DNA of 64,000 nt, from the IMG/VR virus record IMGVR_UViG_3300014501_000013, positions 1 to 64,000 of that record; one strand, 5' to 3'. Positions 1-64,000 of this stretch are shown piece after piece. The DNA comes from a virus. Both the position numbers and the translations under genes were made by a program. The notes beneath the pieces are model-generated. The model was not told the DNA's origin, ran no database searches, and saw only the letters and a program-made list of their open reading frames with translations. How positions within the stretch are numbered: position 1 is the stretch's first letter; every line of letters starts with the position of its first letter.

Positions 1-1
1 G

Positions 2-178
2 CCGGACCCGTACGCGGACCCGGACCCGGACGCGTACCCGGACCCGGACCCGGACCCGGCCCCGGCCCCGTACCCGTACCCGGCCCCGTACCCGTACCCG
101 TACCCGGACACGTACCCGTACCCGTACCCGGACCCGTCCCCGGACCCGTACCCGTCCCCGTACCCGTACCCGTACCCG
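2..178. repeat. Degenerate hexanucleotide tandem repeat (CCCGNN)n
   Basis: About thirty consecutive hexamers of the form CCCG followed by GA, TA, TC or GC (a few units start ACG or GCG) fill the left edge. On the plus strand one frame reads alternating Pro with Tyr, Asp, Ala or Ser and stays open to 262. On the minus strand the equivalent frame reads Gly alternating with Tyr, Asp or Ser. The repeat lies just beyond the 3' end of the leftward early operon. It could be the end of a low-complexity gene that starts outside the window, a slippage-prone minisatellite, or an assembly-edge artefact. No start codon is visible. Confidence 0.85.
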
Positions 179-180
179 AA

Positions 181-209
181 GAACGCTTCCGTCCAAGCCG
201 GAAGCGTTC
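181..209 (-). terminator. Hairpin ending the leftward early operon
   Basis: An 11-bp perfect stem (181-191 with 199-209) around a 7-nt loop lies 7 bases past the stop codon of the last minus-strand gene. On the minus strand it is followed by TTCTTC rather than a clean T-run, so termination strength is uncertain. Position and perfection of the stem favour a transcription terminator or mRNA 3'-end stabiliser. Confidence 0.55.
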
Positions 210-215
210 CGCGAA

Positions 216-506
216 TTAAGACCACGCGGATTTGTTCCATTTCTCCTCGGCTTGCGGCGTGACTTCGGAAACGGATGTGATGTCGCGCAGTTCGATATCC
301 GCTGCTGGTCCTATCTTGCAGTTTGAGTCCGGCCCATGAGAAGCTAGGCCCATGAACCCGCGAAGATCGGCGGACCAGTAAACACACAGCCTCGCGGCGC
401 GAAGTTTTATCGTGCTGCCGCTAGTTTCGGATGCGTAGCCGCAAAAAACTCCTTTATGTACCGTGGTTACAAGCACACATCTCTCTTTGGCTAAATCCTT
501 TTTCAT
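216..506 (-). CDS. DUF6948-like small phage protein
   Basis: A 96-aa protein. Its layout (N-terminal VTTVHKGVFCGY, central Cys-Val-Tyr-Trp-Ser, then a GP-rich loop and a C-terminal EVTPQAEEKW helix) matches small phage proteins I know as DUF6948: a short beta-rich domain that often begins with VTT or VVT followed by a GVF motif. Function unknown. I chose the second Met (506) because GGAT lies about 7 bases upstream; a start at 533 is possible. It is the last gene of the leftward early operon, and a hairpin follows its TAA. Confidence 0.7.
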   Translation of the reverse strand: MKKDLAKERCVLVTTVHKGVFCGYASETSGSTIKLRAARLCVYWSADLRGFMGLASHGPDSNCKIGPAADIELRDITSVSEVTPQAEEKWNKSAWS

Positions 507-576
507 CAGTCTATCCTTTCTATTTTTCCTCATCCATCAACCAGTGCAACGTACCCGCGAGTCAGCGGTATGGTCT

Positions 577-858
577 TCACAGCGTATCGCCTTCCGCCAC
601 CGCCGCCAGTTCGCCCAGGCTGTAGGGCTCGCCACAGATCGCGCAGGCCCATCCCGCATCATCGAAGTGCTCCCCGTGCGGTTCAAAGCTCGTGGCCTCC
701 CGCCATTCCAAATTCTCGGTGCATTCGTGCGATGCCCGCTCTGCCAGCGTCACGATGTCCAACTCGGTTAGTTCGACCCCGTGGGCAGGTTCCAGGTTCA
801 GGTAATAGGTACCGTCGGGCATCGTGGTGACGTCTGCCTCGGTGATTTCGATGCTCAT
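577..858 (-). CDS. Small acidic protein with a CxxC pair
   Basis: A 93-aa protein whose ATG overlaps the TGA of the upstream gene (ATGA), indicating translational coupling. It is rich in Glu and Asp and has one Cys-Ala-Ile-Cys pair near residue 71 that could bind metal or form half of a zinc site. Not recognised. The upstream in-frame extension to 966 overlaps the neighbour heavily and was rejected as the start. The 70 bases between it and the next gene (507-576) show nothing clear. Confidence 0.7.
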   Translation of the reverse strand: MSIEITEADVTTMPDGTYYLNLEPAHGVELTELDIVTLAERASHECTENLEWREATSFEPHGEHFDDAGWACAICGEPYSLGELAAVAEGDTL

Positions 859-1067
859 GCTTTCTCCGATCTTTCGATAGCGTCCCACTCCGTCTGTAGT
901 TCCTTCAGCATCTTGCAATCGCTTTCTCGAATCTCCACGAAACTGCGCTGGCCCCAGTTGTAGCAAAGATTCGCCATTTGCGCTCCGACTACGCGCAGTT
1001 GCCGTATCTCCTCGCGGAGCTGCGCTTTGGTGGCCGGTTGTTTCTCGCGTGTGTTTAACCCACTCAT
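855..1067 (-). CDS. Small hypothetical protein, helical
   Basis: A 70-aa protein beginning MSGLNTREKQ. Its ATG overlaps the TGA of the membrane-protein gene upstream (ATGA), and its own stop overlaps the start of the next gene, so three genes are chained. The sequence is mostly charged helix (REEIRQLRVV, then KMLKELQTEW) and may form a short coiled coil. No family recognised. The longer open frame to 1334 is antisense-like overlap with the neighbour and is not used. Confidence 0.65.
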   Translation of the reverse strand: MSGLNTREKQPATKAQLREEIRQLRVVGAQMANLCYNWGQRSFVEIRESDCKMLKELQTEWDAIERSEKA

Positions 1068-1342
1068 TTTGCGCCTTTCGTGTTGAGCGTAGCTTTTAGT
1101 TTTGCAAGCAGGTCCACGGCTTGCGCGGCGTCGTTGGTACAGTACGCTTTCTCGTCCGTGTGCCACGTCCAATGCGCATACACGCAGGTTCCAACGTCCA
1201 AGTTGCTGGAACCACCCCGAGAAAGGTAGTAATCGTCCACCGCTTTCGGGCTGATAACCAGGGTAACCAGGAATGCCATCAGCGCCGCTAGGGCTATAAC
1301 GCACAGCAATTGCCACGTGTCTTCCCAGTCCCAATCCTTCAT
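1064..1342 (-). CDS. Small single-pass membrane protein
   Basis: A 92-aa protein with an N-terminal charged stretch (MKDWDWEDTW), one hydrophobic segment at about residues 12-31 (LLCVIALAALMAFLVTLVI) and a soluble C-terminal part with two Cys residues. Inner-membrane location is likely. It is coupled by ATGA on both sides, between a ribbon-helix-helix-like gene and a helical protein. Function not recognised; small phage membrane proteins of this kind are often superinfection or host-takeover factors. Confidence 0.7.
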   Translation of the reverse strand: MKDWDWEDTWQLLCVIALAALMAFLVTLVISPKAVDDYYLSRGGSSNLDVGTCVYAHWTWHTDEKAYCTNDAAQAVDLLAKLKATLNTKGAK

Positions 1343-1509
1343 TGCCTCCCGCCTTCCAGCGCGCGCCGCTCTTTCAGCAACAGCGCCAGCGCCTCAGCAT
1401 ATACCACGGCAAGTTTAACGCCCCTACCGCCGGCGATCCGCTTCGCCCCTAAGTGTAGCTTGGTGGGGACCCTGACAAGCACCGTGCTAATCGTGTCTTC
1501 TGGTTTCAT
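1339..1509 (-). CDS. Ribbon-helix-helix-like small repressor candidate
   Basis: A 56-aa protein. The order of elements fits a ribbon-helix-helix (Arc/CopG-type) DNA-binding domain: an N-terminal strand with alternating residues (STVLVRVPTKLH), a first helix (LGAKRIAGGRG) and a second helix (AVVYAEALALLLKERR). It is the first gene after a TTGACA promoter whose spacer holds a perfect 13-bp palindrome, so self-repression is a reasonable inference. The start sits only 9 bases below the -10 and has no Shine-Dalgarno, suggesting a leaderless mRNA. Its TGA overlaps the ATG of the next gene. Confidence 0.6.
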   Translation of the reverse strand: MKPEDTISTVLVRVPTKLHLGAKRIAGGRGVKLAVVYAEALALLLKERRALEGGRQ

Positions 1510-1518
1510 CTAAAATGA

Positions 1519-1547
1519 GATTAAACGATTTAAAATCGGTTTGTCAA
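1519..1547 (-). promoter_or_regulatory. Leftward promoter with palindromic operator in its spacer
   Basis: On the minus strand TTGACA (1547-1542) is separated by exactly 17 bases from TTAATC (1524-1519). The spacer contains the palindrome CGATTT-A-AAATCG at 1526-1538. The first ATG lies 9 bases past the -10, so the transcript would be leaderless or nearly so. The palindrome's position would block RNA polymerase if bound, which fits autoregulation by the ribbon-helix-helix-like product. Confidence 0.65.
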
Positions 1548-1582
1548 GCGAAATCTTGCGTCCTCGGCGTTCCCGCGCCGCG

Positions 1583-1849
1583 CTAGAACAAATCCTGTTG
1601 GCCGGCCACAATCAGTGCTTCCTTGACTGCTTTGGTTTTAGCCCCGAACGTGCCGAGCTTTGGCTTCTTGCCACGCTGGATTGCAACCTCAGAGCACCAG
1701 ATTTGATACGGATGGTATTTCCTTTGCCCGAACGGGTAGGCATCGCGTAGCCGCGCTTTGATGATCTTCTCTGGTTCGTCGCGCGTCTCCTCCAGCACCT
1801 TGGCGATGATGGGGGCCGCGCTATTTCGCCAATGGCTTTCGCTGTACAT
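1583..1849 (-). CDS. Small basic phage protein ending in a clamp-binding-like motif
   Basis: An 88-aa protein with a helical N-terminal half (WRNSAAPIIAKVLEE) and a central RDAYPFGQRKYHPYQIW block that I have seen in small phage proteins without assigned function. The last residues are GQQDLF, which fits the pentapeptide pattern of beta sliding-clamp binding peptides (Q-x-[DS]-L-F). This suggests, but does not prove, contact with the host DnaN clamp. It is the last gene of the operon that includes the helicase; a separate promoter drives the genes further left. Confidence 0.65.
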   Translation of the reverse strand: MYSESHWRNSAAPIIAKVLEETRDEPEKIIKARLRDAYPFGQRKYHPYQIWCSEVAIQRGKKPKLGTFGAKTKAVKEALIVAGQQDLF

Positions 1850-2010
1850 CAGGCGTCTAGCTCATCCAGCGGGAAGTGCGCGCACCCGGCGTGGCAGGCT
1901 GGGCACTCGTACCAAGCGTCATCCTCCCCGTATCGACGCGGGATAGCGTCCCTCTCGTAGCCGCGCCATGAGCATTCGGAACATTCGAGTGATTCTTCGG
2001 TGATTTTCAT
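1849..2010 (-). CDS. Small CxxC zinc-ribbon-like protein
   Basis: A 53-aa protein with two Cys pairs (LECSECSW near residue 10 and YECPACHAGC near residue 38) spaced like a zinc ribbon. Its TGA shares one base with the ATG of the next gene. Acidic overall. Likely a metal-binding adaptor or a remnant of a larger zinc-finger protein; no specific function recognised. Confidence 0.7.
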   Translation of the reverse strand: MKITEESLECSECSWRGYERDAIPRRYGEDDAWYECPACHAGCAHFPLDELDA

Positions 2011-2028
2011 ATATAAAAACTGCCCTAG

Positions 2029-2331
2029 TCACGAGTTTGCAATTCGGAGAAGGATATCTGCATGACAGGGAGTCCCGACTTTACACCAGCAGGCCAAATT
2101 CTTACCGCGCAGTTCTTTGCGAAGCCGCAGGCGAAAATCATAGGCGCAGAAAATATCGAGCACCATGTCGCGATGCAGATCCACAGCCATCTGAGCATTC
2201 GTTATTACGACGGCGCCGCAGGTATCTCCGACTCTGAACGGATTACCCCACTTACTCGGCCTGGTCACGCAGACTGTATTTGGGGGTAGCTTGTAGCCGC
2301 GCGTTCGCTTGCGTTGTATTCTCTTTGGCAT
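2029..2331 (-). CDS. DUF4326 domain protein
   Basis: A 100-aa protein containing the hallmark DUF4326 blocks: VTRPSKWGNPF near residue 22 and LRGKNLACWCKVGTPCHADIL near the C-terminus, with the conserved Trp-Cys and Cys-His residues. The family is common in phages and mobile elements; its biochemical role is unknown to me, though the conserved Cys/His set suggests an enzyme or metal site. Length matches the family. It lies among small leftward genes downstream of the replication genes. Confidence 0.88.
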   Translation of the reverse strand: MPKRIQRKRTRGYKLPPNTVCVTRPSKWGNPFRVGDTCGAVVITNAQMAVDLHRDMVLDIFCAYDFRLRLRKELRGKNLACWCKVGTPCHADILLRIANS

Positions 2332-2535
2332 TCACGCCTCCTCGCTGTCTAGAACATCGGGATGTCTCCCAACCACACGCGCCTCTCGCGGTTCCATGCT
2401 GCGCATCAGCGTCTCTAGCGCGATCGCGCGGGCCATCTCGCGGCGCTCTCGCGTGCTGAGCGGCAGAATACCGGTCGGTCGCGGATGATGGCGGATCTGG
2501 ACGGGGAGGGTCACGCGGTCGGTTGTGGCTACCAT
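2332..2535 (-). CDS. Small hypothetical protein, Arg-rich
   Basis: A 67-aa protein starting at ATG 2535, inside the 3' end of the upstream cysteine-rich gene (7-base overlap), and abutting the DUF4326 gene. Pro/Arg-rich N-terminal half, then a charged helix (TRERREMARAIALETLMRS). Not recognised. Overlap with both neighbours and the codon phase support it over the longer alternative frame 2252-2719. Confidence 0.6.
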   Translation of the reverse strand: MVATTDRVTLPVQIRHHPRPTGILPLSTRERREMARAIALETLMRSMEPREARVVGRHPDVLDSEEA

Positions 2536-2792
2536 TCGACATCTGGATTATCAGCGGCGCATTCTCCGCAAACTCTCCAGCCTCCTTGGCCTCTGCACTC
2601 TCGGCACATTGATATTTCGCCAGGCTCACACTCAATGGGATCTTCCTCGTAGTCGTCAAACCAGCCTTCATCACAGCCAGCCCAACACGGCACCCAGCCA
2701 GTGAAATCCACTTCGCCATGAACGGAGCACACCCAGGTGTCTTTCGCCTGGTCGAATTTGAAACTATATTCGGGCTTTGGTTGAGTGCTCAC
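2529..2792 (-). CDS. Cysteine-rich protein with a DnaJ-like zinc motif
   Basis: An 87-aa acidic protein with eight Cys residues. The C-terminal CRECRGQGGWRVCGEC resembles one half of the CxxCxGxG zinc fingers of DnaJ. Upstream Cys residues (WVCSVHGE, VPCWAGC, IECEPG) could form a second site. It probably binds zinc; a partner or adaptor role is only a guess. The start overlaps the stop of the upstream FlbD-like gene by ATGA. Confidence 0.7.
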   Translation of the reverse strand: MSTQPKPEYSFKFDQAKDTWVCSVHGEVDFTGWVPCWAGCDEGWFDDYEEDPIECEPGEISMCRECRGQGGWRVCGECAADNPDVEW

Positions 2793-2992
2793 GGCGTTCC
2801 CGCCTCTCGCGCCCGCTTGATATGCGCCTCGATTTGCTCCAGCGTTTCCATCACCCAGCGCGTATGTCCGCTCACCAGCTCGATCGCTGTTACGCCAAGT
2901 TCTACGCGCACGAACTCGATGGCGTCGGTGTTAACAACCGCAGGGCCGACCTCTTTGCCGGATTGGTTGGCCTGAGTTAATCGTAGCCACAT
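2789..2992 (-). CDS. FlbD-like small beta protein
   Basis: A 67-aa protein. The N-terminal MWLRLTQANQ, then VVNTDAIEFVRVELGVTAIEL, then SGHTRWVMETLEQIEAHI follow the layout of the FlbD fold (strand, Asn-anchored turn, IxxI, short strand, VxExxxEI helix). FlbD-like proteins occur in many phages without any flagellar link. The ATG has GGAGAGAG just upstream. A possible 13-aa mini-ORF (3011-3052, minus) couples it to the gene above. Confidence 0.6.
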   Translation of the reverse strand: MWLRLTQANQSGKEVGPAVVNTDAIEFVRVELGVTAIELVSGHTRWVMETLEQIEAHIKRAREAGTP

Positions 2993-3048
2993 TACGCTCT
3001 CTCCTTTTTCTCATCTCGCCCCCTTCGCCCCGCGCAGGCCCGCGCCGG

Positions 3049-3378
3049 TCATGGCAGCCTCCGCGCTTGGTTAATCGCTAGACGGTCGGGGTGACGGTAT
3101 TCCCGAAATGGATCGGCTCTCATTTTTCCTTGGCCATCTTTCAACGCCACCCAATAACGGCCCGACTTTGGTCTCCAGTCGAACGTTTGATCCAGTTCTT
3201 GCAGGCACTGTACGAAGCGCCGTTGCCATTCTTGCGGCATCGTCTCTAGCAGACTGCGTGGAACCGTCAAATACTGAGCGTAGGTCAATTCAAACCACCC
3301 GTGAACCGCATCGAGCGGGATAACGTCGTAGTCCTCGCCTTCGTGCTTGCCGAATGGCATTTTCATGATGTCCGCCAT
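3049..3378 (-). CDS. Hypothetical protein with DUF3820-like N-terminus
   Basis: A 109-aa protein starting MADIMKMPFGKHEGEDYD. The segment MPFGKHEGxxxxxIPLDxV resembles the FGKHKGK motif of DUF3820 and exonuclease X C-terminal domains. The rest (EWQRRFVQCLQELDQTFDW, then YRHPDRLAINQARR) is mixed helix and not recognised. I chose the internal ATG at 3378, which overlaps the 3' end of the upstream gene by 16 bases, instead of the long frame from 3462. Confidence 0.6.
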   Translation of the reverse strand: MADIMKMPFGKHEGEDYDVIPLDAVHGWFELTYAQYLTVPRSLLETMPQEWQRRFVQCLQELDQTFDWRPKSGRYWVALKDGQGKMRADPFREYRHPDRLAINQARRLP

Positions 3379-3596
3379 CCGTAGTCGTCCCTGGGGTTCC
3401 ATTGCCGCTGCTTGCTCAACGGCGCCGCGGCCCTGTCTTGCGTCTCGAGCCACGCATCGCACTGCCGGCGTTGGTCTTCGAGTATCCAGTCGCGCATCGG
3501 CACACCGACAGCGTTCGGGTCCAGGTCTGCTAGACGCAATCCGGCGCGGGCAAAGACGCGCTCGATATCTTCGCGGTTCACTTTCCTGAGTTCCAT
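3363..3596 (-). CDS. Small hypothetical protein after the helicase
   Basis: A 77-aa protein beginning MELRKVNREDIERVFARAG. Its ATG shares one base with the TGA of the helicase gene, so it is translationally coupled. It is charged and helical at the N-terminus (REDIERVFARAGLRLADLD) with a Trp/Arg-rich C-terminus. Not recognised. Its position directly after dnaB in the operon makes a replication-accessory role possible. Confidence 0.65.
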   Translation of the reverse strand: MELRKVNREDIERVFARAGLRLADLDPNAVGVPMRDWILEDQRRQCDAWLETQDRAAAPLSKQRQWNPRDDYGWRTS

Positions 3597-4945
3597 CAGT
3601 TCTCCCTTTCCTGGGTCGCTTCTACCAGCCGACAGAAGTTGCCTTGTAATTGCAGGTACACGCAAAGATCCCGCGCGCCATTGCGCTGTTTCTCGATCAA
3701 AACCTGTACTTCGTCCTTCGGTGAGTTGCCGCCTCCGCGCTTTAGCCCGGCCGGCTGATGTAGGAATATAACGGCGTCGGCGTCCTGTTCGAGCGATCCA
3801 GAATCGCGCAGGTCACTGCAACGCGGCCGGCGGTTCTCGACATCCGACAGCCGATTGAGTTGCGCGAGCACAAGAAACGGAATTCCGAGCGACTGAGCGC
3901 TCTGTTTCAAACGCCGGCTGATCGAACTCATCTCTTGGTTGCGATTTTCCCATCGGCCGGAGGTCTCGACTAAGCCAATGTAGTCGATGATTACGAGCCC
4001 CGGTTGAGACTTAGAAACATCACCGAGAATATCCGACAGTTTGAATTTGTCATCCAAGATTGCCAGCGGGTATTTTTCTATCCGGTTAAGTGCCTCGACG
4101 ATCTTGGAGCGAGACTCGCCATCCAGTTCGCCGCGGATAAGAGCGTCATGCGGAACACGGGCCGTACTGGAAACCAGCCGCTTGATCAGCGCCATGCGAG
4201 GCATCTCCAGGGAGTAAAAAGCTACCTTCACACCTTGAGCTACGGCGCAGTAAGCCATCTGAAGTGCGGCTGTCGACTTGCCTACGCTTGGCCTGGAGGC
4301 AAGGATTGTTAATTCCCCGGCCTTGAGACCTCCGTTGAGCACTTCATCCAAGGCATGCCAGGGAGTCTGCATCATGCACGCTGGACGCGCACAGAGGGCG
4401 TCCAGCCCACCTTCAGCCGCTAGCGCTTCCCCAACGCTCCGCTCGCTGGCATGCGGCGCCTGCGCCTTCGAGAGTTGAGCTAAACGCATGCCGGCGTCCT
4501 GGATCTCATCCGACACAAGGCTGTAGCCCTGATTACACTTGTCCTGAATGCTGACCGAAAGTCTATAAGCTTGCCGATCAATCGCCTTGCGCCGAAGGAT
4601 ACGCATGGCCCAATCCGCGTCAGCCAGTTCAACGTATTCGTCGGTGATTTCGGCTATACCCGACACGCCGCCTACAGCTTGTAGGTTGTTGTTTTCAATG
4701 AAATAAGAGGCCACTGTGCTGACCATAGGCGTTTTGCCAGCCGCAAGCAGTTCGCGTGATGCTTCAAAGACCTTGCGAAATTTCAAAGTGCCGAAGTCCT
4801 CAGGCTCTAACTCGTTTAGAATACGCAGGGGAGTTGTATCGGTACGAACTAGCACGTTAGCCAGTACCAGTTTCTCGAATCCTGGCTCGAACAGGTGCTC
4901 AAGCCCTCTGAACTCATCAACTTGTTGCTTTGAATCTGTGCTCAT
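3596..4945 (-). CDS. dnaB: DnaB-type replicative DNA helicase
   Basis: A 449-aa protein, normal length for phage DnaB. It would unwind the fork as a hexameric ring using ATP. The N-terminal all-helical domain (about 1-150) precedes the RecA-like core. Walker A is SRPSVGKSTA near residue 220; Walker B is GLVIIDYIGL near 318; the DnaB-specific QLNR...E.R...P...SDLRDSGSLEQDAD block follows near 365-395, and the C-terminal KQRNG loop is present. The ATG overlaps the stop of the DUF1376 gene (ATGA), a common pairing in phages where the latter acts as initiator or loader. No primase or polymerase is seen, so host enzymes are presumably recruited. Confidence 0.96.
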   Translation of the reverse strand: MSTDSKQQVDEFRGLEHLFEPGFEKLVLANVLVRTDTTPLRILNELEPEDFGTLKFRKVFEASRELLAAGKTPMVSTVASYFIENNNLQAVGGVSGIAEITDEYVELADADWAMRILRRKAIDRQAYRLSVSIQDKCNQGYSLVSDEIQDAGMRLAQLSKAQAPHASERSVGEALAAEGGLDALCARPACMMQTPWHALDEVLNGGLKAGELTILASRPSVGKSTAALQMAYCAVAQGVKVAFYSLEMPRMALIKRLVSSTARVPHDALIRGELDGESRSKIVEALNRIEKYPLAILDDKFKLSDILGDVSKSQPGLVIIDYIGLVETSGRWENRNQEMSSISRRLKQSAQSLGIPFLVLAQLNRLSDVENRRPRCSDLRDSGSLEQDADAVIFLHQPAGLKRGGGNSPKDEVQVLIEKQRNGARDLCVYLQLQGNFCRLVEATQEREN

Positions 4946-5841
4946 AGCTTCGTTTTTCCGTCCCAGAACTCATCCAGATGTGCCGCGGCGCACGCTTTAT
5001 CGCGCGCTAGTTCCTCGGCGTGGCGGCGGTTGCCGGCCTCCGGATCTTCATCTTCGTCGAAGAAACTGGGATCTGGTTCGTCTCGGAAACGCTCTTGATT
5101 TAACCACGTAGCCGGGTGAAGGGTGGTCGCTCCAGTGCGCCTGCCGCGCGCTAAAATCTGTGGCGCTTGCTCTTTCGCGGCTTTCACTGCTAGGTCTTTG
5201 GTTTCAACGTCTTCGATATTTTTAAGCCAAGCTGAACGCGCGGCGCCTACGCCTGTTTTTTTCCAAACAATCGGCCAGAACTCAGACTCAAACCAGCCGC
5301 GGCGAGTTTTTTCAGAAGCAACCTTTTCTTTCTTAAGATCTTCAGAAGAAGACTTAGATTCAGATTCAGACGCGCGTAGCGACCGGTTACCGCTACGGTC
5401 AGCGTTACGGTTAGCGCCACGCTTTTTGTTTGTCTTCTCAGCCGCCTCTACGCGCTTACTGTAAGCGTTTGAAGACTCTGTATATTGTTGATATAGCTTA
5501 GGATGAAAGCGACGTCCTTCTGGAGACTTGAAACTGAACATGGCGAGCACCCAGCGCCATTCGGACTCAATCTCTCGAATACAAGCCGAGTTTGAATCAT
5601 GATTGTCTACCATCTCGTCAACAAAAGTTATGTCACGATGGATCTGAGCCAATGTTCTCGGTAGTGAATCGTCACGGTCACCGTTACGCTCATCGCCCCA
5701 ATCAGGTAATCCGCCTTCCTGCCAGCAATAAGCCAAAAGCCGGATGTACCATCCAACTTGTCTGGCGGACATGGCCGTAACCTGAGGGTCAGCAATCCAA
5801 CTGGTAGCCATGAATTTGAACCACGGGAGCTTGGTCTTCAC
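4942..5841 (-). CDS. DUF1376 protein, putative replication initiator/loader
   Basis: A 299-aa protein starting with GTG. The N-terminal 110 residues (LPWFKFMATSWIADPQVTAM, then VGWYIRLLAYCWQEGGLP, and REIESEWRWVLAMF) match DUF1376, a winged-helix-like domain seen directly upstream of phage helicase genes. A basic, Ser-rich linker (KTNKKRGANRN, SESESKSSS) follows, then a C-terminal helical part (FWPIVWKKTGVGAARSAWLK) with HPATWLNQERF, typical of initiator C-termini. Role inferred from fold and from coupling to dnaB: origin recognition or helicase loading. Confidence 0.85.
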   Translation of the reverse strand: MKTKLPWFKFMATSWIADPQVTAMSARQVGWYIRLLAYCWQEGGLPDWGDERNGDRDDSLPRTLAQIHRDITFVDEMVDNHDSNSACIREIESEWRWVLAMFSFKSPEGRRFHPKLYQQYTESSNAYSKRVEAAEKTNKKRGANRNADRSGNRSLRASESESKSSSEDLKKEKVASEKTRRGWFESEFWPIVWKKTGVGAARSAWLKNIEDVETKDLAVKAAKEQAPQILARGRRTGATTLHPATWLNQERFRDEPDPSFFDEDEDPEAGNRRHAEELARDKACAAAHLDEFWDGKTKL

Positions 5842-5984
5842 TCCCCCTGCTCCGGGTGCGAGTCGTACCAGTTCTCTTCCATGGTGGGCTCAGGATCGTC
5901 CCAGCACGCACATAGGTGCTCAGGTAGATGGCAGATAGGGCAAGCGATTAGTTCGCGGTCGGGGTCGAAATCGTCAGAAGCCAC
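5838..5984 (-). CDS. 48-aa Cys-rich protein (GTG start)
   Basis: A GTG start at 5984 preceded by GGAGG at ideal spacing gives a 48-aa acidic protein with CPIC near residue 15 and CACW near residue 25, a probable zinc site. Its TGA overlaps the GTG of the DUF1376 gene (GTGA), so it opens the replication operon. Not recognised. Confidence 0.7.
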   Translation of the reverse strand: MASDDFDPDRELIACPICHLPEHLCACWDDPEPTMEENWYDSHPEQGE

Positions 5985-6299
5985 TCGAAACCTCCATCAA
6001 AGGCTTGGCGGTTAGGACTGGTGTTGATGGCACCAGCCCCGTGGGTCCGCCGTTCAATTGCTGCGCTCTTAAATTCTAACCGAGCCGCGCTACGTTTGCA
6101 ACAGAAAAACGCGGGGAATCGAACGCCCGGTAGTTATCGCGGCGACGAATAGAATCTTTCGGGCTTGCATCAAGGCACAATTCTCCTGTAAAATAGAATT
6201 GTTCTCCTCTTAGCAAACACCCGACCGCGAATCGGGCCGCTCTGCCCTTAAGCGCAGATTGATTTTCAGATAGGACTAACCCTCCTTTCTGGTGAAATG
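5985..6299. other. Non-coding stretch upstream of the replication operon
   Basis: No convincing gene. It holds a small hairpin (CTGGTG...CACCAG near 6018-6036), an 8-bp inverted repeat (ACAATTCT 6177-6184 with AGAATTGT 6195-6202, 10-nt loop) and two AGGAG-like sequences on the minus strand. The minus-strand open frame 6076-6336 lacks a start signal and family resemblance. Position next to the helicase operon makes it a candidate origin or control region; nothing proves either. Confidence 0.5.
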
Positions 6300-6350
6300 C
6301 CCCGCCGCTGTCCGTGGCCTGCAAACCGAAGGACAACGGCGGGGTTTTCT
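6300..6350 (+). terminator. Strong plus-strand intrinsic terminator
   Basis: CCCCGCCG (6300-6307) pairs with CGGCGGGG (6337-6344); after one mismatch TGTCC (6309-6313) pairs with GGACA (6331-6335) around a 17-nt loop. TTTTCT follows directly. No plus-strand gene lies to the left, so it must end an unannotated plus-strand transcript (a small RNA) or block read-through from an unseen promoter. Confidence 0.75.
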
Positions 6351-6393
6351 GCGTCTAGCGCAAGGCGAAAGTGCTTGCCGTGATAATATTTTT

Positions 6394-6418
6394 GGGAATT
6401 ATATACATGAGTATAGTT
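6394..6418 (+). repeat. Left terminal inverted repeat of the IS
   Basis: 25 bp, identical to the reverse complement of 8416-8440. It contains the stop codon of the last cargo gene (TTA on the plus strand at 6417-6419 overlaps its inner edge). On the outward strand it includes TATAAT, so outward transcription is possible. Confidence 0.92.
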
Positions 6419-6542
6419 ACCGTTTCTTTTGAGCACGTTTGGCCCTCCGTTTTTCGCGCCGTTTCGTGGCTTTCGCCTTTTCGGGCGGTTTGTATGCAAG
6501 TACTGCGTCAGTTATCGCGTCTAACTCTTTGGGCGGTTTCAT
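6417..6542 (-). CDS. 41-aa strongly basic cargo peptide of the IS
   Basis: A 41-aa protein (MKPPKELDAITDAVLAYKPP, then a Lys/Arg-rich tail). The ATG overlaps the TGA of the methyltransferase gene. The tail of about 25 residues is almost all Lys, Arg and Ala, suggesting nucleic-acid binding. The C-terminal end of a homologous peptide, with the same spacing from a matching IS end, is visible at 63912-64000, so this gene travels with the element. No named family recognised. Confidence 0.7.
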   Translation of the reverse strand: MKPPKELDAITDAVLAYKPPEKAKATKRREKRRAKRAQKKR

Positions 6543-7129
6543 TCTGGGCGCTCCTCGTTGCAGATTTTGTAAAGAAAACCGCTGGCCCGGTCCACGAAAT
6601 CAGTACTGTGGCCCGTATGGAATGCGGCAGCCGTCCTGCCCATGATTCCGGTGCCTGGATACAGGTCGATCAACTCGTCCCCCGACTGGAAGTTCAGCAG
6701 CTCGAGAATCCAGCGACAGACCTTTTCCGGTTTGGCCCCGACCAGCCCCTTTTTGAGCGTGATCGGCTCCACGATGAAATCCTTGGGGGTCGTCTGCTTT
6801 CCGTTCTTCTCGGGAATGATGGCCGCGTGGCCGTTCATAGGATTTCGCCCACCGTAGAAGATGACAGGCTCCCACGCATAGGCGGGCCGCACGTTGCGCT
6901 TGAACGCACAGAACGACTTGCACCACGCCCCAAGTCTCCAACCAGGAGGGCACATCGGCAGGATGATTGCCAGCGATGGAGTGCTGGCAGACAGTGCCCA
7001 ACCGTCCGGAAACTCAGCCATCAGCCGGTTTATCAGCTCGAGATGGTCAACCTCGGCACAGTTCGGGTCATGCGAGTAATGCCGCTTGGCCTGTCCGATG
7101 TACGGCGGATCAGCGTAGGCGAATCGCAT
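6539..7129 (-). CDS. DNA (probably adenine) methyltransferase, IS cargo
   Basis: A 196-aa protein from the ATG at 7129 (MRFAYADPPYIGQ). The catalytic DPPY motif is at residues 6-9, and the SAM-binding motif (DLYPGTGIMGRT) is near residue 168, an order typical of the beta group of amino-methyltransferases. Middle blocks such as PPGWRLGAWCKSF, YAWEPVIFYGG and KPEKVCRWI match small phage methyltransferases. The product would methylate DNA, plausibly protecting the element or phage from restriction. No cognate restriction endonuclease is seen. It is coupled to the basic peptide gene downstream. Confidence 0.85.
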   Translation of the reverse strand: MRFAYADPPYIGQAKRHYSHDPNCAEVDHLELINRLMAEFPDGWALSASTPSLAIILPMCPPGWRLGAWCKSFCAFKRNVRPAYAWEPVIFYGGRNPMNGHAAIIPEKNGKQTTPKDFIVEPITLKKGLVGAKPEKVCRWILELLNFQSGDELIDLYPGTGIMGRTAAAFHTGHSTDFVDRASGFLYKICNEERPE

Positions 7130-7130
7130 C

Positions 7131-7301
7131 TTACCAGTCCTTCCGCAAACCGGCCCAACGATCAGCATCGCGCTTACCACCAGAGGCGATGTGATGCAGA
7201 GCCGACAGGAGGATTCTCAGCATGTCCCACTCTCGGCCAACTAATGCAGCGGTCTGAGCGTCATCTAGGGCGCGTTGCGCGACGGCAGCGGGAGTGCTCA
7301 T
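7131..7301 (-). CDS. 56-aa hypothetical cargo protein of the IS
   Basis: MSTPAAVAQRALDDAQTAAL starts a 56-aa mostly helical protein ending GLRKDW. Its ATG overlaps the TGA of the CxxC cargo gene, and its TAA lies one base before the methyltransferase ATG. Not recognised; size and coupling resemble early phage genes. Confidence 0.65.
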   Translation of the reverse strand: MSTPAAVAQRALDDAQTAALVGREWDMLRILLSALHHIASGGKRDADRWAGLRKDW

Positions 7302-7450
7302 GCTGGCACCTTCTCGCGCTCCAGCCTTTCATGGCGCACCTTCAAATACAGATTGGCGGCGCATACTCCGCACTTGCATGGATATTCCGCAAGCCTACGC
7401 TGAGCCTCGGTCCAGTCTTCCTCTTGTTGTTTGGAAAAGAAGATCATCAT
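7298..7450 (-). CDS. 50-aa CxCxxC cargo protein of the IS
   Basis: A 50-aa protein with YPCKCGVC near residue 25 within a charged helical context (QQEEDWTEAQRRLAEY, then KVRHERLEREK). The ATG at 7450 overlaps the transposase stop (ATGA), and its own stop overlaps the next ATG. Probably metal-binding; function unknown. Confidence 0.65.
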   Translation of the reverse strand: MMIFFSKQQEEDWTEAQRRLAEYPCKCGVCAANLYLKVRHERLEREKVPA

Positions 7451-8382
7451 ACTGGCACCTTGGCAATGAGCCGAGCATATGTCAGGCGCTTGCCCACGAT
7501 GGCATCCACAAACGACGCCAGCCGTTCAAGGCTGTGGCGCTTTACGTTGCCCTCATTCAGCCTGAAAGTGAATTCGTCGATGTACCGCGAAAGGTGCTTG
7601 GGACTCGCATGATGGTAAACACCGTGAATCCCACGCTTCAGGACAGCCCAGACAGACTCGATAGAGTTCGTGGACACCGGACCTCTGGCGTACTCGCCAG
7701 CCGCGTGCGAGACGGCATCGTGCTTGAAGAACAGGCCGTCCAGGTCCGAGAAAACCATGTGGTCATCGGTGTACAGTTGCGACCCGACTTCGACGTTCGC
7801 GTGAATCTCACCGTGGATCGCATCCAGCGTCCGAAACTCCGTGACCTTAGCTCTGGTACGCCCACCGCGTTCCCGCATCCCCAGCACGGCAACCTTGCCG
7901 ACCGCGCCGCGTCCAGCATGGAGCTTTTTCGACTCGTGCTTATTACCCTCTTTGCCACCAAAGAACGCTTCGTCAATCTCCACAATGCCGCGCAACTTGT
8001 CGATGGAATCCGGGGCGCTGCAAGCCTCGCGGAGCCGACCGAGCATGAACCAAGCCGTCTTTTGGGTGACGCCGATCTCTTTCGCCAGTTGCAGGCTGGA
8101 GATTCCCTTACGGGCCGTTACCAGCAGATACATCGCATAGAGCCACTTATTCAGGGGGATCTTGGACCGCTCGAAGATCGTCCCGGTACGAATGGTGAAA
8201 TCAAAGTTGCAGGCGTTGCAATGGTAGAATCCGACGCGCTTAGTCCGGCTGATTCGGTCGCCCTTGCAGTCCGGGCAGACGGTCCCGTTCGGCCACAGCC
8301 GCGCCTCAAGGTACAGCCGCGCCGCTTCGTTGTCCGGGAACAACTCGAACAGTTTGAAAGTAGAGATTGTGCTCTTGCTCAT
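7447..8382 (-). CDS. IS1595-family (ISXO2-like) transposase
   Basis: A 311-aa protein, a normal length. An N-terminal zinc ribbon (CPDCKGDRIS near residue 36, CNACNFDF near 56) is followed by a helix-turn-helix (QLAKEIGVTQKTAWFMLGRL near 100-120) and an ISXO2-like DDE-type domain: VEIDEAFFGG near 134, LYTDDHMVF near 203, and the STNSIESVWAVLKRGIHG block near 238-255 that replaces the last acidic residue in this family with Asn/His. The domain is complete and the frame intact, so the element may be active. A TTGACA promoter sits at the inner edge of the right inverted repeat. Confidence 0.95.
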   Translation of the reverse strand: MSKSTISTFKLFELFPDNEAARLYLEARLWPNGTVCPDCKGDRISRTKRVGFYHCNACNFDFTIRTGTIFERSKIPLNKWLYAMYLLVTARKGISSLQLAKEIGVTQKTAWFMLGRLREACSAPDSIDKLRGIVEIDEAFFGGKEGNKHESKKLHAGRGAVGKVAVLGMRERGGRTRAKVTEFRTLDAIHGEIHANVEVGSQLYTDDHMVFSDLDGLFFKHDAVSHAAGEYARGPVSTNSIESVWAVLKRGIHGVYHHASPKHLSRYIDEFTFRLNEGNVKRHSLERLASFVDAIVGKRLTYARLIAKVPV

Positions 8383-8388
8383 GTTTCA

Positions 8389-8417
8389 ATGATACCTGAG
8401 TACAGAGCAGTTGTCAA
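8389..8417 (-). promoter_or_regulatory. Transposase promoter overlapping the right IR
   Basis: Minus strand: TTGACA (8417-8412) with a 17-base spacer to TATCAT (8394-8389), then exactly 6 bases to the transposase ATG. The -35 starts within the last bases of the inverted repeat, so transposase bound at the end could repress it. No Shine-Dalgarno fits between -10 and ATG, implying a leaderless mRNA. Confidence 0.7.
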
Positions 8418-8440
8418 CTATACTCATGTATATAATTCCC
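8416..8440 (-). repeat. Right terminal inverted repeat of the IS
   Basis: 25 bp, the exact reverse complement of 6394-6418. An ATG and TATAAT lie within it on the plus strand, pointing outward toward the truncated toxin gene at 8462. Confidence 0.92.
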
Positions 8441-8461
8441 ATATATTTTTATCATACAATC

Positions 8462-8644
8462 ATGACTGAATGGACCTTCATGGACTTCCTGGATGGGCGG
8501 GGAACGAATCCGATCCGGGACTGGCTGAAGGACGTCCGACAAGTCCCGCTAAAAGCAAAGGCCAAAATAGACCGGATACAGTTAGGTAGTGTCCTACTGT
8601 TAGGACATTACCGGTGTTACTTGACTGGCGATTCGATACTGTAG
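8462..8644 (+). pseudogene. Truncated HigB/Gp49-type (RelE-like) toxin
   Basis: The first 38 residues (MTEWTFMDFLDGRGTNPI, then RDWLKDVRQVPLKAKAKIDR) match the N-terminus of phage-derived Gp49/HigB-like ribonuclease toxins: strand, FLDGRGxNPIxxWL, then the KAKAKI helix. Resemblance ends near 8580, and the frame closes after 60 aa, missing the beta-sheet with the catalytic residues. A 7-bp hairpin (8590-8607) and a tRNA remnant follow. No antitoxin gene is nearby. It is probably inactive and marks a recombination breakpoint just outside the IS. Confidence 0.65.
8590..8607. repeat. Small perfect hairpin at the toxin breakpoint
   Basis: TGTCCTA (8590-8596) and TAGGACA (8601-8607) form a 7-bp perfect inverted repeat with a 4-nt loop, exactly where the toxin homology stops. 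It may be a recombination or regulatory site. Confidence 0.5.
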
Positions 8645-8684
8645 TACAGTGACAAGTAGAGCCTCCTAAGCAAGGGCTTATGGG

Positions 8685-8752
8685 TGGTGGAGCTGGAGGG
8701 AATCGAACCCTCGCGGCGACCAGGTGGGTAACCAGTACCGCACACCAGCTCA
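8685..8752 (-). tRNA. tRNA remnant (intact 3' half, degenerate 5' half)
   Basis: On the minus strand an intact T-arm (GAGGG, loop TTCGATT, CCCTC), a 3' acceptor strand CAGCTCC, discriminator A and CCA are present. A partial 5' acceptor match GAGCTG (8751-8746) lies 68 bases from the 3' end, which is about 8 bases too short, and I cannot build a normal D-arm or a 5-bp anticodon stem. I read it as a tRNA pseudogene or as the tRNA 3' fragment of a phage attachment site rather than a working tRNA. No integrase gene is nearby. Confidence 0.6.
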
Positions 8753-8835
8753 ACCCCCGGAAATCAGTTCAGAGAACGTCGCACCCTTGCTGCTACGACC
8801 GAGATGTTATGCTTTAGGTGCTGGAGGAAAGCGCT

Positions 8836-9027
8836 ATGCAATGGGAAGTCGGGGAGTCAGCAACTCATCCTGGGTATTGGTCTGCCGAGGCTGTCGATTA
8901 TGCCAGCGAAGGCGAAATTTACGTTGTTCTGTTTCTGTGTCCAGACTCTAGGAAAATGGCGGAAGAGTATGTCGCACTGAAGGACGCGCATTCTTCCGCC
9001 ACGGATAGGGTCCTGGCGTCTGCCTAG
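8836..9027 (+). CDS. Small rightward hypothetical protein
   Basis: A 63-aa protein with a strong GGAGGA Shine-Dalgarno 7-8 bases before the ATG at 8836. Sequence blocks: WEVGESATHPGYWSAEAVDY, EGEIYVVLFL, then a helix KMAEEYVALKD. It may be a small alpha/beta fold with alternating strands. Not recognised. It is an isolated plus-strand gene between leftward operons and just beyond the tRNA remnant, so it may have arrived with that junction. Confidence 0.65.
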   Translation: MQWEVGESATHPGYWSAEAVDYASEGEIYVVLFLCPDSRKMAEEYVALKDAHSSATDRVLASA

Positions 9028-9076
9028 TTAGACTCGCGGCGCGGTTCAAGTGGAAAATGCAAGCGCGGCGAAAAGT

Positions 9077-10003
9077 CTACGGGTATCTCCACCGCTCTGG
9101 GGGGATGTGTCTATATTTTCTGGCCAGGTTTCGATTTAACTTCGCGTAATGTAGCGTCCGATGGCGCTTACAGCGGGTCCCGTAGCCATCCTTGCAAAGT
9201 TTGTGCTTGATCTTGAACACAGGTTTATTACATCCGTCCTCGATGCAAATCTTAAGTGCGTGACACCCACTCCCACGTTTGCGCAATGGGATGCCGCATT
9301 TTTTCAGGCGTGCCTGAACGGTTTTGTAGTTGATGCCGAGTTTCTTTGCGATTCGCGGCGTACCCCATCCAAGATCCACGTACAGGTGGTGCAGTTCCTC
9401 CTTCGTGGTCTTGGTTTTTTCGGCCCAACGGCGATCACGGAAAAACTTAGTGAGACAAGTCCGAGAACAAAAACGCCCGGTTCTTCTTGCAGTTTTCGGA
9501 GAAGCAGGAACAAGTTGGCCCAGCAATTGCGGTCTGCCTATATAGCAAATTTCAAAGTCTTCTTCCGACCAAAACTTAGGAGAAATTTTTGGTAAGAAAC
9601 TCAGTCGTTTCTCTTGGGCGGTGGTTAGTTTCTTTTTGGGCACATAGTGCTTCCAATAAAACTTCTGACTACAACATTCGCATACCGCTTTTTGTTTCTC
9701 ATGTACTGGTGGCCTCCCGATTCTAGTTCTACGCCGCGGGGCGAGCCCTGGCTTTATCCAAACATCCCCGAACGTCGTGGTGGTTCCTTCGGCCCGGTTT
9801 AGCGGAGCATCGAGCGAGAGCTGAAACTGCGCCATCGGGTATTTTCTTTTGAGCGCGGGGAGATGCTTACGGATACCGGCACGCATGTTGGTAGCATCAA
9901 TCTCGCCATCAAGAACCAGTACGGCCACATCCTGAATGATCTCCTCAGCCAGGTCGGGCGGAAGGCTCGGAAGTGCCGCTTTGATCTGGTCAAGAAGCTC
10001 CAT
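9077..10003 (-). CDS. Sigma-like/HTH DNA-binding protein with zinc motif
   Basis: A 308-aa protein. Residues 1-60 (LPPDLAEEIIQDVAVLVLDG) resemble the helical core of sigma-70 region 2, as in small ECF-like phage proteins. A middle part has Cys pairs (VCECCSQKFYW, then FCSRTCLTKFFRDRR) that probably bind zinc. Residues around 205-240 (HHLYVDLGWGTPRIAKKLGI, then YKTVQARLKKCGIPLRKRG) are a clear helix-turn-helix of the type found in phage regulators and HNH-associated DNA-binding domains. The basic C-terminus has four more Cys. Likely a transcription factor, perhaps a late-gene switch; I could not assign a named family. GAGG precedes the ATG. Confidence 0.65.
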   Translation of the reverse strand: MELLDQIKAALPSLPPDLAEEIIQDVAVLVLDGEIDATNMRAGIRKHLPALKRKYPMAQFQLSLDAPLNRAEGTTTTFGDVWIKPGLAPRRRTRIGRPPVHEKQKAVCECCSQKFYWKHYVPKKKLTTAQEKRLSFLPKISPKFWSEEDFEICYIGRPQLLGQLVPASPKTARRTGRFCSRTCLTKFFRDRRWAEKTKTTKEELHHLYVDLGWGTPRIAKKLGINYKTVQARLKKCGIPLRKRGSGCHALKICIEDGCNKPVFKIKHKLCKDGYGTRCKRHRTLHYAKLNRNLARKYRHIPPERWRYP

Positions 10004-10009
10004 TTCGCC

Positions 10010-10108
10010 TCACTCCCACACGCTCGGCGTTCTCCGGCCAGCACCCCGGATGAATAGCGCGACCAGCGCTGGTCCAACGATGCACAGGCCGAGCAGGAGG
10101 GCAGTCAT
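10010..10108 (-). CDS. 32-aa membrane peptide
   Basis: MTALLLGLCIVGPALVALFI is a transmembrane helix followed by a short basic tail (RGAGRRTPSVWE). The ATG overlaps the upstream TGA (ATGA). Too short for a confident call beyond a membrane micropeptide. Confidence 0.5.
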   Translation of the reverse strand: MTALLLGLCIVGPALVALFIRGAGRRTPSVWE

Positions 10109-10278
10109 CGGCGGTCGCGCTCCATATCGCTTTCCTCGTCCCGCTCGCGCTCGATAGCTTCCGCCAGTTTGCGCTTTAGTTCCGTACAGGCGGCACAATA
10201 GGCGGTGTGTGAAACCCGAATATGCTCGTCTAGCCGGCGCTCCAACTCGCGGCGATCTGGCGGGGCGTGGCGATTCAC
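10105..10278 (-). CDS. 57-aa charged helical protein (GTG start)
   Basis: The GTG at 10278 overlaps the TGA of the membrane protein upstream (GTGA). Blocks: DRRELERRLDEHIRVSHTAY, CAAC, ELKRKLAEAIERERDEE. The long amphipathic helix with one Cys pair suggests a coiled coil. Function unknown. It is coupled to the 32-aa membrane peptide below. Confidence 0.55.
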   Translation of the reverse strand: MNRHAPPDRRELERRLDEHIRVSHTAYCAACTELKRKLAEAIERERDEESDMERDRR

Positions 10279-10454
10279 GACGGCCTCTCTGGTAATCTGA
10301 CGCGCTGCCGTATCAATGGCAACCGGCGTAGCGCTTCGCGCTCGGCTTTCTCGCGTTCGGCTGAGGCGCGCAGCATCCGGGAATAGCCGATGGAGCAAAT
10401 AATCCAAACGGCACCGACACCGAGTAGGACGAGCAGGCGGTCAAGGTCGATCAT
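10275..10454 (-). CDS. 59-aa single-pass membrane protein
   Basis: MIDLDRLLVLLGVGAVWIIC begins with a transmembrane segment (about residues 7-25), followed by a charged tail rich in Arg and Glu (SAEREKAEREALRRLP). Coupled by ATGA to the paralogous protein upstream and by GTGA downstream. A charged cytoplasmic tail behind one membrane segment is common in small phage holin- or spanin-like and host-targeting proteins; not assignable further. Confidence 0.6.
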   Translation of the reverse strand: MIDLDRLLVLLGVGAVWIICSIGYSRMLRASAEREKAEREALRRLPLIRQRVRLPERPS

Positions 10455-10681
10455 GATGCAGTTTCCTCCTTCATTGGCATGGTCGTAAGGCGATCTGCGT
10501 CCCGAATGGCTTCCTGGGCTTGGCGGTAGAACTTGGCGGGAATCCACTCGCCCGGAGTTGTCATTGCATTAGCCATAACATTCCTCAGCGCCGCGAGCAG
10601 TGCGCCGTGGCTCGAGCGCAGGGCTTCGAGATCGGCCTGGGTTCGAAGCACCAGATTTAGCGCGGCTGGGTCACTGGTCAT
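10451..10681 (-). CDS. Small helical protein, paralogue of the next upstream gene
   Basis: A 76-aa protein. The block LEALRSSHGALLAALRNVM and the ending QAQEAIRDADRL align with LEALRKNHGQLLRCLRTIL and WAREAIRDGEKI of the adjacent gene 10678-10923, so the two are a tandem duplication. Both look like helical hairpins. Coupled by ATGA on both sides. Not recognised as a family. Confidence 0.65.
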   Translation of the reverse strand: MTSDPAALNLVLRTQADLEALRSSHGALLAALRNVMANAMTTPGEWIPAKFYRQAQEAIRDADRLTTMPMKEETAS

Positions 10682-10923
10682 GATATTTTCTCCCCGTCTC
10701 TAATCGCCTCGCGGGCCCAGTGCTCTAAGTCCGGGTCTAACCAGTCGCGTTTCAGCGGCAGATCGGCCAAGATCGTCCGGAGGCATCTCAGCAATTGGCC
10801 GTGGTTTTTCCGGAGGGCTTCGAGCCTGTCGGCATACGCCCGCGGCACGAACCGCGTGGGATGTTCGGAGCAGCTCAGGTTCACCTCGAAGCCTTGGTTG
10901 CAAATACACTGGTTGTCGCTCAT
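10678..10923 (-). CDS. Small helical protein with an N-terminal Cys cluster
   Basis: An 81-aa protein. The N-terminus MSDNQCICNQGFEVNLSC carries three Cys residues followed by His (SEHPTRF), a possible metal site missing from its paralogue. The rest matches the paralogue downstream. The ATG overlaps the stop of the upstream gene. Confidence 0.65.
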   Translation of the reverse strand: MSDNQCICNQGFEVNLSCSEHPTRFVPRAYADRLEALRKNHGQLLRCLRTILADLPLKRDWLDPDLEHWAREAIRDGEKIS

Positions 10924-11108
10924 AGAGAGATCTCCCGCGGAGTGGGTCGAATCCGTAACTCAGCGCTCGGTTCAAGTTCCTGGCAAACCGCAAGATATTC
11001 CCGGTCGGACATCCCGTCGTCGCCGGTTTTGATGCACTGCTCGCTGAAGTATGTCCAATGGCCGTTGACTTTTTGTTGAATAACGGTGGTCCAAATCAGT
11101 TGGGTCAT
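10920..11108 (-). CDS. 62-aa hypothetical protein
   Basis: MTQLIWTTVIQQKVNGHWTY starts with an amphipathic strand pair, then YLAVCQELEPSAELRIRPT. Coupled by ATGA to its neighbours on both sides. Not recognised. Size and coupling are those of an early phage operon member. Confidence 0.6.
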   Translation of the reverse strand: MTQLIWTTVIQQKVNGHWTYFSEQCIKTGDDGMSDREYLAVCQELEPSAELRIRPTPREISL

Positions 11109-11362
11109 TGTGGAATCCTCGCAGTCTCCAGCGCTCCACTAAGGTCAATCGTGTGCGTGGGGTCTTCTTGGTTGATGTCGGCCCACACGCGGAGTATTAG
11201 CTTGCCGTCATAATGCTCCAAGTAAATCAACTCGCCTTGGCCGTTCGGTGAATGAAAGTCGCCGTGCCCATCTACTCGGATAATGAGCGTCTGTCCATCG
11301 GCGATAACTTCGCCGTCATGCTTCTCGTGCGTGTCGAAGTCGGTCAGAGTAAAGTGGGTCAT
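11105..11362 (-). CDS. 85-aa beta-rich hypothetical protein
   Basis: Starts MTHFTLTDFDTHEKHDGEVI at 11362; the longer frame to 11401 would overlap the small upstream gene. Alternating strands (TLIIRVDGHGDF, GELIYLEHYDGKLILRVWAD) suggest a compact beta sandwich. The ATG is preceded by GGGAGGTACTGAC, so ribosomes finishing the 26-aa gene could reinitiate here. Function unknown. Confidence 0.6.
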   Translation of the reverse strand: MTHFTLTDFDTHEKHDGEVIADGQTLIIRVDGHGDFHSPNGQGELIYLEHYDGKLILRVWADINQEDPTHTIDLSGALETARIPQ

Positions 11363-11363
11363 G

Positions 11364-11444
11364 TCAGTACCTCCCCGAATCGCGATAATCCACCAGCACA
11401 TCCATTGCGGCTATGTGAGCGATCTTGTAAGTCATCGTGAGCAT
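11364..11444 (-). CDS. 26-aa leader-like peptide
   Basis: MLTMTYKIAHIAAMDVLVDY, with a strong GGAGG five bases before its ATG and a stop one base before the ATG of the next gene. It may be a true micropeptide or a translational leader. Short, so confidence is limited. Confidence 0.4.
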   Translation of the reverse strand: MLTMTYKIAHIAAMDVLVDYRDSGRY

Positions 11445-11478
11445 ATCGACCTCCGCACACAGAATAGTTCAATAAGCG

Positions 11479-11628
11479 CTAACTGTCAATAGTTTTCTTT
11501 AGCTTTCGTGCCACCAATGCAAGCTGTTGAATCTCAAGCCTACGTTCCACCGTCATGCGTGCGAATCCCTTTGGGACCTTGGCTTTACCGCCCCGCCTGC
11601 CGAGAGACACCGCGGCCCGGTTCTTCAT
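11479..11628 (-). CDS. 49-aa basic protein, RRGGKA type
   Basis: MKNRAAVSLGRRGGKAKVPK then MTVERRLEIQQLALVARKL. It matches a widespread small basic protein type (LGRRGGKARAxxLTPEERxEIAxxA) found in phages and genomes. Function unknown; the basic N-terminus and helix suggest nucleic-acid binding. The ATG overlaps the stop of the HNH gene upstream (ATGA). I used the internal ATG because the extended frame lies inside that gene. Confidence 0.65.
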   Translation of the reverse strand: MKNRAAVSLGRRGGKAKVPKGFARMTVERRLEIQQLALVARKLKKTIDS

Positions 11629-12026
11629 GCGGCGCTCCTGCGAGTGTATTTCTTGCGCCTGTTTTTGGCTTGCTCTGCCAAGGTGGACCATTTGCAATTT
11701 CCCGGTTCGTAGTTGCCATCGTTGTTGATTCGGTCCAGCGTCAACCCTGAGGGTCGATCCCCCATGTCCGATCTAAAGTTCTGGAAATTGTCCCAACGGG
11801 CGCAAACCGAAATGCCTCTTCCGCCATAAAGATAGTACGCGTGATATGTGGGGCTATTACACCGCTGTCGCATCGCCGTCCAGCTGGCGTAGGCCCCCTC
11901 CATAGGAGATTTTGAATCGACGCGTGAATGGGCCGATCTCTTGTGGACTAACCAATCGCGGTGGGAATCCAAGTGGAGTCCACACTCAAGGCACGTGCGA
12001 CGCTTTGGGTAACTTCGTCCAGGCAT
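11625..12026 (-). CDS. HNH endonuclease-like protein
   Basis: A 133-aa protein. The N-terminal zinc-finger-like part is CLECGLHLDSHRDWLVHKRS (residues 12-31, C2H2-like). The central and C-terminal blocks YASWTAMRQRCNSPTYHAYY, YGGRGISVCARW, LTLDRINNDGNYEPGNCKW match the small phage HNH/AP2-associated endonucleases whose N-x3-Y-x2-G-N-C-x-W ending is the metal/DNA site. Likely a mobile or packaging-associated nuclease. It opens the operon: a promoter ends 6 bases before its ATG with no Shine-Dalgarno. Confidence 0.8.
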   Translation of the reverse strand: MPGRSYPKRRTCLECGLHLDSHRDWLVHKRSAHSRVDSKSPMEGAYASWTAMRQRCNSPTYHAYYLYGGRGISVCARWDNFQNFRSDMGDRPSGLTLDRINNDGNYEPGNCKWSTLAEQAKNRRKKYTRRSAA

Positions 12027-12032
12027 GGATGT

Positions 12033-12061
12033 ATTATAAGCGCTTATTGATACTAATTCAA
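12033..12061 (-). promoter_or_regulatory. Leftward promoter TTGAAT-17-TATAAT with palindrome
   Basis: Minus strand: TTGAAT (12061-12056), 17-base spacer, TATAAT (12038-12033), then 6 bases to the HNH-gene ATG. A 12-bp perfect palindrome, ATAAGCGCTTAT (12036-12047), straddles the -10 and spacer and could be an operator. The geometry implies a leaderless transcript. Confidence 0.7.
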
Positions 12062-12576
12062 CTTGTTTCGCAACTGCTTGATTTTAATGCTTGACGCGCG
12101 GAGGAATCTGTGTATACCATTAGCTTCAACGGGTAGCTCATCCGTGCATTCCTGCGCACACCAGCGCCGAGCATTCCATTAGTGTCTCAAGCCGCTACGA
12201 TTCAGCTACGAAGCGCATCCGGCAAGCATCTACTTGACCCTGCATGCGACCTCGCCTGGTTACTCAGAAACGCTGGACACTTTCATTTCAAGCACAACAA
12301 ACGCGGCAACATAACGTCCGCGCGTCCGAAGAATCGTATGTCACTAGCGGCGCTGACACGCGCCGGCGAGTCATTCATTCAACCGCTTGCTAATGGCCGT
12401 GTTTGGAGCTTGAGGGGTACTCCTGGCGCCGTCGGTGCCCCTGTGATCGCGTAGCACTTATGCCCACGCGTCTTAGCTCGGCTCAGCGGCATCACGCCAC
12501 ACGCGCAGCGCTCAACCTCGAGCCGCGGCCCGGCCAGCTCCAGCGCGGCGACCGCCCCAGTTGGGCTTACGCGGGG
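12062..12576. other. Region without a convincing gene; possible plus promoter
   Basis: TTGACG (12091-12096), a 16-base spacer and TATACC (12113-12118) form a possible plus-strand promoter. The plus frame 12182-12454 (GTG start, 90 aa) is open but has no ribosome site and no family likeness, so I do not call it. The stretch could encode a structured RNA. Tail-to-tail with the leftward gene ending at 12577. Confidence 0.35.
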
Positions 12577-12702
12577 TCAAAATAATGGGTCGCATTTATG
12601 CGCAAGCATCTCGCGGCTGGTCAGCTTCGCGCCACACTTCGGACATGGTCGAATGATCGGCGGCCGCCCGACGGGTTTCTTGACCGTTAGTGTGTCGGTC
12701 AT
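12577..12702 (-). CDS. 41-aa zinc-finger-like protein
   Basis: MTDTLTVKKPVGRPPIIRPC, then PKCGAKLTSREMLAHKC. It has an AT-hook-like GRPP motif next to a C-x2-C...H-x-C zinc site, so it probably contacts DNA. The ATG overlaps the upstream stop (ATGA). Common in phages as a tiny GRPP/zinc protein. Confidence 0.65.
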   Translation of the reverse strand: MTDTLTVKKPVGRPPIIRPCPKCGAKLTSREMLAHKCDPLF

Positions 12703-12899
12703 ATAGCAACCCCTTCGGCCCGTGCACGCGCTAAGACCGCACGCATTTTCAAGCGGGCGTCGTCGGCAAACGGAAAGCATTGAGCGCAGGTTTCTGCCGA
12801 ATCTTCCAGGTCGCATTCGTCGCACTTGTTACGAAAGTCGTCCAGCAGGTCATACGCACTCAACGCTTTGAGAGCTTGCGATAACAGAGGTTCTTCCAT
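12699..12899 (-). CDS. 66-aa Cys-rich helical protein
   Basis: Blocks LKALSAYDLLDDFRNKCDEC, DLEDSAETCAQC, FPFADDARLKMRAVLARARA. Two Cys pairs give a probable zinc site between two helices. Coupled to the 41-aa gene by ATGA. Function unknown. Confidence 0.6.
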   Translation of the reverse strand: MEEPLLSQALKALSAYDLLDDFRNKCDECDLEDSAETCAQCFPFADDARLKMRAVLARARAEGVAI

Positions 12900-12901
12900 G
12901 A

Positions 12902-13177
12902 CTAGAACCCAGCCACGGAGTCGGGCTCATGCAACTTACCAGTGCCGAGATAAGCATCGATTTCCATCAGACAGTCCGAAAGACTGTCAGCCCAGCGCGA
13001 CCGAATATTGCAGAACTCGCGCTGAAACACCCAAGTACTCCGGCGGCTGCGCTTGACTATCATCCCACCGAATCCATCCTTTGCGCGGTCTTCAAGGCGG
13101 ATCGTTTTACCGATTGGGATGTCTGCGATATTAGACAAAATGCGTTGCAGGTCCGGGGTTGCTGTTGTGTTTTTCAT
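12902..13177 (-). CDS. 91-aa hypothetical protein, first leftward gene of the switch
   Basis: MKNTTATPDLQRILSNIADI starts a 91-aa protein with a central beta part (GFGGMIVKRSRRSTWVFQRE) and a C-terminal helix (DSLSDCLMEIDAYLG). Not recognised. Its ATG is 6 bases below a CATACT -10 and lacks a Shine-Dalgarno. Being first on the divergent control region, it is a candidate regulator, though no DNA-binding motif is obvious. Confidence 0.6.
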   Translation of the reverse strand: MKNTTATPDLQRILSNIADIPIGKTIRLEDRAKDGFGGMIVKRSRRSTWVFQREFCNIRSRWADSLSDCLMEIDAYLGTGKLHEPDSVAGF

Positions 13178-13250
13178 GAACCAAGTATGCCACTTTGTAC
13201 AAAGTATGTAAATAGCTAAAATCGCCTTGTTATGATGTACTTGAGTACAT
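13178..13250. promoter_or_regulatory. Divergent early control region with two GTAC palindromes
   Basis: Leftward promoter on the minus strand: TTTACA (13212-13207), 17-base spacer, CATACT (13189-13184), ATG 6 bases later. Rightward: TTGTAC (13195-13200), 16 bases, TAAAAT (13217-13222). CTTTGTACAAAG (13193-13204), a perfect 12-bp palindrome, sits in the leftward spacer and overlaps the rightward -35. ATGTACT-TG-AGTACAT (13235-13250) overlaps the rightward start codon. Both share the core TGTAC. The layout is that of a repressor-controlled switch. Confidence 0.65.
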
Positions 13251-13638
13251 GGAAATTACGAAGCCTAGACCAAGCTGGAGAGCTGGATACGTCTACTTTC
13301 TCAAGTCGAACCAATACGTTAAGATCGGATTCGCGGCAAACCCGCGCGGAAGGCTTTATCAACTCAGATCGCTCGCGCGTCGGCAAAGTCTTGAAGATAA
13401 TCGTCCGTGGGATCATCGCTATGCAATTGATTTTACGCTCCTTGCACAGTTGCCCGCGAAAGCCTTCACCGAAAAAGAACTCCACAAGCGCTTCGCGTCT
13501 TCCAGGCTTGCCAAGACCGAATGGTTTCGCTTTGATCCTCCCCTCGCTGATTACATCGCGTCGATACCTGCAATGGCCGACAAACCAAAACGGCGCAGCC
13601 CCTCTCACACTTGCCCCAATTGCGGCCATAACTTCTAA
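13249..13638 (+). CDS. GIY-YIG nuclease-like protein (T5orf172 type)
   Basis: A 129-aa protein. Near residues 13-26, GYVYFLKSNQYVKIG carries the two strands of the GIY-YIG fold in the divergent form seen in T5orf172/MUG113 proteins; LRSLARRQSLED, then KELHKRFASSRLAKTEWFRF contain the conserved His/Arg and Glu-Trp-Phe features. A C-terminal zinc ribbon half (CPNCGHNF) ends the protein. Probably a DNA nuclease, mobile or host-directed. It is the first rightward gene, and its start codon lies inside a palindrome. Confidence 0.82.
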   Translation: MEITKPRPSWRAGYVYFLKSNQYVKIGFAANPRGRLYQLRSLARRQSLEDNRPWDHRYAIDFTLLAQLPAKAFTEKELHKRFASSRLAKTEWFRFDPPLADYIASIPAMADKPKRRSPSHTCPNCGHNF

Positions 13639-13677
13639 CTCTTTCTCCCTTCGTTTCTTTAGCTTGAACGCTCAACA

Positions 13678-14211
13678 ATGAAAGTCGAATCCCATCCTCA
13701 GCGCCAAGAGATCATCGACTCGATCCTTGCCGGCAAAGCGTTGCGCAACATCGCTGCTACACTCGATCCTCCGTTGCATTTTACTTCCCTTGCCAGGTTT
13801 CGTAAGGACATGCTTAAGACCGCCTCGGCCGGCATGCATGCTCGTGGTGCCGATTGCAGCGCAATCAAGGACTTATGCGCCGATCCTGCTGACCAGTCAA
13901 GAGTTACCGAACGTCTTCGCGATGACTTGCAACAATCCGTACAGGCTGCAAACGACCGTTTTGACCGCTGGATTGACAGCGCCGAAGCACACGAAGAAGT
14001 CAACCCAATTACCGGCGAAGTGCGCTACAACATGGATCATGGTGCACTTGCGCGACACAGCCGTAACGTGTTGAGCGCCATCGAGTTACGCGCAAAGATC
14101 GCGGGCTTGTTGCAGGATGGTAGCGCTACAGTTGCAATAAACATCGCTGTTGCAGGCGGAAGCGCTGATGTCGAGCCTGCCGCGGTGACGATCGAGATGC
14201 TACGCAAATGA
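13678..14211 (+). CDS. Putative small terminase subunit/HTH protein
   Basis: A 177-aa protein. The N-terminal 45 residues (ESHPQRQEIIDSILAGKALR, NIAATLDPPLHFTSLARFRK) read as a helix-turn-helix. The middle is long helix (DDLQQSVQAANDRFDRWIDS), then GALARHSRNVLSAIELRAKI, close to the oligomerisation region of small terminases. A small-terminase role would fit the rightward operon, but terL is 5.5 kb downstream, so a regulator is an alternative. Its TGA overlaps the next ATG. Confidence 0.5.
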   Translation: MKVESHPQRQEIIDSILAGKALRNIAATLDPPLHFTSLARFRKDMLKTASAGMHARGADCSAIKDLCADPADQSRVTERLRDDLQQSVQAANDRFDRWIDSAEAHEEVNPITGEVRYNMDHGALARHSRNVLSAIELRAKIAGLLQDGSATVAINIAVAGGSADVEPAAVTIEMLRK

Positions 14212-14603
14212 TCGAGTCAAGTGATTCAATATCACATGGTCTTAGTAATAGAATGAACGACTTACAACATTCAGGCGATACTGCGGGCGATACTAAACAT
14301 GCGTCAATGCCTGAGTTCGATCGCCTGGCCGCGCGTCGCGCTCAGTGGGCACGGCAGGGACTGCCTACCACGATGGCACGCGCTGGCGCAGCGCTGCCCG
14401 TGGCCGCATCGCTTGGATTCTCGGCACTCCCTATGGGCGTAAAACGCTTGGGGCCCCCCGGAACGGCCTTGCGCGGGATTTGTGATGGCCGTGAGGGAGT
14501 TGTGGAAAGTTCAGAGGAGTCGGCTGTATTCAGCACGGGATTGCGTGATGGGCAGGCGGAGACATCGGATGTGATACCGTACATGGGGCTGAGGCGGGAA
14601 TGA
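14208..14603 (+). CDS. Hypothetical protein of unusual composition
   Basis: The ATG at 14208 overlaps the upstream TGA, and the frame runs 131 aa to a stop that again overlaps an ATG. Sequence after residue 35 is Ala/Gly/Arg-rich and does not look like its neighbours (LAARRAQWARQGLPTTMARA). Several frames on both strands are open here, so it may be a foreign or decayed segment. No family recognised. Confidence 0.35.
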   Translation: MIESSDSISHGLSNRMNDLQHSGDTAGDTKHASMPEFDRLAARRAQWARQGLPTTMARAGAALPVAASLGFSALPMGVKRLGPPGTALRGICDGREGVVESSEESAVFSTGLRDGQAETSDVIPYMGLRRE

Positions 14604-14829
14604 GCGTGCTGGTGGTGTGGGAGGGCGGTAAAGGGCGGGAGTGGTGCCGGGAGTGTTCCACGGCGCACCTTGCGTTGGTTGTGAAGTTCGGCGCTTTGGC
14701 GTTCGCCTACGCTTTAGCCTGCGGCAGCAAGGTTTTGCAGACACTTCTGATTATGAGCCGTTTCTGTAACTTGCAGTACATCCTGAGCCGCCTGGGATTC
14801 AGCTTTCGCCGGGCCCCTGTCGAATCGGC
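14604..14829. other. Stretch between a plus gene and the DUF559 gene
   Basis: A plus frame starting at ATG 14600 (ATGA coupling) is open but continues antisense through the whole DUF559 gene; only its first 70 or so residues could be real. They are not recognised. Otherwise I see no signals here. Confidence 0.3.
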
Positions 14830-15402
14830 TCAACCCTGTGACGTACAGGCTTCGGGGGCTCTTGACATCATGCCCCGTCGAGGATCAGTGACGCTTATTC
14901 CGTTCTCGGCGTCCAGCCTCTTTCCCGTAAATCCGCCAGCCGGCCTATACTGGTCCCGGCAACCTGGCAACTGCTTGGGCGGTGAGATCCGTCTGCGAAT
15001 TTCTTCTACAACTGCATCGATGTCGACGAACACACGGTTCGCAGAGAAGCGTATCGTCGAGAAACCCTTTGATGCCAGCGTTTTGTCGCGGTATGCGTCG
15101 GCTTTGGCCTTCGCTGGCTTGTCATGAAACTTTCCGTCTATCTCAATGATGAGCTTGCGCTTAGCGCAATAGAAGTCGGCAATCCAGCCGAAGATCAGGC
15201 ATTGTCGACGAATGCGTATGCCAAGCCGATTCGCCCTGAGGCGAGCCCACAGCAGGCGTTCCGGTGGACTCATGTTCTTGCGAAGTTGGCGCGCAAAGGT
15301 TTTCTTGGCCGGGGCGCTCTTGGTCTTAAAGGCGTGAACCTTGGCTTCCTTGGCGGCTTCTATCAGCGATTTATAGACTGGCGAAATGAGTTGCTGTCTC
15401 AC
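14830..15402 (-). CDS. DUF559 endonuclease-like protein
   Basis: A 190-aa protein. Residues about 33-140 match DUF559, a fold related to very-short-patch-repair endonucleases: FARQLRKNMSPPERLLWARL, IRIRRQCLIFGWIADFYC, then KLIIEIDGKFHDKPAKAKAD with the catalytic-type D/E residues, RDKTLASKGFSTIRFSANRV and EEIRRRI. A tail of about 45 residues after the domain is unusual. Minus strand within a rightward operon and with its own TTGACA promoter, so it looks like an inserted moron or homing-type nuclease. Confidence 0.85.
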   Translation of the reverse strand: MRQQLISPVYKSLIEAAKEAKVHAFKTKSAPAKKTFARQLRKNMSPPERLLWARLRANRLGIRIRRQCLIFGWIADFYCAKRKLIIEIDGKFHDKPAKAKADAYRDKTLASKGFSTIRFSANRVFVDIDAVVEEIRRRISPPKQLPGCRDQYRPAGGFTGKRLDAENGISVTDPRRGMMSRAPEACTSQG

Positions 15403-15434
15403 TCGATCTTTCTCGCGCCTGAGCTTTGCGAGAT

Positions 15435-15457
15435 GGGGCGGTCATTGCAACCGCCCC
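15435..15457. repeat. Strong hairpin in the DUF559 5' leader
   Basis: GGGGCGGT (15435-15442) pairs perfectly with ACCGCCCC (15450-15457), 7-nt loop. It lies between the minus promoter and the DUF559 ATG, with no T-run on either strand. Possible attenuator, operator or insulating hairpin. Confidence 0.6.
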
Positions 15458-15485
15458 GGATCTGTGAAGTCCAAGCACTTCCACC

Positions 15486-15513
15486 ATACTACGACTGGTG
15501 GGGTACCTGTCAA
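15486..15513 (-). promoter_or_regulatory. Promoter for the DUF559 gene
   Basis: Minus strand TTGACA (15513-15508), 16-base spacer, TAGTAT (15491-15486). About 84 bases of leader precede the ATG at 15402 and contain the strong hairpin. GGTACC occurs twice around the -35 (15503 and 15519), possibly an operator pair. Confidence 0.55.
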
Positions 15514-15616
15514 GAGGGGTACCGCATTTGGTGGGCTAGAACGGCGTAAGGATCCGGCTTGACAAAAGAGCGGCTAAATGTTTGAATTGGGGATGCTCAA
15601 ACAAACCAAGGAAGTA

Positions 15617-16033
15617 ATGTATTCGAGCAATGAAGTCGCAGCGGTTGCGCGTGCAACCTTGCGGGAGCTTCAGTGGTGGGATGAGCATAACGTTATCCAT
15701 GCCGACTTTGTCGGTCGCGAGCGTCGGTACAATGTCAAGGATCTCGTTCAGGCCGTTGTAATAGCCGCTCTGAGACGGCGAGGCATCAGCCTGCAAAAGA
15801 TCCGGGGATACTGGCCGCAGTTGCGGTGTTCGCTCGCGAAAGCCCATGCAGCGCTGGAGTCCAGCTGCACGGTGATCGTGGTTGCAAATTCCAAGCTTGC
15901 GCTGGTATTCGAAAAGTGGGATGCCGTGTTTCCGTTCATGGCTGATTCATCTTGCGCTTGGACGGTGATCGAACTGAATCACGAGCTTGGCGCTAATGCG
16001 GCGCTGATTCGCGAACAACGGAGCGCGGCGTGA
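15617..16033 (+). CDS. MerR-like helix-turn-helix protein
   Basis: A 138-aa protein from the ATG at 15617, which follows AAGGAAG and a possible TTGACA promoter at 15559. MYSSNEVAAVARATLRELQW, then WDEHNVIHADFVGRERRYNV, KDLVQAVVIAALRRRGISLQ, KIRGYWPQL is the MerR-type winged HTH: helix, turn, wing with RRY, then the dimer-leading helix. The C-terminal part has no effector domain I know. Probably a transcription regulator or recombination directionality-type factor of the rightward operon. Starts at 15578 or 15593 are possible. Confidence 0.7.
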   Translation: MYSSNEVAAVARATLRELQWWDEHNVIHADFVGRERRYNVKDLVQAVVIAALRRRGISLQKIRGYWPQLRCSLAKAHAALESSCTVIVVANSKLALVFEKWDAVFPFMADSSCAWTVIELNHELGANAALIREQRSAA

Positions 16034-16055
16034 AGATTCGGCGTATACTGGCGGC

Positions 16056-16232
16056 ATGAGTCCCGAAGCTGCCGACAAACTGATCCAGATGGGCATTCTG
16101 CCGGGTTCGATAACTTGGGAGGCATGCGAGAACGCCACGCGGGCAGTCTGGCAGCCTGTCTATGACGAAGTTGCTCAAATGAAGGGTCACTGTCCACCTG
16201 AGGTAGCCGTGGCACCAAAGGCAACCGCATGA
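16056..16232 (+). CDS. 58-aa protein, paralogue of 16996-17397
   Basis: MSPEAADKLIQMGILPGSIT, then WEACENATRAVWQPVYDEV. The first 18 residues are identical to those of the protein at 16996, and the next dozen are similar (WExCENxTR), after which they differ. The stop overlaps the next ATG. Function unknown. Confidence 0.65.
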   Translation: MSPEAADKLIQMGILPGSITWEACENATRAVWQPVYDEVAQMKGHCPPEVAVAPKATA

Positions 16233-16474
16233 ATAAACGAAGCCTCAGCAGGGCCGCGAACCGAATGTGCGCCGAGCGCAAGCTCGAGATGCACTTCAAA
16301 TTCCGCGACGGCACGGCTTGGGCGAGAAGCGCCGAACTTCGCAAGCGCCCGGCAGGCAAATCACGCGCCTGGTGGAAGAAGGACAAGCGCGACCGCAAGG
16401 CGCAAGCGTTTTTGGCGGCAATTCCTTCAATCCCGGCCAAGCGGTTTCAGCCGACACCACCGGGAACAGCATGA
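16229..16474 (+). CDS. 81-aa very basic protein
   Basis: Rich in Lys and Arg throughout (KRSLSRAANRMCAERKLEMH, SRAWWKKDKRDRKAQAFLAA). ATGA overlaps on both sides. Probably nucleic-acid binding; not recognised. Similar in character, not sequence, to small DNA-condensing or inhibitory phage proteins. Confidence 0.6.
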   Translation: MNKRSLSRAANRMCAERKLEMHFKFRDGTAWARSAELRKRPAGKSRAWWKKDKRDRKAQAFLAAIPSIPAKRFQPTPPGTA

Positions 16475-16626
16475 GAATTCATGTCTGGAAGAATCGAGCG
16501 TTTGCCGATCCAGATTTGGTAGTTCGTGGATGGATCGCGGGAAACCAGCGAATGATCATATTCTTCCCAACATGGCGTAAGGCTCTTGATTTTGCTGTAG
16601 CAGCATCGAAGGCGGAAGCGTGGTAA
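16471..16626 (+). CDS. 51-aa hypothetical protein
   Basis: MRIHVWKNRAFADPDLVVRG, WIAGNQRMIIFFPTWRKALD, FAVAASKAEAW. The strand-strand-helix pattern suggests a small alpha/beta fold. ATGA with the gene before; its 3' end overlaps the GTG of the next gene by 7 bases. Not recognised. Confidence 0.6.
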   Translation: MRIHVWKNRAFADPDLVVRGWIAGNQRMIIFFPTWRKALDFAVAASKAEAW

Positions 16627-16829
16627 CCGAAGCCGAAGAGTTGCAAGAATTTCGCGAGGTTTTAACAGCCGCTCTTCTATCACCCGCCGGAGATCTTTGT
16701 AAACGGTGTGGCCACAGAAGGGACGGACATAGTAGTTGGTGGATGGGGACACCGGAAGATGACTACTGCGAATGGAACGACAAAACCGGAGAGTGCGAAT
16801 GTTCGGGGTTTCAAGAATCAACCGCATGA
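16620..16829 (+). CDS. 69-aa zinc-ribbon-like protein (GTG start)
   Basis: An N-terminal acidic helix (EAEELQEFREVLTAALL) is followed by CKRCGHRRDGHSSWWMG, then YCEWNDKTGECECSGF. Five Cys and two His suit one or two zinc sites; the C-x2-C-x2-H-x3-H layout is seen in phage proteins of this kind, and its neighbour at 16996 carries a related CRCGHYFWAH element. Confidence 0.65.
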   Translation: MVTEAEELQEFREVLTAALLSPAGDLCKRCGHRRDGHSSWWMGTPEDDYCEWNDKTGECECSGFQESTA

Positions 16830-16999
16830 ACGCACTTCCCTGGTACGCGCGGTGGCTGAACGGCGACCTCGCCGCGATTCAGGCAGAGGTGTGGAAGCAA
16901 TCCCGCTGGTTTTCGTGTAAAGTGGAACCAAGCGCGGCCCGCTTTTCTCCAGTCAAACCGAAGCTTACATCACCGCGGGCTGCGCGCCTAAACGTATGA
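16826..16999 (+). CDS. 57-aa hypothetical protein
   Basis: MNALPWYARWLNGDLAAIQA, then EVWKQSRWFSCKVEPSAARF with a basic C-terminus. ATGA overlaps with both neighbours place it firmly in the chain. Trp-rich N-terminal helix might be membrane-associating. Not recognised. Confidence 0.6.
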   Translation: MNALPWYARWLNGDLAAIQAEVWKQSRWFSCKVEPSAARFSPVKPKLTSPRAARLNV

Positions 17000-17397
17000 G
17001 TCCCGAAGCCGCCGACAAGCTGATTCAGATGGGCATCCTGCCGGGAAGTCTTCAGTGGGAATTATGTGAGAACGTGACGCGCGGCCTAAGCCGGCAAATA
17101 GCTGCAAGTTTCGATGGATCGCTCTGTCGCTGCGGGCACTATTTCTGGGCCCACGAAGCCGCGCAGGTCGGAAAGCAGCCGTGCAAATTTTGTGACTGCC
17201 CGGACTGGAATTCGGTGTATTCGGACCCAACCCCAGAATGTGCGACGGTGGCACCGAAGGCTGCCACCAAATTCTTACCCCCTGACAGCGCCGAGGAAAT
17301 CAAGGGCGTTGGCTGGCGCGTGCCGAAGGGTCAGATGATCGGCGGAAGGTCCACCAGTTACGAACTCTATGATTACGACGGGAAGCGCCTCACGTGA
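16996..17397 (+). CDS. 133-aa zinc-finger protein, paralogue of 16056-16232
   Basis: It shares the exact 18-residue N-terminus MSPEAADKLIQMGILPGS with the 58-aa protein upstream, then adds a zinc element (LCRCGHYFWAHEAAQ, CKFCDCPDW) and a C-terminal beta part (SYELYDYDGKRLT). The N-terminal helix is probably a shared recognition or oligomerisation element. Its TGA overlaps the GTG of the next gene. Confidence 0.65.
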   Translation: MSPEAADKLIQMGILPGSLQWELCENVTRGLSRQIAASFDGSLCRCGHYFWAHEAAQVGKQPCKFCDCPDWNSVYSDPTPECATVAPKAATKFLPPDSAEEIKGVGWRVPKGQMIGGRSTSYELYDYDGKRLT

Positions 17398-17558
17398 GCA
17401 AGGATCTCGACCAGCAGGAGGGCGATTTCTTTGATCGCGCCCGGCGCAATCCGCTGCGGGTGATCGACTTCGAGTACGCGCCGAACTGGAACGCGCCGAT
17501 TTCTTTGGCTCCCTTTATAGACGAAGACCCTCCCGAAGTTGAGGCAACGCTCCCGTGA
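17394..17558 (+). CDS. 54-aa acidic protein (GTG start)
   Basis: SKDLDQQEGDFFDRARRNPL, then RVIDFEYAPNWNAPISLAPF and an acidic tail. GTGA overlaps on both sides. Too short to classify. Confidence 0.55.
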   Translation: MSKDLDQQEGDFFDRARRNPLRVIDFEYAPNWNAPISLAPFIDEDPPEVEATLP

Positions 17559-17764
17559 TTGACAAATACGCGGGGCTCATTGCGCTAGTGGGCATGACCT
17601 GCGCTTTTGGCCTCGGCTGGGTCCTTCGCGGCATGTTAACGAAACCAAAGGCACTCCCGCCGCTGCCAAAGAGACAGAACCGCGGATGGGCCAACCCGCG
17701 CGTCAAAGGTCAGTTCGTGCGGCGCCCAGCGCATTTCGAGGGGCCGAAATTTCCTTGCTCATAG
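17555..17764 (+). CDS. 69-aa single-pass membrane protein (GTG start)
   Basis: One transmembrane helix at about residues 7-25 (GLIALVGMTCAFGLGWVL), then a basic Pro-rich tail (KPKALPPLPKRQNRGW) likely cytoplasmic. Coupled by GTGA to the gene before. Function unknown. Confidence 0.6.
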   Translation: MIDKYAGLIALVGMTCAFGLGWVLRGMLTKPKALPPLPKRQNRGWANPRVKGQFVRRPAHFEGPKFPCS

Positions 17765-17952
17765 TAACAATCAGCGTGCCCCGCGAGATCGACGCGAAAG
17801 AGCTTTTGCCGCCCAACGCCCATCCGTTTGGGGCTACCCCGCACCATGCGCCCAAGGAATACCGCGTAGAGTGCCGCGACCGTGCCGAGGCCGACATGCT
17901 CGTGAACACAATGCGAAATCAACCTGGAATCAGGGCGATGATTCTCGAATGA
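17755..17952 (+). CDS. Small hypothetical protein, start uncertain
   Basis: The conserved-looking part is SVPREIDAKELLPPNAHPFG, then YRVECRDRAEADMLVNTMRN. A TTG at 17755, overlapping the previous gene, or a GTG at 17776 are the plausible starts; I list the first. The stop overlaps the phosphatase ATG (ATGA). Strand-helix pattern suggests a small ferredoxin-like fold, unproven. Confidence 0.5.
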   Translation: MLIVTISVPREIDAKELLPPNAHPFGATPHHAPKEYRVECRDRAEADMLVNTMRNQPGIRAMILE

Positions 17953-18665
17953 ACGCCACAGCGAAGCCGCAGGATCGCGTTCGGGGTCAAATGGACATAC
18001 CATTGTCGCCGCAGGGCGAAGCCGAGAGCGACCACCTCGGACGGCGCATCGCTGCAAAGGGTGGGATCGATTCCATCGTGGCCTCGCCGATGACTCGGGC
18101 GCAGCAGACCGTAGCCGCCGTGCTCAAGCACAATCCGCAGGCAAAGTTTCTCGGTTCGGCGCAGCAGGCACTCCCCTGGAACCAGGGTGTCGTCACCGGG
18201 CAACCGATCAGTCAGGCCCAGCCGATCATCCAGCAGGCCGCCGACCATCCAGAGACCCCAATCCCAGGAGGCGAGTCCGTCGATCAGGTGGACAACCGCA
18301 GCGGCCAGTTCGTCCACCAGCAACTGCATTCCCTGAAACCCGGAGAACGCCGTTTGGTGCTCGCGCACCACTCCCAGATGCGGTACCTTCACGGATGGGA
18401 GAAAAAGGGGTTTCCGCCCGACATGAGCGCCGATCCAAAGGAAATGGCGACTCGCGCCGACAAAGCGAAGCCCGCCGGTTCGCTAATTCGTCTGGCGAAG
18501 GGCAAAGACGGCAAGCCCATGCTCCACGAGAACCCGATAGACAGCGATGAACCGATTCACGCCGGGCTGAATTTCGCCCGCCACGGGGCGACCGAGTTGA
18601 ACAAGGAATCCGGCGGCTCGCGCCTCTCCGCACTGTCGCCGAAGTCAAAGGCCCCCTTAAGCTGA
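17949..18665 (+). CDS. Histidine phosphatase with circularly permuted motif order
   Basis: A 238-aa protein. In the histidine phosphatase (phosphoglycerate mutase-like) family the RHG motif is N-terminal. Here the protein opens with what normally follows it (VRGQMDIPLSPQGEAESDHL), then SPMTRAQQT with Arg50, the acidic GGES with Glu109, and LAHHSQMR with the second catalytic His near 140. After the last normal strand (GSLIRLAKGKDGKPML) and a short linker comes LNFARHGATELN with Arg211-His212-Gly213, which normally begins the fold. All catalytic residues are present, only reordered. Substrate unknown. Start ATG 17949 overlaps the previous TGA; the upstream extension contains no RHG. Confidence 0.85.
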   Translation: MNATAKPQDRVRGQMDIPLSPQGEAESDHLGRRIAAKGGIDSIVASPMTRAQQTVAAVLKHNPQAKFLGSAQQALPWNQGVVTGQPISQAQPIIQQAADHPETPIPGGESVDQVDNRSGQFVHQQLHSLKPGERRLVLAHHSQMRYLHGWEKKGFPPDMSADPKEMATRADKAKPAGSLIRLAKGKDGKPMLHENPIDSDEPIHAGLNFARHGATELNKESGGSRLSALSPKSKAPLS

Positions 18666-18952
18666 TGGCCTCGCCTAAAAAGACAGGGATAGATCGGGCT
18701 AAAAAGTCAGAGATCGAGACTCGTTTAATGAACGAAATTCCATCGAACGCCGAAGTGGTTATCGAGAAGCTGATTTATGGCGACGGGGATACGTATAACT
18801 ATGTGCGAGCCTATATATTCAGCGGAAATTATCCGCGCTGGAATTGCCTTGTGCTGAATTACGCAACGCCTGATCCATTGACGGCGGCGTTCCCACGTCT
18901 AAAGGATGCACGCCGCTGGATCGCCGCGATACTGAGGAAAGCGAGACGATAA
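18665..18952 (+). CDS. 95-aa hypothetical protein
   Basis: The basic N-terminus (ASPKKTGIDRAKKSEIETRL) precedes an alpha/beta part (VVIEKLIYGDGDTYNYVRAY, then DARRWIAAILRKARR). The ATG shares its A with the last base of the phosphatase TGA. Not recognised. Confidence 0.6.
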   Translation: MASPKKTGIDRAKKSEIETRLMNEIPSNAEVVIEKLIYGDGDTYNYVRAYIFSGNYPRWNCLVLNYATPDPLTAAFPRLKDARRWIAAILRKARR

Positions 18953-18953
18953 A

Positions 18954-19202
18954 ATGGCCAAGCGCTACTTTTTCTCGCAGCATCACGCGAACTGGCCCGC
19001 CAAGCTCACCGTGCCTGAAGGCCACGAGGTTACGATCAACCATCCCTCGACGCGAACGCAAACCGCGCATCGCAACGAAGAGGGCGAGATATTGCTTCCG
19101 AAGGGCAGCCATATCATCGGGTTACGCCACATTGCGACCGGCAACGAACTGATGCCCGTGGCAAAGCCGTTGAATACGGTGCCGCTGGAGGTCCCGAAAT
19201 GA
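18954..19202 (+). CDS. 82-aa beta-rich hypothetical protein
   Basis: MAKRYFFSQHHANWPAKLTV, then VTINHPSTRTQTAHRNEEGE, LLPKGSHIIGLRHIATGNEL. Alternating short strands suggest a small beta barrel or sandwich. One base separates it from the upstream stop; its TGA overlaps the next ATG. Confidence 0.6.
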   Translation: MAKRYFFSQHHANWPAKLTVPEGHEVTINHPSTRTQTAHRNEEGEILLPKGSHIIGLRHIATGNELMPVAKPLNTVPLEVPK

Positions 19203-19330
19203 AACGCCTGATGTGCAGACTTGGATTCCACAAGCTTCACGCCTATAACGAAAATACGATCCACATCTGCATTCGTTGTTCCTACTGCGCCGAGTGGGGC
19301 TGTAAGGTGAGCATTCATAACAATGCCTGA
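19199..19330 (+). CDS. 43-aa C4 zinc-finger peptide
   Basis: MKRLMCRLGFHKLHAYNENT, then ICIRCSYCAEWGCKVSIHNN. The Cys/His arrangement (CRLGFHK...C-x2-C-x2-C) is the treble-clef-like pattern seen in many small phage proteins. Overlaps the next gene by 8 bases in another frame. Confidence 0.6.
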   Translation: MKRLMCRLGFHKLHAYNENTIHICIRCSYCAEWGCKVSIHNNA

Positions 19331-19496
19331 CTCCCGCAGTCAGGTTCGCTGGGCCCATTCGGTTCTGGAAAATCAGGCCAATGGCGACAAGTCTTTCGCC
19401 AAGGAAGTAGTGCGCGGTATGCACGGGCGAAAGATGGCCTCGCTGCCGGACCACACGAAAAAGCCCTCGATTCTCGGCAGACTCAGAAAGAAATAA
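19323..19496 (+). CDS. 57-aa basic protein near terL
   Basis: MPDSRSQVRWAHSVLENQAN, KSFAKEVVRGMHGRKMASLP. It resembles small phage proteins near terminase genes with SKAQxRWA...VxxxH...LP layout. Function unknown. TAATG junction with the next gene. Confidence 0.65.
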   Translation: MPDSRSQVRWAHSVLENQANGDKSFAKEVVRGMHGRKMASLPDHTKKPSILGRLRKK

Positions 19497-19768
19497 TGGC
19501 ATTCAACTTCAAGGCTCCGAATCCATCAAAGTTCATCGCCAAGCCATTCAACATCGGCGCCGACATCGGCCACCTTGAGAAATTTCGACCCCTCGGTCAA
19601 AGTATCGGGATTGGGCTTGATAAGGCATCGCGTGCCGAGGGCGGTCCAGCCAATCCGCTCTCGACCGACCCGCTTGGCAACCCGTCGATCATCAAGCGGC
19701 TTTCGTTCAAGAACCGCATGAACCTGCGACCGAAGTTGGCGACACCGCCAAAGATCAAGCCCGTCTAA
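19496..19768 (+). CDS. 90-aa protein immediately before terL
   Basis: MAFNFKAPNPSKFIAKPFNI, then HLEKFRPLGQSIGIGLDKAS; rich in Pro, Lys and Asn with little helix, so probably extended or disordered. It shares one base with the terL start (TAATG). Possibly a minor virion or packaging-associated protein; not recognised. Confidence 0.6.
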   Translation: MAFNFKAPNPSKFIAKPFNIGADIGHLEKFRPLGQSIGIGLDKASRAEGGPANPLSTDPLGNPSIIKRLSFKNRMNLRPKLATPPKIKPV

Positions 19769-21858
19769 TGGCCAAGCAGCAAGCACAGCCGCGCGTCGTT
19801 CTCCTGACCGGCAAGCAGATCCGCGCGGTCAACCCGAACAAGTACACAGGGCCGTTCCGCGCGGTTTGGTGTGCCGAGCACCACTTTACGGGCCCGTGGC
19901 CTTGCGATTGCCCTTCTGGTCCCCAGACCCAGGCGTGGAACAGTGATGCCGACGAGATTGGGCTCGGCGGCACGCGCGGTTCAGCGAAGACGCACCTAAT
20001 GCTTGCTTGGATGGCGTTCCGAGGCAACCCGAGAAAATTGAATAAGCTTCTCGCTGAAGGCAAACAACCTGAAGGCGCCGACGTGATGTACATCAACCAC
20101 CGCAATTTTCGCGGCTTGATGCTTCGCAATCAAGCTAACGATCTTGAGGATTTGATCGATCGTGCGGAGGAGATGTGGGGACCGACCGGCGCAATCATCA
20201 AGCGCGGCAATCCTTCGATGGCGGAATGGCGCACGGGGGCCAAGATTATCTTCGGGCACTTCGGAGACAACGGCTGGAAAAAGTACGTCGGTCCCGAGTA
20301 TCAGCGGATTGCAATTGACCAGGCTGAGATGATGGAGTCAAAGGAAATCCACGACCGCATTATCGGCTCTTGCCGCTCGAAGTGGTCAGCGTTAAAACCG
20401 CAGGCGCTGTTAACGTTCAATCCTGGCGGCGGCGACGAACTAGCGGGCGCTCCCGGCCAAGCGTGGTTGATGGACTATTTTTACATCGAGGATTACGAGC
20501 GCGGTGAGAAACTAAAGCGCGGAGATTACGTTATCGATGAACATGGCAAGTACCACACGTTCATCATGTCGAAGTGGAGCGATAACCCGTACTTGTGTCA
20601 CTACGTTGAATACGACGCGCCCTACGATGCCGCGACGGGAACCGGCGGAAACGTCACCGTCTACAAGCCGAATGAAGGACCATACGTCAAGTGGCTGAAC
20701 TCGATCGAGCCCGAATCGCTGCGCGCCGCGTGGCGCGACGGCAACTGGCACGCGCTCTCCGGCGCTTACTTCCGCGACTTTCGTCCAAATGGACCGCTGG
20801 TAGGTGAAGAGAAGTACAATGCCAATCACGTCTACGACCCGTCCAAAGTAAAACTCGAATCGTGGTTCCACCGCTGGATGGCTATTGACTGGGGCTATAT
20901 CCATCCGAGTGCGTTGGGGTGGTTCTGCAAATCTCCATGGGGCCAGACGTATCTGGAAAAAGAAATTTGCCTCAATCGCGTTGAGCCCTTCGAACTCGGC
21001 ATCCTGATCGCACGTGAATCCAAGGCTGCGCTTGCGGGAGTCGAATCGCACCAGATGGTGATCTACCTATCGCCTGACGCTTACGCAAAGCGCGAGAGTG
21101 AGAATACGGTGGCTTCGCAGATTGCGGCTGGGATCTCTAGCGAACTTGGTCCGCACGCGGCGTTTGTCGCCGATCTTACCGACGAAGAACGCGAGATGGA
21201 TTCGAAGGACGCGCTTGAATCGCTGAAGCGCCGGCGGCGCGAGCAATCGAATACCATGCTTACCTTGGTGCGCGCATCGACCGATCGCGTGGCGGGCTGG
21301 ATGCACATTCAGACCATGTTTAGGTTCAGACCGCTCCAGGAGCAGGCGGTCCCGGATAAGGAATTCGCCGAACAGTTGGAAATCGAGAAGGGTATCGTTG
21401 CCCGATTGCAATATGAGGCGCTCCCGGAGTTTCTTGCGGCGCGCGAAGTGCTACCGAAATTGCAGATTTCCAAGCAGGCGCGAAATCTGATTAAAATGCT
21501 TCCGATGATGATGCACCGGCCTGGGACAAATGACACAGAAAAACTTGACGCAACTGAAACTCGTCCCGGCGACGACTCCTGCGATATGCTGCGCTACGGA
21601 TGCTTTTCGGAAGAGAGGCAGGGCGCGACCGAGGCTCCGCTCGATGTTCGTGTGGGATTGCAGGTCGCTCAGATGCAGTCGCGCTACGGTGGCGGCATTT
21701 CGCATCACAGCGTTCTGATGGCGACAGAGCAGGCGCGGTGGCGCGAGCAGCATCCACTCGCGAAGAAACAGGACCTGTTCGTTGGGGCTAACAGACTTGC
21801 TGCAATTCGCGCGATGCGTTCTGCTAACTTCGGAAGGGGCAACGAAATAATTCAATGA
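19768..21858 (+). CDS. terL: Terminase large subunit
   Basis: A 696-aa protein: ATP-driven DNA packaging motor plus headful or site-specific nuclease. The ATPase domain has a Walker A GLGGTRGSAKTHL near residue 68 and a Walker B-like QRIAIDQAEMME near 178. The nuclease domain (RNase H fold) has RWMAIDWGYIHPSALGWF near 370 with the first metal-binding Asp, then later acidic residues. An N-terminal Cys element (PWPCDCPSG) near 47 is less usual. Length is longer than average. The stop overlaps the next ATG. No convincing small terminase is adjacent; the candidate lies at 13678. Confidence 0.92.
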   Translation: MAKQQAQPRVVLLTGKQIRAVNPNKYTGPFRAVWCAEHHFTGPWPCDCPSGPQTQAWNSDADEIGLGGTRGSAKTHLMLAWMAFRGNPRKLNKLLAEGKQPEGADVMYINHRNFRGLMLRNQANDLEDLIDRAEEMWGPTGAIIKRGNPSMAEWRTGAKIIFGHFGDNGWKKYVGPEYQRIAIDQAEMMESKEIHDRIIGSCRSKWSALKPQALLTFNPGGGDELAGAPGQAWLMDYFYIEDYERGEKLKRGDYVIDEHGKYHTFIMSKWSDNPYLCHYVEYDAPYDAATGTGGNVTVYKPNEGPYVKWLNSIEPESLRAAWRDGNWHALSGAYFRDFRPNGPLVGEEKYNANHVYDPSKVKLESWFHRWMAIDWGYIHPSALGWFCKSPWGQTYLEKEICLNRVEPFELGILIARESKAALAGVESHQMVIYLSPDAYAKRESENTVASQIAAGISSELGPHAAFVADLTDEEREMDSKDALESLKRRRREQSNTMLTLVRASTDRVAGWMHIQTMFRFRPLQEQAVPDKEFAEQLEIEKGIVARLQYEALPEFLAAREVLPKLQISKQARNLIKMLPMMMHRPGTNDTEKLDATETRPGDDSCDMLRYGCFSEERQGATEAPLDVRVGLQVAQMQSRYGGGISHHSVLMATEQARWREQHPLAKKQDLFVGANRLAAIRAMRSANFGRGNEIIQ

Positions 21859-22013
21859 TCCAAGCTGGTTACTTGGCAATGGAAGTAGACATCGAGTATA
21901 CCAACGGTTGGCGCGAGACAATAACGCTACAACCGGGCGAAGATACGACTCTGCCGTTTGAAGGAAAGATTGTCGGAGCACGCCCTGTATTTCAGGAGGA
22001 AGAAGATCGATGA
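21855..22013 (+). CDS. 52-aa beta-rich protein after terL
   Basis: AMEVDIEYTNGWRETITLQ, PGEDTTLPFEGKIVGARPVF. Alternating strands with an acidic tail. Coupled by ATGA to terL and to the next gene. Not recognised. Confidence 0.6.
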   Translation: MIQAGYLAMEVDIEYTNGWRETITLQPGEDTTLPFEGKIVGARPVFQEEEDR

Positions 22014-22345
22014 CACCATCTAGTGGGCCACCCAAAAAGGGGCTTTTGCTACTCGCCGACGACAAGAACGGTCCCCCTCCGCTCTCCTCTCCCGACGAGC
22101 CGGATGCAGACGATGTGCAGCAACCGGGCAGTCAGGGATCGTGCGCCGATTGCGTCTTCTACGACACCTCCGAGCAGAATTGCAAGCGCTATCCTGATTG
22201 GATTCCTCACGCGCCTGATGATTATTGCGGAGAGTACAAAGCAGGCAAGCCACATGATTCAGCGGGCGCTGGAGCGGCACCGCAATCTCAACCGACTTCC
22301 GCGCCGCCCTCACAAGCGGGGCCGTATACGAAACAGCAGTTCTAA
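22010..22345 (+). CDS. Cys4 small protein with disordered flanks
   Basis: A 111-aa protein. The central CADCVFYDTSEQNCKRYPDW, then DDYCGEYK forms a C-x2-C...C...C set like high-potential iron-sulphur or zinc proteins common beside phage portal genes. The N-terminus is Pro/Asp-rich and the C-terminus Ala/Pro/Ser/Gln-rich, both likely disordered. Function unknown. Confidence 0.65.
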   Translation: MTPSSGPPKKGLLLLADDKNGPPPLSSPDEPDADDVQQPGSQGSCADCVFYDTSEQNCKRYPDWIPHAPDDYCGEYKAGKPHDSAGAGAAPQSQPTSAPPSQAGPYTKQQF

Positions 22346-22366
22346 CCCATAAAAAGGAGCAATAAC

Positions 22367-23665
22367 ATGACCGACGCAGAACAACTCGCACAACAGCAAC
22401 AGCAGCAGTTTCCGGGCAACCCTCTCCGGGGTGCCGCGACGCCAGCCAACATGACCGACGCAGAACAACTCGCACAACAGCAACAGCAGTTTCCGCGCGC
22501 CAACCCTAATCTGGTGGCTCAAAAGCAAGTCGGCATGACTGACGCAAACCAACTCGCCCAGCAGTTCCCGCGCGCCATGAACAGCCCGCCTCTCGTTCCG
22601 GGGCCGAGCCCGTTCAAAGAGACAAAGGACTGGGATCAACACAAGGCCGCCTACGAGCAGAAGTCCCGCGATAGCATCAAGGACGGCTTCCGCTATTCGG
22701 CGCGCGTTACGTTCATCAGCCGCTTTGGCGCCGGAATCGCCAAGCGCTTCAAGGGTGACGCCACGACCACACGCCAGGCGTCCAACTCGCAAGCACCTTT
22801 TACCAACAACGTCCCTTCGGACCCGAACGCCCGTGGGCAGCAAGGTTTCCCTTCCCCGGACGTGAACGCCGTCCCGATTGTCGCGCCTCCTCCCTATGCC
22901 GCGACTGATGCCGGGGCCACGCCGAATGAAGCGAGTTCAAACGTTCCCCGAAACCCGCAGTTCCAGAACCAGCCACTCCAGGGACAGCAGTACGGCGAGC
23001 AACTCGGCCAAGGCTCCGTTGACCACTTCGCCGGGTCCGCCGTCACGCCGATACTCAATAACACATTCGTAATTGCGCGCGGGTTCAACGATGCCGCCGA
23101 GTTGCTGGCGTGGTTCAATGCTCCGTTCGGCGATAACGTCGGGCCGCATCAAGATCGGGCATACGTTTCGCCGCGCACTGTCGCTGCCAAAGAACCGGCC
23201 ATCACCGCGAGCGCAGTCTCTTTCGTGGTGCATGACCGTCTCCGAACTGGCGATCAGGGCAGCACGCTTACCGAGAAGACAGGTGACCCGGCAATCTGGG
23301 AACCGTGGCTCGATGAGGGCACGGTAGAGGAACACGCCCGCAGCCAATTCCTGAAGGATGCGCGCGTAGATCTCACCAAGCCTATGTGGGACACTTCGTC
23401 CGCACAAAGGCCTAACCTTGGCCAGGAAGTCGGGCAGCAGACCGGATACGCCCAGGGTCAGGGTCCGAATTACCAGGGTACTCAGAATTACCAGGGACGG
23501 AAAGACCCGAATTACCAGGCCGCTAACGCTCCGAATCTCCAGGGCGTGAACGACCCAAGTGTCTATCCGAAGCGGATGACCAAGAAGGACGGCGAAACTA
23601 AAATCGTCAACGAAGCTTCCGGAGAAGCCGCCGCGCAGGCAGAGGGGCACTCCGTAGTCGCGTGA
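22367..23665 (+). CDS. Virion-associated protein with N-terminal tandem repeats
   Basis: A 432-aa protein with AAGGAG before the ATG. MTDAEQLAQQQQQQFP occurs at residue 1, MTDAEQLAQQQQQFP near 29 and MTDANQLAQQFP near 57; the first two copies are almost identical in DNA (22367 and 22451). Next comes a helical part (DQHKAAYEQKSRDSIKDGFR), then a long Gln/Asn/Pro-rich region with YQG repeats (NYQGTQNYQGRKDPNYQ). Mostly disordered. Position between terL and the portal suggests a head-associated protein. Coupled to the next gene by GTGA. Confidence 0.6.
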   Translation: MTDAEQLAQQQQQQFPGNPLRGAATPANMTDAEQLAQQQQQFPRANPNLVAQKQVGMTDANQLAQQFPRAMNSPPLVPGPSPFKETKDWDQHKAAYEQKSRDSIKDGFRYSARVTFISRFGAGIAKRFKGDATTTRQASNSQAPFTNNVPSDPNARGQQGFPSPDVNAVPIVAPPPYAATDAGATPNEASSNVPRNPQFQNQPLQGQQYGEQLGQGSVDHFAGSAVTPILNNTFVIARGFNDAAELLAWFNAPFGDNVGPHQDRAYVSPRTVAAKEPAITASAVSFVVHDRLRTGDQGSTLTEKTGDPAIWEPWLDEGTVEEHARSQFLKDARVDLTKPMWDTSSAQRPNLGQEVGQQTGYAQGQGPNYQGTQNYQGRKDPNYQAANAPNLQGVNDPSVYPKRMTKKDGETKIVNEASGEAAAQAEGHSVVA

Positions 23666-24021
23666 CCTGGACCCAAACCTTCCTGCTCCTGTTCGCCGAC
23701 TACCGCGATGCGCTCGATCGCGTAACGAAGGCGGAAGATGAAGCGCGGTTCGAACGGGGCCGCGCTGATTCGCTCGCGGAGCAACTTGCGACCACTCAGA
23801 AGGACGCACTGGAACGCGAGCGCGTCATCGCCGACCGCATGATGGCTATCAAGCACGGGCCGCGCTCGGTGCTGACCAACGAGCAGATATCCCAAGCGGC
23901 ATTGACGCAGGAACCAAGGAAAACGCCGAATCCCGTGACCGACGTGCGGGAGTGGCAGCAGGCTCAGACCATGAGCACACTGAACACCTTCGACAAGTTC
24001 GACAGAAAAGTGAATGGATAG
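23662..24021 (+). CDS. 119-aa coiled-coil protein (GTG start)
   Basis: TWTQTFLLLFADYRDALDRV begins with an amphipathic helix, then KAEDEARFERGRADSLAEQL, ATTQKDALERERVIADRMM make a long coiled coil. The C-terminus is charged (FDKFDRKVNG). It overlaps the portal gene start by 8 bases. Possibly a scaffold or portal-assembly helper; unproven. Confidence 0.6.
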   Translation: MTWTQTFLLLFADYRDALDRVTKAEDEARFERGRADSLAEQLATTQKDALERERVIADRMMAIKHGPRSVLTNEQISQAALTQEPRKTPNPVTDVREWQQAQTMSTLNTFDKFDRKVNG

Positions 24022-26542
24022 CGCTCTCCTCCAACTGATCGATTGCGATCCGGCGCTCAAGCAGGTTGACGCCACAGGCGCCGCTCCGCTCGACAAGATC
24101 ATCACCGCCGTGGAAACGATGCTCAAGGACTCGGTGGACGCCAACTATCAGGGCGAGCGTGTGCTTCAGCTTTTGCGCCTGGAACGCGCCGACAACTTCT
24201 ATCGCGGTATTCAGAATATCGCGCCAACGATGGATGGACAAACCGGTGCAATCGGCTGGACGCAATTCGGGCCAACGGCCGGAAAAATGGGTGACCCTCA
24301 GACCCAAGCGCGCGCTTTCGATTACAACCCGCGGCTCACCAAATCCTACGGCGATAAGTTCATCGCGGTTCTTGGGCAGCGGCCCTTTTACAACTCAACC
24401 GCCGAACCAATTGACGAAAACAAAGAGCAAGATCGCCGTGGCGCGAGACAAGTGAATCTGCTGATCCAAATGCTGAGCGGCCAACTGGATCTCAAGACTC
24501 TCAACAAGCAACTCTGCTACATCCTCTACAAAAACGGAACGGCCATCGGGCAGGCGAAGCCCGTTGTGGACGCGAAGCGCTTCGGCACGCACGATATCCC
24601 GAACCTGATCCCGCACACAACTTGCCTCGGTTGCGGTGATACAGCACCCAATACTTCGCCTGATACGCAAACGCCGCAGACGTGTCCCGGATGTGGAGGG
24701 CCACTCGCGAACACAGCCGCGCCTGACCCCACACAACCTGTGCTGAGCATTCCGCAGCGCAGCGTAGATTTGGAACTTTTTAGCGGCTACACTCACACAT
24801 GGCCCTTTAGCGTGAAGTTCCAAACCGGCGCGCTCCGCTACTCGCCGTGGGTGGTTGCCAAGTCGGGGAAAGACCGAGGCGCAATCCTCAAGGACTATCC
24901 GCAAGCGCGCAAGATCGTAGGGATGGGTACGAACACCCAGTACGGTTCCGGTTCGCCTGATGATGCGACCGCCGCTGTGGTTCAGGCTTCCGCGCAATCG
25001 CAGACCGGCACAATCCGTTCGCGCAACCTGAATGTTTGGACTGAAGCACTCTACGACATCGATGCTTCGCAAATCGAGTTGATAGACGATGACGCCACGC
25101 GGATGCTGGTCAAGCAGTACTTCTCCGAGGGCATCTTTTGCGTTCAGATTGAGGGGAAGACCGTCGCGATTCACAATCAGGACTATCGCAAGAAGCTCAC
25201 CGTCTGTACGCCGGCCATGTCGGACTATCTTTTCACCGATGGTGGCTGCTGGGGCATGTTGGGGCTCGAAGATTTTTACTCCAACATGCTAAACATCATC
25301 GCCGAAACACTCGAAACCGGCATCATGCGGTTCATTGTTAACGAGGAATACGTTTCTGGTGACGATTTGAACCGAAATCGCTACTCGCCGAACCGTTTTG
25401 TCAGCGCGGTCCCCAAATACGGCGATAATTTGCAGAACGCCGTTGTCCCGCTACCGACTTCCGACTATCCGCAGCAGATCACCGAGGTCTTTGGCATCAT
25501 TGATGGACTGATTCAGAACATTTTGGGGCTCCTGCCGCAAGTTTACGGCCAGATGCCTGGAAACTTGACCCTAGGGCAGGCCCGGATGATGTTAAACCAG
25601 GGCTTGATGCAACTCGGGACCGTCGCGGAGCTGATTTCGAGCTTCTGGGAGGCTTCCTGGACCAATCTGGTCAAGATGTACTGCGAAATAGCGCTCACTA
25701 ACCCGGAATTTCAGGGCCAGAGCATCGATTTGGACCTGATCCGATCGAGCGGCTGGATGGTCAAGAGCGATACCGCAATTCCGCGTTCTTTTGCCGAGCG
25801 CGTCGAGTCACTGCGGGCACTTTTACAGGAAACGCCGCAGTTGGCCGACACTTTGAAGATCACCACTGCTGCAAACGCCGGGAAATTGCGCCAGTACATG
25901 GATCTTCCGGACTTCGAGGACCCCGACGAGGAGGCGATGGACGCCCTCAACGAAATCATCGATCAATTGTGGCAAGCAGCTCCGATGCCGCCTCCTCCGC
26001 CTCAACCTGGACCGCCAGATCCAATTACCGGGATGCCAACACCACCGCCGCCGCCTCCGCCACCGGAGCCATCGATCCCGTTCAACCAAATGCTGTTCGA
26101 TCCGAACATGACGATGCAATTGTGCCGCATGTCGATGCTCAAGGCGATGTTGAAGCCGACCGCGCAGCGCAGTCAGGACAGTCCTGGCTTCCAGAACCTG
26201 GGCGCGTTCTTCTCGCAGGCGCAGCAAGCCGCCGCCCCGCCGCCGCCACCGCCTCCGCAGCCTAAGATGACCTTTACGGCGAAGATTCCGGATCTCACGC
26301 CGGAACAGGAAGGCGCGGTGCTGAACGATTTCGGGGTAACCGTACCGCCGCCGCATCCGGGAGCGATCCAGGCGCGCGCACAGGACAAGATGAACGAACA
26401 AGCTTCGAGTGCTCCTCCCGGCAGTACTTCTCCTGGAGGACCGGGACTTCCTCCCCCCGGTCCTCCAAATTTGTCCATGCCGAGTGGAATTATGCAACCC
26501 GGAACGCCTGCAATGCCCAATCCGATGGGGCCAATTCAATAA
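24014..26542 (+). CDS. Portal protein with inserted zinc ribbon
   Basis: An 842-aa protein, long for a portal. The C-terminal half contains the typical portal features: LEDFYSNMLNIIAETLETGI, DGLIQNILGLLPQVYGQMPG, NLTLGQARMMLNQGLMQLGT, then a helix running into MYCEIALTNPEF. A zinc-ribbon-like insertion (CLGCGDTAPN, TCPGCGGPL) lies near residues 203-233 and is not usual. After about residue 650 the protein becomes Pro-rich and low complexity (PMPPPPPQPGPPDP), then ends with a disordered Pro/Gly tail. It forms the DNA entry ring of the capsid and binds terminase. Confidence 0.88.
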   Translation: MDSALLQLIDCDPALKQVDATGAAPLDKIITAVETMLKDSVDANYQGERVLQLLRLERADNFYRGIQNIAPTMDGQTGAIGWTQFGPTAGKMGDPQTQARAFDYNPRLTKSYGDKFIAVLGQRPFYNSTAEPIDENKEQDRRGARQVNLLIQMLSGQLDLKTLNKQLCYILYKNGTAIGQAKPVVDAKRFGTHDIPNLIPHTTCLGCGDTAPNTSPDTQTPQTCPGCGGPLANTAAPDPTQPVLSIPQRSVDLELFSGYTHTWPFSVKFQTGALRYSPWVVAKSGKDRGAILKDYPQARKIVGMGTNTQYGSGSPDDATAAVVQASAQSQTGTIRSRNLNVWTEALYDIDASQIELIDDDATRMLVKQYFSEGIFCVQIEGKTVAIHNQDYRKKLTVCTPAMSDYLFTDGGCWGMLGLEDFYSNMLNIIAETLETGIMRFIVNEEYVSGDDLNRNRYSPNRFVSAVPKYGDNLQNAVVPLPTSDYPQQITEVFGIIDGLIQNILGLLPQVYGQMPGNLTLGQARMMLNQGLMQLGTVAELISSFWEASWTNLVKMYCEIALTNPEFQGQSIDLDLIRSSGWMVKSDTAIPRSFAERVESLRALLQETPQLADTLKITTAANAGKLRQYMDLPDFEDPDEEAMDALNEIIDQLWQAAPMPPPPPQPGPPDPITGMPTPPPPPPPPEPSIPFNQMLFDPNMTMQLCRMSMLKAMLKPTAQRSQDSPGFQNLGAFFSQAQQAAAPPPPPPPQPKMTFTAKIPDLTPEQEGAVLNDFGVTVPPPHPGAIQARAQDKMNEQASSAPPGSTSPGGPGLPPPGPPNLSMPSGIMQPGTPAMPNPMGPIQ

Positions 26543-26551
26543 AGGAAAAAC

Positions 26552-27997
26552 ATGGCAACTGAAGCAATTCCGATCACCAGCGCGCCAGCCCCTGTGGCTC
26601 CAGCGCCAGCAGCGCCAGCGTCTACGCCCGCCGCAACTCCAGGACAAAGCCTCGCTGATCTCGTCCGAGAGTCCATTGTCCCGCTGAACACGGAGGCTGC
26701 GCCAGTTGATGGCGGTACTCCGGCGACACCAGCACCCGATGGCCAGCAAGCCGCGCCAGCGCTTGAGCCGATGGTTCTGCCTGATGATGGGGTTGCCCCT
26801 CCTGCTACCGCGGCGCCAGCGGTTGCCGACCCAAACGCACCGGCGGTTGAGGAACCACTCGACTTCACAGGCGAGTCACTAGAACCGGACAGCGTGGACG
26901 CCGATGGCAAGCGCATGTTCACAACGCCCACTAAATGGGCGAAGTTCCAGAACGCAGCTAAGTTCGTAAATGCGCTCCAGGAGGTGATGCCGCAAGTCAC
27001 CCCGTCCACCGTTATCGACGCAGTGAAGCGCGCAGGGGCAGCCGATGCCCTAATGACGAAGTATCAGTTGGGCGCCTCTAACCCGTCGGATGTGAATGAC
27101 GTTCTCGATCTATTTACCGGCGAGATTGAGGTTAACGGCGTTAAGCAGCAGCCTACCCCGGTCGAGCGGCAGGCCTTTGGTGCGCTAGTACTTAATGCCT
27201 TGGATCGGCTCCAGCGCATCAACCCGCAGGCCATGCAGGGCGTCTACCGCGTCCACAACCAGCAGACCGTGGAAGGGTTGCGCGCCCGCGCTCGCGCGCT
27301 TCCTGATGGCCCCGAACGTGAGCAGAAGATCGCCTTGGCGCTTCGTTTTGAGCAGGAAGTGTTCGGAAAGTTCACCCCGCGAGACCAGTGGCTTCAGGCG
27401 CAGCCTACGGACCCTATCGAGCAGCAGCGTCAGCAGATTGCGCGTGAACGGCAAACCCTCGTAACCCAACAGCAGGAATGGCAGCGAACGCAATACGGTC
27501 AACTCGTTGCTAGCGTAGGCGAAGCGCAAGAAGCAGCGCGTCAGGAACCGATAAACCAACTCCTTGACAGGTTCAAGGATAACCCAATCGGCCAAAAGTT
27601 CCGTTCGCAAATGCACGGCGAATTGTTGCAGGCGGTCCAGGATACCGAGATCGCGCATCCGGAATGGGCTTATCAACACCAGACGCTCGAACAGCAGGCG
27701 TTGATGCAGCCCACGCCCCAGAACATACAGGCTTTGAACGATTACCGACGGAATATCTCGAAGCGCGTTGTCGCGGCGAATGCCAAGGCCGTGATCGAGA
27801 AATACAATTCCATCGCACTACAGAACAACCAAGCGGACAAGGACCGCGCCCTTAGGCCGATTGTTAATACGCCATCCCCGAATGGGGCAACAACCCAGGC
27901 TCCGAATGGAGCTATGGAAAGCGTCATGAAGCAACCGGACCTGAAGAACGCGATTCGGGAAACCATCCGGCAGACCGCTGCTGGCGTCCGCTTGTAA
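26552..27997 (+). CDS. Putative scaffolding protein
   Basis: A 481-aa protein between portal and capsid genes, the usual place for scaffold. The N-terminal 100 residues are Ala/Pro-rich and disordered. A charged helical body follows, with RARALPDGPEREQKIALALR, a long Gln-rich coiled coil (EQQRQQIARERQTLVTQQQE) and FKDNPIGQKFRSQMHGELLQ. Such a disordered-plus-coiled-coil layout fits phage scaffold proteins; no sequence family recognised. AAGGA precedes the ATG. Confidence 0.65.
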   Translation: MATEAIPITSAPAPVAPAPAAPASTPAATPGQSLADLVRESIVPLNTEAAPVDGGTPATPAPDGQQAAPALEPMVLPDDGVAPPATAAPAVADPNAPAVEEPLDFTGESLEPDSVDADGKRMFTTPTKWAKFQNAAKFVNALQEVMPQVTPSTVIDAVKRAGAADALMTKYQLGASNPSDVNDVLDLFTGEIEVNGVKQQPTPVERQAFGALVLNALDRLQRINPQAMQGVYRVHNQQTVEGLRARARALPDGPEREQKIALALRFEQEVFGKFTPRDQWLQAQPTDPIEQQRQQIARERQTLVTQQQEWQRTQYGQLVASVGEAQEAARQEPINQLLDRFKDNPIGQKFRSQMHGELLQAVQDTEIAHPEWAYQHQTLEQQALMQPTPQNIQALNDYRRNISKRVVAANAKAVIEKYNSIALQNNQADKDRALRPIVNTPSPNGATTQAPNGAMESVMKQPDLKNAIRETIRQTAAGVRL

Positions 27998-28049
27998 CTC
28001 GACTCAAACAGGCAAGATCACCCGTAACGACCGACGCACTAATCGTGGC

Positions 28050-28068
28050 ACTCGCCGCAATGGCGAGT
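28050..28068 (+). terminator. Hairpin in the scaffold-capsid gap
   Basis: ACTCGCC (28050-28056) pairs with GGCGAGT (28062-28068), 5-nt loop, followed by TTGCC. The T-run is poor. It is the only obvious structure in the 168-base gap before the capsid gene and may tune read-through or processing. Confidence 0.4.
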
Positions 28069-28165
28069 TTGCCGGATCTCTCGCGCAATGCTTGAGATCG
28101 CGCGCCCGATTGTCCACGTCCTAACGAGTTTCTGGTGTTCGCCATTCCAACAGGAGAATCTCATC

Positions 28166-29512
28166 ATGGGACAATCATTGACCGACCTCCTCGATGCGAA
28201 CATTGAAAACATTCGCAAAGGGGTATTGCCTCGGATCTACCAGATCGATAAAGACTTCGCGGTGCAAAGGGTTTGCAAAAACACCGAAACACACCGTATC
28301 ACCAAAACCATTAACGGCCTCGACTTCCGAGCACCGTTCGAACTGGCACCCCCCGGAAACTTCGGAGCGTTCAACCCCGAAGGCGGACCCTTGGGCTTGG
28401 GCGTTGGGTTCTCAATCAGTGAGTTCTATCAGACCTTTTTCAGCACCCGCATGGCCTTCCAATTGACATGGCAGGCTATCAAGGGAACCGCGACCAGCGA
28501 GCAATCCGTATTGAACGCCTGGCAGCGCACCATGGAAGAAGGAACTCCCAACATGGCCCGCTATGAGAACGCCTCATGGCACAATCTCGGCGGTGGCGAC
28601 GGCCAGTTTGCGGTAGCCACTGCCTACACAGGAGATGGCACGGGAGGCACCTACACACTCGACCCTGACGTTGGTGCCCGCCTCATCATCCCGAACCAGC
28701 GCTTTGAGATCATCAACGGCGCGACCTACAAAACGAGCCCCGTATCTCCGGACAGCCTGCCCTACGTCCTTCCCGGCACCGTGAACTATTCGGCCCGGCA
28801 GGTCCAAATCTCCTGCCCCACCACCCTTACTGCTGGCAACGTCCCCGCGGCCGGCGACGTACTCTACTTTGGTGGTGCGACCCCCTCCGGCACCCCCACC
28901 TGGGCGCAGGGCCTACGCTACGTCAACACCACCGCGACCAGCGGCACCTACCTGGGCGTCAACCGCGCGACCTACCCGGTCGTGAACTCTTCGGTGATCT
29001 CCTCAGGCGGCACGCTCACCCCCCAAATGGTCTTTGCGCTCCGCAACCTGATTCGCGTCAAAACCGGAACCAGCGGAAAACTCCCGGTAATCGGTCTCGC
29101 CAGCCTCCACCAGCTGGCCATCATGAGCCAGACCGTCCAGGCCATGCAGACCTTCTACCGCAGTGCCGTCACTCAAGACCAGATCGATCCCCTGCCGGCC
29201 GTTACCGTCGAAGGCGGCGTGATCTACGGTGGCCTCACTCACTACGAGGATCTGCTCCAATCCGCCACCCGCATCGACTACTGCGATCCCTCCGACTGGG
29301 GCCGCGTGTATCTCGATGACAAACCAGGCGCCGATTTCTACAAGAATCCGGGGAGTGGGGAGATGTTTTTTCCGCTCTACGCTGCGAACAATGGACCGGC
29401 CGCGGCGGTTTTGTTCTATCTAATATCAACCCTAAATTACTTTAACATTAATCCGGAGAAGTCCGGTTTAATCGTCAACTTAGTGGCGCCGGCAACCGAT
29501 TATTCGTACTGA
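28166..29512 (+). CDS. Major capsid protein
   Basis: A 448-aa protein, first gene after the scaffold, with AGGAG before the ATG at 28166. N-terminal helix (TDLLDANIENIRKGVLPRIY), then FNPEGGPLGLGVGFSISEFY and ISEFYQTFFSTRMAFQLTWQ. GPEGG-like loops and the long beta domain fit an HK97-type or related phage coat protein of short-tailed phages. Codon usage is biased to C-ending codons compared with neighbours, as expected for the most abundant virion protein. The longer frame from 28088 is not needed. Confidence 0.8.
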   Translation: MGQSLTDLLDANIENIRKGVLPRIYQIDKDFAVQRVCKNTETHRITKTINGLDFRAPFELAPPGNFGAFNPEGGPLGLGVGFSISEFYQTFFSTRMAFQLTWQAIKGTATSEQSVLNAWQRTMEEGTPNMARYENASWHNLGGGDGQFAVATAYTGDGTGGTYTLDPDVGARLIIPNQRFEIINGATYKTSPVSPDSLPYVLPGTVNYSARQVQISCPTTLTAGNVPAAGDVLYFGGATPSGTPTWAQGLRYVNTTATSGTYLGVNRATYPVVNSSVISSGGTLTPQMVFALRNLIRVKTGTSGKLPVIGLASLHQLAIMSQTVQAMQTFYRSAVTQDQIDPLPAVTVEGGVIYGGLTHYEDLLQSATRIDYCDPSDWGRVYLDDKPGADFYKNPGSGEMFFPLYAANNGPAAAVLFYLISTLNYFNINPEKSGLIVNLVAPATDYSY

Positions 29513-29528
29513 GAACAAAACAAAGGAG

Positions 29529-29801
29529 TTATACTCCAGGTTTCTTACAGTTTCGACCAGTGCAAATGTGGGAGATCATGCTTTTTCCGATGGGATAATC
29601 CATGGCGATTATCGCAATGGTCTCCCCATTTGCTCTCCTCCCAAGAATGTCTTCAACGTCCTTTGCCGTGACTTTTGAATTTGGATTCCGCTGTCCATCG
29701 AGCAGCCCTTCCGGACGCGGGATGCCGCGCTTGAACTCCATATTCCTGCCGTGCGTTCCGGCCTCAAGATGGCACGGGTTCCCGTTCGTATTCAATCCCA
29801 A
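29529..29801 (-). pseudogene. HNH homing-endonuclease relic with HTH domain
   Basis: A minus-strand frame of 90 aa (TTG start at 29801; ATG at 29741 is the alternative) within a rightward operon. NPCHLEAGTHGRNMEFKRG matches the second half of the HNH motif (NPxHLxxGTxxxN) and NPNSKVTAKDVEDI plus ISHICTGRN matches the downstream helix-turn-helix (NPNAKLTxxDVxxIR...IxxG). The first half of the HNH domain is missing, so it is probably a decayed homing endonuclease lodged behind the capsid gene, a typical site for such elements. It may still make a DNA-binding protein. Confidence 0.55.
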
Positions 29802-30013
29802 TGATGGACCCAGATAGCTGTCGGCAGGCGGACGAATTAATGCCGCTGCTGTTTCCCATTCTTCGTAGATTCAGCATGGATGCGGCCCTCTGCGTCCTGC
29901 TTGCCCTTGCGGTAAGCGTGGCCAAAACGATGGGGGTGACCAAAAGGCGATTGGCCGAGATTGCGGAAAAAATGTACGACGGTACTGAACCTCCAAATTC
30001 CTTTATCAACTAA
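29801..30013 (+). CDS. 70-aa hypothetical protein
   Basis: MMDPDSCRQADELMPLLFPI, then a hydrophobic helix (MDAALCVLLALAVSVAKTM) and a charged helix (TKRRLAEIAEKMYDG). One membrane-spanning segment is likely. No Shine-Dalgarno is visible, and its start exactly abuts the HNH relic on the other strand. Not recognised. Confidence 0.5.
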   Translation: MMDPDSCRQADELMPLLFPILRRFSMDAALCVLLALAVSVAKTMGVTKRRLAEIAEKMYDGTEPPNSFIN

Positions 30014-30018
30014 CCCAC

Positions 30019-30666
30019 ATGACCACCATCGAACTGACCCGCTTGAACCGCATTTTCGGCGACAAGTTGGGACTGATACCGACCGGCTTCCCGCAGTCAG
30101 GGGAGCCGGCCTTCCAATACAAGCGTGTGGGCGAGTTGACCTACCCAGCGCCTTACGACACCGAGATCCGCGAAAGTCCTGGCGGGCTCTCTTACGCGCA
30201 GCTTGTCTACCGCATGGAGCCGCAGTTGCCGGGCGATGATCCGCACGGCTGGGTAATCGCGAAGTGGCTGGAGCCTGGCTATTCGCCGCCTGACGTGACC
30301 GGCGCGTTCGGGGAAATGGGCGAGCCGATCATCCTGAGTCCGTCCGACTGGGAGCGGCGCTTCGGTAAGGACATGGGCTATCCCTCCGGCGGCTGGTGGC
30401 TCGCGATTCAGCCGCTGCGCCCCGGCTACGAGCCGGACGAGAAGTGGACGCGCTGGGCCGCAGACAATCTGCATATCCAGCGGTCGCTATCGCTTCGGGA
30501 CACCTTCCGCATGATAATGGCGCGCAACGAAAAGAAAGAGGCGAGCAGGGACCGTGAGATTAGCGCCATGACCAGAGACTGTTTTGTGAACCACGTTCCA
30601 GGCGCTAGGGGTGGTTCGTACATCGCATTTTCAGAAACACCAGAGAAAAAGGAAAGGTATTCATGA
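30019..30666 (+). CDS. Hypothetical protein between capsid and acb2 genes
   Basis: A 215-aa protein. Blocks TRLNRIFGDKLGLIPTGFPQ, GGLSYAQLVYRMEPQLPGDD, then EKWTRWAADNLHIQRSLSLR. Trp- and Pro-rich mixed fold. Similar-sized genes between capsid and tail genes of uncultured phages are uncharacterised. The last 4 bases overlap the acb2 ATG, indicating coupling. Function unknown. Confidence 0.65.
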   Translation: MTTIELTRLNRIFGDKLGLIPTGFPQSGEPAFQYKRVGELTYPAPYDTEIRESPGGLSYAQLVYRMEPQLPGDDPHGWVIAKWLEPGYSPPDVTGAFGEMGEPIILSPSDWERRFGKDMGYPSGGWWLAIQPLRPGYEPDEKWTRWAADNLHIQRSLSLRDTFRMIMARNEKKEASRDREISAMTRDCFVNHVPGARGGSYIAFSETPEKKERYS

Positions 30667-30905
30667 CCGATCAGCAAATAGAAAACACATTCAGCTACCA
30701 CGCGCCATTCGGCGATCAAGCACAGCGCTACGTGCAGATTCGGACCGCGGCTAAAACTCTGGCACTCGTGATCCAAAACGCTTGTCCCGAATCACGCGAG
30801 AAAAGCGTGGCGCTTACTAATCTTCAGCAAACCGTTATGTGGGCGAACTCCAGCATTGCCATTACGGAAGTGCCGCCGCCCACCCAGCCCGTACCCAAGA
30901 ACTAA
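30663..30905 (+). CDS. acb2: Acb2/Tad1-family anti-CBASS protein
   Basis: An 80-aa protein. FSYHAPFGDQAQRYVQIRTA, AKTLALVIQNACPESREKSV, ALTNLQQTVMWANSSIA match the whole Acb2 domain: a FxYHxP start, GDQxxRYxxIRxxAKxLAxxI, CPxSREKSxALTxLxxxVMWANxxIA. Acb2 proteins form hexamers that bind cyclic nucleotide messengers (cyclic dinucleotides and trinucleotides) and so block CBASS immunity by sequestration in the cytoplasm. Length is normal. It sits in the virion operon, coupled to the gene before, which is where Acb2 genes often lie. Messenger specificity cannot be read from sequence here. Confidence 0.88.
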   Translation: MTDQQIENTFSYHAPFGDQAQRYVQIRTAAKTLALVIQNACPESREKSVALTNLQQTVMWANSSIAITEVPPPTQPVPKN

Positions 30906-30913
30906 GGAGACAC

Positions 30914-31714
30914 ATGACACCGCATATGCGACCACCCGCCCCGGCGGATAACGAAGAGGATCAGGGCATAGTTGCCCAAACTCTCGTTGCCTACGGCCAG
31001 CGCGTCCCTGTTTGCAGTTTACACTTCAAGCCGCTCAAAGAAGAGCGCCCGTTCCGCACCACGCTCAAGGAAGGCTACCGGCATGTCTACTACATGTCTG
31101 GAGTCGAGTCGATTGACGATCACCCGATTGTGCTGATGGTGACGGACGCCTACGACAAGGTTTTCGTGAGGACCAATATTATGGGTCAGCGCGAATACAC
31201 CGACAGGCCCACCATGGCCAAGGAGATCGCTGACGATATCGTTCACGTTGGCTCGATGGCGTCCAAGAATAGCGGCCCCGACGATGTTTCGCTTCCGGCG
31301 TTCTGGATCTCGAAGGTACCGGAGGACCGCATTCCCAAGGGCAAGCAATGGCAACTATGGAAGGAACCCAAGGAGTTCGCGAAGACATTTCCTGAGTTTC
31401 ACGCCGAGGCGGTTGCTTACAAGCGGCGCGAGCACCGCTGGTGCCAGTTGCGCGTAACGAATGCCGACGCGAATCATGCCAAAAAGTTGCCTCACGAGAT
31501 TTCATCGCTCGATCGCGACTGCGCGAACTTCATTGGAGCGAATCTCGCGGAGCATCCCTGGATTGAGTTCTCAACCTTCGGGAAGCTTGCGCAGTGCCCG
31601 TTCTGCAAGGCGCCTGTGGACGTGGAGGCATCAATCTGTCAGAGTTGCGCTCGCGTCATTAACCCGGCGCTTCTCGCGCGAACCGAAGCTGGACTTGTAG
31701 CACCCGCAAAATAA
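30914..31714 (+). CDS. Hypothetical protein with C-terminal zinc ribbon
   Basis: A 266-aa protein with AAGGAG before the ATG at 30914. The middle is alpha/beta (YRHVYYMSGVESIDDHPIVL, then WISKVPEDRIPKGKQWQLW). The C-terminus has CPFCKAPVDVEASICQSCAR, a clear zinc ribbon. Frequently seen by me as an uncharacterised phage protein following capsid genes. It could be a small structural or head-maturation protein. Immediately followed by the next gene. Confidence 0.65.
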   Translation: MTPHMRPPAPADNEEDQGIVAQTLVAYGQRVPVCSLHFKPLKEERPFRTTLKEGYRHVYYMSGVESIDDHPIVLMVTDAYDKVFVRTNIMGQREYTDRPTMAKEIADDIVHVGSMASKNSGPDDVSLPAFWISKVPEDRIPKGKQWQLWKEPKEFAKTFPEFHAEAVAYKRREHRWCQLRVTNADANHAKKLPHEISSLDRDCANFIGANLAEHPWIEFSTFGKLAQCPFCKAPVDVEASICQSCARVINPALLARTEAGLVAPAK

Positions 31715-32653
31715 ATGGCCGATTGTACCGTAGCAGATGTATTGACCTCCGCAGAGTCCATGCTAGGGGATGCCGATGGGGAGATCACACAGGAGATCGT
31801 TGACGATTTCCAGACCGCGTATTCTGAGTTGACGGATGCGGCTCTAAAGATCGCGGTGCCAGAGATCACGCGGGAAGTATACTTCACGCTTCCCGCGAAC
31901 ACCGCCGTTCTATTTCCGGTTCAGTTGGGCGTTACCGACTTCGCGGAGCCTTCTCAGATTTACGAGCGCGGCAATGTGCAAGCGGTTAACATCGTCTCGA
32001 TCACGGACGGTACGCCGCTCTCGGTTGTAACCTCCGGGGCCCCAAGTCCGGTGAACGGCAGGGTAGAGATCAGCGGCGCTGCCGGTCCCCAACCGCTTCC
32101 TGGCTGGGTGAACCGTGACTGGTTCATCACGCCAACTGGCCCGAACACATTCACACTCAACGGCTCAATCACTACGGGCCTAGGGGGGGTGATCGCAAAC
32201 ACGGGGACGGTGAACTGGTCCTCAGATGGCTTCGTAAAAATGAATCAACTCGATGTGCAGCCGCCAGCGGCTCCTCCTGCACTTCAGAATCTTGGGGCGT
32301 GGCGCTGGGCGGATCGGTTCATTTACTTCCCGAACGGCTCAAATCAGCCGCGCCAGTTATGGATTGAATATCTCGCGGATGCGACCCCGCCGGCCTCCGG
32401 AATCATCGGACTCTTCAATGGCCGCGAGCTCAAGTTCCTGGCGCAGGCTACCGGGGCGCACTTCGGGCCCAAGCGTCAACTTCCCATGGGACCGCAATTG
32501 GCCGCGTGGGCCTACGGACCTTCAGGGCAAGCCGATATGACGGGCGGCTCCCTGCGCGAACTCCTTCTGCCGGTATTAAAGCAGAAAAATGCACTAACGC
32601 GCCGCTCCGGTCTCTACCGGATGCGTCGTGGATTTGTGTCAATCATAACCTAG
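31715..32653 (+). CDS. Putative head-completion/connector protein
   Basis: A 312-aa protein. An N-terminal helical part (TVADVLTSAESMLGDADGEI, TQEIVDDFQTAYSELTDAAL) matches the start of head-to-tail adaptor proteins; a beta-rich middle with loops (FTLNGSITTGLGGVIANTGT) and a helical C-terminus (LRELLLPVLKQKNALTRRSG) follow. Position after the capsid and Acb2 genes supports a connector role, but the family is not certain. Confidence 0.5.
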   Translation: MADCTVADVLTSAESMLGDADGEITQEIVDDFQTAYSELTDAALKIAVPEITREVYFTLPANTAVLFPVQLGVTDFAEPSQIYERGNVQAVNIVSITDGTPLSVVTSGAPSPVNGRVEISGAAGPQPLPGWVNRDWFITPTGPNTFTLNGSITTGLGGVIANTGTVNWSSDGFVKMNQLDVQPPAAPPALQNLGAWRWADRFIYFPNGSNQPRQLWIEYLADATPPASGIIGLFNGRELKFLAQATGAHFGPKRQLPMGPQLAAWAYGPSGQADMTGGSLRELLLPVLKQKNALTRRSGLYRMRRGFVSIIT

Positions 32654-32705
32654 TCAACCATGTCGCCTTCGCGCGACGTTCTTCTGAAAGGAACAGTAAA
32701 CCTAC

Positions 32706-34088
32706 ATGTCAATTCCACAGAATATTAAAGCAGCGCAAGATGCTCCCTTTCTTAAGCGCGAGTGGAGCGGCAAGGAAGTGGATTTAATCGACTCCGCAGC
32801 CGGTGTCGGCTTTTCATACTCCGAGCAAGATCCGACAGGGCTCATCGAGCGCCTTCTGCTCGAACAGGACTCAGACGATCAGCTTCGACTCGGAGATGCG
32901 ATTGTCAATCCGACTCGCCAGCAACTCATCTTCCACGTCTATCCGAACGCGAGTCTGGTATCTCAAACCTTTTTCGTTAACCCGACGCCGCGGCAGTTGG
33001 TGATCAACGTGGCGGCTGAGGTCCACACGACCGCCGGAACAGGGACAACCGCAACCGCAACAGTCACCCATGAGACCATTCCGCCGAGCGGGACGCTTCA
33101 GCAGGCGGCTGGCACAGGCAAAGCTGTAATTACGGCACCATTCAACCTTAAAGGGACCGCCGAAACGGTTCAGAATGGGGCACTCGCGGCCGCCTTCCAA
33201 AAGCAGACTCGCAACAACAGCGTTTATATCGCTACTCCGCAAGCGGGCCTAATCGTTCTCCAACCGGGAGACAGCCTTAGCGTTTTGTTTGCGGGGACAC
33301 TCACCACTCTCGTGGGCGTGACCATCACTATCACGGTTGAACCAGGTTCGAAGTATGAGTTCGTTTCTTTCTATGCCGGGACCGCGGGAACCGCCGTTAC
33401 CACGTCGCTGATAACTTCACTGCGGCCGCGTACGCTACTCTATGGCGCCGCTCTCTGGCAGGCTAAGGAAGCTACAGCGGCTACACTAACGCTCGACGTC
33501 ACCAAGGATGCTTCGGCAACCGCGCCTGGTGCCGGAACATCCATGCTGTCCGCAACGGTGAACCTCAAGGGCACTGCGTTGACCTATACGCAGCTTGCGC
33601 TTTCCGCTACCGTGGCAACGCTTAGCACTCTGTCGAGCGATTCTGTCGCGGCCAAAATTTCGGCTTCTACAACGGAACTCGCGGGCCTCTGCATGACGCT
33701 GGCCTTTGACGGGAAGATGGGCGAAGTATCAATCAACTACAACGCCTTCAACTCGACCGTTGGAACGGACGAGGAAATCTTCATCGCTGACCGCGATTAT
33801 GAGGTTTCGGACTTTGCCGCGAAGTGGCCCACGGCTGGTACCGGCGACGTTCTGGTGACCAAGGAAATTGGAACTCAGACACCTGGGACCGGTGGCGTCG
33901 GCCTCCAGACCGACAACTCCAACGCAGGGTTCCTCACTTCCGGGAGCATCAACGTGCCAGTCTTCGCTGCCCTCGTAGCGCTTAATCTGCGTTTTATACC
34001 GAAGGGTACTCGCATCGGCCTGCACTATTCGGGAACGCTCGGCTCTTTGGCCGGATTCCAGATGTCGATGCGTCTCAAAGCTGCCTAA
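32706..34088 (+). CDS. Structural protein, beta-rich (tail or decoration)
   Basis: A 460-aa protein with GGAACAG upstream of the ATG. A helical start (QNIKAAQDAPFLKREWSGKE) is followed by long repetitive Thr/Ala/Val-rich beta segments (TLDVTKDASATAPGAGTSML). Two internal parts resemble each other (33350s and 33550s), as in beta-sandwich virion proteins. No domain named. It may be a tail, neck or decoration protein. Confidence 0.55.
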   Translation: MSIPQNIKAAQDAPFLKREWSGKEVDLIDSAAGVGFSYSEQDPTGLIERLLLEQDSDDQLRLGDAIVNPTRQQLIFHVYPNASLVSQTFFVNPTPRQLVINVAAEVHTTAGTGTTATATVTHETIPPSGTLQQAAGTGKAVITAPFNLKGTAETVQNGALAAAFQKQTRNNSVYIATPQAGLIVLQPGDSLSVLFAGTLTTLVGVTITITVEPGSKYEFVSFYAGTAGTAVTTSLITSLRPRTLLYGAALWQAKEATAATLTLDVTKDASATAPGAGTSMLSATVNLKGTALTYTQLALSATVATLSTLSSDSVAAKISASTTELAGLCMTLAFDGKMGEVSINYNAFNSTVGTDEEIFIADRDYEVSDFAAKWPTAGTGDVLVTKEIGTQTPGTGGVGLQTDNSNAGFLTSGSINVPVFAALVALNLRFIPKGTRIGLHYSGTLGSLAGFQMSMRLKAA

Positions 34089-36071
34089 ATGGGTACCTGT
34101 ATCGTTCCAGTTCAACCGTGGGAGGAAACCGTTATCAGCGGTTTCCTCGGTCCGTGGGCTCGACCGGAGGTTACCGACCTTCCGCCGAACCGTGGCTTGC
34201 TCGCACTCAACACCGAGTACTACAGTCTGGAACCTGGAACGCGCGCAGGCTTCGGCCCGTTGGTCAATACCAATAAAATCATCACATCGCTTTTCAACTG
34301 GATCAAGGCAGCAGACGACGTTTCACCCGTTGGCAACTATCTGCTGCTTTACAACGCCACTGACGGAGAGGTCGAGTTCATCGTGAACATGGCCTCTCCG
34401 TTTTTCACTATTCTTTTCGCTGTCACTTGCGATTCAATCGACGCTTGTTCGAACGGTAATCAACTTTTCGTCGCCTCGATCAATGTCTCGGCGCAATCCA
34501 CGCCGGTAGGGGCCGCGCAGGTTCGCATCGTCGGCATCTACGGCGCGGCTATCAATACCGACATCGGCTTCCTTGGACCACTGACCACAAAGCCCACGCT
34601 CTCAAATACAGGCAGTGGTAGCGTGACGGCGGGCTCTCATTTTGTAGGCTACGTTATCACCACGCGCAACGGCTTCACTGGGCTAATCTCTCCTGTAGTG
34701 AGCGGAACATCGACGCCCGATCAGACCTCGGCGATAACAGCGCCTGGAGCCCAGACGATTCAGGTCTCGTTAACAGCGACGTGGCCGGCGGAAGCTAATT
34801 TGGTTCAATTCGTGATGACCGCTACCACCAACCCCTTTCAGTACTTCACCATTCCGGGTGCTCTCTATGCGGTTCCTGGCGGCGCGTCGTTCACAGTAAA
34901 TGCCAACATCAACATCTCAGACCAGCAACTGATCGCCAACACCAACGATGTCACGAACAATCAGTTCTTTCTGACGCAGAACTCGCTCGGTGCGGGGCCG
35001 TTTAATCCCTTCAAGGTGGTCATATACGGGTCACGGTCAATGTACCTGACCTACGATACCGAGAGCACGTTTGCAATCTACGGGTCCGAGCCAAACAATG
35101 CGCAGCAACTTACGGAGCAGTTTCACGAGTTGCGGCTTCCCGGCTTTCAGATGGGTTGCTCGGCGTTCAGTCTCGGCGGGATCTTCTACGTCGTTGGACC
35201 CAACTGGACGTACAGCTTCCAGGACAACGGGCAGCAACCGGTAGCGTGGCCCACTCCGACCTTGATTGATGGTCGAATTGGGTCCGCTTGTGTTGAGGGC
35301 GTCACTGTCACGGCTTCCGGCAACTGGGCCGCCGTGGTCCACACCTCGGGACTGTACGTGATGTCCGGTTACTATCAGGACAAGCCAATCTCGTATTACA
35401 ACGACCCGGAGTGGCGGCGCATCAACTGGGCGGCACAACAGACCATCCGTATCGTTGACAATCACGACAAGAAGGTGTTGGCGCTCGCCGTTCCGCTCGA
35501 CGATTCCACCGTTCCGAATTACATCATGACGTGGGACTATTCGCAGAGTCAGGGCGGCACGCCGGATTACGCGAGCGTCAGCTACTCGCTGTGGAATCTG
35601 AGCGGCTACAATCCGCGTGCAATGTGCCTGTATCAGAATTACACCACCACACGGTTGGAGTTTCTGTTAGGGCCGTCGATCGCGAACTACCTACTACGGC
35701 AGATGAACACCACCGACGATGCCAATCCTTGGACGGACAACGGCGCGGCCATCAATTGGCAGTATCAGACCGCGCCCCAACCGCAAGGTTCTCTTGGCGT
35801 GGTGAACGCCTATCCGGGGGCCTATGTGCGAGCCCGTGGGATGGGCGCTGCGAATCTCGGTGTAACGAGCGATACGTTGGATAACGCGGCATCGGTCAAG
35901 TGGTCCAAGCCGATTATTCTTTCGCCGGCTCCGGGCGTTGAATACTGGCGTCAGTTTTATGTGAGAAGCGAGCAGATGTCGATGCTGTTTCAGGCCGGAA
36001 CTAATGCGGGAGACTGGGCGATCCTTGCAGGCATTCGGCTGAAGTATTACCAATGGGCAGCGCGTCGGTAG
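34089..36071 (+). CDS. Large structural protein (tail hub/tubular candidate)
   Basis: A 660-aa protein, beta-rich with many Asn, Thr and aromatic residues (NRGLLALNTEYYSLEPGTRA, SVTAGSHFVGYVITTRNGFT). The C-terminal 300 residues resemble a beta-propeller (WTYSFQDNGQ, GSACVEGVTVTASGNWAAV, NWAAQQTIRIVDNHDKKVL). The start at 34089 follows the previous TAA directly. It overlaps the next gene by 19 bases. In short-tailed phages the protein here is the tail tube or hub; that role is inferred from position only. Confidence 0.55.
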   Translation: MGTCIVPVQPWEETVISGFLGPWARPEVTDLPPNRGLLALNTEYYSLEPGTRAGFGPLVNTNKIITSLFNWIKAADDVSPVGNYLLLYNATDGEVEFIVNMASPFFTILFAVTCDSIDACSNGNQLFVASINVSAQSTPVGAAQVRIVGIYGAAINTDIGFLGPLTTKPTLSNTGSGSVTAGSHFVGYVITTRNGFTGLISPVVSGTSTPDQTSAITAPGAQTIQVSLTATWPAEANLVQFVMTATTNPFQYFTIPGALYAVPGGASFTVNANINISDQQLIANTNDVTNNQFFLTQNSLGAGPFNPFKVVIYGSRSMYLTYDTESTFAIYGSEPNNAQQLTEQFHELRLPGFQMGCSAFSLGGIFYVVGPNWTYSFQDNGQQPVAWPTPTLIDGRIGSACVEGVTVTASGNWAAVVHTSGLYVMSGYYQDKPISYYNDPEWRRINWAAQQTIRIVDNHDKKVLALAVPLDDSTVPNYIMTWDYSQSQGGTPDYASVSYSLWNLSGYNPRAMCLYQNYTTTRLEFLLGPSIANYLLRQMNTTDDANPWTDNGAAINWQYQTAPQPQGSLGVVNAYPGAYVRARGMGAANLGVTSDTLDNAASVKWSKPIILSPAPGVEYWRQFYVRSEQMSMLFQAGTNAGDWAILAGIRLKYYQWAARR

Positions 36072-36580
36072 ACCTCACTGGCCTTCCGGGGATCGGCCAG
36101 CTCACGAACTCGATTCGCGTTGGGCCATCGCAGCAGAACTCTTCACAGATATGGCTACAAAGCGCGCAGGCTCTCGACACGCTGGATCAGAACTTCCAGA
36201 GCGTTGCGGGCGTGGTCACCGATTTACAGGCGAGCGTCAGTGCGCCAGTGGCCACCTCGTCGCTTTATTACGACAACGGTTCCGGGGCTTCATTTACTCC
36301 CAACTTCGCTCAAGGCACGACGCAGGTATGCACACTGACCGGCAACGCCACGATAAACCCCTCGGCGGGAGCCAAAGCGGGGCAGGAAGTGATTATGATT
36401 CTGGTGCAGGATGCGACCGGCGGCTGGCAGGTCGCCAGCTGGGACGCGAGCTATTACTTCGCGGGCGAGTTCGATCTCGACCCGACGCCGAGCACAGCGA
36501 CAGTATTCCGGTTTGTTCCAAATCAGGCGGGGAACCTGATCCAAAGTGGGCCACCCGTCACAGGGATTGCATTTCCATGA
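36053..36580 (+). CDS. Fibre-like or tail accessory protein
   Basis: A 175-aa protein. A helical N-terminus (QNSSQIWLQSAQALDTLDQN) that may trimerise, then a beta domain (GASFTPNFAQGTTQVCTLTG, NATINPSAGAKAGQEVIMIL, QDATGGWQVASWDASYYFAG) of the kind found at the ends of phage tail fibres and tail proteins. It has no signal peptide, unlike the fibre genes that follow. Its TGA overlaps the next ATG. Confidence 0.6.
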   Translation: MGSASVDLTGLPGIGQLTNSIRVGPSQQNSSQIWLQSAQALDTLDQNFQSVAGVVTDLQASVSAPVATSSLYYDNGSGASFTPNFAQGTTQVCTLTGNATINPSAGAKAGQEVIMILVQDATGGWQVASWDASYYFAGEFDLDPTPSTATVFRFVPNQAGNLIQSGPPVTGIAFP

Positions 36581-37842
36581 TTAAAACTCTACTTTTGTCC
36601 TCCCTTGTTCTCTGCGGTTGCCTTCATGGGCAATATCGCGTCACAGTGGCCGGGTCCGGCAACAAGCAGGCGTTCATCGCCGAGAATCCATCATCGGGCG
36701 TGAACGGTTCCTGTTACGACCTGCGCACGGTAGACCCTGGTACTGGCATTCTTCACGATGCTGGCCAGATGTGCGGTCTTTTTTACGCTACTGGCTACGC
36801 GAATGCTGGCGTCACCATTGAGACCGTCACCGGCGATAGCGTTTTTCAGCCCAACACCACCTTCCGAGGTCCCGGCATGATTGTTGGCGCGACCGGGCCA
36901 TCGAGCTATATCCCCACCGCTGGGCCTTATGCGGCGGTTATCTCGCCGAGCAATCCAGCGTATCTTGTCGTGGAAGGCACCACTGGTGCTGCGGCGATCA
37001 TTTTGAGAGATGGCGTCGGGCCGACCAATTCTAAAATGTGGGACTTCATTGCGGACGCTGGTGGCAACCTGCACTTCAGGGCCGTCAACGATATTTACGG
37101 CGCGGCGCAGGACTTTCTCACAATCTCCAGGTCGGGACTGACCATCAACTCGGCGACGTTCAATGAGTCTCTGCTATTTGGCGGCGACAATTCCTACAAC
37201 GTAGGATCAAGCACGAGTGCGGCGGTGAACGTGTACACCGCTGGAGTACAGCTTGGGCGTGGAAACGCGCGGCAGGGCAGCGCTACGTTCTTCAATCCCC
37301 TGAATGGCAATTCGTTCGTCATGGCTGGAACCAACGTGGCAACCGGCGGCGGGGATCTCGTGGTCGGCAATCTCTTTGGGAGCGGCGCAATCTACCCAAT
37401 AAACTCGTCCACCAACCTCGGCTATGCTTCAGGGCCGTTCGCAAATGCCTTCGTCACCAACCTCACCATCTATGGCACATGTACGGGGTGCAGCGGCGCG
37501 GCTGGCGCGAACACGGCGCTGTCGAACTTGGCGTCCACGGCCATCAATACCACGCTGAACACAACAAGCGACATCTATGTAAAGACGGCGAATGTCCACG
37601 TTCAGACTTCGGGCGGTGTGGACCTAATCGAACTTCAGTACTCGACGGGGACCGCAGGTGCGCTTCTGTTCAATAACTCCTCCGGCACCAATCTTGTGCA
37701 GTTCAATCAGTTCGGTGTGGACGTGGCGAACGGAGCGACCTACAACTACGGCGGACTGACTGGAGAAACGCATACTGTCACCACGGGAACTTGCACGATG
37801 AATTTCTCGGGCGGCATTCTCACGAGCACTTCAGGGTGTTAG
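36577..37842 (+). CDS. Signal-peptide-bearing fibre-like protein
   Basis: A 421-aa protein. It starts MIKTLLLSSLVLCGCLHGQ, a Sec signal peptide with a possible lipobox-like Cys, then a beta-rich body (STNLGYASGPFANAFVTNLT, TGTAGALLFNNSSGTNLVQF) typical of trimeric fibres. It ends GTCTMNFSGGILTSTSGC, an end type seen in fibres. A fibre with a signal peptide is unusual. Coupled by ATGA. The 3' end overlaps the minus gene at 37820 by 23 bases. The longer frame from 36151 is an overlap artefact. Confidence 0.65.
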   Translation: MIKTLLLSSLVLCGCLHGQYRVTVAGSGNKQAFIAENPSSGVNGSCYDLRTVDPGTGILHDAGQMCGLFYATGYANAGVTIETVTGDSVFQPNTTFRGPGMIVGATGPSSYIPTAGPYAAVISPSNPAYLVVEGTTGAAAIILRDGVGPTNSKMWDFIADAGGNLHFRAVNDIYGAAQDFLTISRSGLTINSATFNESLLFGGDNSYNVGSSTSAAVNVYTAGVQLGRGNARQGSATFFNPLNGNSFVMAGTNVATGGGDLVVGNLFGSGAIYPINSSTNLGYASGPFANAFVTNLTIYGTCTGCSGAAGANTALSNLASTAINTTLNTTSDIYVKTANVHVQTSGGVDLIELQYSTGTAGALLFNNSSGTNLVQFNQFGVDVANGATYNYGGLTGETHTVTTGTCTMNFSGGILTSTSGC

Positions 37843-38020
37843 CTATTTTCTCAAAAGCTTCCGCTGCTGTTCCCGCCCACTGTTCTGGCGTCATCTCTAC
37901 GCGAAGAACTTCGGTTTTAATGAATTGGCCTGCCGTTATGCGGGACGAACGGCTCTCGTAGATCACATTGCCAGCTTCAGGATTGTCTTCAATGCGAGTC
38001 ACGGTGAGCAGATATTTCAT
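37820..38020 (-). CDS. Minus-strand 66-aa moron-like gene
   Basis: MKYLLTVTRIEDNPEAGNVI, then TEVLRVEMTPEQWAGTAAEA and a short helix. Good protein-like composition, alpha/beta. It is tail-to-tail with the fibre gene before it (23-base overlap) and overlaps the 5' end of the 37992 gene by 29 bases in divergent orientation. Not recognised. The isolation and strand suggest a separately regulated moron. Weak ribosome site. Confidence 0.5.
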   Translation of the reverse strand: MKYLLTVTRIEDNPEAGNVIYESRSSRITAGQFIKTEVLRVEMTPEQWAGTAAEAFEKIANTLKCS

Positions 38021-40550
38021 ATCTCTGATAGTACTTCTATTCGGTTCCGTCGCGGTGTTGGCCCAATCGGTGACCATCTCCGATACGCTCTACCTCCCTG
38101 ACGGTACGAAGTATTCAGGGCAACTCACGATCTCATGGCCAGTACCGTTCACGGGTGGTGATGGTCGGCAGATTCCATCGGGACCGCCGATCTCAACAAG
38201 CGTAAACAATGGAGTGCTGAGTGTGGCGCTTGAGGCGAATAGTACCGCGACACCAGCCGGCACGTTTTACCAAGTAGTTTACCGACCGGCGGGAAGTTCA
38301 GCTATTACCGAAATATGGATCGTCCCCTGCTGCTCTTCTCCGGTAAATCTGAGCACTGTCCGAGTGGCACTTCCGCCGTCGCCGTCCTTCATGATCGCGC
38401 TTTCGCAACTAGCCCAAGGCGGAGCGACTTCGGGCCAGTGCATCACATGGGGTGGCAGTTCGTGGGCCGTTGGCGCGTGCGGCAACCTGCCAAACATCGT
38501 GACACCTGGGACGAACACAAAGATCACCTACAACGCCCAAGGTCTTGTCACGTCAGCCGTCCAAGCTAACTTCACCGACTTGGCGGGATCTTTGCAACTC
38601 ACGCAGACGCCGCTCACTACAAGTCAGGACATCTTATTTGACAACGCCGGAAGTCTTGGGCGTCTTCCCATTTCCTTGGTTGGGAACGGAGCATGTCTTG
38701 GCAACTCCGGCGGCGTGTGGGCCAGTCTGGCGTGTTCGGGAGGCGGCGGTACAGGAACGGTCATCAACGACGCGCCGCTCACGAACGGGCAACTCGCGAT
38801 CGGTGGGACAGCGGGTGGCGTTCACATCACGGTCGGAGATTTGAGTGGGGACATTGCTACCGCTGGCAGCACCGTAACAGTGCTTCCTACTGTCAACTCG
38901 AACGTAGGCACCTGTGGCGATTCGACTCACGTTAGCCATATTACTCTCAATGCTAAAGGACAAGCCACGGCTTGTACTGCGGTGGCTATTTCCGGTGTTT
39001 CTTTCCCGTCTGCCTCGGCCCAGCTCCAATATCTACGCATTCAGCCCAACACCGGCAATCTTACTACTACCCAATTCGCGGGTCCGTTTGTGTTCTACCC
39101 GGAAGACTACAACTTCACTGCGCAAGCCCCAGGCGGCTCTCTGACAGGTGGTGGTGGTACTCAAACAATCAACCTCTCTCCGTGTCCTCTTGGCTTGAAT
39201 GGCTCGGATACATTGCACCAAGTGTATCTTAGCGGGGGAACGGGCACAGCCGAAGCCAAGCCGATTACGGGTGGTACCTGCATATCCGGCGCGTCATCGG
39301 GAACTATTACTCTGTCTCCAACGAACTCGCATAGCGGTGCGTGGACGGTCGGACCTGCATCGGCCGGAATCCAGGAAGCGCTGGTTGCCGCTAGTGGTTC
39401 TGGAGTGAAACTGCGCGATGCCACGTATGGCGTGTACGCGCCGATCTACGTGTGCCAAGGAACACTGACTGGCGCGGGGATGTTCAACTCCATCCTTCAG
39501 ATTCAAACGGCCTCTGTGGGCGCTATTGATGCACCGTGCCAAAAGGACACTTTTGAAAATTTCGGCATCACGACTGCCAGCATGACGCCGGGAACGAGCG
39601 GAAACTACGGAATCCGACTCGGCAACGGATCGGGACACGACAACTCTTTCACGCGCATCAACCGCCTTTACTTTGAGCCGCTGTACGACGCGATCCTTTG
39701 CATCAATTGCTCCCAGACTTCGATTACGAACAACGTTTTTTACAACTTCTACCACACCGCGATCACGGCTAACGACACCACGGGCGGAGACAACGATGGG
39801 CCTTGGATTCGCGGCAACGTGATGTTTAACTACAACTCGTACTCGACGCCGGCGCTCGCCTGCATGTACATCACTTCGACGGGTGGCATCACGATCACCG
39901 ACAACAATTGCTACGGAAGTTCGGCGCTTACTTCGCCGCAACTCCAGTACAACGTCTACATGAATCAGACGGCATCGACGCAGTTGACGATGAAAGGGAA
40001 TGTCTTCGAGACGGTATCAGTGGATAACGTAGCGCTGGTTGGGGTCTTTAATCTTATCACTATCACTGGCAATACCATCGCGCAGCCGCAAGTCGCCCAA
40101 TCGGGGTGGCGCGGCATTACGATTAGCGGCAATAACACGACCAGTCCATGCGGCAGCGGAATCGGCATCTGCCAGGTTGCGATTACAGGAAACACTATTC
40201 AGGGTCCGGGGCCAAGTTCTAGTTCTTCCGTCTGCATTGAACTGATCGGCTATATAAGTGGTGCGTTCATCGGCGGGAACCCCTGTAACTTTTCGCAGAT
40301 CGGCGTCAACATCGGCAGCAACGTGACGGCCACCACCGTGGGCCAGAACCAGATGTCCACATATAGCACTAACGTATACGGCGGTTCGACGGGCACAACA
40401 TGGGACTCGCCAGCAGCAATCGTCTGGTCTCAGCGCCCGATAGCAGCGAATGGTTCTGTTATCTACATGAGCGATGCCAACGCGGGCTGCACCGCTGGAG
40501 GCTCCAGTGGCCAACGGTGTGAATTTATAAATTCTGCATGGACCCATTAA
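37992..40550 (+). CDS. Signal-peptide fibre with a right-handed beta-helix
   Basis: An 852-aa protein from ATG 37992 (AGGA 9 bases before). RYFISLIVLLFGSVAVLAQS is a signal peptide with an Ala-x-Ala-Gln site. Residues about 100-430 are fibre-like; about 500-800 contain repeating coils with TNNVFYNFYHTAITAN, RGNVMFNYNSY, ITITDNNCYG, LTMKGNVFETV, ITITGNTIAQP, a pectin-lyase-like right-handed beta-helix (NosD type). These domains bind or cleave polysaccharide, so this is a likely receptor-binding or depolymerase spike. Confidence 0.7.
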   Translation: MRVTVSRYFISLIVLLFGSVAVLAQSVTISDTLYLPDGTKYSGQLTISWPVPFTGGDGRQIPSGPPISTSVNNGVLSVALEANSTATPAGTFYQVVYRPAGSSAITEIWIVPCCSSPVNLSTVRVALPPSPSFMIALSQLAQGGATSGQCITWGGSSWAVGACGNLPNIVTPGTNTKITYNAQGLVTSAVQANFTDLAGSLQLTQTPLTTSQDILFDNAGSLGRLPISLVGNGACLGNSGGVWASLACSGGGGTGTVINDAPLTNGQLAIGGTAGGVHITVGDLSGDIATAGSTVTVLPTVNSNVGTCGDSTHVSHITLNAKGQATACTAVAISGVSFPSASAQLQYLRIQPNTGNLTTTQFAGPFVFYPEDYNFTAQAPGGSLTGGGGTQTINLSPCPLGLNGSDTLHQVYLSGGTGTAEAKPITGGTCISGASSGTITLSPTNSHSGAWTVGPASAGIQEALVAASGSGVKLRDATYGVYAPIYVCQGTLTGAGMFNSILQIQTASVGAIDAPCQKDTFENFGITTASMTPGTSGNYGIRLGNGSGHDNSFTRINRLYFEPLYDAILCINCSQTSITNNVFYNFYHTAITANDTTGGDNDGPWIRGNVMFNYNSYSTPALACMYITSTGGITITDNNCYGSSALTSPQLQYNVYMNQTASTQLTMKGNVFETVSVDNVALVGVFNLITITGNTIAQPQVAQSGWRGITISGNNTTSPCGSGIGICQVAITGNTIQGPGPSSSSSVCIELIGYISGAFIGGNPCNFSQIGVNIGSNVTATTVGQNQMSTYSTNVYGGSTGTTWDSPAAIVWSQRPIAANGSVIYMSDANAGCTAGGSSGQRCEFINSAWTH

Positions 40551-40557
40551 ATTCTCT

Positions 40558-40884
40558 ATGAAACTACTACTCATTCTCTCACTATTTTCGTTGGCCGCAT
40601 TCGCTGCCGACGCACCGAAACCAACACCAACCCCGGTCAACCCGATCACGGACAAGCAAGCGAAAGATGCTGCTATCGTTCAGCGCGATTTCATGGTGGC
40701 CAAGTCGGATCTCGACGCGGCACAGACCAAGTTCAACGCAGCGCAGAAAGCGCTCATGGCCAAGTATGACGAACTGGGCGCGAGTTGCAAAACGATCAAG
40801 CAGACTTTTGAGCCGAACGCAATAGGGTGCGTGCCTGCTCCAGAGACAGCCGCAGTTACCGCGAAAACAGAACCCAAGAAGTAA
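40558..40884 (+). CDS. Small exported coiled-coil protein
   Basis: A 108-aa protein. MKLLLILSLFSLAAFAADAP is a clean Sec signal peptide with an AFA-A cleavage site. The mature part is Pro-rich, then helical (DAAIVQRDFMVAKSDLDAAQ, TKFNAAQKALMAKYDEL) with a Cys pair (C-x15-C). Likely periplasmic; perhaps a spanin-like or chaperone-like partner of the fibres. Function unknown. Confidence 0.6.
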   Translation: MKLLLILSLFSLAAFAADAPKPTPTPVNPITDKQAKDAAIVQRDFMVAKSDLDAAQTKFNAAQKALMAKYDELGASCKTIKQTFEPNAIGCVPAPETAAVTAKTEPKK

Positions 40885-40896
40885 AGGAGAACTCGC

Positions 40897-41607
40897 ATGT
40901 CTTCAATGCCGATGTCACCGCAACAAATGATGATGATGCGCCAGCAGCAGCAAGGGAATCAACAGCAACAGGCAATGCCCGCTGCTGGCCCCGGCGGAGG
41001 TGCGCTCCCAATGATGCCACAACGTCCAGCGGGATCTCCCGGCGCATGGGGTTCTGGCGGCGGTGGGGCACCGATGGGCGGCCCTGGCCAGTGGGGTGGT
41101 GGCGCTCCCGGTGGAATGCCGCCGCGCCAAATGCCGCCGCAAATGGGCGGTCCCCCTGGCGGCGGGATGCCTCCTGGGATGCCGGGCGGAATGCCGCAGC
41201 AGGGGATGATGCCACCTGGAGGCGGCGGTGGGATGCCTCCGCGACCGATGGGCCAACAGATGGCTCCCCCCGGCGGAGGACCTAATTATGGGACTGGCTA
41301 CGGGAGTGCTCCTGGTGCTAACGGTGGTTTGCCTTCAGTAGGAGCCAACGCGACTGCTGGAAACTCGTATGGTCCAGGGGCTCCTCAAATGCCTCCAGGG
41401 ATGGGCGGCGGCCAAATGCAACCGATGGGTGGTCCATCAATGTCTGGCCAGCCAGCGCCCCCTGGTGCAGGTGCGCCACCGCAATCCGCCCAAAATCCAT
41501 GGGGCGGCGCTGGAGGAACTATGCAAGGGCTACCGCCGCAACAGGGCGGCGGTATGCAGCAAAACCAGCTCGCCATGCTTCGCCGTCAGCAGCCAATGAG
41601 CCAGTAA
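40897..41607 (+). CDS. Low-complexity Gly/Pro/Met/Gln protein
   Basis: A 236-aa protein of almost only Gly, Pro, Met, Gln, Ala and Ser (MSPQQMMMMRQQQQGNQQQQ, GGPPGGGMPPGMPGGMPQQG). No folded domain is expected; it is disordered or phase-separating. AAGGAG precedes the ATG. It lies before the Gln-rich internal-protein genes, so a virion linker or cargo-condensing role is possible. No family recognised. Confidence 0.6.
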   Translation: MSSMPMSPQQMMMMRQQQQGNQQQQAMPAAGPGGGALPMMPQRPAGSPGAWGSGGGGAPMGGPGQWGGGAPGGMPPRQMPPQMGGPPGGGMPPGMPGGMPQQGMMPPGGGGGMPPRPMGQQMAPPGGGPNYGTGYGSAPGANGGLPSVGANATAGNSYGPGAPQMPPGMGGGQMQPMGGPSMSGQPAPPGAGAPPQSAQNPWGGAGGTMQGLPPQQGGGMQQNQLAMLRRQQPMSQ

Positions 41608-41617
41608 GGAGTTCCCC

Positions 41618-43240
41618 GTGTCAACCGCTCCCGCACCGTACAGCAATTTCAGTTATTCGGATTGGCTCAACCAAGCTCCGTATCAGTCCTTCAACGATGG
41701 AAACATCAACGGTGTCCAGAACTCCAATTGGTCCAATCCGAACTCTGCCTTCCAAAGCAACCTTCTCAACGAGCAGGTTCAGGGCGGAGAACTGCAATCA
41801 GAGTTCGGGAACACGGCGAACTCTGCTCAACAGCTTGCAAATTACTACCGCGTGCCGATGGACCAGGCTGCGGGAGCGCTCGCCCAGACTCCAGGCTACA
41901 CATCCGGCGAACTGGGTAACATTCTCGATACCAGCGGCTACCAGCAGGGCGAGACCACGGGAGGGCAGTATGCCTCGATGGCCCCCACCGGGTCGCAGCA
42001 GTCGGCGATGGAGGGCAACCCGAACAGTTTCATGAACTGGTTCGATCCGGCGCAAACGCAGGGCGATATCACGACTGCCGCCGGCTATTCGCAAAATGAC
42101 CTGAACAACACCAACATCGCGTTGCAAAACACAATGAATAACCAGTCCGCTGGCTATTCAGGTGCGATCAATCCATCGGCGTTGACGGTTAACCCAGCGC
42201 TTCAGGGACAACTGCAAAACACGGTCGGCGGGGCGACCAGCGCGATCAATTCGGCTGTCAATAGCCCCAACCTTCAATTGAACCTCGCGCCACAGAACTA
42301 CCTGATGAGCAATCAGCAGGTTCAGGCAACACAGAACCAGGCGGCGCAAGACGTTCAGCAGCAGGCGCAATCCCAGTACGAGAACACCTACAAATCCGCG
42401 CTCGCTTCTGGCAATGCCGATCCCATGGCGCTCGCGGCGCTCCAACAGCAATCGCAGGCTACAGGTGAAGAAGCCGCGGCCAACGCTGAGACAAGTGCCA
42501 ACCTTGCAGCAACAGGCCAACAGCGAACCCTTGCGATGAACTACGCCCAAGCTCAGTTGGGAGCCGGGCAGACACAGGCGGGGTTGCAATCATCGGCGCA
42601 AGAGAACCTCCTTGGCCAGACGCTTGGAGAACAGACCGGGTACGCGGGCCTCCAGATTGGAGCGCAGCAGGGACTGACCCAAGACCAGATGACAGCGGTC
42701 CAGAATCAAGCGAACACGCAGACGGGAGCCAACGAATATCTCGGTACCACGGGCGTCAACTTACAACAGGGCGTCGGAGCGCAGGAAGAGGCTGCTCAGC
42801 AGTATTTGACGAATATGGGCACTGGCATAACAGAGGCGCAGAATACCGCGAAGACGGGCGCAGCCACCCAGCAGTATCAGAACCAGCTTCAGAACCAGAT
42901 GTACCAGCAGCAGAACACGTTCAACCAGAATACCGCGGTGCAGGATCGCCAGTCGGCGGCGTACTCGGCCGCCGCGAATGCGCGCATGGCCGGCCAAGGT
43001 CAGTTCCTCAATTGGTCCACAGGGGCCACCAGCGGAGCGACTAATCAGCAGTTGGCGAGCCAGAACATGCAGGCCGGTGTCTACGGTACGCAGGGTCAGT
43101 TGGCAAACAACGCTGCGGGTCAGTGGGGCAACTACCAGATTCAGAAGAATGGCCAGCCAGGGATGACCTCACAGGTTATGGGCGGAATTGCGGGGGCCGC
43201 ATCAGCAGCGGCACCGTATGCAGCGATGGCGTTCGCGTAA
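41618..43240 (+). CDS. Gln/Ala/Asn-rich internal virion protein candidate
   Basis: A 540-aa protein with a GTG start after AAGGAG. Long stretches of Gln, Ala, Asn, Gly with helical heptads (QVQATQNQAAQDVQQQAQSQ, TQTGLQSSAQENLLGQTLGE) and a C-terminal hydrophobic tail (GGIAGAASAAAPYAAMAFA). Such proteins behind capsid and tail genes act as internal (ejection) proteins in short-tailed phages; here inferred only from composition and place. Confidence 0.55.
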   Translation: MSTAPAPYSNFSYSDWLNQAPYQSFNDGNINGVQNSNWSNPNSAFQSNLLNEQVQGGELQSEFGNTANSAQQLANYYRVPMDQAAGALAQTPGYTSGELGNILDTSGYQQGETTGGQYASMAPTGSQQSAMEGNPNSFMNWFDPAQTQGDITTAAGYSQNDLNNTNIALQNTMNNQSAGYSGAINPSALTVNPALQGQLQNTVGGATSAINSAVNSPNLQLNLAPQNYLMSNQQVQATQNQAAQDVQQQAQSQYENTYKSALASGNADPMALAALQQQSQATGEEAAANAETSANLAATGQQRTLAMNYAQAQLGAGQTQAGLQSSAQENLLGQTLGEQTGYAGLQIGAQQGLTQDQMTAVQNQANTQTGANEYLGTTGVNLQQGVGAQEEAAQQYLTNMGTGITEAQNTAKTGAATQQYQNQLQNQMYQQQNTFNQNTAVQDRQSAAYSAAANARMAGQGQFLNWSTGATSGATNQQLASQNMQAGVYGTQGQLANNAAGQWGNYQIQKNGQPGMTSQVMGGIAGAASAAAPYAAMAFA

Positions 43241-43249
43241 AGGAACCTA

Positions 43250-45631
43250 ATGGGCGGCTACAATATTCCCGGTTACAACTCCAGCGGCGGCGCCTTCGAG
43301 CAGGGGCCCGATCCTAACGATCCGAACCAGCAGCAGCCGAATGGCTACACGCAACTGCTCGCGCGGCTTCGGCAATTGCAAACGGGCGGTCTTCCGCTTC
43401 AGCAGCAACAGAATGGGCAAGTAGGGATGAACCAGCCCAATCAGCCAAATCAGCCGTATAACAAGGGTACGCAGATGGGGTCGAATATCGGGTCGATCAT
43501 TAAAAACGTTGGCCAGATGTTCCAACCACAAGTCGGCACAGGCGGTAACCTTCCGGCATCGTCCATGATGAACATCGGAATGCCACCGAGCCTCTACGGG
43601 GGTGCGCCCGCCGCGGCACCGCCCAGTTTTCCTGGAGACGGATCGTCCATGGCGTCTCCCGACATGCCTGAGTTCGCCTATGGCGGTACAATCTTCGGAC
43701 AAAACGACCCGAACAACACAAGTTCCAGCAGCGGGCCGACGATCCAGGGACCGGCGGATTCCCTCTTCGGTGAAGCTGGCCCGGAGTTGCTATCTCACTC
43801 AAGCGGCGCGCCACCAGAAGTTATCACTAAGCCACAGGTGCGAACGCTTGGTACTCAGGGTACCGACACAGTAACCCCGCTCACCGCACCGCCGCACAAA
43901 GTCACGCCAGCGGGCAAGAACCTCATCAAGCGGCTCCATCCCAAGTATCGGTTCGACGAAGGTGGAACCGTTACGGGCGAAGATGATGCACTTTACGGTT
44001 CCGACCTCGATGCCATGGCCGCGCAGCAGCGAGCGAATCCGCAATTAGATGCGGTTGACGAATCCGAAGGCGCTGGCGGACCTATTCCGGCTGGAACGGC
44101 CAATCTCGGCGCAAGTGGCGGAATTAATCGTTACGGTATTCTCCCTGGCGTTGCTACTCTGCCGGCGGCTCCAACGCAAGGGCCAACTACTGAGGACACT
44201 ACTAATATCGGCGCACCGCCCCTCATCGCTCCCGATAGTCAAACCCCGAGTAGCGCTGCGAATGCCGCAGCACCTCAAGCTGCTTCGCTAGGCAATCGTC
44301 CAGCGGCACCCCCTCCATCCGTCCGCGAGCAGACCGCTGGGCTCAGGACGCCCGTGCCTACGCCGCCCAGCATGGGCCAGCGCGTTGCCGCCGGGGTTCT
44401 CGGCGGTCTCGCGGGATGGGCCAATCAAAAGGCGTGGCGCGGTCGGCCAATCGACACCACGGCGGCTACCCAGAACATCCTCTATCCAGGCCAAGCGCAG
44501 AAGCAGGCGCAGTTCAACGCGCAGGCTCAGGATCTCCAGCGGCAACTCAACATGCAGGAGGGCGGCGACAAGGATAAGATGCAGGCCGCGCAGTTGGCCA
44601 ACTTACAAGCCAATACCGCGCTGACGCAGAACCAAGTTGAAAATCCTTCCCTGAAATATCCCGACCTTGTTCCCGACCCAGACCCGAACAAGCAGAACCC
44701 GAAAGCCTATCCCGGAACTCATTTGGTAGTCGGTGGCCAGCCGATGTATCGCCCGACGGCGGTGGAGAAATCGCAGCAGACTTGGTTGGAGGTTCCGACC
44801 GTTTTACAGAAACGCTACGGGATGCCGGCCAAGGCTCCCTATCAGATGATCGATTCCACATTGCGGACGATGGAGATTGAAGCCCAGAGCCAAGCGACCA
44901 TGGCGGGTCGGCAACAAATGCAGCAGCAGGTTTTAGAGGCTCGTGCCGAAGCGAACAACCAGATGAATCAGACCAAGTTGCTCGTGGGCGGTATGATGGG
45001 CGCGAATAAAACGGCGGATGCTTCGAACAAGAGTTACCAGTTCAACGTCGGGGAACTCAACAAAATTGGATCACCGGTAGACCAACTAGTGAGCAGGATG
45101 GGGCGTTTGCAGGACACGCTCGCACAAAACAGCCCCGCTGCTGACGCGCTCGTCGCGCCGGAACTGTTAACGGTAATGGCCGGTGGCCAAGGCTCCGGGA
45201 TGCGCATGAACGAAGCGGAAATCTCCCGCATCGTTGGCGGTCGCTCTAACTGGCAATCGCTTCAGGCTGCTGTCAATAAGTGGCAACTCGATCCGTCCCA
45301 AGCTCTCAGCATCACGCCCGCGCAGCGCGCGCAGATGAACGCGCTTATTGGAACGGTCAATCAAAAGCTACAGGCTAAGAAGCAGATTGTCGATCAGGCG
45401 CAGCAGGATCTCGTTGGCACGGACGACATAAAGCAACACCGGCAAATCGTAGTGAATGCGCGTAGGTCGGTGTCGGGAGTCGACCAGGGCGCAGGCCAAC
45501 CCAGCGGCCAAGTTCCGCCAGCAGTCCAGCAGGTTCTTTCCAAAGCAACTCCAGGCATTCACACACTCAGCGACGGCAGCAAGTGGATGAAGACGGCTGA
45601 TGGCAACGTGATCGCGGCTCCTGCTCAATAA
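43250..45631 (+). CDS. Large internal/tape-measure-like protein
   Basis: A 793-aa protein, Pro/Gln-rich N-terminus (YNIPGYNSSGGAFEQGPDPN). SLFGEAGPELLSHS near residue 170 is the GEAGPE motif common near the C-terminus of tape-measure proteins, here preceded by FAYGGTIFG. The second half is helical (QATMAGRQQMQQQVLEARAE, VGELNKIGSPVDQLVSRMGR). Likely a large virion protein that helps DNA entry. The start has AAAGGA upstream. Confidence 0.55.
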   Translation: MGGYNIPGYNSSGGAFEQGPDPNDPNQQQPNGYTQLLARLRQLQTGGLPLQQQQNGQVGMNQPNQPNQPYNKGTQMGSNIGSIIKNVGQMFQPQVGTGGNLPASSMMNIGMPPSLYGGAPAAAPPSFPGDGSSMASPDMPEFAYGGTIFGQNDPNNTSSSSGPTIQGPADSLFGEAGPELLSHSSGAPPEVITKPQVRTLGTQGTDTVTPLTAPPHKVTPAGKNLIKRLHPKYRFDEGGTVTGEDDALYGSDLDAMAAQQRANPQLDAVDESEGAGGPIPAGTANLGASGGINRYGILPGVATLPAAPTQGPTTEDTTNIGAPPLIAPDSQTPSSAANAAAPQAASLGNRPAAPPPSVREQTAGLRTPVPTPPSMGQRVAAGVLGGLAGWANQKAWRGRPIDTTAATQNILYPGQAQKQAQFNAQAQDLQRQLNMQEGGDKDKMQAAQLANLQANTALTQNQVENPSLKYPDLVPDPDPNKQNPKAYPGTHLVVGGQPMYRPTAVEKSQQTWLEVPTVLQKRYGMPAKAPYQMIDSTLRTMEIEAQSQATMAGRQQMQQQVLEARAEANNQMNQTKLLVGGMMGANKTADASNKSYQFNVGELNKIGSPVDQLVSRMGRLQDTLAQNSPAADALVAPELLTVMAGGQGSGMRMNEAEISRIVGGRSNWQSLQAAVNKWQLDPSQALSITPAQRAQMNALIGTVNQKLQAKKQIVDQAQQDLVGTDDIKQHRQIVVNARRSVSGVDQGAGQPSGQVPPAVQQVLSKATPGIHTLSDGSKWMKTADGNVIAAPAQ

Positions 45632-45632
45632 C

Positions 45633-47123
45633 ATGGCCGACGGGCTTTCCATTGTAGATTCGCAACCGCTCCCTCAGCAGGGACCACCGCTCTCAATCGT
45701 TAAGAGCGAGTCCATTCCATCACCAGAAGGCTTCTGGTCCAGTTTTTATAACGCCTCCCCTCTTCCTGCCGTCGTTAATGCGATCAAGGGCGGCAATAAA
45801 CCCCCAGCGGGCCAACCGCCGCCGGTGGCCGTAGATCCATGGACCGGCGCAGCCCAGACGATTACCGATGCCGCTAAGAACGCCTATCAGCATATCGGCG
45901 CTGCTGGCGGAAAGATAGCGCAGGGCGATTACTCAGGGGCGCTCGGTGAATATGCTGGCGCGGTTCCGTTCTTTGGCCAAGGCGCGCAGAAATCCGGACA
46001 GCAAGCCGCTGCCGGAAACTATGCTGGTGCTGCTGGATCTGCTCTTGGGACGATCTCGGGGGCTGCAATTCCAGAAGCAAAGCGCGGCGGCGGGGAAGCT
46101 GCCCAAGCAGTCAAGGACTTTGCAGCGAAACCTGGAGCGGCAGACATCCTGATGGGCGGCGGCTTGGTCGCGGGCGGCGCAACGGGAGCCGTGGCAGGGG
46201 CACTCAAAGGGCACGCACCCATCGGTGCATCGGGCGGCTTGGCCGCTACGCTCTACGGTCTCGGGCGGATCAAGAAGGGCCTCACTGCGAACAAAGCCGC
46301 TGCCGTTGAGGCTGCCGGCGAAGCCGTAACGCCTCCGCCAAACCAATTCACGGGCCCACGCAATCCCGCCTGGAAGGACATCCCGGCGGAACCGGATTTG
46401 ACCGCGCCAGATGCGACTCCCATTCCCTCCCCGTTGCCATCGGGACGCACTCCGGGCGGCATCCAGAACCAGCAGCCAATCACGACACCCGCCGCTTCAA
46501 GTTTCACGCCATCCGCCGCCGACGCGGGAGTGAGCCTCAACGATCTCGCGATGGGCCAGTACAAAAAACCATTCGGAAAATTAAAGCTAGAGGAGCAGGC
46601 GAACGTAAAGAGCTGGAAGCAGCGCATCGACCAGGACAACCAACAGCCGACGCTGACGGCTCCCGATGCTCCAACACCCGCGCCAACTCCTGCACCACCT
46701 ACTCCATCTACACCGAAAACTCCGCCTCCGCGGCCCACTAGCACGCTGACGATCCCGCCCGCTGATGACCTGACCGGCCCTCTCGCTCATTCGGTGAATC
46801 GAGCCAACATCGTGATCGCCGCGGTTCGGGTAATGAACAATGGCGGGTACGATTCTAGCGTGATTCCGTCCATGAGGCCAGAGCACTGGGCCGCTATCGC
46901 TCAGGAAGTAGATAAGTTGCGTGGCGCTCCGCAGGGCAGCCCACCGCGCGCAGCGATTACCGACCCAGCGACTATTGACGCGATCAAGCAGCGACTTCAA
47001 CTCCAGGAGCAACTTCGCGATTCCATGACCCCGAACATTGGCGTACTTCGCCCGACGCCCGCAGCGCAACCAACAATGGATGCCCAAGGCAACCCTATCC
47101 TTACCTCACCGGAGAACCCATGA
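45633..47123 (+). CDS. Gly/Ala-rich internal protein with membrane-active segment
   Basis: A 496-aa protein with a Pro-rich N-terminus. Residues about 70-220 are Ala/Gly-rich helices with glycine-zipper patterns (YQHIGAAGGKIAQGDYSGAL, GAAGSALGTISGAAIPEAKR, LMGGGLVAGGATGAVAGALK) that could insert in membranes during DNA entry. The middle is disordered (APTPAPPTPSTPKTPPPRPT) and the C-terminus helical. One base past the previous stop; its TGA overlaps the next ATG. Confidence 0.55.
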   Translation: MADGLSIVDSQPLPQQGPPLSIVKSESIPSPEGFWSSFYNASPLPAVVNAIKGGNKPPAGQPPPVAVDPWTGAAQTITDAAKNAYQHIGAAGGKIAQGDYSGALGEYAGAVPFFGQGAQKSGQQAAAGNYAGAAGSALGTISGAAIPEAKRGGGEAAQAVKDFAAKPGAADILMGGGLVAGGATGAVAGALKGHAPIGASGGLAATLYGLGRIKKGLTANKAAAVEAAGEAVTPPPNQFTGPRNPAWKDIPAEPDLTAPDATPIPSPLPSGRTPGGIQNQQPITTPAASSFTPSAADAGVSLNDLAMGQYKKPFGKLKLEEQANVKSWKQRIDQDNQQPTLTAPDAPTPAPTPAPPTPSTPKTPPPRPTSTLTIPPADDLTGPLAHSVNRANIVIAAVRVMNNGGYDSSVIPSMRPEHWAAIAQEVDKLRGAPQGSPPRAAITDPATIDAIKQRLQLQEQLRDSMTPNIGVLRPTPAAQPTMDAQGNPILTSPENP

Positions 47124-47713
47124 AATATTTGATGATTCCACTTTTCGCAATCGCCGCGTGGGCGCAGGAGGGGCAGCCCGTCAGCATCAGTCCCGCACCT
47201 GTGCCGCAAGCCTTCACTACGATCACACACTATACTAGCGGCAATCCTGACCGCGTTTGCAAGGCGCGATCCACGCAAGACGTATTCACGATCACGACCT
47301 CGGCGATCTCGAATGCAAACCCAGGCGTCATCACGGCCACGGCTCACGGTTTCTATTACGACTCGGGCAACACGAGCGTTGTTCAAAAGTTCGTTGTGTT
47401 CATCTCCGGACTCACGGGAAGCTGGGCACCGCTGAATGGGCTCCAAGTGGTTTTTGCATCGAGTGCCAACGCGCTGACAAGCACGGTTAACACGACGGCA
47501 TACGGTGCGGTAACCGGAACTGCCGTGGTTTCCTCGCGAGCCCCGCGCGTTACCGCCTCGATCTGGTCTGTGCTCACTACTGTCTACGATTCCAGCAATA
47601 ACCCGACAATCACTGCTTGGCCAGTTCCGACCACAGGTGCCACGCTCGGCAATCTTCAGGGTGGTCAAACGTCTTTCGCTTTCCCATGCGCGGCTCAAAG
47701 CGCGGTCCAGTAA
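47120..47713 (+). CDS. Exported 197-aa beta protein
   Basis: MKYLMIPLFAIAAWAQEGQP is a short signal peptide ending in Ala-Gln. The mature part is beta-rich with Thr/Ser/Asn (ITTSAISNANPGVITATAHG, FYYDSGNTSVVQKFVVFIS). The pattern resembles phage proteins with a fibronectin-like or fibre domain. Coupled by ATGA to the internal protein and 9 bases before the large fibre gene. Confidence 0.6.
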   Translation: MKYLMIPLFAIAAWAQEGQPVSISPAPVPQAFTTITHYTSGNPDRVCKARSTQDVFTITTSAISNANPGVITATAHGFYYDSGNTSVVQKFVVFISGLTGSWAPLNGLQVVFASSANALTSTVNTTAYGAVTGTAVVSSRAPRVTASIWSVLTTVYDSSNNPTITAWPVPTTGATLGNLQGGQTSFAFPCAAQSAVQ

Positions 47714-47722
47714 GGAGTATCC

Positions 47723-50700
47723 ATGCGCTATTTTTTGCTGTTATTGCTTCCGTTTGGATTAGCCGCCCAATGGCTACCGACCGGGCTCCCCGGTGACCCA
47801 TACCGCTCCGGCCCGCTTCCCTCCAGCATCACGACCGGCCAGTGCCTCTACAACAACAACGGCGTGTGGGGCGGCACGGGTTGCGCTGGGGGCTCCGGCG
47901 CCCCGACGGTCGCTACCTACATCCTTCAGACCACGAACGCGACGCTGACTAATGCGCAGGTGCTGGCATCTCTCGGTACTGGGCCACTTTTCAATACGAC
48001 TGGAACTGGGGTTCTGGGGATAGCCACGATTTCTTCACCGATCACATTCACTGGCGGTGCTTTCGCCTGCCCTACGTGCGGAGTGACAGGCTCCCCACTC
48101 TCGCAATTCGCATCCACGACCTCGGCCCAACTTCGAGGCGTGCTTAGCGATGAATCAGGAACTGGCGTGGCACTGTTTGCAAACGGCGCTCTCGGCACTC
48201 CGATCAGCGGAGTGATGACGAACGTCACGGGGCTGCCTCCGGCTGGTGTAACCGCTACGCAGGGTAACGGAACTAAGTTCCAGCTAAGCACGGGTACGAC
48301 CACGCTCAACGATTGCGTAAAGTATGACGCGAACGGCAACACGGTAGACGCGGGCGCAGCTTGTGGATTGGGCGGCGGTACGGTCTATCCATCTGGAACG
48401 GGCATTACGGTAGTAACGGGCGGAACTGCTTGGGGCACCACGCTAGCCGACCCGCTTACGGGGACTCACGGCGGAACTGGCGTCAACAACGGCGCGTTCA
48501 CGATTACTCTCGCTGGCAACCTCGTAACCACAGGCGCGTTCAATACGACATTTGCGCAGCAGGGTAGCACCACCATTACGACACCAACCACTTCCTCAAC
48601 GATGGCGCGCGCCGATGCAGCTCAGACATTCACTGGCATCCAGACGTTTAGCACTCCGATTGCGCTCACGAGCCTTGCGGCTACCGTGGTCAATGCGACC
48701 ACGCCTGGAGCTGGGATCGCCCACTTCGCTGGATCGACGCAGACCGTCACCAGTTCGGCGGTCAGCCTGACAGCGGATGTAAGTGGAATTCTTGCGGGGG
48801 CCAATGGCGGCATGGGCGTGAACAACGGTTCTTTCACTGAAACGCTCGCGGGTAACGTCGTCTTTACCGGCGCTTTCAATCCAACCTTCGCAATCCCAGC
48901 CACTGGCACCTATACGCTTGCGGTCGGGACTGAATTGGTCAGCGGCGGCGCGCTCGGCACCCCAGCTAGCGGCGTTGCGACCAACCTTACCGGGACGGCA
49001 GCGGGCCTAACTGCTGGGGCCGCGACCAATATGGCAGGCGGTGCGGCTGGAGGCATCTCATACCAGACAGGCGCTGGAGCAAGCACATTCCTGGCATCTA
49101 CCGGCTATAGCGTTCTCGTAACGGGAGCAACGAATCCGCAGTATGCAACCCCGACAGGTAATGGCCAGTGCTTTATGTCCGGCGCATCTTCCTACGCGAC
49201 GACCATTCCATCCTTCCAGACATGCCCGAGCGGAGGTATTACGGCGCTCACGGGCGATGTAACCGCTTCAGGTTCTGGATCGGTGGCGGCAACGCTCGCC
49301 ACGACTGCGGTTACTGCGGGTAGCTACACCAACACAAATCTAACCGTTGACGCAAAGGGCCGTATCACGGCGGCAGCTAATGGTTCAGCCTCTGGGAGTG
49401 CCTACGCCACAATTGATGTCGGTGGAACGCCCTTGACGCAGAGAAATACGCTGAACTTTATTTCGGGAAGTGGCATAACTCAATCGTGCGTGGACAATTC
49501 AGGAGCCACGAGAACAGACTGCACGCCCTCGATCAATTCTACCTTTGTTCCAACCATCGCCAACCTGCTAGAAGGTAATAACGATGTCGGTTTCTCAACG
49601 ACGGGGACGACCGGCTACGTGGCTGCTCCGACCGCTGGTTGTTCCACCTTCGCTCTTCAGACGGGAGCGCGGGGCTGGATCTCCGTTGATACTTCGTCAA
49701 CCACCACGGCATCTCTAAACTTCTGCGGCTCTGGCGTAAAAAACATCAAGCAAATCGATGGGGCCACCGATCCTGGCACGACGATCACCGCGAATCAGCC
49801 ATTCCCGGTATTTTACAACGGGACGGTTTGGCTTGATCTTTTCTCTGGGATCAGTGGCGGCGGGTCGGGCGTCACCAGCGTCGGCCTCGTCGGAACCGCG
49901 AACCAACTTACGGTTACTGGCACGTCACCTATCACCACTTCCGGCTCCTGGACAATCTCGGTCCCATCGACCTTCACATTTCCAGGCACGGTCACGAACA
50001 ATCTCAGTATCTTCGGAGCAACGACATCAGCCCAACTTCGCGGCGTGTTGAGCGACGAGTCGGGAACTGGCGTGGCTCTATTCGCGAATGGCGCGCTCGG
50101 GACCCCTGTCAGCGGCGTGATGACAAACGTCACGGGATATCCTGGAGATTCGTCTCTTGTGACGGTAGGGACGGTGACCGCTGGTACGTGGCATGGCAGC
50201 GTGGTCACAGGGACCTATGGCGGCACGGGAGTCAACAACGGCGCGTTCACTGAAACGCTTTCCGGAAACGTTGTCTTTACAGGCGCATTTAATCCGACCA
50301 TCGCGATCCCTGCTACTGGCACTTACACGCTCGCGGTCGGTACGGAATTGATAAGCGGCGGCGCGCTCGGCACTCCGAGCAGTGGTCTTGCCACAAATCT
50401 CACGGGAACAGCGGCTGGCCTAATCGTTGGAGCTGCAAACAATATAATCGGGGGCGCGGCTGGTTCACTCCCTTACCAGACAGGCTCTGGAGCGACCACC
50501 TTTCTAGCATCGACTGGTTACAGCGTATTGGTGACGGGCGCGACCAATCCACAGTATGCAACTCCGACCGCGAACGCCCAATGCTTCATGTCGGGAGCGG
50601 CGAGCTATGCTACTACGATTCCGTCGTTCCAGACGTGCCCAGCGGGTGGCTCTTCGGCACTATCATCTATCACGGCGGCAACAGGGTCAAACACTATCTT

Positions 50701-52141
50701 GAACGGAAACAATCCGCAGATTTGGAAATGGGCCCAGACTAGCAACAATCAACAGGCCTTTATGATTGAGGAAAGCGCTGCGGCTACTGGAGGGACAGGC
50801 GTTCTACAACAACTGGTATATATTCAAACAGTAACGGGCTCTACTGCGATTCCTCTTTATGTAGAGAACGTCCTGAACGGCTCCCAAACGCTTCCTGCCG
50901 TTATCATCGGGCCACACTGGAACACCACTGGACTGGTGGACGCAGCGCTACTTGTCGATCCCGCCTACACGGCAGCAGCCACCGGCTCTCTGCTGATCGA
51001 CGCTCAACTTAGCGGCACCTCCCAATGGAAGGTGGACATGGCCGGGAACTCGACGCAACTCGGCGGGGTCATCGCTACAACCGGAGCGTTCGGCGGCGTG
51101 ACTATCGGATCGAACGCGCTGGCGGTGACAGGCACGGCAAATATCTCTGGTGCAACGACTCTTGGCGTTCAAAATACGGTTGCTGGTAATTTACTCGTCT
51201 CGGGTTCCTCTAGCGCGGGAGGTTCTCTGACGATCTATGGCACCGGCGCATCTCCCGGCAGTTCTGTGCTCTCAGTCTCGACGGCGGGAACCACGTTGAA
51301 TCTCGGCTCGACGAACGCGACGGTGACGACGGCGGGAGTCGCGGGGCTTGCCTCTCTCGCCCTCAATGGCTGCACCATTGGGGTGTCTAAACTGTGTGTC
51401 AGTGGAAATGCAACTTTCACTAGCATCCTTACAGGGCAAGTTGGGTTCAACGGTTCCTTATCGCACACAGCTTGGCTCACTGGCGGTTTACTCATCTACA
51501 ACGCCGCCCAAACCCTTACCGATACCAGTTCGTCGGGAACCGTTGCGACAGCTTACAGCAATGTCTTTGGTGGTGATGTAATCGCGGCAAGTTCAGCCTC
51601 CGTGTACACGAACTACTATGCGGGCTACTTCGCGGCCGAGACCGCTGGGACCAACGTCACCTTGACAAATTCCTGGGGTCTCGGCGCGGACTCGCTGCAT
51701 GTCGGAACCTCGAATCCGTTCACGGTCGCCGCGAACGGGGCGATGTCGGGGAGCACGCTGGCACTTAGCGGCCTTCTAACTGGTGGCATCATCCACCAGT
51801 ACGGCGCGGCATTCGGCACTCCAGGCGGCGCGGCCCTGACAACGGGTGGCATCCAGTACTTCAACATGCCGCAGTCCTGCACTGTTGGTGGCTACGAGAT
51901 TACCGCTGACGCCGGAACTGCCACGGTCAAGTTCTGGAAGATCGCAGCGGGCACGGCCATTCCAACTGCGGCGAATGTCATCAACACTTCCGGGGTGGCA
52001 CTCGCGAGCGGGACCCACATCAAGAGCACCACGGTTACCGATTTCACCACCACGACAGTTACGGCTGACGACATCGGGGCGGTCACACTCACCGCTGTAT
52101 CTGGCGCTGGGTATGTACAGGCGGTATTGCTATGCCAATAG
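47723..52141 (+). CDS. Giant repetitive tail-fibre protein with signal peptide
   Basis: A 1,472-aa protein. MRYFLLLLLPFGLAAQWLPT is a signal peptide. The body is fibre-type repeats: SAQLRGVLSDESGTGVALFA near residues 130 and 770, GGTGVNNGAFT-type linkers near 250, 362 and 832, and GTPxSGVxTNxTG blocks. A segment of about 145 aa is duplicated (362-507 and 832-976; NPTFAIPATGTYTLAVGTEL versus NPTIAIPATGTYTLAVGTEL) with many synonymous DNA differences. The C-terminus (VGGYEITADAGTATVKFWKI) is like fibre tip domains. Likely the main receptor fibre. AAGGAG before the ATG. Confidence 0.78.
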   Translation: MRYFLLLLLPFGLAAQWLPTGLPGDPYRSGPLPSSITTGQCLYNNNGVWGGTGCAGGSGAPTVATYILQTTNATLTNAQVLASLGTGPLFNTTGTGVLGIATISSPITFTGGAFACPTCGVTGSPLSQFASTTSAQLRGVLSDESGTGVALFANGALGTPISGVMTNVTGLPPAGVTATQGNGTKFQLSTGTTTLNDCVKYDANGNTVDAGAACGLGGGTVYPSGTGITVVTGGTAWGTTLADPLTGTHGGTGVNNGAFTITLAGNLVTTGAFNTTFAQQGSTTITTPTTSSTMARADAAQTFTGIQTFSTPIALTSLAATVVNATTPGAGIAHFAGSTQTVTSSAVSLTADVSGILAGANGGMGVNNGSFTETLAGNVVFTGAFNPTFAIPATGTYTLAVGTELVSGGALGTPASGVATNLTGTAAGLTAGAATNMAGGAAGGISYQTGAGASTFLASTGYSVLVTGATNPQYATPTGNGQCFMSGASSYATTIPSFQTCPSGGITALTGDVTASGSGSVAATLATTAVTAGSYTNTNLTVDAKGRITAAANGSASGSAYATIDVGGTPLTQRNTLNFISGSGITQSCVDNSGATRTDCTPSINSTFVPTIANLLEGNNDVGFSTTGTTGYVAAPTAGCSTFALQTGARGWISVDTSSTTTASLNFCGSGVKNIKQIDGATDPGTTITANQPFPVFYNGTVWLDLFSGISGGGSGVTSVGLVGTANQLTVTGTSPITTSGSWTISVPSTFTFPGTVTNNLSIFGATTSAQLRGVLSDESGTGVALFANGALGTPVSGVMTNVTGYPGDSSLVTVGTVTAGTWHGSVVTGTYGGTGVNNGAFTETLSGNVVFTGAFNPTIAIPATGTYTLAVGTELISGGALGTPSSGLATNLTGTAAGLIVGAANNIIGGAAGSLPYQTGSGATTFLASTGYSVLVTGATNPQYATPTANAQCFMSGAASYATTIPSFQTCPAGGSSALSSITAATGSNTILNGNNPQIWKWAQTSNNQQAFMIEESAAATGGTGVLQQLVYIQTVTGSTAIPLYVENVLNGSQTLPAVIIGPHWNTTGLVDAALLVDPAYTAAATGSLLIDAQLSGTSQWKVDMAGNSTQLGGVIATTGAFGGVTIGSNALAVTGTANISGATTLGVQNTVAGNLLVSGSSSAGGSLTIYGTGASPGSSVLSVSTAGTTLNLGSTNATVTTAGVAGLASLALNGCTIGVSKLCVSGNATFTSILTGQVGFNGSLSHTAWLTGGLLIYNAAQTLTDTSSSGTVATAYSNVFGGDVIAASSASVYTNYYAGYFAAETAGTNVTLTNSWGLGADSLHVGTSNPFTVAANGAMSGSTLALSGLLTGGIIHQYGAAFGTPGGAALTTGGIQYFNMPQSCTVGGYEITADAGTATVKFWKIAAGTAIPTAANVINTSGVALASGTHIKSTTVTDFTTTTVTADDIGAVTLTAVSGAGYVQAVLLCQ

Positions 52142-52149
52142 GAGCCACC

Positions 52150-53598
52150 ATGCGAAAACTACTTATTGTCCTTCTCCTAAGTCTCCCGGCTTTCGCTGCC
52201 ACGAACAACGTTACCAGCGGCACCGTGTTCAAGCTTGACGCCTCGACCGGCGTGGATACTAACGGAGGCGGCTTCGACGCAACCGCTTCGTGCAGTGGCA
52301 GCGGCGGCTCTGACTTAACCCTGTCCGCCCCCGTCGCTACGACCCTGGCCACAAGCACAGGCAGCGCCTCGACCACAATCACCCAGGTCGGCGGCACATG
52401 GACGAGCTCGATGGTTTGCAATGTCATCCATATAAACAGCGGAACCAATTTTACTGTTGGGTTCTATACTATCGTGGCGTTCACTAATTCCAATAACCTC
52501 GTCCTGAATGTAAGCCCGTGCCCTACAACCGCCTGCACTACTGGAGTTACTGACGTCGGAGGCCCGCTGCTGACCATCGCCAAGGCCATCACCGCCGTAG
52601 CTGCTGGCAACACTGGCTATGTAAAGAGCAGCGCGACCTATTCGATCAACGCGAGCAATGCTTTTGCCACGAATGGCACGAGTGGACTTCCTGTTTCGTG
52701 GATCGGCTACACGAGTTCGCTTACGGATGGCGGTCATCCGACGATCCAGATCAGCAGCGGAACGGGCCTTACCATCTTTAACGCAACCGGAAAAAGCTTC
52801 CAACAATTTAGACATTTCACCCTGGATTGCAACGGCAAGACCACGTCCACTGGCCTGGCGGCAGGCAACGCAGGAACCGTTTACGACGACATCAGTGTAA
52901 CGGGCTGCACGGCGGTTGGAATAAACATATCGGCGTCACATGCGCAGGTGAGCAATAGTAGCGTGAGTGGCATGACCGCGTGCACGGCGAGTTCCGGAGC
53001 ATTCACAATCTCCCAGACGAATGTCTACCTTTTTAACAATCGCGCGACCGGCAATGCCTGCACTGGGTTCTGGGATTCGGCTGGGGGCGAGAATACTTAC
53101 ATCGGAAATGTTTCGGACAATAACACCGGAGCGTCTACAGACGGATTCTATAAATCTGGGGTGGCGGGGTTCACGATGCATGACAACGTGGCCTACCTGA
53201 ACGGTCGGGACGAGTACCGTTTTGATAACGCAGCCGCGCTTGATTCATTCAGTTTCTATAACAACGTGGCGTGGGGCACGGGCGGAAAGTGCTTCAACTC
53301 AACCACTACCAACTGGTCGGCAGATCCTGCGTTCGCGTGGGATTACAATGCGGACGGAGGGGGATGCACGGCTTACACGGGCATTCCGGCTGGGCTGCAC
53401 GACGTTACTCTAACCGTCGATCCTTTCGTGGCTGGAGCGTCCAACAACTTTGCGCTGAACGCAACGACGGGAGGTGGGGCGCTTTTGCGAGCCGTTGGCT
53501 TCCCCGGAGTTAGGAACAGCGGTGGAACCGGGTACAAAGATATCGGCGCGCTGCAATCACAGGGTTCTTCACCGGTGTCGTATCCTATTTCGCAGTAG
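52150..53598 (+). CDS. Exported parallel beta-helix protein
   Basis: A 482-aa protein from ATG 52150 (GGAG just before). MRKLLIVLLLSLPAFAATNN is a signal peptide. The mature body repeats short coils ending in Asn/Ser ladders (QTNVYLFNNRATGNACTGFW, ENTYIGNVSDNNTGASTDGF, YKSGVAGFTMHDNVAYLNGR, LDSFSFYNNVAWG), a right-handed beta-helix like polysaccharide lyases. It ends with a DIGALQ motif typical of such proteins. Probably a tailspike or depolymerase acting on host glycans. Confidence 0.72.
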   Translation: MRKLLIVLLLSLPAFAATNNVTSGTVFKLDASTGVDTNGGGFDATASCSGSGGSDLTLSAPVATTLATSTGSASTTITQVGGTWTSSMVCNVIHINSGTNFTVGFYTIVAFTNSNNLVLNVSPCPTTACTTGVTDVGGPLLTIAKAITAVAAGNTGYVKSSATYSINASNAFATNGTSGLPVSWIGYTSSLTDGGHPTIQISSGTGLTIFNATGKSFQQFRHFTLDCNGKTTSTGLAAGNAGTVYDDISVTGCTAVGINISASHAQVSNSSVSGMTACTASSGAFTISQTNVYLFNNRATGNACTGFWDSAGGENTYIGNVSDNNTGASTDGFYKSGVAGFTMHDNVAYLNGRDEYRFDNAAALDSFSFYNNVAWGTGGKCFNSTTTNWSADPAFAWDYNADGGGCTAYTGIPAGLHDVTLTVDPFVAGASNNFALNATTGGGALLRAVGFPGVRNSGGTGYKDIGALQSQGSSPVSYPISQ

Positions 53599-53603
53599 GC
53601 CGT

Positions 53604-53714
53604 ATGAAGATCTGCGACATGACCCCCATATACACCATGGCCAAGATGATGACGATGTTCTGGAGAGCGATGATGGGAGCAAGCAGGATACGTTTGAGCG
53701 AGGTACCTTTATGA
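53604..53714 (+). CDS. 36-aa Met-rich peptide
   Basis: MKICDMTPIYTMAKMMTMFW, then RAMMGASRIRLSEVPL: ten Met residues in 36. Amphipathic and possibly membrane-binding. Its TGA overlaps the ATG of the 1,461-aa gene (ATGA), which supports translation. No ribosome site is obvious. Confidence 0.45.
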   Translation: MKICDMTPIYTMAKMMTMFWRAMMGASRIRLSEVPL

Positions 53715-56700
53715 CGTTCTGGAGGCCCGGCGGGCGCGTATGTCGCCTGGGAGTCGGTGTTGGAATATTCGGTAAAGGGGGACCATTCGGATTGCATAGA
53801 CTACCAGCATACGCCTTTCTCCTATTTGCGGCAATCGTGATAGTACCAGTACGCGCCGCCTGCACCGCCAGCGTGGTAACGCCAGCCGCCAGCGCCTCGA
53901 TCAGCGGTCTCTCCTATGCCCTCACCGCCAGCCTCTCTACGTGCCCAACGGCCCTCTCGGTCGAGTGGATGATCGACGGCGAATCGCAAGGCGTCTTCTG
54001 GCAGGCTCCGTGGTCTATCTCCTCCTGGAACACCAACAATCGCTGGCGTGGCCCCGCTCACAACGCCTACGTGATCGTTCGCGATCCGACCGGAGCGACT
54101 ATCGCCACATCGCCGACCAACACCTTCGCCATCACGAATGACTATCTCGAACCCGCTGCCTACATCAACCTCGTCTCCGTCACGCCATCGACCGCGATCT
54201 CGAGCAACTGGTCGGGCGTAGTCAACTTGGTCGCGACCTTCAACGGCACCAACGCCACCAATGCCAAGGCAATCACCGTTTACGTGGACGGGGACGTGCT
54301 TGGCTTCGAATCACTCAACGAATTATCCACGAGCGGTTCGACCGCGACCACGATGAACGCAGCCGTCAACACGACGCAGTATCTAAATGAGGGCCATGAA
54401 GTCTGCTTAGTCGTAAAAGATATCGCCTCCGGCCGTCCTGGTGTCACCAACGGCGGCTACCCGTTCGGCGAATGGTGTCAGCAGGTGACGTTCTCGAATA
54501 CCTCGACCATCCTGCTCAAGAACGCGACCACAAACGCGGACTACGTGTGTTGGGGCGGTGGCGCTTGCAACACGTTTTCGAGCCTCACTGCTCCAGCATC
54601 AGGTACGGTCAACGTCACCACCGGCGATTTTCTGCTGGTCTGCGATGGCTACTTTCAGGGCGGCGCTACCACAATAACCGACACGCTGGGAAATAGTTGG
54701 ACGGCGGTCAATACCGGAACGAAACAGGCAAACTGGAATCAATACTGTTTCTATTCGGCGAACGTAACGGGCGGCGCGGATGCCTTCACCGCGACCTTCG
54801 CAGGCGGCGGAGCGAAAAGCATGGCACTGCTGGTGCGCGAGTATTCAGGCGTGGCCACTAGTTCGCCAATCGACACCCAAATCACTTCGACAGGCACCTC
54901 CTGCGCGTCTCCCTGCGTTGTCACTTCCGGCACGTTCACTACCTCGAACGCAAACGATATGATCGCTTTGTATTACGTGTCCAATATAAATGGCCAAGTA
55001 TTCCAGAACGGTCTGAACGCCAGCCTCGATAGCACCACGAGCGCCACTGGCGGAGGGACATCACAACTATTAACTGCAACAGTCAGCGGAGGTACAGCGA
55101 CGATCGGGATTGCGAACGGTAGCAGCCTAACCTACGGCATGACCGTAGTCGCTCTCAATGCGGCATCCAACACACCTATTGCAACTCCCAGCCAGCTCAC
55201 CCTCTCGCCCAAGGACTGGGTGATCTCGCCATCGTCGGGGACCATCCAACTTACACCCTCGATTGCGAATGCGGATACTACCTCGACGACGGTCACGAGC
55301 GCTATGAACCCGGTCTACACGACCACGAATAGTTCGGTCTGCACTGTTTCCTCCAGCGGCCTCGTCACGGGTGTGGCGTATGGTTCTTGCGGCGTTACAA
55401 TTACGCTCGGCAACGGATTGACGGAAACCATCTACGGCTGGGTTTCTTCCACCAACGTAATCCCCTGCCAGACGACGACTGGCCAAATCTCAACCACCAA
55501 CACAGGTTGCCTGTGGGTAGCTAGCGTATTCAATTCCTCGGGCATCGCACTGTTTCATGATGCTCTGAAGACACCCACTCAAGTCGGAATCGCCTACCAG
55601 AACGCTGGTTGGAACACCGTCGAAGATTCTCCTGCGCCATCAACTGGCTGGACTGGAGTAAACGGCACCTGTGCGAGCTTCCAATCGACTCTCAATACAT
55701 ATATTTCAACCCTGACAACACTCTATGCTCCGTTCAAGTTCTACTTTCATGGAGTCGCCACATCGCTCATAACCGGCGTTTTTCCGAACCAGTTCTATGT
55801 CGGAGTGCGTGGCCTTGGCGCGACGTGTTCGCCCCAGAACTGGCAGTACCTAGCTCAGCAGTGGGTTGCTTCCGGAATCCTTCTATCACTGGAAGGACCG
55901 GATGAAGTGGACGCCGATTACTCCTATCCAGTCCCATCGCCCGTTATCAGTTCCAGTGGGCCGTTCACGGGTATCACCTGCACAGTTAGCGGGACTCCAG
56001 TATGTACAGTAGCCTATGCCAACCCGCAATCTGCTACCAACCAGAACGGCCCTGGGCGAATTGGGATCTTCGGTGGGACAAGCACAGCAGGGCTCGCTAT
56101 AAATAGCGCTATCGGAACACCAAATACCAACACTGGCCTCTACGTTCCATCAGGAGTCAGTGGTGGGTTCACATTCACTGGGCCATCCGGAGCGTCTGGC
56201 GCAAATATCACGTGGGTCAGTGATCCATCCATCCGGATTGAGCCCTTCGCATTCAATTGGCAAACCGCTGTTCCTGGCGGCGGTGGAGACTATTCACACT
56301 ATCAGGACTTCGCGACCATGTCCTCATTGGTTCACGCTGGAGGATCTATTATCAGTTCGGCTCCCAGAGCTATCGCCAGTTCTATTTCCCAGTGCGGCTG
56401 GGGTGGCGCTTGCTCCTATGCCGCCGGATCACCTGCGTTCTCCGACTACGCCATCATCTACAACTCGCCGGGCTCAAACGGCACAGCGCAATATGTCGCC
56501 CTGCCTGACATCCGAATCTCCAGGACCCCCAACCTCAACGTCTTCCAGCAGAACCGCAAGTTCATAAACGGCGCCGGATCGCTTCGCGCCTTCCTTGGAC
56601 AGACGCAATTCATTCAGACGAACTGGGGAATGAACGGGCAAATCATCACTGGCGTGTCGTGCTCCGGTTCCCTCTGCACGTTCCCTTCTCCCATCTGCGG

Positions 56701-58096
56701 GGCCGGTACAGCAAACAGCCTATGTAACGTAGTCCCTTATGTGTCGCGCGTCATCGGTTCTAGTTCATCGAACTCGTACTACAACGCGAATTTCTATATC
56801 GATAACTGTCCGACCGCGACGACATGTAACATCTCGCTGCAATATCCATCAACGGCGGGACTTGTTCAAGGATCTGGAGGCACGTTAACGTTCGCCAACG
56901 GCGTCACGATGGGGCCAACCAATCCATTCCCCTGCATCATCGTCAACGGGTTCTCTCCAAATAACACATTCAATCTACGCAGTTCAACTGTAGGCACGGG
57001 CGGCAGTTGCAGCGGCACCACGAGCGTACCGGCTGCCGTCACCCACAGCGCTGGGCTCACGTTCACGATCTCTGGCATGACCGGATCGAGTGCTAGTTAT
57101 TACAACTCCACCACCTTTATCCTGAGCCAGTTTCCGAGTCCCTACATCACCGAATCCGACACGCCGCGCGAAGTCCCTCCATCGAGCCAGTCCACCAGCA
57201 GCGTGACCTTCACCCTCAACGCCGATGACGGTTGGGTACGCGGGCAGGGACAATCATTCTATGGTGAGATCGTCCAAGGCCCGCGAGTGCCGTTCGCCTT
57301 TGTAGCGGCGCAAGCGATCACGGCAGCCACCGGGGTTAGGGCGTACACCAGCGGTGAGAACTTCAACGTCGATCAGACTTTCTCTCGTAGCTTCGGCACC
57401 TTCCCTTGTCTAAATGGCGGCGACTGCCTCCAGGGCGGCGCGACTCAGTTCTACGACCAAGGTGCGGATTTGATTCGGTTCTTCAATTCTCCGACCAACG
57501 CTAACCTGTTACTGGAAAGCTTGGCCATAACCGGGTATCTCTACGGCACGCATGGGAACGCCCCGGACCTTGGGTTCAACATCGAATCTAGCGTTCGGCA
57601 AAGCAGCGTGGGGAACCTGCTCCTGGTCGGAAATTTCAATGATGGGCCGGTCACCCCGGCGATTCCCATTTCTGCCTGCATCGTCAGTGGCCAGTCGGCT
57701 ATCCGCTACACCGCCTCGGCGCTTGGCGGAATCGCAACTGCGTCAATCTCTTCTGGAACCACCTCTAACTCCCCGACCATTCCCGCGGGCGGCATGGTGA
57801 TCTACAAGTGCCCTAACGTAAGCGCCGGCGTACTTCAGCAACCAACCATCGCCGCGCTTCTGACAGATGTCGCCAATGCCACCTCCGTCGCCGTCGAGTA
57901 CGCCTATTCTCCGTGGTTCCTCTCGGGGCTTCCACAAGCTGGTGTCCCACTCGCGGTGAGCAGTTCGACGCCTGCGACCGGATTCCTATTGCCAGTCGAT
58001 CTGAAGCTGGGGCCGGTTAGCTATCGGTTGGTGTACTCAGGGGCGTCTGGAGTATTAGCGACGGGCGATATCCAGACGATCGGAGGAGTGCAATGA
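53711..58096 (+). CDS. Exported multidomain tailspike, possible glycosidase
   Basis: A 1,461-aa protein from ATG 53711. LPAYAFLLFAAIVIVPVRAA near residue 40 is an export or membrane segment. Next come beta domains (about 60-200, 280-440), an Ig-like bacterial BIG2-type domain (LTLSPKDWVISPSSGTIQLT, VYTTTNSSVCTVSSSGLVTG) near 490-580, and then an alpha/beta part (TLYAPFKFYFHGVATSLITG, WQYLAQQWVASGILLSLEGP, DEVDADYS) that looks like a TIM-barrel glycoside hydrolase with E/D residues. The C-terminal third is beta-rich. Likely a cell-envelope glycan-degrading spike. Coupled to the 36-aa peptide and next micro-ORF. Confidence 0.6.
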   Translation: MTFWRPGGRVCRLGVGVGIFGKGGPFGLHRLPAYAFLLFAAIVIVPVRAACTASVVTPAASASISGLSYALTASLSTCPTALSVEWMIDGESQGVFWQAPWSISSWNTNNRWRGPAHNAYVIVRDPTGATIATSPTNTFAITNDYLEPAAYINLVSVTPSTAISSNWSGVVNLVATFNGTNATNAKAITVYVDGDVLGFESLNELSTSGSTATTMNAAVNTTQYLNEGHEVCLVVKDIASGRPGVTNGGYPFGEWCQQVTFSNTSTILLKNATTNADYVCWGGGACNTFSSLTAPASGTVNVTTGDFLLVCDGYFQGGATTITDTLGNSWTAVNTGTKQANWNQYCFYSANVTGGADAFTATFAGGGAKSMALLVREYSGVATSSPIDTQITSTGTSCASPCVVTSGTFTTSNANDMIALYYVSNINGQVFQNGLNASLDSTTSATGGGTSQLLTATVSGGTATIGIANGSSLTYGMTVVALNAASNTPIATPSQLTLSPKDWVISPSSGTIQLTPSIANADTTSTTVTSAMNPVYTTTNSSVCTVSSSGLVTGVAYGSCGVTITLGNGLTETIYGWVSSTNVIPCQTTTGQISTTNTGCLWVASVFNSSGIALFHDALKTPTQVGIAYQNAGWNTVEDSPAPSTGWTGVNGTCASFQSTLNTYISTLTTLYAPFKFYFHGVATSLITGVFPNQFYVGVRGLGATCSPQNWQYLAQQWVASGILLSLEGPDEVDADYSYPVPSPVISSSGPFTGITCTVSGTPVCTVAYANPQSATNQNGPGRIGIFGGTSTAGLAINSAIGTPNTNTGLYVPSGVSGGFTFTGPSGASGANITWVSDPSIRIEPFAFNWQTAVPGGGGDYSHYQDFATMSSLVHAGGSIISSAPRAIASSISQCGWGGACSYAAGSPAFSDYAIIYNSPGSNGTAQYVALPDIRISRTPNLNVFQQNRKFINGAGSLRAFLGQTQFIQTNWGMNGQIITGVSCSGSLCTFPSPICGAGTANSLCNVVPYVSRVIGSSSSNSYYNANFYIDNCPTATTCNISLQYPSTAGLVQGSGGTLTFANGVTMGPTNPFPCIIVNGFSPNNTFNLRSSTVGTGGSCSGTTSVPAAVTHSAGLTFTISGMTGSSASYYNSTTFILSQFPSPYITESDTPREVPPSSQSTSSVTFTLNADDGWVRGQGQSFYGEIVQGPRVPFAFVAAQAITAATGVRAYTSGENFNVDQTFSRSFGTFPCLNGGDCLQGGATQFYDQGADLIRFFNSPTNANLLLESLAITGYLYGTHGNAPDLGFNIESSVRQSSVGNLLLVGNFNDGPVTPAIPISACIVSGQSAIRYTASALGGIATASISSGTTSNSPTIPAGGMVIYKCPNVSAGVLQQPTIAALLTDVANATSVAVEYAYSPWFLSGLPQAGVPLAVSSSTPATGFLLPVDLKLGPVSYRLVYSGASGVLATGDIQTIGGVQ

Positions 58097-58158
58097 ACAA
58101 CAATTGGAATGATGGCAGTGTTGTAGGGGAAGTACTATGGAATGGAGAACTAACATGA
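58093..58158 (+). CDS. 21-aa micro-ORF
   Basis: MNNNWNDGSVVGEVLWNGEL(T) starts in ATGA overlap with the spike gene and ends in ATGA overlap with the next gene, so it forms a continuous translation relay. No Shine-Dalgarno of its own. It may serve only to carry ribosomes to the next gene. Confidence 0.4.
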   Translation: MNNNWNDGSVVGEVLWNGELT

Positions 58159-58550
58159 AACACCTTTTGATTCTCGCTGTTCTTTCGGCCAGCCTGATGG
58201 CCGCACAATCCAGAACCGTAAATGTAAGCTGGACGCCTTCCACGTCAACCGGAATAACCGGCGTGGCGATCTCGACCGGCACATCGGCTACTGGCCCTTT
58301 CACTTTCAAAGCTTGCGTGGGGGCCGTGAGCGGCCAGACTTGCATATCCGGCTCGACGCCTACCACTACGACTTACGCCGACACCGAAGCGGTTGGAACC
58401 ACAGTGTTCTACCAGGTTGTTGCGTTTGCGGCGGCATGCACACCTACAACTCCGGCGACGACCGCCTGTGGTTCTAGCGTGGCGGCGGTTGCGAGCACGA
58501 CCGTGCCCTCGCAGCCTGGGATATCGACCGTGATACTCGTTGTGCCGTGA
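58155..58550 (+). CDS. Exported fibronectin type III-like protein
   Basis: A 131-aa protein. MKHLLILAVLSASLMAAQSR is a signal peptide. The mature domain VNVSWTPSTSTGITGVAIST, YADTEAVGTTVFYQVVAFAA has the Trp, Tyr and edge-strand pattern of fibronectin type III. It probably mediates sugar or surface contact in the virion or periplasm. Its TGA overlaps the GTG of the next gene. Confidence 0.7.
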   Translation: MKHLLILAVLSASLMAAQSRTVNVSWTPSTSTGITGVAISTGTSATGPFTFKACVGAVSGQTCISGSTPTTTTYADTEAVGTTVFYQVVAFAAACTPTTPATTACGSSVAAVASTTVPSQPGISTVILVVP

Positions 58551-59059
58551 AGCGCACACTCATAGCTGCGTTGATCGTTGGGCTTGCTCTGTTCGGGCAG
58601 ACGGCACCCGGACCCATCGGCAACCTCACGCTCACGGTGGGAGGCGTTGCGCTGACGGGCATCACCAGCCTCACGCTGAGCGCTGGAACGGGCACCGTGG
58701 TGAGTTGCCTCCCAAGCCCCTGCGCGGTGAGTGCTGGAGGCGCCCTGACGGTGCAGGTTTCGGCTAACACCGCTGTCGTCCTTTCCTACCCGGACGCCAT
58801 GGCCGCAGCGCCGTTCGACTGCGTCTCAACCAGCGGGACCATCGCCAGTGTCTGCAATCTCAAGGTAGCGCCCACCGTACCGCCGGTCTTCGTGGCGCTG
58901 ACGACCTCGGTAAACTGTCCCGGCGCTTGTTCGCTGAATGTGAGCAATACCGGGATCAAGGCTATCAAGACGAACGCGGCTGGAGCGACGGATGCTACGG
59001 TGATGGCCGGGACACATCTGCTCCGTTACGACGGCACGGTTTATAGGCTTTTGCTTTAG
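58547..59059 (+). CDS. Exported beta-rich 170-aa protein (GTG start)
   Basis: KRTLIAALIVGLALFGQTAP is a signal peptide ending Phe-Gly-Gln. The mature part is beta-rich with Thr/Ser and two Cys pairs (SCLPSPCAV, FDCVSTSGTIASVCNL). Ends with TVYRLLL. Coupled by GTGA to the fibronectin-like gene. Possibly a fibre accessory. Confidence 0.6.
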   Translation: MKRTLIAALIVGLALFGQTAPGPIGNLTLTVGGVALTGITSLTLSAGTGTVVSCLPSPCAVSAGGALTVQVSANTAVVLSYPDAMAAAPFDCVSTSGTIASVCNLKVAPTVPPVFVALTTSVNCPGACSLNVSNTGIKAIKTNAAGATDATVMAGTHLLRYDGTVYRLLL

Positions 59060-59082
59060 AGGAAAATGGGCCATAATTAGCC

Positions 59083-59451
59083 ATGTACACATATTCCCAA
59101 AGCACCGGCCAACTCACCGATGCCGGAGGCGTACTGATCGGAACCGGATTTTCCGGTCATGACGTGGGGATGAATAACCCGCAAATGCAGAACGTTAAGG
59201 GCGTGGGCCCTTTGCCGCAGGGTCGCTATACTATTGGGGCACCGAGGGACTATCCGGGAACGCTCGGGCCGCTTGTGATGGCGCTCCTTCCAGATCCGGC
59301 AAACGAGATGTTCGATAGATCGGGTTTTTATTTTCATGGAGCTTCGGCAGTCCACTACTCGGAATCGAGTGACGGTTGTATCGTGCTTCCGTTACTGGTT
59401 CGCCTGGAGATCTCGCAAAGTGGCGACAAAGCGCTTCAGGTGACCGCGTGA
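59083..59451 (+). CDS. Tlde1-like (DUF2778) peptidoglycan enzyme
   Basis: A 122-aa protein. FSGHDVGMNNPQMQNVKGVG, PLPQGRYTIGAPRDYPGTLG, FYFHGASAVHYSESSDGCIV match the DUF2778/Tlde1 L,D-transpeptidase-like domain: SGHxxGxNNPxxQxVKxVGPLPxGxYTIG, then the catalytic His (FHG) and Cys (SSDGCI). It would cut or exchange L,D-type cross-links in peptidoglycan. In this position, at the start of a small-membrane-protein cassette, it is the best endolysin candidate. It has no signal peptide. The stop overlaps a 15-codon GTG mini-ORF (59448-59495). Confidence 0.85.
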   Translation: MYTYSQSTGQLTDAGGVLIGTGFSGHDVGMNNPQMQNVKGVGPLPQGRYTIGAPRDYPGTLGPLVMALLPDPANEMFDRSGFYFHGASAVHYSESSDGCIVLPLLVRLEISQSGDKALQVTA

Positions 59452-59491
59452 TGCCTCAGGTTGTGGCGGCGATTCAGGCGGCGAGGGGCGC

Positions 59492-59806
59492 ATGACGCCC
59501 ACGGCAGCACAGTCGCTCTGGACGGATGGATACTGCACGAAATGCTATCGGCTTCTGTTGATTCGCGTTAGTTGTGATCCGCACTCACTAGAATGTCCAG
59601 AGTGTGGAATGACAACACTGAAAATAGGGCGACCGGCCAAGGGAAGGAAACTAAAGGTGTTTCGTTTGACTGGCCTTTGTGCTAAGTGCGGATTGCCAAG
59701 CCAATCTGTCTTTTGTTCAAACCTTTGTGAGGCGTTGTATCGCGCGTGGAGACTTGGGACTGATGAATCTCAAAAAGGAGAAGTAGGGCAAACTAGGGAC
59801 GTTTGA
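59492..59806 (+). CDS. Double zinc-ribbon protein
   Basis: A 104-aa protein with YCTKCYRLLLIRVSCD, LECPECGMTTLKIGRP (first ribbon) and LCAKCGLPSQSVFCSNLCEA (second). Probably nucleic-acid or protein binding. The ATG follows a 15-codon mini-ORF by ATGA. Not recognised beyond the zinc sites; the second ribbon recalls FCSxxC DNA-binding modules like that of the 9077 gene. Confidence 0.6.
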   Translation: MTPTAAQSLWTDGYCTKCYRLLLIRVSCDPHSLECPECGMTTLKIGRPAKGRKLKVFRLTGLCAKCGLPSQSVFCSNLCEALYRAWRLGTDESQKGEVGQTRDV

Positions 59807-59826
59807 TCCAACGCAACATTAGCCCC

Positions 59827-59982
59827 ATGATCGCCACCACCTACTTCGATGGCCTGGGCAGCGCCATCTGGTACAACCTGCGCCCGCTAGTCTGGTTCGC
59901 GCTTGGAGTCGTGGTAGTGGTCGGAGGGCTGGTTGTGTGGGGCGTGCTGGCGGCGAAGAAGGGGAAGGTCACAGAGATATGA
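59827..59982 (+). CDS. 51-aa single-pass membrane protein
   Basis: MIATTYFDGLGSAIWYNLRP, then a 20-residue Val/Gly-rich membrane helix and a basic end (AAKKGKVTEI). It could be a holin or small membrane effector. No strong ribosome site. Confidence 0.5.
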   Translation: MIATTYFDGLGSAIWYNLRPLVWFALGVVVVVGGLVVWGVLAAKKGKVTEI

Positions 59983-59995
59983 TCGGAGGTTATTT

Positions 59996-60166
59996 GTGAA
60001 AGACATCATTGAACAGGTTTTGAGCCAGCAAATCGATTTCTCGATCTATCCACCAGGCGGGCCAACTGCAAATATCGTGGCCCAAAAGATCGTCGATGCC
60101 TTGGGGCCTTACGCACGAATCGATGATATCGGCAGCAGAACTGAGTACGAGAAATCAGCAAGTTGA
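59996..60166 (+). CDS. 56-aa protein (GTG start)
   Basis: KDIIEQVLSQQIDFSIYPPG, then VAQKIVDALGPYARIDDIGS. GGAGG lies 6 bases before the GTG. Helix-turn-helix-sized, but no clear DNA-binding pattern. Not recognised. Confidence 0.6.
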   Translation: MKDIIEQVLSQQIDFSIYPPGGPTANIVAQKIVDALGPYARIDDIGSRTEYEKSAS

Positions 60167-60187
60167 CTGAAGCTGTAAAGGAGAAAT

Positions 60188-60373
60188 ATGAGTCACACGA
60201 AGCACGAGGAGATCGAGCGCGAACGCGAGCGCAACCTGGAGGCTCAACGTAAGGGAACCCCCATCGAACGATACACCAGACAATTCGGAAAGGCACCGCG
60301 GTACGGGCCATTCGGCAATTATCCGAATCGCATTGTCGGAGATGGCACGATAGTTGTGGCTGGATGGCGGTAA
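60188..60373 (+). CDS. 61-aa charged protein
   Basis: SHTKHEEIERERERNLEAQR is a highly charged helix; PIERYTRQFGKAPRYGPFGN follows. AAAGGAG before the ATG. Not recognised. Possibly nucleic-acid contacting. Confidence 0.6.
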   Translation: MSHTKHEEIERERERNLEAQRKGTPIERYTRQFGKAPRYGPFGNYPNRIVGDGTIVVAGWR

Positions 60374-60388
60374 ACAAAGGAAAATGAC

Positions 60389-60556
60389 ATGGGACTGATA
60401 TTGCTGATTGTGATTCTCTTTCTGGTGTTCGGCGGCGGAGGTGGCTACCTTACGCGCGCCAACCCGAACTATGGTTACTGGGGCGGTGGCGGATTCGGCA
60501 TAGGCGCGCTCTTGGTCATCCTGCTCGTGCTCTATTTGATGGGGGTATTCCGGTAA
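60389..60556 (+). CDS. 55-aa DUF3309-like small membrane protein
   Basis: MGLILLIVILFLVFGGGGGY, then GYWGGGGFGIGALLVILLVL: two hydrophobic segments around a Gly/Tyr-rich loop, the DUF3309 layout. Holin-like function is possible. AAAGGAAA before the ATG. TAATG with the next gene. Confidence 0.6.
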   Translation: MGLILLIVILFLVFGGGGGYLTRANPNYGYWGGGGFGIGALLVILLVLYLMGVFR

Positions 60557-60735
60557 TGGGCATCCTTGACCCGAAAGCTGATGCTGCTGCGCTTGACCCC
60601 GTGATCCAGCGCGCCGTCACTGCGCTCGTAGACCAGTTCGTCGCTAAAGCCATTCCGGCGCTGAAAGCCGCTTTGGTCGAGATGCTTACCGAGGTTGCTG
60701 TGACGACGGCGGTCACTAAAAAAGGCACACCATGA
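60556..60735 (+). CDS. 59-aa amphipathic helical protein
   Basis: LDPKADAAALDPVIQRAVTA, LVDQFVAKAIPALKAALVEM form long amphipathic helices. The ending VAVTTAVTKKGTP resembles the ending of the next gene (VAAVTTAVAKKGSA), a partial duplication. Coupled by TAATG and ATGA. Confidence 0.55.
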   Translation: MGILDPKADAAALDPVIQRAVTALVDQFVAKAIPALKAALVEMLTEVAVTTAVTKKGTP

Positions 60736-60875
60736 CTATACGCGATCGAAATGCTCAATGGGCTCCATCGACAGGCCGTTTCATAATCCCGAAGGAAAGT
60801 CCTGGAACAGGCACTGTAATGCAAGCCCAGGTTGCTGCCGTGACGACGGCGGTCGCGAAGAAAGGCAGCGCCTAG
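60732..60875 (+). CDS. 47-aa protein sharing its tail with the previous gene
   Basis: MTIRDRNAQWAPSTGRFIIP then a tail similar to the previous protein; the DNA GTGACGACGGCGGTC is identical in both (60700 and 60839). Probably arose by partial duplication. Function unknown. Confidence 0.5.
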   Translation: MTIRDRNAQWAPSTGRFIIPKESPGTGTVMQAQVAAVTTAVAKKGSA

Positions 60876-60880
60876 AGAAC

Positions 60881-61162
60881 ATGCCCACATTGTCCGAGAA
60901 AGTCGATCCCGTCCTGTTCCTGCTGATCGGCGGCATTATCTTTTTCTCACTCAGCCTGTTCGCCGTCGATCTCTGGTTCAAGCAGGATCAAGCGCTGTTC
61001 AGCGTGCTCTCGTCGCTCGTCTCTGGATTCGCTGGGTCGTTCTTCACGAGGTTAAGGCCGAAGGATGCTCCGACCCCTGCTAGTTCTCCAGACGCAACAG
61101 TGGACACAACTGCGACCACAACGGTGCATACCGAACCGGCGAAGGACCCGGCGAAGCCGTGA
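60881..61162 (+). CDS. Two-helix membrane protein, holin candidate
   Basis: A 93-aa protein with membrane segments near residues 10-29 (PVLFLLIGGIIFFSLSLFAV) and 38-55 (ALFSVLSSLVSGFAGSFF), then a disordered Pro/Thr tail. Two membrane helices and a charged C-tail suit a class II-type holin. GAGAAC precedes the ATG. The stop overlaps the next GTG. Confidence 0.55.
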   Translation: MPTLSEKVDPVLFLLIGGIIFFSLSLFAVDLWFKQDQALFSVLSSLVSGFAGSFFTRLRPKDAPTPASSPDATVDTTATTTVHTEPAKDPAKP

Positions 61163-61362
61163 GCGAACCAACCGGTCTCGTAGCGGGCGACCTTAGCATC
61201 GCCTTCCCTGTGCTCGTGGAGCCAGAGTATACCTTAGACGGATACGGGCGCGGTGTCGCTGTCAACGTGGAGGAATTGCTGAGGCTTATCGTTTGCGGAC
61301 TGCGTCTCTCGCCTAATGGAATTGTGCGCCTAACGAAGACGAATGGAAGTAAGCGAATCTGA
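61159..61362 (+). CDS. 67-aa hypothetical protein (GTG start)
   Basis: SEPTGLVAGDLSIAFPVLVE, then VNVEELLRLIVCGLRLSPNG. Mixed fold. Coupled by GTGA. Not recognised. Confidence 0.55.
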   Translation: MSEPTGLVAGDLSIAFPVLVEPEYTLDGYGRGVAVNVEELLRLIVCGLRLSPNGIVRLTKTNGSKRI

Positions 61363-61385
61363 AAATTCGCGGCTACACTTTTCGC

Positions 61386-61484
61386 GTGTTGCTGATCGGG
61401 GCGCTGCCTGCATTGGCGATATTGTTTGTGGCGGCGTTCGTGCTGGCCTTGATTGTTGAGTTTTTAGTAGGACTGATGAGGTAG
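61386..61484 (+). CDS. 32-aa membrane peptide (GTG start)
   Basis: LLIGALPALAILFVAAFVLA, then LIVEFLVGLMR: one or nearly two membrane spans. The frame is open back to the preceding stop, so the start may be upstream (a CTG at 61359 also overlaps that stop). Small holin-like peptide. Confidence 0.45.
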   Translation: MLLIGALPALAILFVAAFVLALIVEFLVGLMR

Positions 61485-61504
61485 GGAGACGGGCTGAAAA
61501 CCGC

Positions 61505-61909
61505 ATGACAATTGACATATCACACTGGCACATTCCCTGGCTTCCTTCAGGTACGCTGGCAGGCTTCGCAGCCGGCTTTATAGCCATCTTGGCCTTTGAT
61601 CCGACGTGGACAATGGGAAATATCATCACTATCAGCGTGGTGGTTCTCGGCGGCTTGGGCACATTTTATGGCATCATCAGCAAACTCACCAGCGCTCAAC
61701 AAAAACAGGATCAGGCTCTTGAATTGCTGGCGGCGCATCAAGAAGCAGCGATGGGGCTGATGAATCAGTCTGTTGTGCTTCTGAAAGAAACCGCCGTTGC
61801 GATGCAGGCCGTGCTCGGCAAGCAAGGGGACCAGCTCTCAAGTATGGTTATCGAGACTGAAATAAATCGGCGTATGCAAGCTATGGCTCAATCTCAACCG
61901 AAGGTGTAG
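61505..61909 (+). CDS. Membrane-anchored coiled-coil protein
   Basis: A 134-aa protein. Hydrophobic segments near residues 15-30 (SGTLAGFAAGFIAILAF) and 38-58 (NIITISVVVLGGLGTFYGII), then a long coiled coil (KLTSAQQKQDQALELLAAHQ, EAAMGLMNQSVVLLKETAVA). Membrane anchor plus periplasmic or cytoplasmic coil fits a holin/spanin-like lysis component. Its 3' end overlaps the minus-strand gene at 61881 by 29 bases. Last rightward gene. Confidence 0.6.
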   Translation: MTIDISHWHIPWLPSGTLAGFAAGFIAILAFDPTWTMGNIITISVVVLGGLGTFYGIISKLTSAQQKQDQALELLAAHQEAAMGLMNQSVVLLKETAVAMQAVLGKQGDQLSSMVIETEINRRMQAMAQSQPKV

Positions 61910-62042
61910 GCTCCTCGCCTTTCACCAGCGCTTCGAGCGCACGGGCGATGCGGTCCAACTTATGGATTACGATGCCGAGCGCTACGATAATAGTCACCCA
62001 TCTCACGAATTCGCCAACTACCTGAACTGGATCTGTACTCAT
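61881..62042 (-). CDS. 53-aa membrane protein, end of the right leftward operon
   Basis: MSTDPVQVVGEFVRWVTIIV, then ALGIVIHKLDRIARALEALV and an acidic tail. One membrane helix followed by an amphipathic helix. Coupled to its upstream gene (ATGA) and tail-to-tail with the lysis gene. Antisense overlap of 29 bases could influence mRNA ends. Confidence 0.6.
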   Translation of the reverse strand: MSTDPVQVVGEFVRWVTIIVALGIVIHKLDRIARALEALVKGEEPTPSVEIEP

Positions 62043-62413
62043 TCGACCTCCCCGGCCCGCGCTTGGGGCTGCATCGCGGCGTCAATAACGTGGCGTACCG
62101 ATTGATTCAATTCCAGTTTCTTCCAGGTTTCGTCAGTGACCGCACGCCGTAGCATTAGGGCGGTAAAGTAAAGGTCGCGTTCCATAAGGACCGCGCATCC
62201 CCGCTCGGCCACCAGCACATCGCATCGTTCATCGTTCTGGCGTGTCAATCCAAATGCCAGATTTCGGAAACTGTCTCGTTCTGCAAGAGCCTGAGTGAAT
62301 TGCGTTTGCAGCGCATCGTACTTCTGCTGAAGGGCATCCGCGCGGGCTGTCGCTGCCTCCGTTAATTTCCTCTGCTCTTTAAGTAGACGAGCGGGAAGTT
62401 CCATGTCAGCCAT
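62039..62413 (-). CDS. 124-aa coiled-coil protein
   Basis: MADMELPARLLKEQRKLTEA, ATARADALQQKYDALQTQFT, then ERDLYFTALMLRRAVTDETW. A long coiled coil ends in a helical domain with a Cys pair (CDVLVAERGC). Overlaps the next small membrane gene. Not recognised. Confidence 0.6.
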   Translation of the reverse strand: MADMELPARLLKEQRKLTEAATARADALQQKYDALQTQFTQALAERDSFRNLAFGLTRQNDERCDVLVAERGCAVLMERDLYFTALMLRRAVTDETWKKLELNQSVRHVIDAAMQPQARAGEVE

Positions 62414-63169
62414 TCATTCCTCCTTGGCCTCGGGCGCGTCAGGTCTAAACGTAACGTCGTAGCTAGACCAGTGCGTACCGTCATCCGCTTCGTACCACGG
62501 CTCCCCGTGAGGAGCGCCTACTGTTTTCGAGATGCGAGCCCGACGCCTGTAATTGTTTCCGAGAATCCAGCCGGTGCCGAATCCCTCCTTGGCCTCGGGC
62601 GGTGATGGTGACCAAGATGGGTCATCCCATGGTTGCGGCTTGGCCTCGGGCGCTGCGGGCTCCTGAGGAACAGTCGGCGCTGGAATTTGCATGGCAGGGT
62701 CCTCTTTGGCCATCGCTATATATGCCTGCATGACATCGTGTAGCACTGCTAAAGCTTCGTTGACGTCAGCCCCGTGCGCAGTACACCCAGGAAGATCAGG
62801 GATTCTAGCGATTACATCCCCTTCTTCATCCATCGTCAGGGCGACTGCGTATGGGAATTGGAAACATCGAACAGCGGCTTCCGATTCAGGCTTATCGGAT
62901 GCTGCTGGTTGGGCGAGAGCCTGCCGCAACTCCATAACGCGTGGATAGAGAACGTATCCTGCCCCTGTCGTCCACAGACTATTGTGGTAGGTGTTCTCCA
63001 GATGCACGAAGTCGTTATCAATCCGCTTCAACAAGTCCTCCAACTCCGCGACCCGCTTGGAGACGGCGTCGTGGGAGTCGAGCACTCGAAATAATGTATC
63101 TGAACCAAACGAGTGCTTTCGTATCGCCTCCAACTCGGCGTCGGTCAGAATTGGCTTATCGGTCGGCAT
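62414..63169 (-). CDS. HicB-like antitoxin domain fused to coiled coil
   Basis: A 251-aa protein. Residues 1-95 are coiled coil (DSHDAVSKRVAELEDLLKRI). FPYAVALTMDEEGDVIARIP, DLPGCTAHGADVNEALAVLH, DVMQAYIAMAKE near 105-160 is a HicB-type domain (xxxPDLPGCxxxGxxxxEAxxxxxEAI). The C-terminus is Pro-rich and repeats PEAKE/PEAKP, then a folded end (TVGAPHGEPWYEADDGTHWS). No HicA toxin gene is present, so it may neutralise a host HicA or is used in another way. The partner gene starts 1 base later. Confidence 0.75.
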   Translation of the reverse strand: MPTDKPILTDAELEAIRKHSFGSDTLFRVLDSHDAVSKRVAELEDLLKRIDNDFVHLENTYHNSLWTTGAGYVLYPRVMELRQALAQPAASDKPESEAAVRCFQFPYAVALTMDEEGDVIARIPDLPGCTAHGADVNEALAVLHDVMQAYIAMAKEDPAMQIPAPTVPQEPAAPEAKPQPWDDPSWSPSPPEAKEGFGTGWILGNNYRRRARISKTVGAPHGEPWYEADDGTHWSSYDVTFRPDAPEAKEE

Positions 63170-63339
63170 TAGCGCTCTCCTTCATAAAGCTCTCGAATCT
63201 TTTCGCGCAATTCTGCGCTTACTTTTTTGCCTTCACTCCGTTCTAGTGAATCCTCCGTCCAGTTCTGTTCGAGATGGTTAGCGGCCTCCTCTAGCGCTTC
63301 GATACGCGCGTCACGCCGCTGGTCCTCTTTCGTTCTCAT
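63169..63339 (-). CDS. 56-aa coiled-coil protein
   Basis: MRTKEDQRRDARIEALEEAA, NHLEQNWTEDSLERSEGKKV, then REKIRELYEGER. Charged helix, coiled-coil type. Overlaps the upstream lipoprotein gene by ATGA and shares one base with the HicB-like start. Confidence 0.6.
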   Translation of the reverse strand: MRTKEDQRRDARIEALEEAANHLEQNWTEDSLERSEGKKVSAELREKIRELYEGER

Positions 63340-63461
63340 TCCGCCCTCCCGTCGCTCCCGGCTTGCTTCAACTGAGCAGGCTGAAAGCAAAACTGTGGCG
63401 GCTTCGGCTTCTCTCGGCATGAGACGGCGCAGAGCAGGGCGAGCAGGCAAAGGGGTTTCAT
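63336..63461 (-). CDS. 41-aa small lipoprotein
   Basis: MKPLCLLALLCAVSCREKPK: a lipoprotein signal with the lipobox AVSC, giving a mature peptide of about 27 residues (CREKPKPPQFCFQPAQLKQA and a short end). Pro-rich tiny outer-membrane lipoproteins of this type act as spanin subunits in lysis; that is a possibility here. Coupled by ATGA. Confidence 0.6.
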   Translation of the reverse strand: MKPLCLLALLCAVSCREKPKPPQFCFQPAQLKQAGSDGRAE

Positions 63462-63469
63462 GATGCACC

Positions 63470-63694
63470 TCACTCTTTTTCTCTTCCATCAAGAAACCAA
63501 AAAGGATCTAAACCGTACATTTCGTACCTCTTCTCTTTATCGAGATAATAGGTCGCGCGCGTCAAATCTCCATTCCTAAGTGCCTTTCTAAACTCGGTAT
63601 TAGCCGGAACAAAAAAATGGATGTGGGTATATACCTTGCGGCTGGTCATAAGGACCGCTAGCCCCAGGGCCAGCAGCGCGAGTGCGGCTCTCAT
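63470..63694 (-). CDS. 74-aa membrane-anchored protein
   Basis: RAALALLALGLAVLMTSRKV is an N-terminal membrane anchor or signal; the body is YTHIHFFVPANTEFRKALRN, GDLTRATYYLDKEKRYEMYG, LDPFWFLDG. Probably periplasmic or inner-membrane. A good candidate inner partner of the lipoprotein downstream. Coupled to the upstream gene by ATGA. Confidence 0.55.
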   Translation of the reverse strand: MRAALALLALGLAVLMTSRKVYTHIHFFVPANTEFRKALRNGDLTRATYYLDKEKRYEMYGLDPFWFLDGREKE

Positions 63695-63903
63695 GGATTC
63701 GGCTCCATCTTAGCGTCCTCAATGTTCAAATCAGCGACCCAGCAGGCTACGGTTTTTGTTTCCCGCAGACCGGCGTCGGTCAATCTCACCTCCAATTGCT
63801 TCGACCGATCACAAGCTGATTGTTCGACTACCCACAAGGTATCGACCCATGTTCTACCGCTGGTCTTCATCACAACCGCCCAAACTTTGGGAATTATATA
63901 CAT
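63691..63903 (-). CDS. 70-aa protein whose start is supplied by an IS end
   Basis: The first five codons (MYIIP) lie inside the terminal repeat of the IS-like element at 63889; phage sequence begins at KVWAVVMKTSGRTWVDTLWV. The native protein probably began at or near that Lys; the ATG within the repeat is in frame. A start at the internal Met (63870) is also possible. Fold: strand pair then helix; unknown function. The stop overlaps the next start by ATGA. Confidence 0.6.
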   Translation of the reverse strand: MYIIPKVWAVVMKTSGRTWVDTLWVVEQSACDRSKQLEVRLTDAGLRETKTVACWVADLNIEDAKMEPNP

Positions 63904-64000
63904 GACTCCCGTTAGGCTTTCTTTGCATCGGCTTGCCGCTTTCTTTTCGCGCGCCGTTTTGAAGCTTTTGACTTTGGCTTCGGGCGGTAGCGAAGGACTA
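63889..64000 (-). mobile_element. End of a second, divergent IS copy (cut by the window)
   Basis: GGGAATTATATACATGA (63889-63905) is identical to the first 17 bp of the IS inverted repeats. The stop codon of a basic peptide gene lies 23 bases inside, exactly as in the first copy (TTA at 63912 versus 6417), and the encoded peptide ends are similar. The rest lies outside the window, so transposase and far end cannot be checked. Confidence 0.75.
63912..64000 (-). CDS. Partial basic peptide gene, cargo of the second IS copy
   Basis: The C-terminal 28 residues visible include YRPKPKSKASKRRAKRKRQA. It aligns with YKPPEKAKATKRREKRRAKR of the 41-aa cargo peptide of the first IS copy, with the same distance from the IS end. 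The N-terminus lies beyond the window edge. Confidence 0.65.
   Translation of the reverse strand, partial: VLRYRPKPKSKASKRRAKRKRQADAKKA

Follow-up and report, generated by a model that had tools for sequence, protein, structure and literature searches.

Histidine phosphatases of the phosphoglycerate mutase superfamily carry the RHGxTxxN motif on their first strand, and a soil phage gene on a 64,000-nucleotide viral contig (the whole stretch analysed, here called the window) raises the question of whether this order has been rotated in nature. The gene, at 17949..18665 on the plus strand, encodes 238 amino acids and is supported by its ORF translation, by Pfam and by a 95% identical homologue on another contig; the window also encodes a terminase large subunit at 19768-21858. 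The ATG start codon of the phosphatase gene shares the sequence ATGA with the stop of a small upstream ORF. The motif stretch LNFARHGATELN occupies residues 207-218 of the protein, with the RHG itself at residues 211-213 of 238, and the remainder of a branch-1 histidine phosphatase precedes it in normal order, whereas a canonical domain opens with the RHG strand at its N-terminus. Thus VRGQMDIPLSPQG (residues 11-23; 17979..18017, plus strand, as for all motifs here), which in canonical enzymes comes after the RHG strand, is N-terminal, and is succeeded by SPMTRAQQT (residues 46-54; 18084..18110) with the predicted phosphate-pocket arginine R50, GGES (residues 107-110; 18267..18278) with the predicted acid/base glutamate E109, and LAHHSQMR (residues 138-145; 18360..18383), in which H140 aligns to the second catalytic histidine. 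The displaced catalytic strand and RHG loop, GLNFARHGATELN, follow at residues 206-218 (18564..18602), with H212 as the predicted phospho-acceptor, and the chain ends in a mostly predicted disordered tail (residues 219-238; 18603..18662; pLDDT <50 for 221-238). The motifs and residue numbers in an earlier note on this DNA agree exactly with the translation.

The Pfam profile His_Phos_1 (PF00300) matched residues 7-148 of the protein to profile positions 13-155 (E=8.9e-19, 68.4 bits against a curated cut-off of 21.7), which by profile places it in the branch-1 histidine phosphatase superfamily, while the first 12 profile positions, which bear the RHG, were unmatched in the native order. The equivalog cut-offs of NCBIfam, among them those for alpha-ribazole phosphatase and phosphoglycerate mutase, were not reached, the best model being TIGR03162 with 45.7 bits against 162.9. 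In a pairwise search against solved structures, TIGAR was recovered in swapped pieces, residues 206-221 of the window protein aligning to TIGAR 10-25 and residues 16-122 to TIGAR 33-141. Similarly, a profile of ten permuted sequences aligned to PhoE (1h2e) at profile positions 192-206 with PhoE 3-17 and at positions 5-146 with PhoE 17-159 (whole-sequence E=1.1e-14), so that the two swapped PhoE pieces abut at PhoE residue 17. When the 18-residue tail was put before the body, a rearrangement made for Pfam scoring only, the window protein scored 77.8 bits over profile positions 3-155 compared to 68.4 in its native order and 61.4-62.2 with shuffled tails (n=4). The same rotation raised two relatives from 84.4 to 98.3 bits (L008) and from 62.0 to 71.8 bits (L010). 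In three members, then, the rotated order outscores the native one or the shuffled tails by 9-16 bits.

The earlier note had asked whether the permuted order forms a family, and it does: ten distinct sequences share the same order. One of these (L001) is an independent phage contig encoding a protein 95% identical to that of the window, and when viral contigs and species genomes were searched iteratively, eight more phage or prophage proteins came up (L006, L008, L010, L012, L016, L020, L041 and L042), 26-32% identical where measured and all permuted; in L012 the contig end falls inside the RHG motif. A synthetic motif alignment (A3) served only as a search probe. In a tree, all permuted sequences grouped together (support 75/79, 80% of bootstraps), which is compatible with a single origin of the permutation without proving it. 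The window protein and its near copy sit on a long branch and may stem from a second, independent permutation event, and none of the loci read showed an intermediate bearing two RHG strands. Other searches returned little: tblastn of the window protein gave four weak matches in phages, of which three distinct ORFs (H1, H3 and H4) were read and had the canonical order, and no match in plasmids. Run against these two collections, the L008 domain gave nothing beyond weak partial matches. A DNA pattern for W..G.P.D plus FxRHG found nothing in viral contigs, the pattern demanding a C before TGG that is absent in the window itself, and searches of PDB and PHROG revealed neither a permuted nor a named family.

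Rearrangement is common among small phage genes, and the window is a contig of metagenomic origin, so an assembly chimera, a frameshift or a decaying pseudogene could have left a terminal RHG stretch by accident. This explanation is highly improbable, since the separate contig L001 and the eight further relatives have the same order, which also occurs in two bacterial genome assemblies (the L008 sequence in a Terriglobia assembly, L022, and the L006 sequence in a Bryobacterales assembly, L021). Between the window protein and its near copy the changes were mostly synonymous, with a dN/dS of 0.09 overall, 0.083 for the body and 0.118 for the tail, indicating purifying selection on both parts. 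Moreover, reading 16001-19600 in all three forward frames revealed no other RHGxT and only two chance strings of the RHAxT/S type, 2 kb upstream, and no canonical N-terminus is therefore hidden by a frameshift. Frameshift and chimera, which the earlier note had named among the findings that could undo its reading, did not materialise: the near copy and the distant relatives rule both out, and we rejected them on the near copy, its dN/dS, the order shared in the family and the missing upstream RHG. The remaining accidental reading, a truncated phosphatase of canonical order whose terminal RHG arose by chance, would fit the observation that the body alone exceeds the Pfam cut-off, but has next to no probability left. 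The six frames of the 64 kb contain RHGxTxxN a single time, in this ORF, and the motif arose in 11 of 200,000 shuffles of the protein (expected about 5e-5); the rotation gain recurs in three members, the motif histidine is invariant in ten sequences, and this conservation of the tail refutes chance.

Structure prediction, which the earlier note had proposed as a check, gave histidine phosphatase folds for both members modelled, each from 8 sequences with AlphaFold2. The model of the window protein was moderate (pLDDT 75.6, pTM 0.76, with three of the five models averaging pLDDT 44-51) and contained a strand at residues 206-211, while the L008 domain was modelled with pLDDT 89.1 and pTM 0.86, its strand at residues 194-199 lying in blocks of mean pLDDT 95-97. 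With VIA-align, residues 7-204 of the window model aligned to residues 15-202 of alpha-ribazole phosphatase (Z 16.1, 183 residues at rmsd 2.6) and residues 2-189 of the L008 model to residues 16-198 of phosphoserine phosphatase (Z 16.2 over 170 residues), so that by these models both proteins are predicted to have the fold of the superfamily. The alignments begin past the canonical RHG strand and leave the confident C-terminal RHG strand of L008 unaligned, the behaviour expected of a sequential aligner faced with a permuted chain. The confident strand and the conserved residues strongly imply contact between the C-terminal RHG and the GES/His pocket. A fold search of BFVD gave weak matches only, the best of which were labelled histidine phosphatase or phosphoglycerate mutase. 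The lower-confidence linker before the RHG strand would also allow the strand to swap into a partner subunit, so that two intertwined chains would share composite active sites; this appears improbable, as the L008 monomer model puts the strand in place (pLDDT about 97, pTM 0.86) and the relatives have a shorter linker at this point. The circular permutation proposed in the earlier note is thus upheld by sequence, by independent relatives of the same order and by predicted structures, whose alignments to canonical enzymes start right behind the RHG strand. We put at roughly 0.87 the probability that a branch-1 histidine phosphatase has been circularly permuted in nature to give the window protein, with Acidobacteriota phages as its carriers.

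Under this permutation the chain would open just past the RHG loop and run through the normal core, after which a new linker (about residues 194-205) would connect the last canonical strands to the RHG strand, which would re-enter the sheet and end the chain. R211, H212, R50, E109 and H140 should then assemble the usual pocket in the folded protein. In the superfamily, catalysis proceeds through a phosphohistidine on the RHG histidine with a glutamate as proton donor, and intact permuted members are expected to work likewise: H212 would accept the phosphate, E109 would give the proton and water would release the phosphate. We infer that the window protein is a predicted active phosphatase for small molecules or phospho-residues, made during infection.

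The equivalents of H212, R50 and E109 are invariant in all ten rows of the alignment, and all five catalytic residues are present in the window protein, its near copy and L008, where the second histidine lies in T-H-G. L042 keeps the RHG and has serine for the second histidine only, L010 and L041 have QH for the Arg-His of RHG together with serine for the second histidine, and L006, L012, L016 and L020 have TH together with the same serine. A supported subclade (96/94) comprises the six members in which both residues, RHG arginine and second histidine, are missing; with these lost, the six proteins probably serve to bind phosphorylated ligands, not to hydrolyse them. An extension of this view is that the permuted domain acts chiefly in regulation or in binding phosphate ligands within injected phage proteins and that the window protein, too, is no hydrolase in vivo. 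In its favour, six of ten sequences have Q or T for the arginine and S for the second histidine, with the H212, R50 and E109 equivalents kept, and a seventh, L042, has lost the second histidine alone; nevertheless this reading is unlikely, given the five intact residues in the window protein, in L001 and in L008 and the purifying selection on the window/L001 pair.

The window gene and L010 stand alone, while most other permuted members lie inside long polyvalent phage proteins, on ORFs that span 871 to 1,913 codons wherever enough of the ORF is present to judge. The domains of L006, L008 and L016 are found within proteins of 1,533-1,820 amino acids with PBECR1 or DdrB-ParB domains, a signature of polyvalent proteins; the window protein is a single-domain ORF of 238 amino acids, without the several unrelated effector domains by which such proteins are recognised. 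Polyvalent proteins have been proposed to be injected with the phage DNA (Iyer et al. 2017, PMC5512222), and the long-ORF setting of most permuted relatives, several with PBECR1 or DdrB-ParB, corresponds to the one described there; the text of that paper mentions neither phosphatases, phosphoglycerate mutase nor permutation, and the window gene differs in being stand-alone. The flanking segments of polyvalent proteins could affect access to the active site, as the new chain ends would lie at its loop. A 1,140-aa phage protein (L013/L014) also has a histidine phosphatase domain, 29% identical to that of L008, but here (L013 5947-6402) the RHG is at the N-terminus of the domain in the normal order, unlike in L008; both domain orders, canonical and permuted, are thus found in long phage proteins. 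By the host evidence, the known hosts of the permuted family are Acidobacteriota (Bryobacterales): among 250 sampled genomes of the order of the L021 assembly four were positive, two of them being the seeds, and among 399 sampled genomes of its class only the seed was. A wider account, possible but on balance doubtful, is that this is the first naturally permuted histidine phosphatase clade, born once in Acidobacteriota phages and used as a swappable effector domain of injected polyvalent proteins, in which neighbouring segments gained control of the active site through the new termini beside it and one subclade turned into a non-hydrolytic binder of phospho-ligands.

Compared with the branch-1 enzymes PhoE of Bacillus stearothermophilus (1h2e), the alpha-ribazole phosphatase CobC (6nru/6e4b) and the phosphoserine phosphatase PspA (4ij5), the window protein has the core fold, the motifs and the five catalytic residues in common, but its RHG strand is last and a new linker joins the old C-terminus to the old N-terminus. 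Among the matches listed, all solved relatives aligned in normal order. A natural family with enzyme-core motifs in rotated order is known in the circularly permuted cpRAS GTPases (PMC2430557); the rotation is alike, but the fold is unrelated. No published work joining histidine phosphatases with circular permutation was found in a search mostly outside subscription papers. We therefore call the permuted order a new variant within the known histidine phosphatase superfamily, with no published permuted class found, subscription papers and larger structure sets aside. The histidine phosphatase core is among the best-studied phosphotransfer folds, and a natural permuted family shows that it tolerates opening right at the active-site loop. 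Such a family can serve as nature's own template for permuted phosphatases, and it extends the toolkit of polyvalent proteins by one domain. Automated annotation sees a partial, RHG-less phosphatase, and permuted proteins are consequently likely to be misread as truncated or dead.

Directly upstream of the window gene lies a small ORF, B (17755..17952, plus strand), whose start is uncertain, possibly TTG at 17755, and whose end overlaps the start codon of the phosphatase gene. It is about 62-73 amino acids long across relatives and has no Pfam or PHROG match. A relative is found immediately upstream of the permuted domain in L010 (5789-6010), and others, starting with ATG and ending at the domain, in L006 (4804-5007), L012 (5822-6010), and L016 and L020 (both 5810-6010). 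In these latter four, B is in another reading frame than the long polyvalent ORF that covers it, and is by its sequence an apparent overprinted gene. Between L016 and L020 the dN/dS was 0.32 in the B frame and 1.25 in the long-ORF frame, while other pairs, with 0.44-0.92 in the B frame, were less clear. A similar alternate-frame ORF was seen by eye in L041. In L045, around 4866-5210, ORF B within a polyvalent ORF is followed by a ParB-like stretch, judged by eye, with no phosphatase, which points to a place at which one effector domain may be exchanged for another.

Elsewhere in the window, the minus strand carries an IS1595-family transposase within the phage contig (7447-8382; DDE_Tnp_IS1595, E=2e-40) and a small endonuclease-like gene for a DUF559 protein (14830-15402; E=2e-30). 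The ORFs at 16056-16232 and 16996-17397 have a 31-residue start that is 81% identical (MSPEAADKLIQMGILPGS...), a local duplication.

Follow-up and report, generated by a model that had tools for sequence, protein, structure and literature searches.

The known systems closest to the gene reported here include the Acb2 proteins, whose characterised members sequester CBASS messengers according to the accessible parts of the respective papers (PMC10097602, PMC12657218, PMC12043709). The Acb2 protomer is composed of a short N-terminal helix and two long antiparallel helices (accessible part of PMC12043709), an arrangement found in the products of two small phage genes, T4 Vs.4 (7uq2) and PaP2 p26 (8h2j). 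In T4 Acb2, cGAMP is stacked by Y8 and F82 and held by polar contacts with Y8, H11, K23 and R79, and the residues of the hexamer interface include A66 and A77 (available text of PMC10097602). Tad1 (7uav, 8kbc) possesses an N-terminal beta-sheet domain in addition to a C-terminal hairpin. Its gcADPR pocket is formed by loops, the C-terminal tail and two helices of the full Tad1 protomer pair, and the Tad1 hexamer can bind cyclic trinucleotides (both from the available portion of PMC12043709). Related actinobacteriophage genes have already been published as putative Acb2 or cyclic nucleotide sequestering proteins (PMC13348362, PMC11953737, as far as their accessible text goes). A literature search, with most subscription papers outside its reach, found no paper on the structure 9ptq ('Acb2 homolog 43') or on Acb2 in head operons.

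A divergent phage, represented by an environmental sequence record alone, can be added to the Acb2 carriers. Its DNA was analysed as a stretch of 64,000 nucleotides, the window, which encodes an intact 80 aa frame running from ATG to TAA, here named acb2, within a packaging and head gene block. The features of this block are given below together with identities to L021 (12 kb), the one relative found with the same gene order as the window.

19768-21858, + strand: terminase large subunit (TerL); phrog_2, E 3.6e-17; 53% identical in L021; a secure assignment
24014-26542, + strand: probable portal, 842 aa, from position and size; no Pfam or PHROG match; 44% identical in L021
28088-29512, + strand: probable major capsid protein, 474 aa, from its place after TerL and its size; 65% identical over 449 aa in L021
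29529-29801, - strand: 90-aa ORF flanked by the capsid gene on one side and the gene upstream of acb2 on the other; no Pfam match
30019-30666, + strand: upstream gene, 215 aa; no family match; 41% identical homologue in L021
30663-30905, + strand: acb2, predicted cyclic-nucleotide sponge, 80-aa Acb2/Tad1-hairpin protein; from PF24729, phrog_1454, AlphaFold2 model and Foldseek
30914-31714, + strand: downstream gene, 266 aa; C-terminal zinc-ribbon-like motif with weak DZR matches below cut-off; 39% identical homologue in L021

The initial annotation had located acb2 inside the virion operon, and this placement is supported by TerL, by a near-continuous run of + strand genes and by the gene order of L021. 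We infer the portal and major capsid labels from position and size; the match of the capsid-like protein to phrog_9953 'major head protein' is sub-threshold (E 0.063) and its AlphaFold2 model, built from two sequences, reached a pLDDT of only 30.8. Pfam searches of ten window ORFs returned one weak Big_2 match, and the portal had no match in the 'phages' database. The ATG of acb2 overlaps the TGA of the upstream gene (ATGA at 30663-30666) and is preceded by the SD-like AAGGAAAGG. The downstream gene begins 8 bases past the acb2 stop, the TAA of which merges into an AAGGAG ribosome-binding-site-like stretch. Between 18500 and 37000, 4 promoter-like sites were found compared with 6.4 in shuffled sequences, and none near acb2 exceeded chance, making co-transcription with the late genes the default reading. 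The window has no tRNA gene that ARAGORN could detect. A Histidine phosphatase superfamily protein is encoded a short way ahead of the terminase region (17871-18665, + strand; PF00300, E 1.1e-18), and a HicB-like match is found at 62414-63169 on the - strand (phrog_497, E 8.3e-9).

Judged by profile comparison, the acb2 product is a member of the Acb2/Tad1 hairpin family and belongs to the large SREKS/MWAN clade. Residues 11-66 align with positions 1-57 of the 58 in Pfam profile PF24729 (Acb2_Tad1_hairpin) at E 6.4e-17 and 61.9 bits, exceeding the curated cut-off of 27, and phrog_1454 (function not assigned) matches at E 1.2e-21. A search of 50,697 phage records found homologues in 199 of them at E <= 0.01, mainly of Mycobacterium, Paenibacillus and Gordonia phages; homologues are also present in 5 plasmid records and in 486 of the 525 IMG/VR stretches obtained in one scan with patterns derived from a 14-sequence alignment. 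The two family matches combined with the phage and IMG/VR homologues indicate that the ORF is no chance match. The 486 stretches also show that environmental virus contigs commonly carry members of the clade, whereas the literature describes Acb2 as relatively rare and confined to particular groups (PMC11722364, accessible part). Hanem gp24, Microbacterium phage NoodlelyBoi gp26 and a protein of Paenibacillus phage Bob belong to the same clade and are 34-59% identical to acb2, but these phages give no sign of kinship with the window phage. NCBIfam searches of 3 proteins and a PADLOC search of P0001 each returned 0 families. With the single acb2 protein as query, phmmer listed 9ptq alone from the PDB (E 0.46). 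Among solved structures, a profile of 67 clade members that excludes T4 matched 9ptq (E 3.2e-5) and, less strongly, Tad1 (E 0.005); it did not list PaP2 Acb2. The region shared by acb2 and 9ptq is PE.REKSV...T.L, and the reported match excludes the N-terminal F-x-YH-x-P part of acb2. Duplicate sequences were dropped from the clade set, as were loci with a stop inside the match (L013, L014); only the stop-free part of L014 enters alignments A3 and A4.

The putative nucleotide pocket of acb2 resembles that of T4 Acb2 in part. The whole Acb2 signature had been reported for this protein, and the protein does contain all four of its motifs (FSYHAP, residues 10-15; RYVQIR, 22-27; CPESREKS, 41-48; VMWAN, 58-62), but they mark the SREKS/MWAN clade rather than the characterised Acb2 proteins. 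Once T4 Vs.4 and PaP2 p26 join the clade alignment, only Y12 and T52 are invariant. Identity to acb2 is 24% for T4 Vs.4 and 16% for PaP2 p26, and the interhelix loop of both proteins is missing from acb2. In the alignment, T4 Y8 corresponds to Y12, a tyrosine in 66 of 67 clade members, and the basic K23 to R27, an arginine in 66 of 67; the interface alanines A66 and A77 are found as A50 and A61, each conserved in 67/67. Y12, R27, T52, A61 and N62 are each conserved in between 64 and all 67 of the clade sequences. The remaining T4 contacts differ: R79 is replaced by S63 (clade: Ala in 61/67), F82 by A66 (Ala in 66/67) and H11 by P15. In PaP2 p26, for which 8h2j is by its title a 3'3'-cGAMP structure, Ala stands at the place of F82 and Arg is kept at that of R79. 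The predicted nucleotide pocket is thus partly conserved, and the T4 ligand preference should not be copied; with R79 and F82 replaced, the ligand cannot be read from T4. The sequestration of CBASS messengers claimed in the initial annotation accordingly stands for the characterised members, and for acb2, with Ser63 and Ala66 in the pocket, it is a probable function. Our best guess for the ligand is a cyclic trinucleotide such as cA3.

The predicted fold agrees with the family assignment. AlphaFold2, given 67 aligned clade members, yielded a model with a pLDDT of 92.5, helices at residues 3-9, 19-40 and 45-68 and no strands, and this model shows the Acb2 protomer plan. The top Foldseek match in the PDB is T4 Vs.4 (probability 0.95, E 0.4). 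VIA-align Z-scores are 6.6 for 7uq2, 5.8 for 8h2x and 5.6 for 8kbc (Tad1 with cAAA), no better than those of unrelated helical hairpins, which reach up to 7.2, so that the fold alone proves nothing and the sequence profile carries the assignment. The C-terminal hairpin of Tad1 (SRE...ALT...MW.N) and the Pfam domain name are shared with acb2. Identity as a Tad1 is nevertheless ruled out because the N-terminal beta-sheet domain is absent from this 80 aa protein with its strandless model. The acb2 product is an ordinary Acb2-family member.

Comparison with L021 shows that acb2 can be present or absent at its operon junction. In L021, the two genes that flank acb2 in the window overlap directly by ATGA and acb2 is absent. 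With the same junction lacking the gene, acb2 behaves there as a one-gene presence/absence cassette. After the capsid-like gene, L021 carries an HNH endonuclease gene (9026-9712, - strand; HNH_3, E 1.1e-5, just above the cut-off), and in the window the 90-aa ORF occupies the place of this gene, one gene away from the cassette. The presence of a minus-strand HNH gene or ORF beside the junction makes this a plausible insertion hot spot. The GC3 of acb2 is 62.5% compared with 68-75% in four neighbouring genes, weakly in favour of gene gain. A search with the capsid protein against IMG/VR and genome_contigs found L021 only and nothing in genomes. L125, a 4.3 kb IMG/VR record, encodes a TerL 99% identical to that of the window, and the phage species may occur in another sample.

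Placement at packaging or head genes recurs among carriers of the gene but is not the rule. It is seen in four of nine named phages: the homologue lies at the portal in Gordonia phage Hanem, between capsid protease and capsid in NoodlelyBoi, two genes before TerL in Jasmine and 1.2 kb before TerL in Taquito. In the other five, Bob and Scottie included, the gene is located outside the head region. The best-known Acb2 genes, which are not counted among the nine, do not belong to virion operons either: T4 vs.4 maps to the vs/denV region, and PaP2 p26 closes the minus-strand block that encodes DNA polymerase and primase. Among IMG/VR loci, 7 of 10 neighbour genes, distributed over 6 of 9 loci (L042, L050, L063, L088, L099, L106), encode TerL or portal, a figure that is illustrative and not a rate since the ten were hand-picked as long ORFs beside acb2. 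Portal, terminase and head families are among the 25 commonest of 191 families represented by the 125 nearest genes (at least 120 aa) of 66 de-replicated loci, as called by a crude custom gene caller which missed acb2 in the window. A phrog_2 TerL is present in 18 of 50 contigs, which represent a subset of the loci, and acb2 lies on the same strand within 6 kb of it in 8 of these 18. With strand ignored, 5.1 would be expected, and the difference is not significant (P 0.09); omitting the 7.6-kb contig L042 gives 7 compared with 4.1 expected (P 0.09). A significant tie of acb2 to terminase is therefore rejected.

One bacterial genome carries a close homologue and a CBASS operon. In a single-sequence scan of genome_contigs the only match was a Bryobacterales MAG (G014) with 68% identity. 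The homologue adjoins a recombinase-like gene and lies some kb from chromosomal genes that, by eye, we take to be metG- and larC-like. The same MAG encodes a complete CBASS operon with CD-NTase, HORMA, TRIP13 and NucC consecutively. NucC is activated by cyclic tri-AMP (available part of PMC12043709), and the NucC-type CBASS of this MAG is a hint that the target may be cyclic tri-AMP. In the phylum of this MAG, with 347 genomes searched, 5 have the hairpin domain above the cut-off, 31 have a SMODS match and 10 a NucC match. Only the Bryobacterales MAG, one of the 5, combines the hairpin domain with NucC, which is compatible with chance (P 0.14), and one of the 5 combines it with SMODS (P 0.38); neither co-occurrence is accepted as proof. 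The window TerL gave 2 weak partial matches in the 347 genomes.

Overall, we favour with considerable confidence a model in which acb2 encodes a hexameric sponge of the Acb2/Tad1-hairpin type directed against a signal used by CBASS or by a related system. The likeliest assembly is an Acb2-like hexamer, which would sequester the cyclic oligonucleotide alarm signal, and with the signal soaked up the CBASS effector would stay off. The gene would represent a mobile cassette of one gene that has entered the packaging and head operon at a single junction. Its translation would be coupled to that of the preceding gene via the ATGA overlap and its transcription would proceed with the virion genes, such that the sponge would appear alongside the head proteins. 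T4 vs.4 and PaP2 p26 differ in lying outside the head operon. Head proteins can trigger CBASS, as cited for the Bas13 prohead protease in the accessible text of PMC12409349, and a sponge gene in a head operon consequently provides a clear timing hypothesis. The position of acb2 is a lead on timing and no new kind of system. A more far-reaching version, in which the sponge is packaged in the head and delivered with the DNA, or made as the CBASS-triggering head proteins appear, and in which the clade is tuned to the NucC-activating cyclic tri-AMP, is speculative and in our estimate very unlikely. Carriage of acb2 could also be a liability, given that Panoptes is triggered by Acb2 (PMC12657218, accessible part).

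Other functions would have to account for the same observations. The protein could be a sponge for another immune nucleotide, either the Thoeris signal gcADPR, as in the case of Tad1, or a further signal that is not a CBASS oligonucleotide. The clade profile lies nearer to the Tad1 hairpin than to PaP2 Acb2, the SRE...ALT...MW.N stretch is common to the clade and Tad1, and at one clade locus, L072, the neighbour is the anti-Thoeris gene tad3. On the other hand, the beta domain is lacking and the gcADPR pocket draws on elements of the full Tad1 protomer pair, and the MAG with the close homologue carries CBASS, so we regard this alternative as unlikely. It is highly improbable that acb2 encodes a virion or head-assembly protein which kept the hairpin fold and lost nucleotide binding. 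Such a role would fit a gene positioned among head genes, the loss of three T4 pocket contacts and the annotation of the S-2L homologue as a tail assembly protein, but it is at odds with the near-invariance of Y12, R27, T52, A61 and N62, with a location outside the head region in five of the nine named phages and with the complete absence of the gene from L021. That same absence, together with the deviating GC3, would be expected of a decayed or non-functional passenger gene. Against this stand the intact frame, the SD-like element, the overlap with the preceding gene and the presence of the clade-invariant residues, and we assign this possibility a negligible probability. A nucleotide sponge acting against CBASS or a related system remains the preferred reading.

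Several homologous loci show further features of their own. In Hanem (L024, 5001-7289), acb2 comes directly after portal, and the genes that follow it encode an RNA ligase and a VIP2-like ADP-ribosyltransferase; the head region may thus contain a counter-defence cluster. In the environmental virus contig L072 (G382), a clade acb2 (37923-38129, - strand) is preceded at a distance of roughly 0.5 kb by tad3 (38654-38980, - strand; PF25185, E 8.7e-35), and the two constitute a small anti-defence pair seen in 1 of the 50 records examined. The homologue of Cyanophage S-2L (MW334946.1, 35205-35402) is 47% identical to the L032 protein, and its label 'tail assembly protein' is probably a misannotation. 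Many Acb2 homologues of Paenibacillus and Brevibacillus phages are labelled 'phosphomannomutase', which is impossible for a helical hairpin of about 70 aa.
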